A stretch of DNA of 8,771 nucleotides, taken from assembly GCA_024743015.1 (NCBI GenBank), contig JANSXJ010000139.1:1-8771 (forward strand), written 5' to 3'. Positions 1 to 8,771 of the stretch are shown here, piece after piece; position 1 is the first letter of the stretch; every line of letters starts with the position of its first letter. Position numbers and translations under genes: made by a program. Source of the stretch: Hyphomonas sp. Lineage in GTDB: Bacteria; Pseudomonadota; Alphaproteobacteria; Caulobacterales; Hyphomonadaceae. The notes under the pieces were generated by a model, which was not told the origin of the DNA, searched no databases, and saw nothing but the letters and a program-made list of their open reading frames with translations.

Positions 1-65
1 ACACAACCAAGCGCGTCGGTGGGGGTGTGCAGAACTTTGATGCGTTCAAAGTGATGACGTTCTGA
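1..65 (+). CDS. GTA major capsid protein (gp5), C-terminal fragment
   Basis: Only the last 20 codons and the TGA stop (63-65) lie in the window; the reading frame starts at base 3. The residues visible are TTKRVGGGVQNFDAFKVMTF. This matches the conserved end of HK97-fold major capsid proteins of RcGTA-type gene transfer agents, which finish in a TKRVGGG..NFDA-type motif. The identification is supported by position: in RcGTA the capsid gene (g5) comes directly before g6, and a g6 homologue starts 36 bases downstream. The protein would form the icosahedral or slightly oblate GTA head after prohead protease processing. Nothing can be said about the rest of the gene, which lies upstream of the window. 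Confidence 0.85.
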   Translation, partial: TTKRVGGGVQNFDAFKVMTF

Positions 66-101
66 TCCATCGCCGTCCGGCTCAAATAAATCAAAGCGAA
101 G

Positions 102-677
102 ATGATGACAAAACTGACGGTTCTTACACCGCCAGCGGAAGAGCCTGTGACGCTCGCCGCGGCAAAAGACTACTTGCGTCTGGGTCATGAGGGGGAGGAT
201 GAGCTGGTGGCGCAGCTCATCCAAAGCGCTCGGGCCAGGATTGAGCAGGAATTTGCGTTCGCGCTGGTTGAGCAGATACTGTTGGTTAGTTGGACGAACT
301 GGCCAGCGAGTTTGGCTGGGCGCGGGGTCTTGTTACCTCGTCGTCCCGCCACCATGCTATCGAGCGTCCAGGAAATAGGCGCTGAGGGCGGCGTCACCGA
401 CCACACCGACCGGTTCCGACTGGAGTGTGGCCGGCTATGCTTGCGCCCGTGGAGTTTGCAGCCGGACATTGAAACGGATGGTTGGATCGAAGTGGTCTAT
501 CAGGCCGGTTTTGGCGCTGCCGACGATGTTCCTGATGATTTGACAGAGGCGGTGCTTCGCCTCGTATCGGCCTCTTATCGTGCGCGCGGTGAGACGACGT
601 TTTCAACCGTAGCGGAGACGGCTCTCCCGGTCGAGGTTCGGGCAATCCTGGACGCACGGCGGGAGGTTCGATTGTGA
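102..677 (+). CDS. GTA head-tail connector / adaptor protein (gp6)
   Basis: 191 residues, close to the roughly 200 of RcGTA gp6. The N-terminus LTVLTPPAEEPVTLAAAKDY, followed by an EDELVAQLIQSARARIE helix, is the signature of the phage gp6-like / phiE125 gp8-type head-tail connector family: a Pro-x-x-EPVTL-x-x-AK start, then two helices. The C-terminal helix with DDLTEAVLRLVSASYRARGE is also typical. In the family this protein forms the 12-fold ring below the portal that starts the neck. Two tandem ATGs (102 and 105) are possible starts. The upstream bases AAAGCGAAG are a weak ribosome site, so the choice between them is open. Its 3' end overlaps the next gene by GTGA. In RcGTA a stopper gene (g7) would follow here, but the next gene is a g8 homologue. 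Confidence 0.85.
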   Translation: MMTKLTVLTPPAEEPVTLAAAKDYLRLGHEGEDELVAQLIQSARARIEQEFAFALVEQILLVSWTNWPASLAGRGVLLPRRPATMLSSVQEIGAEGGVTDHTDRFRLECGRLCLRPWSLQPDIETDGWIEVVYQAGFGAADDVPDDLTEAVLRLVSASYRARGETTFSTVAETALPVEVRAILDARREVRL

Positions 678-1102
678 GCACAGCCCCTACCTATATGGAA
701 AACGACTCTGACTTAATCGCAACGCTGTTGGAAGCGTTGCGAGGCGATTCCGGTCTGCAAACCATGCTCGGCTCGCCCGCGCGGGTGTTCGATGATGAAA
801 CCCGCGCACCCCTGTTTCCTTACATCATGCTTGAACGATGGGAACGACAGGATGCGAGTACGTCCGGCGTTAACGGCGCCGATCATCGTTTGCAATTTGC
901 GACCCTTTCGCGGGATGGCGGGCATAGCGCAGCGAAGGAACTCCTCGCTGCCTTGCGCATGGCGTTGCAACGCGTCGAACTGATCCTGGACAATCAGCAT
1001 GTCGTGCTGGTGCATCCAACCTATTCAGACGTCATGCGGGCACCAAATCGTCAGGTGTTTCGAGGCGTGATGCGGGTTCGAATTATCACGGAGGAGATCT
1101 GA
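674..1102 (+). CDS. GTA tail terminator / head-tail joining protein (gp8, DUF3168)
   Basis: 142 residues; RcGTA gp8 is about 135. The pattern is that of DUF3168 phage proteins: an N-terminal helix with SDLIATLLEALRGDSGLQ, then PARVFDDETRAPLFPYIMLE, a DHRLQFATLSRDGG strand, an AAKELLAALRMAL helix, and the C-terminal strand RQVFRGVMRVRIITEE. The conserved P-Y-I-x-L-x plus 'ADHRLQF..LSRDGG' layout distinguishes it from gp7-type stoppers. In siphophage-like tails the family caps the tail tube and docks it to the neck. The start is GTG at 674, in a GTGA overlap with the preceding stop and preceded by GGGAGG (661-666). This implies translational coupling to gp6. Confidence 0.85.
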   Translation: MSTAPTYMENDSDLIATLLEALRGDSGLQTMLGSPARVFDDETRAPLFPYIMLERWERQDASTSGVNGADHRLQFATLSRDGGHSAAKELLAALRMALQRVELILDNQHVVLVHPTYSDVMRAPNRQVFRGVMRVRIITEEI

Positions 1103-1104
1103 CC

Positions 1105-1524
1105 ATGGCCGGACAAAAAGGTAGAGACGTCCTTATCAAAGTCTCCGACGGAACAGATTCCGAGACATTCGTTACCCTCGCCGGTATTCGATCAAGCGAC
1201 ATCGAACTCAACGCCCAGGGTGTCGACGGAACGTCTGCTGATAGCACTAATGGATGGCGTGAGATTATTGCTGGAGCAGGCGTGAAATCGGCGCGGGTGC
1301 GCGGAAAAGGTGTGTTCAAGGACGCCGAGAGCGATCAGCGCATGCAAAGCATATTCTTTGCGGGGCAGGTGGTGACCTGGCAGCTGGTGATCCCTGGACT
1401 TGGAGCCCTAACTGGTCCGTTGCACATTCGTGAACTGAAATGGGGTGGCGTGTTCGATGGCGAAGCAAGTTTCTCGGTCGATCTTGAAAGCGCTGGCGCG
1501 CTCGTCCTGGAGGCGATTTCGTGA
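1105..1524 (+). CDS. GTA major tail tube protein (gp9, TP901-1 major tail family)
   Basis: 139 residues, almost the same length as RcGTA gp9 (about 137). It begins MAGQKGRDVLIKV and carries the family landmarks: FVTLAGIRSSDIELN, a GVDGTSADSTNGWREIIAGA segment (family form VD.TS...GWRELLAGAG), then KSARVRGKGVFKDAESDQRM, a FFAGQVVTWQLVIPG strand and the terminal GEASFSVDLESAGALVLEAI. It is expected to be the most abundant tail protein, stacking as hexameric rings to form the DNA conduit. The ATG sits 2 bases after the gp8 stop, with GAGGAG at 1091-1096. The 3' end overlaps gp10 by GTGA. There is no sign of damage. Confidence 0.93.
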   Translation: MAGQKGRDVLIKVSDGTDSETFVTLAGIRSSDIELNAQGVDGTSADSTNGWREIIAGAGVKSARVRGKGVFKDAESDQRMQSIFFAGQVVTWQLVIPGLGALTGPLHIRELKWGGVFDGEASFSVDLESAGALVLEAIS

Positions 1525-1796
1525 ACACGACGCGAGGAGAGCGTCTCCTCATGGTCGACGGAAAGCCCCTTACTGTCTGCCTGACGCTTGGGGCGCTGGC
1601 TGAGCTTGAGCAAGCGTTAGGGTGCACCTCGCTGGCGGATCTTCAGGCTCGCTTGAAATGTTTGTCCGCGTCCGAACTGAAGCGTGTTTTGAAGATCCTG
1701 ATCAGAGGCGACGTGACCGAGACCTCGCTCGAAAGCGTGAGTCCGCGAGATGCCGCACGCGCGGTCGCGGAGGCGTTCTGTGCTGCCCTGGGCTGA
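1521..1796 (+). CDS. GTA gp10-family protein, probable tail assembly chaperone
   Basis: 91 residues. It matches the GTA-gp10 family (Phage_TAC-like): GERLLMVDGKPLTVCLTLGA, followed by LAELEQALGCTSLADLQARL, then a helix SASELKRVLKILIRG and a C-terminal helix DAARAVAEAFCAAL. The 'L.LTLGALAELE..LG' stretch is the family hallmark. By analogy with siphophage tail chaperones (lambda gpG type) it probably coats or chaperones the tape measure during tail assembly; this role is inferred for GTAs. The GTG start at 1521 overlaps the gp9 stop (GTGA), with TGGAGG at 1508-1513. The 3' end overlaps the next small gene by 17 bases. RcGTA gp10 is slightly longer (about 110). Confidence 0.85.
   Translation: MNTTRGERLLMVDGKPLTVCLTLGALAELEQALGCTSLADLQARLKCLSASELKRVLKILIRGDVTETSLESVSPRDAARAVAEAFCAALG
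1769..1773 (+). promoter_or_regulatory. Ribosome binding site that fixes the gp10.1 start
   Basis: GGAGG inside the 3' end of gp10, 6 bases upstream of GTG 1780. It supports GTG 1780 over the out-of-place upstream ATG (1750) or the later ATGs at 1798 and 1801. Starting at the later ATGs would remove the conserved LPWADMMRL start of the family. Confidence 0.6.
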
Positions 1797-1947
1797 CATG
1801 ATGCGACTAGCGCTGGAACGAGGCCTCGCACCAGAGGCGTTCTGGCACCTATCGGTTCGAGAATGGCTCTGGCTGACGGAACCGTCCAAGCTCCAGTTTG
1901 GAGCGAGAGAATTGAAGTCCTTAATGGAGGCATATCCTGATGGATGA
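1780..1947 (+). CDS. GTA gp10.1-type small tail assembly chaperone (TIGR02216-like)
   Basis: A small gene of 55 residues, easily missed. With GTG 1780 as start it reads (M)LPWADMMRLALERGL, then APEAFWHLSVREW, and ends ELKSLMEAYPDG. The layout (F/D-W-x-x-L/M-M-R at the start, L-x-P-E-A-F-W in the middle, L-M-x-x-[FY]-P-D at the end) is that of the short phage tail assembly chaperones (TIGR02216) found between g10 and g11 in RcGTA-type clusters. GGAGG (1769-1773) lies 6 bases upstream. It overlaps gp10 by 17 bases in the +1 frame and the tape-measure gene by 8 bases. The role as a second tail chaperone is inferred from position and from the G/GT chaperone pair of siphophages. Confidence 0.75.
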   Translation: MLPWADMMRLALERGLAPEAFWHLSVREWLWLTEPSKLQFGARELKSLMEAYPDG

Positions 1948-2317
1948 AATTGAAGCAGACTTGCAATCAGTAAGCGATAGTCTGACGCGGCTGGTCGAAG
2001 GTCCGGGCCAGGAAGCTGCGGCCGTCCTCGAACAAGCATTTGGCCGCGCCGGTACCAGCATCGAACAGGCGCTCGGACAGGCCGCACGCTCAGGCGAAAT
2101 GGATTTCCGAAGAATGGCCGAATCCATCCTTGGCGATCTGGCCCGCATCATCGCGGAATCCTTGATTGCGCAATCGGGTTTTCGGCAAATGGGTCAGACC
2201 GTCAATCTCAACATGTCTGTCGGGCGCGGCGCTGACCAGGGATCGATCATTGGAGCAACGAGCTCAATTGCAAATGCGATTGCGGTGGCGGCAGCACGAG
2301 GAGCGCGCTTCACATGA
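1940..2317 (+). CDS. GTA tail tape measure protein (gp11), unusually short
   Basis: 125 residues; RcGTA gp11 is about 219. The N-terminal half is helical and acidic/amphipathic (EIEADLQSVSDSLTRLVEG, then QEAAAVLEQAFGRAGTSIEQ), followed by MDFRRMAESILGDLARIIAE, which corresponds to the conserved helix before the central region of GTA gp11. It then passes almost directly (residues 79-87) into the C-terminal module TVNLNMSVGRGADQ...SSIANAIAVAAARG, the equivalent of the family's V-x-M-N-V-T-T-P-D...Q-I-A-x-x-M-A-R-A end. The Gly-rich middle with the family GEAGPEAIMPL-type motif is absent. The protein should set tail length and lie in the tail lumen. GGAGG at 1926-1930 supports ATG 1940. The 3' end overlaps gp12 by ATGA. 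Confidence 0.75.
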   Translation: MDEIEADLQSVSDSLTRLVEGPGQEAAAVLEQAFGRAGTSIEQALGQAARSGEMDFRRMAESILGDLARIIAESLIAQSGFRQMGQTVNLNMSVGRGADQGSIIGATSSIANAIAVAAARGARFT

Positions 2318-2928
2318 CCGGATTTCATGACGTTGATTTTCCAATAAAGCTGGCCCTCGGCGCTGTCGGAGGTCCGGAATGGAAGACGGAAATCGCTTCA
2401 CTTGCCAGTGGCAAAGAAGTTCGGAACGCCAAATGGTCGAGCTCGAAACGGCGATGGGATGTCGGCAGCGCGGTTTCCAGTTTGGCCGACCTGCAAACTC
2501 TGGTCGGCTTCTTTGAAGCGCGCATGGGGCGTCTGTACGGATTCAGGTTTCGAGATCCACTCGATCATACGAGTGCCGAACCCGGTGCGGAAGTCGGCTC
2601 AGAAGATCAGTTTCTGGGTATCGGGGATGGCAGCCAGTCCGTGTTCCAGCTTTGCAAGCATTATGGCGATTGGACCCGCGCGATATCAAAGCCGGTTCCA
2701 GGGACGGTTCGAGTTTCGATCGACGGCGTCGAACATGTCTCGGGTTGGACGCTTGATACTGATAGCAGTGAGGTTCGATTCTCGTTGGCTCCGACGGTAG
2801 GCGCAGAGATACGGGCGGGATTCGAATTTGACTGTCCCGTGCGATTTGAGAACGACCAAATCAATGGCGTGATCGAAGCCTTTGGCGCTGGCCGCATTGT
2901 CAGCGTGGCTTTGGTCGAACTGTTTTAG
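2314..2928 (+). CDS. GTA distal tail protein (gp12, DUF2460)
   Basis: 204 residues, close to RcGTA gp12 (about 210). It shows the DUF2460 landmarks: an N-terminal FHDVDFPIKLALGAVGGPEW (family F.EV.FP..is.Ga.GGP.w.T.I), then LASGKEVRNAKWSSSKRRWD (family SG.E.RN..W...rr.yd), LQTLVGFFEARMGRLYGFRF, RDPLDH, a central GDGSQSVFQLCKHYG (family GDG....FQL.K.Y), and the C-terminal FDCPVRFENDQI (family FD.PVRFD.D). In the tail tip this protein forms the ring that joins the tail tube to the hub and baseplate. The start lies in an ATGA overlap with gp11, with GAGGAG at 2298-2303. No defects are seen. Confidence 0.92.
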   Translation: MTGFHDVDFPIKLALGAVGGPEWKTEIASLASGKEVRNAKWSSSKRRWDVGSAVSSLADLQTLVGFFEARMGRLYGFRFRDPLDHTSAEPGAEVGSEDQFLGIGDGSQSVFQLCKHYGDWTRAISKPVPGTVRVSIDGVEHVSGWTLDTDSSEVRFSLAPTVGAEIRAGFEFDCPVRFENDQINGVIEAFGAGRIVSVALVELF

Positions 2929-2936
2929 AGGAACAT

Positions 2937-3581
2937 ATGAAGGAAGTTTCTGAAACGCTGACGCTCCGATTTGGAGGCGAGGCTTTAACACTGTGCTTGT
3001 GCTGGCTGTTAACGCGTCGGGATGGTGTTCGTATCGGCGTCACGGACCACGATCGAGCCGTGTCGGCCGGAGGCGTCGTCTATGAGCCGAGTCCGGCGCT
3101 GGATGCGGGTCGGTTCGGGCAAAATGATAGCATGAAACCTGGGCAGGCGACCGCACAGGGCGTCCTGTCGAGCGATCTGATGACCTCGGAGGATCTGGAA
3201 ACTGGCGTTTGGGATGGCTGCCGTGTCGATGTGTATCAGGTTGACTGGACCTTGCCCGATGCCGGGCAGCGCCATGTCTGGAGCGGGTATCTGAGCGAAA
3301 TATCACGGAACCAAATGGGGCAGTTCACGGCTGAGCTCGTCTCGCTGAAGACCGATCTGGAGCGCCCTGTGGGCCGGGTGATGCAACGGCGTTGTGATGC
3401 CGTGCTCGGAGACGAAAGATGCGGACTAAGCGCTGACGGGCGCACTTGCGATCAACGGTTTGAAACTTGCCGGGAAGTTTTCGCAAACTCTGAGAACTAT
3501 CGCGGCTTTCCACATTTGCCCGGAACCGATTTCATTCTCTCCGGCCCGGCTGCAGCAAATAATGATGGAGGGCAGCGATGA
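2937..3581 (+). CDS. GTA baseplate hub protein (gp13, DUF2163 / BR0599 type), internally shortened
   Basis: 214 residues; RcGTA gp13 is about 297. Residues 10-145 follow the DUF2163 pattern: LTLCLCWLLTRRDGVRIGVTDHDR (15-40 region), GVLSSDLMTSEDLETGVWDG, the VDVYQVDW strand, and TAELVSLKTDLERPVGR. The C-terminal BR0599-type part carries RRCDAVLGDERCG, then CDQRFETCREVFANSENYRG and FPHLPGTDF. Four cysteines stand at 153, 162, 171 and 178 (C-x8-C-x8-C-x6-C). In related hub proteins (lambda gpL and, from memory, RcGTA gp13) such cysteines bind an Fe-S cluster. The 70-80 residue segment usually found between the second and third cysteines is reduced to 8 residues. ATG 2937 follows AGAGGA. The gene ends in an ATGA overlap with gp14. 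Confidence 0.88.
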   Translation: MKEVSETLTLRFGGEALTLCLCWLLTRRDGVRIGVTDHDRAVSAGGVVYEPSPALDAGRFGQNDSMKPGQATAQGVLSSDLMTSEDLETGVWDGCRVDVYQVDWTLPDAGQRHVWSGYLSEISRNQMGQFTAELVSLKTDLERPVGRVMQRRCDAVLGDERCGLSADGRTCDQRFETCREVFANSENYRGFPHLPGTDFILSGPAAANNDGGQR

Positions 3582-4030
3582 GCCGACCCGAGATCGTATC
3601 CGCTGCCAGGTCGTGGATCGGTACACCCTATCGCCATCAAGCGAGCGTGAAACATGTTGGGACCGATTGCCTGGGTCTGTTGCGCGGTGTCTGGCGTGAT
3701 GTACTGGGCGATGAACCGGAACCCGTTCCCGCCTATACACCAGATTGGGCCGAGGCGTTGAAACAGGAAACGCTGCTTCAGGCTGCTCGAAAACACCTGA
3801 ACGAAATCGTTCCGACGGCGGCGCAGCCGGGGGATGTGCTGCTCTTCAGAATGGGGTTGGGACACCCGGCGAAACACTGTGCGATCATTTCGGGAGACGC
3901 GCGGATCATACACGCGTATTGGGGACGGGCGGTTTGCGAGACGCGCCTTGTTCCCTGGTGGCAACGCAGAATTGTGGCGGCGTTTGAGTTTCCGAAAACG
4001 CGTCCTCACGCGCCACGCACGGCTGTGTGA
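3578..4030 (+). CDS. GTA NlpC/P60 family peptidase (gp14)
   Basis: 150 residues, the usual length for GTA gp14. It is an NlpC/P60 cysteine peptidase: EIVSAARSWIGTPYRHQASV, then the nucleophile motif GTDCLGLLRGVW (Cys31), an AAQPGDVLLFRMG strand, PAKHCAII with the probable catalytic His100, and RIIHAYWGRAV with His112 as the third polar residue. All three candidate catalytic residues are present, so it looks active. In RcGTA the protein sits in the tail tip and is thought to open peptidoglycan cross-links in the recipient's periplasm during DNA entry. ATG 3578 is in an ATGA overlap with gp13, with GGAGGG at 3567-3572. In RcGTA g15 follows directly; here a foreign-looking cassette intervenes. 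Confidence 0.93.
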   Translation: MSRPEIVSAARSWIGTPYRHQASVKHVGTDCLGLLRGVWRDVLGDEPEPVPAYTPDWAEALKQETLLQAARKHLNEIVPTAAQPGDVLLFRMGLGHPAKHCAIISGDARIIHAYWGRAVCETRLVPWWQRRIVAAFEFPKTRPHAPRTAV

Positions 4031-4040
4031 TCGAGGGTGA

Positions 4041-4069
4041 TTGGCAGTTGTGTGGAGCTGTTTCTAGAT
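4041..4069 (+). promoter_or_regulatory. Weak candidate promoter for the DM13 gene
   Basis: The 82-base gap between gp14 and the DM13 gene contains TTGGCA (4041-4046), a fair -35 box. At a 17-base spacing it is followed by CTAGAT (4064-4069), a poor -10 box. The gap is the only place in the 102-4030 run with room for a promoter, but the match is weak. Transcription from the upstream GTA operon is equally possible. Confidence 0.2.
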
Positions 4070-4112
4070 GGTCTGAATCGAACGAAACAGACCCCGATCC
4101 AGGAGACCTAAA

Positions 4113-4547
4113 ATGAAACTCACCCAAGCCGCTTTCGCTGCTCTTGCCCTCGGTATGACCGGCATGATGATGGCAGCCCCTGTCAGTGCGCAAACCTCTA
4201 TTGCCCAGCAAGCTGCCTTTGCGACCTCGGGCGACTTCATCAAGAAGTCCAAAAAGCTCAAAGGGTCCTGGTCGGTGGTTGAGCGCGACGGGAAGTCGTT
4301 TATTGTGTTCGCGGATGATTTTCGCGCGGCCAATGGCCCAGACCTGAAAGTCTTCCTGTCCCCGAAAAACGTTTCTGATGCGACCGGCAAGAACGCCGTG
4401 GAGGGGTCGCTCAACATTGGCGAGTTGAAGAAGACCAAGGGCACACAGGAATATGAAGTCCCGGCGGGAGTGGATCTGTCTCAGTATGGCAGCGTCCTGG
4501 TTCACTGCGAAGCCTATTCTGTCCTTTGGGGTGGCGGCAATCTGTAG
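4113..4547 (+). CDS. Secreted DM13-domain protein inserted between GTA g14 and g15
   Basis: 144 residues. Residues 1-26 form a Sec signal peptide: MKLTQ, a hydrophobic Ala/Leu/Met core, and APVSA followed by Gln27 as the likely cleavage site. The mature part is a DM13 domain: SGDFIKKSKKLKGSWSVVE, then FIVFADDFRAANGPDLKVFL (the G-P-D-L-x-V-[FY]-L core), SLNIGELKKTKGTQEYEVPA, and the end YGSVLVHCEAYSVLWGGGNL with the family's conserved Cys (Cys132). DM13 domains have been proposed to be redox or electron-transfer related, but no function is proven; the protein should be periplasmic or extracellular. It is not a known GTA component. It has its own leader and ribosome site (AGGAG 4101-4105), and a strong terminator lies 24 bases after its stop. 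This makes it an autonomous, moron-like cassette. There is no sign of decay. Confidence 0.88.
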   Translation: MKLTQAAFAALALGMTGMMMAAPVSAQTSIAQQAAFATSGDFIKKSKKLKGSWSVVERDGKSFIVFADDFRAANGPDLKVFLSPKNVSDATGKNAVEGSLNIGELKKTKGTQEYEVPAGVDLSQYGSVLVHCEAYSVLWGGGNL

Positions 4548-4571
4548 GCGCTAACTCAAATGCAATCACTC

Positions 4572-4603
4572 AAGGCCGGTCAGTTTCCTGACTGGCCTTT
4601 TTT
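4572..4603 (+). terminator. Rho-independent terminator after the DM13 gene, just upstream of g15
   Basis: AAGGCCGGTCAG (4572-4583), a TTTC loop (4584-4587) and CTGACTGGCCTT (4588-4599) form a 12-bp stem with one G-U pair. A six-T run (4598-4603) follows, then ATT. This is a textbook intrinsic terminator. It ends only a few bases before the ribosome site of g15 (4607-4611), so g15 has no room for a promoter of its own downstream of it. g15 transcription must come by read-through or from a promoter inside the DM13 gene. Confidence 0.92.
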
Positions 4604-4606
4604 ATT

Positions 4607-4611
4607 GGGAG
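4607..4611 (+). promoter_or_regulatory. Ribosome binding site for the TTG start of g15
   Basis: GGGAG, 10 bases upstream of TTG 4622. No ATG or GTG lies in frame between the terminator and the conserved N-terminus of the protein, so TTG 4622 is the start. Confidence 0.6.
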
Positions 4612-4621
4612 ATTATCACTC

Positions 4622-7390
4622 TTGGCGGAAATCATATTATCCCAGGCAGGCGCAGTGGCAGGATCCGCTTTGCTTCCGAACGGGATCGGATTGCTCGGGC
4701 AAACCATATCCGGCGCCGTTCTTGGTGAGGCGGTCGGAAGGTTCGCCGGGCGCGCAATCGATGCATCCCTCTCGCCGGTATCGGAAGGGCCTCGCATAAG
4801 TGCCTTGCACGTTATGGAGAGCCGGGAAGGATCCGCGTTACCGCTCATCTACGGACGAGCCCGGGTCGGCGGACAGGCGATCTGGGCCTCGCGCTTCAAG
4901 GAAAACCGAACAGAGCAATCGGCGGGAAAAGGCGGGCCGAAATACTCGGAATATTCGTACACAATCAGCTTCGCCGTCGCATTGTGTCAGGGTCCCATCA
5001 CACGAGTGGATCGCGTATGGGCTAATGGTGACCTGCTCACACTGAGCCAATTGAACTGGCGTCTTTACTCGGGGACGGAAAAACAACTGCCAGACCCATT
5101 GATTGAGGCGGTTGAAGGCCGTGGCGCTGCTCCTGCTTACAAAGGCACGGCCTATATTGTGTTCGAGGATTTCCCGCTCGACGCCTTCGGCAACCACCTG
5201 CCGCAACTCTCTTTTGAAGTGGTGCGCGCAAGTCAGAACACATCCGACCGCTTGAGCGAGTCGGTGGACGGCGTGAATATCATTCCGGCGAGTGGCGAGT
5301 TTGTATACGCGACCTCGAACGTCAGGGAACGGCGCTTTCCCGGGATCGAGCGCGCTTTGAATATGAACAATGCGCGAGGTGAAGCCGACTTCCTGGTCTC
5401 GCTTGATCAGTTGGGTCAGGATTTGCCAAAAGTTTCACAGTCGGCGCTGACGGTAGCGTGGTTCGGTACGGACTTACGGGCTGGTGAATGTCGCATCGCG
5501 CCGGGTGTTGAGGAGCGCGACCGCTCAACGGTTCCTTACACCTGGTCGGTAAGCAGTATCGGCCGCGACGGCGCGCATCTGATTTCTCGCGCGAACACGC
5601 GTCCCAATTACGGTGGGACGCCAGCGGACCAAGCCGTCATCGAAGGCATTCAGGCGCTTAAAGCTGCCGGGCATTTGGTTACGCTGTCACCCTTCCTGTT
5701 GATGGATGTTCCAGAAGGGAATGGATTGCCCGATCCATATGGAAGTGCTGAACAAGCTCCCTTCCCATGGCGCGGACGGATCTCCGTCATGAGCGATCAA
5801 ACGGCTGCCGCGCGGGAGGCTATTGCCTCATTTGTCGGGGAGGACTGGGGGAACGGTTTTCGTCACTTCATCCTCCATCATGCGCGGCTTGCGGTAGAGG
5901 CAGGCGGAGTGGAAGCGTTTCTGATCGGTTCGGAGATGGTCGGCCTCACGCGCGTTCGCGATGATCAGGGACGATTTCCATTTGTTGAAGCGCTGGTTGA
6001 GATCGCTCAAGAGGTACGAGAAATTCTTGGGCCAGGAGTCAAAATTTCTTACGCCGCTGACTGGACAGAGTATGGCGCTTTCACGCCGCCCGATGGCAGC
6101 GGCGACGTCCTGTTTCCACTCGATCTGCTTTGGGCGTCCGAGAATATCGATTTCGTCGGCTTGGATTGGTACCCGCCAATGTCAGACTGGCGTGATGGTG
6201 AGGAGCATCTCGACGCTCTCGCTGGCTTTGAAAAGATCGAGGACGAAGCTTATTTGCTGCGGAATCTGACGGGTGGGGAGGCATATGAATGGTATTACGG
6301 TTCTGACGCAGATCGGGGCGCGCAGGTTCGCACGCCGATTGAAGATCCAGCGCATGGTGAGCCCTGGGTGTTTCGTCAAAAAGACCTCGCCAATTGGTGG
6401 TCGCGAGCGCATCACGAGCGCCCAAATGGCTTACGGAGTTCGCAGCCGACATCCTGGGTTCCCGAATCCAAACCCATACGCCTCATTGAACTCGGCGTCC
6501 CGGCGATCGACAAAGGCACCAACGCTCCAAATCTGTTCTATGACCCCAAGAGCAGCGAGAGCGCTTTGCCGCATTTTTCTAATGGCGGGCGAGATGACCT
6601 GATCCAGCGCCGCGCTCTCTCGGTTGCAAATACTTATTGGCGGGCGCAGCCCATGGTGGAGCAAGTCTTGAACTGGGCCTGGGATGGGCGTCCGTGGCCT
6701 GATTATCCGTCGCGGGAGGACATTTGGGGAGATGGTCCCAACTGGCAGTTCGGTCACTGGCTGAATGGGCGTGCCAGCCTGATCAACGTGGCCGAGGTGG
6801 TCGATGATGTGTGCGCGCGAGCGGGTGTTTCAGTTGATACGAGGGATCTGGACGGCGTCATTGAAGGCGTGGTTCTCGACTCGGTTATGTCAGTTGCCAG
6901 TGCCCTCTCTCCCCTCGCCAGCGCTTACGAGTTTGCGTTCAAGGATACAGGCGCGGGTCTCAGTGCAGGGCATGAGGGAGCAATTTCAGTCATCTCCGTA
7001 AGCTCGGAGCGAATTCTCGAGGACACCTATGTCGCGACGCGCGATCTGCTCGACAAACAGGCGAGCGCGGTCACTCTGCAATATGTCTCTGGCGATTCGT
7101 CTTACGAACCTGCGATGGTTGAATCGAGGATGGATCTGCCCGCTTCGGATCTGAAAGTAGGTTTGACCTATCCTATTGTCTTGAGCGAGGGACGCGCACA
7201 GACATTAGCCGAGCGGCGACTAATGGACCTGCGCGAAAGCAGATCGCGATCAATCGCGCTCCCTCCTGGGGAAGCCATCGGTCTGGAGCCCCTTGATCGT
7301 CTCGATTTGGATGGGGCGGAATGGATTGTGGACCGGATCGAAGAGCAGGGGCTGCAGCGACAATTGCGATTGCGACCGGCACGCTCTTAA
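4622..7390 (+). CDS. GTA megatron / host-specificity protein (gp15), N-terminal 922 residues
   Basis: Homologue of RcGTA gp15 (about 1304 residues), the large trimeric tail-tip protein. It starts with TTG; the N-terminus is the usual Gly/Ala-rich hydrophobic stretch ending GRFAGRAIDASL. Residues about 55-205 are the conserved hub part: PLIYGRARVGGQAIWASRFK, SYTISFAVALCQGPI, PAYKGTAYIVFEDFPL, FGNHLPQLSFEVVR. Residues about 325-680 are the GTA TIM-barrel-like (glycoside-hydrolase-fold) domain, with ADWTEY (Asp480), FVGLDWYPPMSDWRDG (Asp515) and LIELGVPAIDKGTN (Glu623) as conserved acidic positions. Residues about 715-915 are the Phage-tail_3 domain, closing with LDRLDLDGAEWIVDRIEEQG. The frame then meets TAA at 7388-7390. 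The same frame continues open into the C-terminal domain, so this is either a nonsense-split gene or a two-subunit version. Confidence 0.9.
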   Translation: MAEIILSQAGAVAGSALLPNGIGLLGQTISGAVLGEAVGRFAGRAIDASLSPVSEGPRISALHVMESREGSALPLIYGRARVGGQAIWASRFKENRTEQSAGKGGPKYSEYSYTISFAVALCQGPITRVDRVWANGDLLTLSQLNWRLYSGTEKQLPDPLIEAVEGRGAAPAYKGTAYIVFEDFPLDAFGNHLPQLSFEVVRASQNTSDRLSESVDGVNIIPASGEFVYATSNVRERRFPGIERALNMNNARGEADFLVSLDQLGQDLPKVSQSALTVAWFGTDLRAGECRIAPGVEERDRSTVPYTWSVSSIGRDGAHLISRANTRPNYGGTPADQAVIEGIQALKAAGHLVTLSPFLLMDVPEGNGLPDPYGSAEQAPFPWRGRISVMSDQTAAAREAIASFVGEDWGNGFRHFILHHARLAVEAGGVEAFLIGSEMVGLTRVRDDQGRFPFVEALVEIAQEVREILGPGVKISYAADWTEYGAFTPPDGSGDVLFPLDLLWASENIDFVGLDWYPPMSDWRDGEEHLDALAGFEKIEDEAYLLRNLTGGEAYEWYYGSDADRGAQVRTPIEDPAHGEPWVFRQKDLANWWSRAHHERPNGLRSSQPTSWVPESKPIRLIELGVPAIDKGTNAPNLFYDPKSSESALPHFSNGGRDDLIQRRALSVANTYWRAQPMVEQVLNWAWDGRPWPDYPSREDIWGDGPNWQFGHWLNGRASLINVAEVVDDVCARAGVSVDTRDLDGVIEGVVLDSVMSVASALSPLASAYEFAFKDTGAGLSAGHEGAISVISVSSERILEDTYVATRDLLDKQASAVTLQYVSGDSSYEPAMVESRMDLPASDLKVGLTYPIVLSEGRAQTLAERRLMDLRESRSRSIALPPGEAIGLEPLDRLDLDGAEWIVDRIEEQGLQRQLRLRPARS
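7388..7390 (+). other. In-frame TAA that splits the gp15 reading frame
   Basis: TAA in the context CGC TCT TAA GCG CCG. The upstream and downstream coding parts are in the same frame, with 17 open codons (7391-7441) between this stop and the first usable start, GTG 7442. No indel is needed to explain the split; one base substitution would do it (for example from CAA, GAA, TCA or TTA). Confidence 0.85.
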
Positions 7391-7441
7391 GCGCCGATTG
7401 CTCGATCCATTGAAGTTCCTTCGGCTGGAACCGCCGCCATC

Positions 7442-8296
7442 GTGGCCGCCGACCCTGTTCTCGTGATCGTTGATGGCCCTCCACTCGATCATCTCGACGG
7501 CTCTGCTCTTTGGGCGGCAGCCACCGGAGACCCTTGGACGGGATCGGTTTCTCTCCATACGGGTGAGGCACTCGATTCTCTCTCGGTGATTGCGACGCTG
7601 CAACTCCCCGCCGGTATGGGGCAATTGTTGAGTTCGCTGGAGCCTGGACCATTGGGACGATGGGATGGTGCCAATGTCATCGATCTCTACATGCCGGGTG
7701 AAGAATTCTCATCAGTCAGTGCAGACGCCGTGCTATCTGGAACTAATCGGCTTTTGATCAAGAACGATCTGGGATGGGAGCTTTTGGGGTGGCGAGATGT
7801 GGAACTGGTCGGTGTCGATCATTGGCACCTTTCGGGACTTGTTCGGGGTCTCGCCGGAAGCTCGGTTCTCAGCGTGCAGTCGGATGCTGTTGTCGTGCTC
7901 GCCAATGACCGGTTGACGCCGATCTCGTTTAGCGAGGAAGACATCGGCAGGACGCTGCTCGCGCAGATCGACTCCGGAGAGGTCTTGTCATTCGAGTATC
8001 AGGATCGCGCGTCCTTGCCGTGGCGCATCGGTCATTTGCGTGCCCGAATGTTGAACGGTGAGCACCTCATCAGCTGGACCCCACGCGGATCGCAGTTCTC
8101 AAACAATTGGGAGCTGGAGGATATCGAATTTGATCAACAGTTTGTCGTAGAGCTGTATTGGAACGACGCCCTGGTGTCCCGAACGATTCAGAGCGAGACT
8201 GAACTTGGTATATCCTTGGATTTTGTGGACATGGTTCGGGTTGCGGCCATGTCAGTTCAGGGCCGAGTGGGCGAGTGGGGTTCCATTCCCGTGTGA
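7442..8296 (+). CDS. GTA megatron (gp15), C-terminal domain as a separate frame
   Basis: 284 residues from GTG 7442. This matches the C-terminal domain of RcGTA gp15 (Rcc01698-like): PVLVIVDGPPLDH (the start of the domain in full-length homologues), PGPLGRWDGANVIDLYMPG, AVLSGTNRLLIKNDLGWELL, RDVELVGVDHWHLSGLVRGL, a DIGRTLLAQ stretch, and WTPRGS. The domain is complete and free of stops or frameshifts. GTG 7442 has only a poor ribosome site (GGAA 7427-7430 region), so independent translation would be weak. It could be expressed by reinitiation after the TAA or by stop-codon read-through, or it may be silent. Reckoned as one protein the two parts would total about 1224 residues, near the RcGTA length. 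It should mediate receptor contact at the tail tip if expressed. Confidence 0.8.
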   Translation: MAADPVLVIVDGPPLDHLDGSALWAAATGDPWTGSVSLHTGEALDSLSVIATLQLPAGMGQLLSSLEPGPLGRWDGANVIDLYMPGEEFSSVSADAVLSGTNRLLIKNDLGWELLGWRDVELVGVDHWHLSGLVRGLAGSSVLSVQSDAVVVLANDRLTPISFSEEDIGRTLLAQIDSGEVLSFEYQDRASLPWRIGHLRARMLNGEHLISWTPRGSQFSNNWELEDIEFDQQFVVELYWNDALVSRTIQSETELGISLDFVDMVRVAAMSVQGRVGEWGSIPV

Positions 8297-8305
8297 GCTG
8301 CTTAA

Positions 8306-8334
8306 GTGTGCACCGGAATGAGTCCGGAACACAC
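8306..8334 (+). promoter_or_regulatory. Hairpin in the g15-dnaJ intergenic region
   Basis: GTGTG CA CCGGA (8306-8317), loop ATGAG (8318-8322), TCCGG AA CACAC (8323-8334): two 5-bp stems separated by a 2x2 internal mismatch. There is no T run, so it is not a clear intrinsic terminator. It fills most of the 44-base gap and may act as an mRNA-end or leader structure for the next gene. The loop contains the ATG of an 8-codon leader frame (8318-8344) whose TGA overlaps the dnaJ start. Confidence 0.35.
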
Positions 8335-8340
8335 GCGGCG

Positions 8341-8771
8341 ATGAGTAAAGACCTTTATAAAATTCTCGGCGTTTCGCGCACAGCAGGTGCCGACGAAATC
8401 CGTCGCGCGTATAAACGCAAAGCAAAAGACTCACACCCTGATCTCCATCCGGGTGACGCCCAGAAAGCCGAGGCCTTCAAGTCGGCCTCAACAGCGTATG
8501 AAATCCTCGGCGATGAGCAGAAGCGCGGTCAATATGATCGCGGTGAGATCGATGGCGACGGCAATCCAACCGGGTTTGGCGGGCATCAAGGCTTTGGTGG
8601 GGCGGGCCAGACGGCTGGCGGGTTTCAGGGCGACCCGTTTGAAGAGATCCTGTCAGGCATGTTCGGCGGCGGACGTCGCAGGCCGGGTCCGCGCAAGGGG
8701 AGCGATATCCGCTATCGCGTTGAGATTTCGTTTGAAGATTCGATCACCGGCGCGCGACGGGAAATGACCGT
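8341..8771 (+). CDS. DnaJ/CbpA-type J-domain chaperone, 3' end outside the window
   Basis: 143 codons are visible before the window ends. Residues 1-68 are a J domain: DLYKILGVSRTAGADEIRRA, the HPD motif that stimulates DnaK ATPase (residues 32-34), then YEILGDEQKRGQYDRG. A Gly/Phe-rich linker follows (about 79-112), and then KGSDIRYRVEISFEDSITGA, the start of the DnaJ C-terminal substrate-binding domain. The linker passes directly into this domain and no cysteine is visible so far, so it is probably a type II (CbpA-like) J protein without a zinc-finger domain rather than canonical DnaJ. It is a co-chaperone of DnaK in the cytoplasm. It is not part of the GTA, and it likely marks the chromosomal flank. 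No good ribosome site is seen before ATG 8341. Confidence 0.92.
   Translation, partial: MSKDLYKILGVSRTAGADEIRRAYKRKAKDSHPDLHPGDAQKAEAFKSASTAYEILGDEQKRGQYDRGEIDGDGNPTGFGGHQGFGGAGQTAGGFQGDPFEEILSGMFGGGRRRPGPRKGSDIRYRVEISFEDSITGARREMT

Follow-up and report, generated by a model that had tools for sequence, protein, structure and literature searches.

A moron-like DM13 cassette between g14 and g15 of a Henriciella gene transfer agent cluster, probably serving the host cell envelope

Within part of the genus Henriciella, the gene transfer agent (GTA) cluster is interrupted by a small cassette encoding a DM13 protein, which sits between the late structural genes g14 and g15. The cassette is a real, conserved and clade-limited insertion. 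We found it intact in three lineages in which the GTA cluster has decayed, and on this ground we favor the reading that it is a self-contained, moron-like cassette serving the cell envelope of the host rather than the GTA, a reading to which we give a probability of roughly two in three.

Layout of the window and the insertion joint

The window, meaning the whole 8,771-nucleotide stretch of DNA analysed here, corresponds to the right end of an RcGTA-type cluster and comes from a Henriciella-group genome (Hyphomonadaceae; labelled G000) whose assembly consists of 585 contigs and is 87.5% complete. The named genomes with which it was compared are mostly MAGs. Genes in the window run in the order connector, tail completion, tube, g10-like, tape-related, DUF2460 (g12), g13, g14, DM13, g15 and a dnaJ-like host gene (Table 1), and Pfam matches place the g6–g15 families in the canonical RcGTA order. 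The cluster shares these families, their order and a g14 of 150 amino acids with the GTA of Rhodobacter capsulatus; it differs in that the cassette separates g14 from g15 and that several genomes of this clade have a ParA-like gene between the terminase and portal genes. The RcGTA g13, g14 and g15 products are described as hub, peptidase and megatron in PMC7296036.

Table 1. Features around the DM13 cassette, in window coordinates
Feature	Position	Strand	Remarks
g14, NlpC/P60 peptidase	3578..4030	+	PF00877, E 3.8e-8; stop codon inside the DM13 upstream element
Block kept in GTA-less G024	3975..4621	+	flanked there by portal and rcc01698 remnants
Upstream element GTGAT-N4-GGTGATTGGC[AG]	4027..4046	+	direct repeat ten bases apart; overlaps the -35-like TTGGCA
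Putative sigma70-type promoter TTGGCA-N16-TCTAGA	4041..4068	+	proposed from conservation only; 16-base spacer by eye
DM13 protein, 144 aa, predicted Sec-exported	4113..4547	+	PF10517; invariant H131-C132-E133
Intrinsic-terminator-like hairpin and T tract	4572..4603	+	hairpin proper 4572–4599; folding z -4.5
g15 (megatron), first 922 codons	4622..7390	+	ends at a single in-frame TAA, 7388–7390
g15 C-terminal part (Rcc01698_C)	7442..8296	+	PF23666; same frame as 4622–7390
dnaJ-like host gene bounding the GTA cluster	8341..8771	+	marker; present in 29/29 genomes of the genus

The first-pass annotation had read from this DNA a g14 end at 4030, a DM13 gene at 4113–4547 and a terminator at 4572–4603 next to g15, and these positions were borne out. 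Its description of a moron-like cassette inside a GTA cluster also holds: we observed an extra gene with its own hairpin and a conserved upstream element, inserted in a restricted clade. The g14-DM13-g15 order is present in 6 of the 21 genus genomes with a g14 match (G000, G008, G012, G015, G022 and G026), and in a seventh genome, G006, DM13 adjoins a g14 remnant. In all 14 of the other g14-bearing genomes of the genus, g15 follows g14 directly, so that DM13 is an extra gene between otherwise adjacent genes, as expected of a moron. Finding the same gene at the same place in five genomes besides G000 excludes chance as the source of the arrangement. DM13 is not confined to one genome as a near-copy of an unlinked host gene; it occurs in 11 of the 29 genus genomes (g14 matches occur in 21), and the 87.5% complete G000 assembly shows a single copy.

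The synteny search proposed in that annotation gave a positive result only within the genus. Elsewhere in the family, seven genomes have both genes (G034, G036, G061, G062, G063, G085 and G106), and none has them together. DM13 was found in 58 of 398 genomes of an order-level sample; 48 of these carriers lie outside the genus, and of the 46 besides G034 and G036, 34 have a g14 match, adjacent to DM13 in none. The closest pair on one contig lies 51 kb apart (G378), and for pairs on different contigs of these fragmented bins the location does not prove distance, the DM13 genes of G085 and G062 being near a contig end.

The joint itself suggests how the cassette was accommodated. In non-carriers, g14 ends in FSFPGLED in six of the nine sequences shown, with g15 starting within a few bases, and in carriers g14 breaks off after FxFP. 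The g14 stop is a TGA belonging to the GTGAT repeats in four of the five readable carriers (the G026 end is not readable): the first GTGAT in G000 and G012, the second in G008 and G015; G022 uses a different TGA. We therefore infer that the end of g14 gave way to the cassette, which in most carriers also provided the g14 stop codon. On this reconstruction, the cassette would have entered at the end of g14, with the GTA cluster acting as a tolerated landing site.

Phage morons are extra autonomous genes located between the structural genes of lambdoid and other prophages. The DM13 cassette resembles them in being an extra gene between conserved structural genes, with a terminator-like hairpin and a likely benefit to the host; like them it may also have its own promoter, to judge from a conserved -35-like box and an operator-like repeat. 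It is unlike them in sitting in a GTA, a kind of element not known to spread itself, and in persisting after the surrounding element has decayed, which can be followed at the base level in an alignment. We found no paper that joins DM13 or Henriciella with a gene transfer agent, and the accessible portions of PMC11409702 and PMC9836097 report no insertion between GTA g14 and g15. The g11–g15 region is described as variable, with insertions, in related phages in PMC11409702, so that insertion in the region as such has parallels.

In the window, g15 begins with a TTG codon preceded by GGGAG. The in-frame TAA divides it into 922 and 284 codons; g15 is one ORF of 1222–1231 codons in G008, G015, G012, G022 and G026, and a g15 query from G015 aligns across the split as a single stretch. 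The TAA is either the onset of GTA decay in G000 or an assembly error. By the domain limits in PMC7296036, it would remove the fiber-binding part of the megatron.

Past dnaJ, loci of the genus encode a small PepSY-like protein (profile match below the cut-off), an OmpR-type response regulator and a histidine kinase (for example, L051 9580–12035). This layout is found alike in DM13-bearing and DM13-less loci, and the regulator is 84–100% identical to that of G015 wherever a locus extends that far.

Sequence features of the cassette and its product

The hairpin that follows DM13 has 12 pairs and is trailed by a T tract. RNA from positions 4548–4621 folds at -24.2 kcal/mol, compared with a mean of -13.3 for shuffled sequences, and none of 200 shuffles folded as low. 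At the level of sequence, the cassette thus has a terminator of its own. Hairpins occupy the same spot in the carriers, in G024 and in G006, and in G001 the hairpin is partly eroded, as judged by eye.

A consensus promoter scan upstream of the window DM13 gene found none. When the regions upstream of 18 DM13 genes were compared, 12 proved to share a GTGATTGG core, located at -71 to -97 relative to the start; these are 11 of the 12 genus copies compared and G036. The core region ends in a -35-like TTGGCA (8 cases), TTGGCG (3) or TTGGTG (1). The second half of the upstream element overlaps this -35-like box, and a -10-like box lies 16 bases further on, a spacing set by eye. The core accompanies the GTA-linked copies except that of G012, the copies left behind in G024 and G001, both GTA-less, and diverged, unlinked chromosomal copies in G028, G014, G036 and contig C5 of G024 (G024:C5); it is absent upstream of DM13 in G012, G034, G059, G044 and G052. 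A thirteenth core, in G051, lies at -40 without the remainder of the element.

Searching six genomes, we found one perfect match to GTGAT-N4-GGTGATTGGC[AG] in each of G000, G008, G015, G024 and G001, all at DM13. Four sites have one mismatch: two at the unlinked DM13 genes of G028 and G024:C5, one within an ORF of G024:C11, and one at G001:C50. With up to two mismatches, the six genomes contain 46 sites (6–11 per genome, against 0–1 for a reversed control pattern). Of these we inspected 30, finding 7 at DM13, 19 others within ORFs and 4 between ORFs, a label that is itself weak, given that the same mechanical caller placed five of the seven DM13 sites in ORFs (two in an extended DM13 frame and three in opposite-strand frames). 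The excess of weak matches over the control neither shows nor excludes a wider regulon. The element accompanies DM13 and, judging from these matches, may also not be exclusive to it. The G001:C50 site (L174, ~1501) is located between ORFs. A 253-aa ORF carrying a YjbR domain begins 102 bases after it, and this YjbR-family gene is a possible second target of the same putative regulator.

Taken as a transcription unit, DM13 would be expressed from its own sigma70-type promoter, under the control of a regulator bound to the GTGAT direct repeat; its transcript would stop at the hairpin, before g15. DM13 may also be induced together with the GTA, or be reached by transcripts running on from the GTA operon.

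The DM13 ORF scores well above the PF10517 cut-off (E 5.4e-16; 59.6 bits against 25). The signal peptide proposed in the first-pass annotation is recognizable by eye as Sec-type, with a Lys near the start, a hydrophobic core and an ending in ...APVSAQ. C132 is the sole cysteine of the protein, leaving the signal region with none and hence with no lipobox. This cysteine is invariant in all 14 rows of the DM13 alignment, and the HCE triplet in all 24 rows of a larger comparison; a weak match in G039 (L018) that lacks it was excluded from alignments and trees. PF10517 also includes the Knickkopf DM13 domains and SaeP of S. aureus, with which the window protein has in common a score above the Pfam cut-off, a conserved cysteine and a predicted extracytoplasmic location. 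It differs from them as a stand-alone domain of ~110 residues behind a signal peptide, with no DOMON domain and no lipobox.

A structure model of the protein has pLDDT of at least 90 at 101 of 144 residues and below 50 at residues 1–33. Foldseek alone returned no structural match to the model at E ≤0.001, and a second structural comparison gave SOD-like folds; we assign, with modest confidence, a predicted Greek-key beta sandwich of the Cu,Zn-SOD type. Cu,Zn superoxide dismutase is defined by a set of histidine metal ligands, and we reject that identity for DM13, which does not have the set. Sequence searches of the PDB (best E 0.032, not meaningful) and of PHROGs (best E 0.068) were negative. 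The protein is predicted to pass through Sec into the periplasm, where the invariant His-Cys-Glu would bind a metal or pass electrons, and we consider redox or metal chemistry a likely role for this predicted periplasmic beta-sandwich protein. The bacterial function of the DM13 family is poorly known, and the cassette provides a small candidate periplasmic member.

Persistence of DM13 after loss of GTA genes

Eight of the 29 genus genomes have no g14. In one of them, G024, positions 7868–8517 of the locus (L051) align to window 3975–4621 at 85%, and the next aligned window base is 8238. In the G024 locus, the first 20–26 codons of the portal gene pass directly into the kept block, which stops at the base that precedes the g15 start; ~60 bases further on come the final 18 rcc01698 codons and then dnaJ. 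In G001, the ParA-like gene lies on one side of the cassette and a short 5' end of g15 on the other; the retained block starts at the end of g14 and stops within the first g15 codons. G006 keeps g14 codons 98–149, DM13, the hairpin, g15 codons 1–41 and g15 from about codon 929, its DM13 spanning two contig ends that share 21 bases. The breakpoints differ among the three genomes, which occupy three separate branches of an rpoB and dnaJ tree: G024 beside the g14-bearing G000 (dnaJ only; support 86), G001 as sister to G026 (support 100), and G006 alone. By contrast with an accessory, which would share the fate of the GTA cluster, DM13 is kept intact in all three.

Three further genomes, G028, G003 and G014, each have what looks like one deletion, which starts in the portal region and extends either into g15 or as far as dnaJ, and the site is lost. 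G028 and G014 carry DM13 elsewhere, and G003 has none. In this part of the genus there are thus six GTA decays, with DM13 in place in three, elsewhere in two and absent in one. The loss of GTA genes from G003, together with its lack of any DM13, indicates that DM13 is dispensable.

Across the genus there are 13 DM13 matches in 11 genomes, none with an internal stop. Comparison of G000 with GTA-less G024 gave a dN/dS of 0.025 (50.5 synonymous and 6.5 nonsynonymous differences), and comparison of GTA-less G001 with G026 gave 0.088, with rough dS values of 0.79 and 1.0, respectively. Polarized changes number 8 synonymous and 1 nonsynonymous on the G024 branch and 9 and 5 on the G000 branch, with 32 and 2 unplaceable; the G024 branch shows no sign of relaxed selection after a GTA loss that may be recent. 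These substitution patterns indicate strong purifying selection on DM13 in GTA-less lineages. They also indicate stronger constraint than on its GTA neighbor g14: for G000 against G008 and G015, pN is 0.047 and 0.050 for DM13, 0.134 and 0.103 for g14 (140 codons; dS saturated), and 0.070 and 0.051 for dnaJ (142 codons).

The first-pass annotation had suggested that DM13 is an exported GTA accessory that could act at the envelope of the producer or recipient; in a fuller form of this proposal, it would be made with the particles and would owe its later retention to a second role. DM13 has the same orientation as the two late structural genes that flank it, and this arrangement is maintained in six genomes together with g14 and g15, which is consistent with the proposal. 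Survival of the gene after the flanking deletions, an upstream element common to unlinked copies, stronger conservation than that of g14, and the lack of adjacency to g14 in all genomes outside the genus that were found to have both genes speak against it, and we regard it as improbable. If DM13 were instead near-neutral cargo and the GTA deletions had simply happened to end around the cassette, its survival would require no benefit at all. GTA genes are often deleted in this part of Henriciella, the losses may be recent, there are only three cases, and G003 does without the gene; against these points stand the low dN/dS values, the intact reading frames of all 13 matches, the 8:1 ratio on the GTA-less G024 branch and the differing breakpoints. 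We consider chance survival unlikely as the whole account, although the chance position of deletion ends could explain in part why deletions spared DM13.

A specific function can also be imagined, in which DM13 would be a SaeP-like extracytoplasmic helper of the OmpR-type regulator and kinase past dnaJ, and the GTGAT direct repeat would be the binding site of that regulator. The analogy is with the C-terminal part of SaeP, as described in PMC7189620, and the PepSY-like gene, regulator and kinase do lie two to four genes downstream of DM13 in G024 and G001. Genomes without DM13 have the PepSY-like gene and regulator too, however, and G021 has the kinase as well; no regulator or kinase homologue is labelled around the unlinked DM13 genes of G024:C5, G028 and G014; and DM13 has no lipoprotein signal. 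This possibility is very remote. We favor service to the host envelope, with a cassette that, after entry, would have been inherited mostly vertically and retained by selection as the GTA genes around it were lost. For the question of why GTA clusters persist, the DM13 cassette offers a natural control: partial persistence of a GTA locus need not imply selection for gene transfer.

Origin of the cassette and a second passenger of the cluster

The DM13 tree agrees with the species tree for G000, G024, G008 and G015, and for G026 and G001. In the unconstrained tree, the G006 copy groups with unlinked copies (93/85). Forcing the nine site copies into one clade costs 9.98 log units and is not rejected (p-AU 0.084), nor is a single clade of 12 of the 13 genus copies, with the distant second copy of G012 left out (p-AU 0.459). 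The history may be one insertion with later moves or repeated insertion at the same joint.

The unlinked DM13 genes of G024:C5 and G028 have, within ~5 kb, a tyrosine integrase gene as well as a Toprim/DUF3987 or DUF5906 gene. These integrases suggest that the two copies may ride on integrated elements. Phage cargo was rejected as a source: a search of 50,697 phage records at E 0.01 yielded no relative of DM13. Two DM13 peptide patterns gave 229 matches in IMG/VR viral contigs, none confirmed, and a plasmid search with DM13 gave 9 distant matches, all below 60% identity.

We also observed a ParA-like ATPase gene on the opposite strand between the terminase and portal genes in G008, G015, G028, G003 and G014, with remnants in G024 and G001. 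A small gene of ~140 aa lies behind it in L051 and L061. ParA (L051 6284–7621; L052 989–1897; L053 15109–16017; G000:C519:2876–3778) occurs in 10 of the 29 genus genomes. Its identity to the G024 copy is 93–99%, except for 85% in G022, and it persists despite GTA gene loss in G024, G001, G028, G003 and G014. In G024, the small gene and ParA occur a second time behind the unlinked DM13 gene (L061 8656–10570), near the tyrosine integrase and Toprim/DUF3987 pair; the second ParA protein is 99% identical to that at the GTA site, and the DNA is 88.7% identical to the GTA-site pair.

A broader, tentative reading, which we consider rather unlikely, is that GTA clusters act as chromosomal harbors: the DM13 cassette and the ParA-like gene with its small companion would have entered the same GTA lineage at two joints, both outliving the GTA, and the DM13 terminator would also starve the megatron gene, making the passenger a help in wrecking its carrier. 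The hairpin before g15 may be harmful to the GTA. A complete GTA is lacking in 6 of 12 genomes of the DM13-bearing part of the genus, compared with 1 of 14 in the other half (Fisher p 0.026); counting G007, G023 and G027 as DM13-less makes the contrast 6 of 12 against 3 of 17 (p 0.106), both values being uncorrected for kinship.
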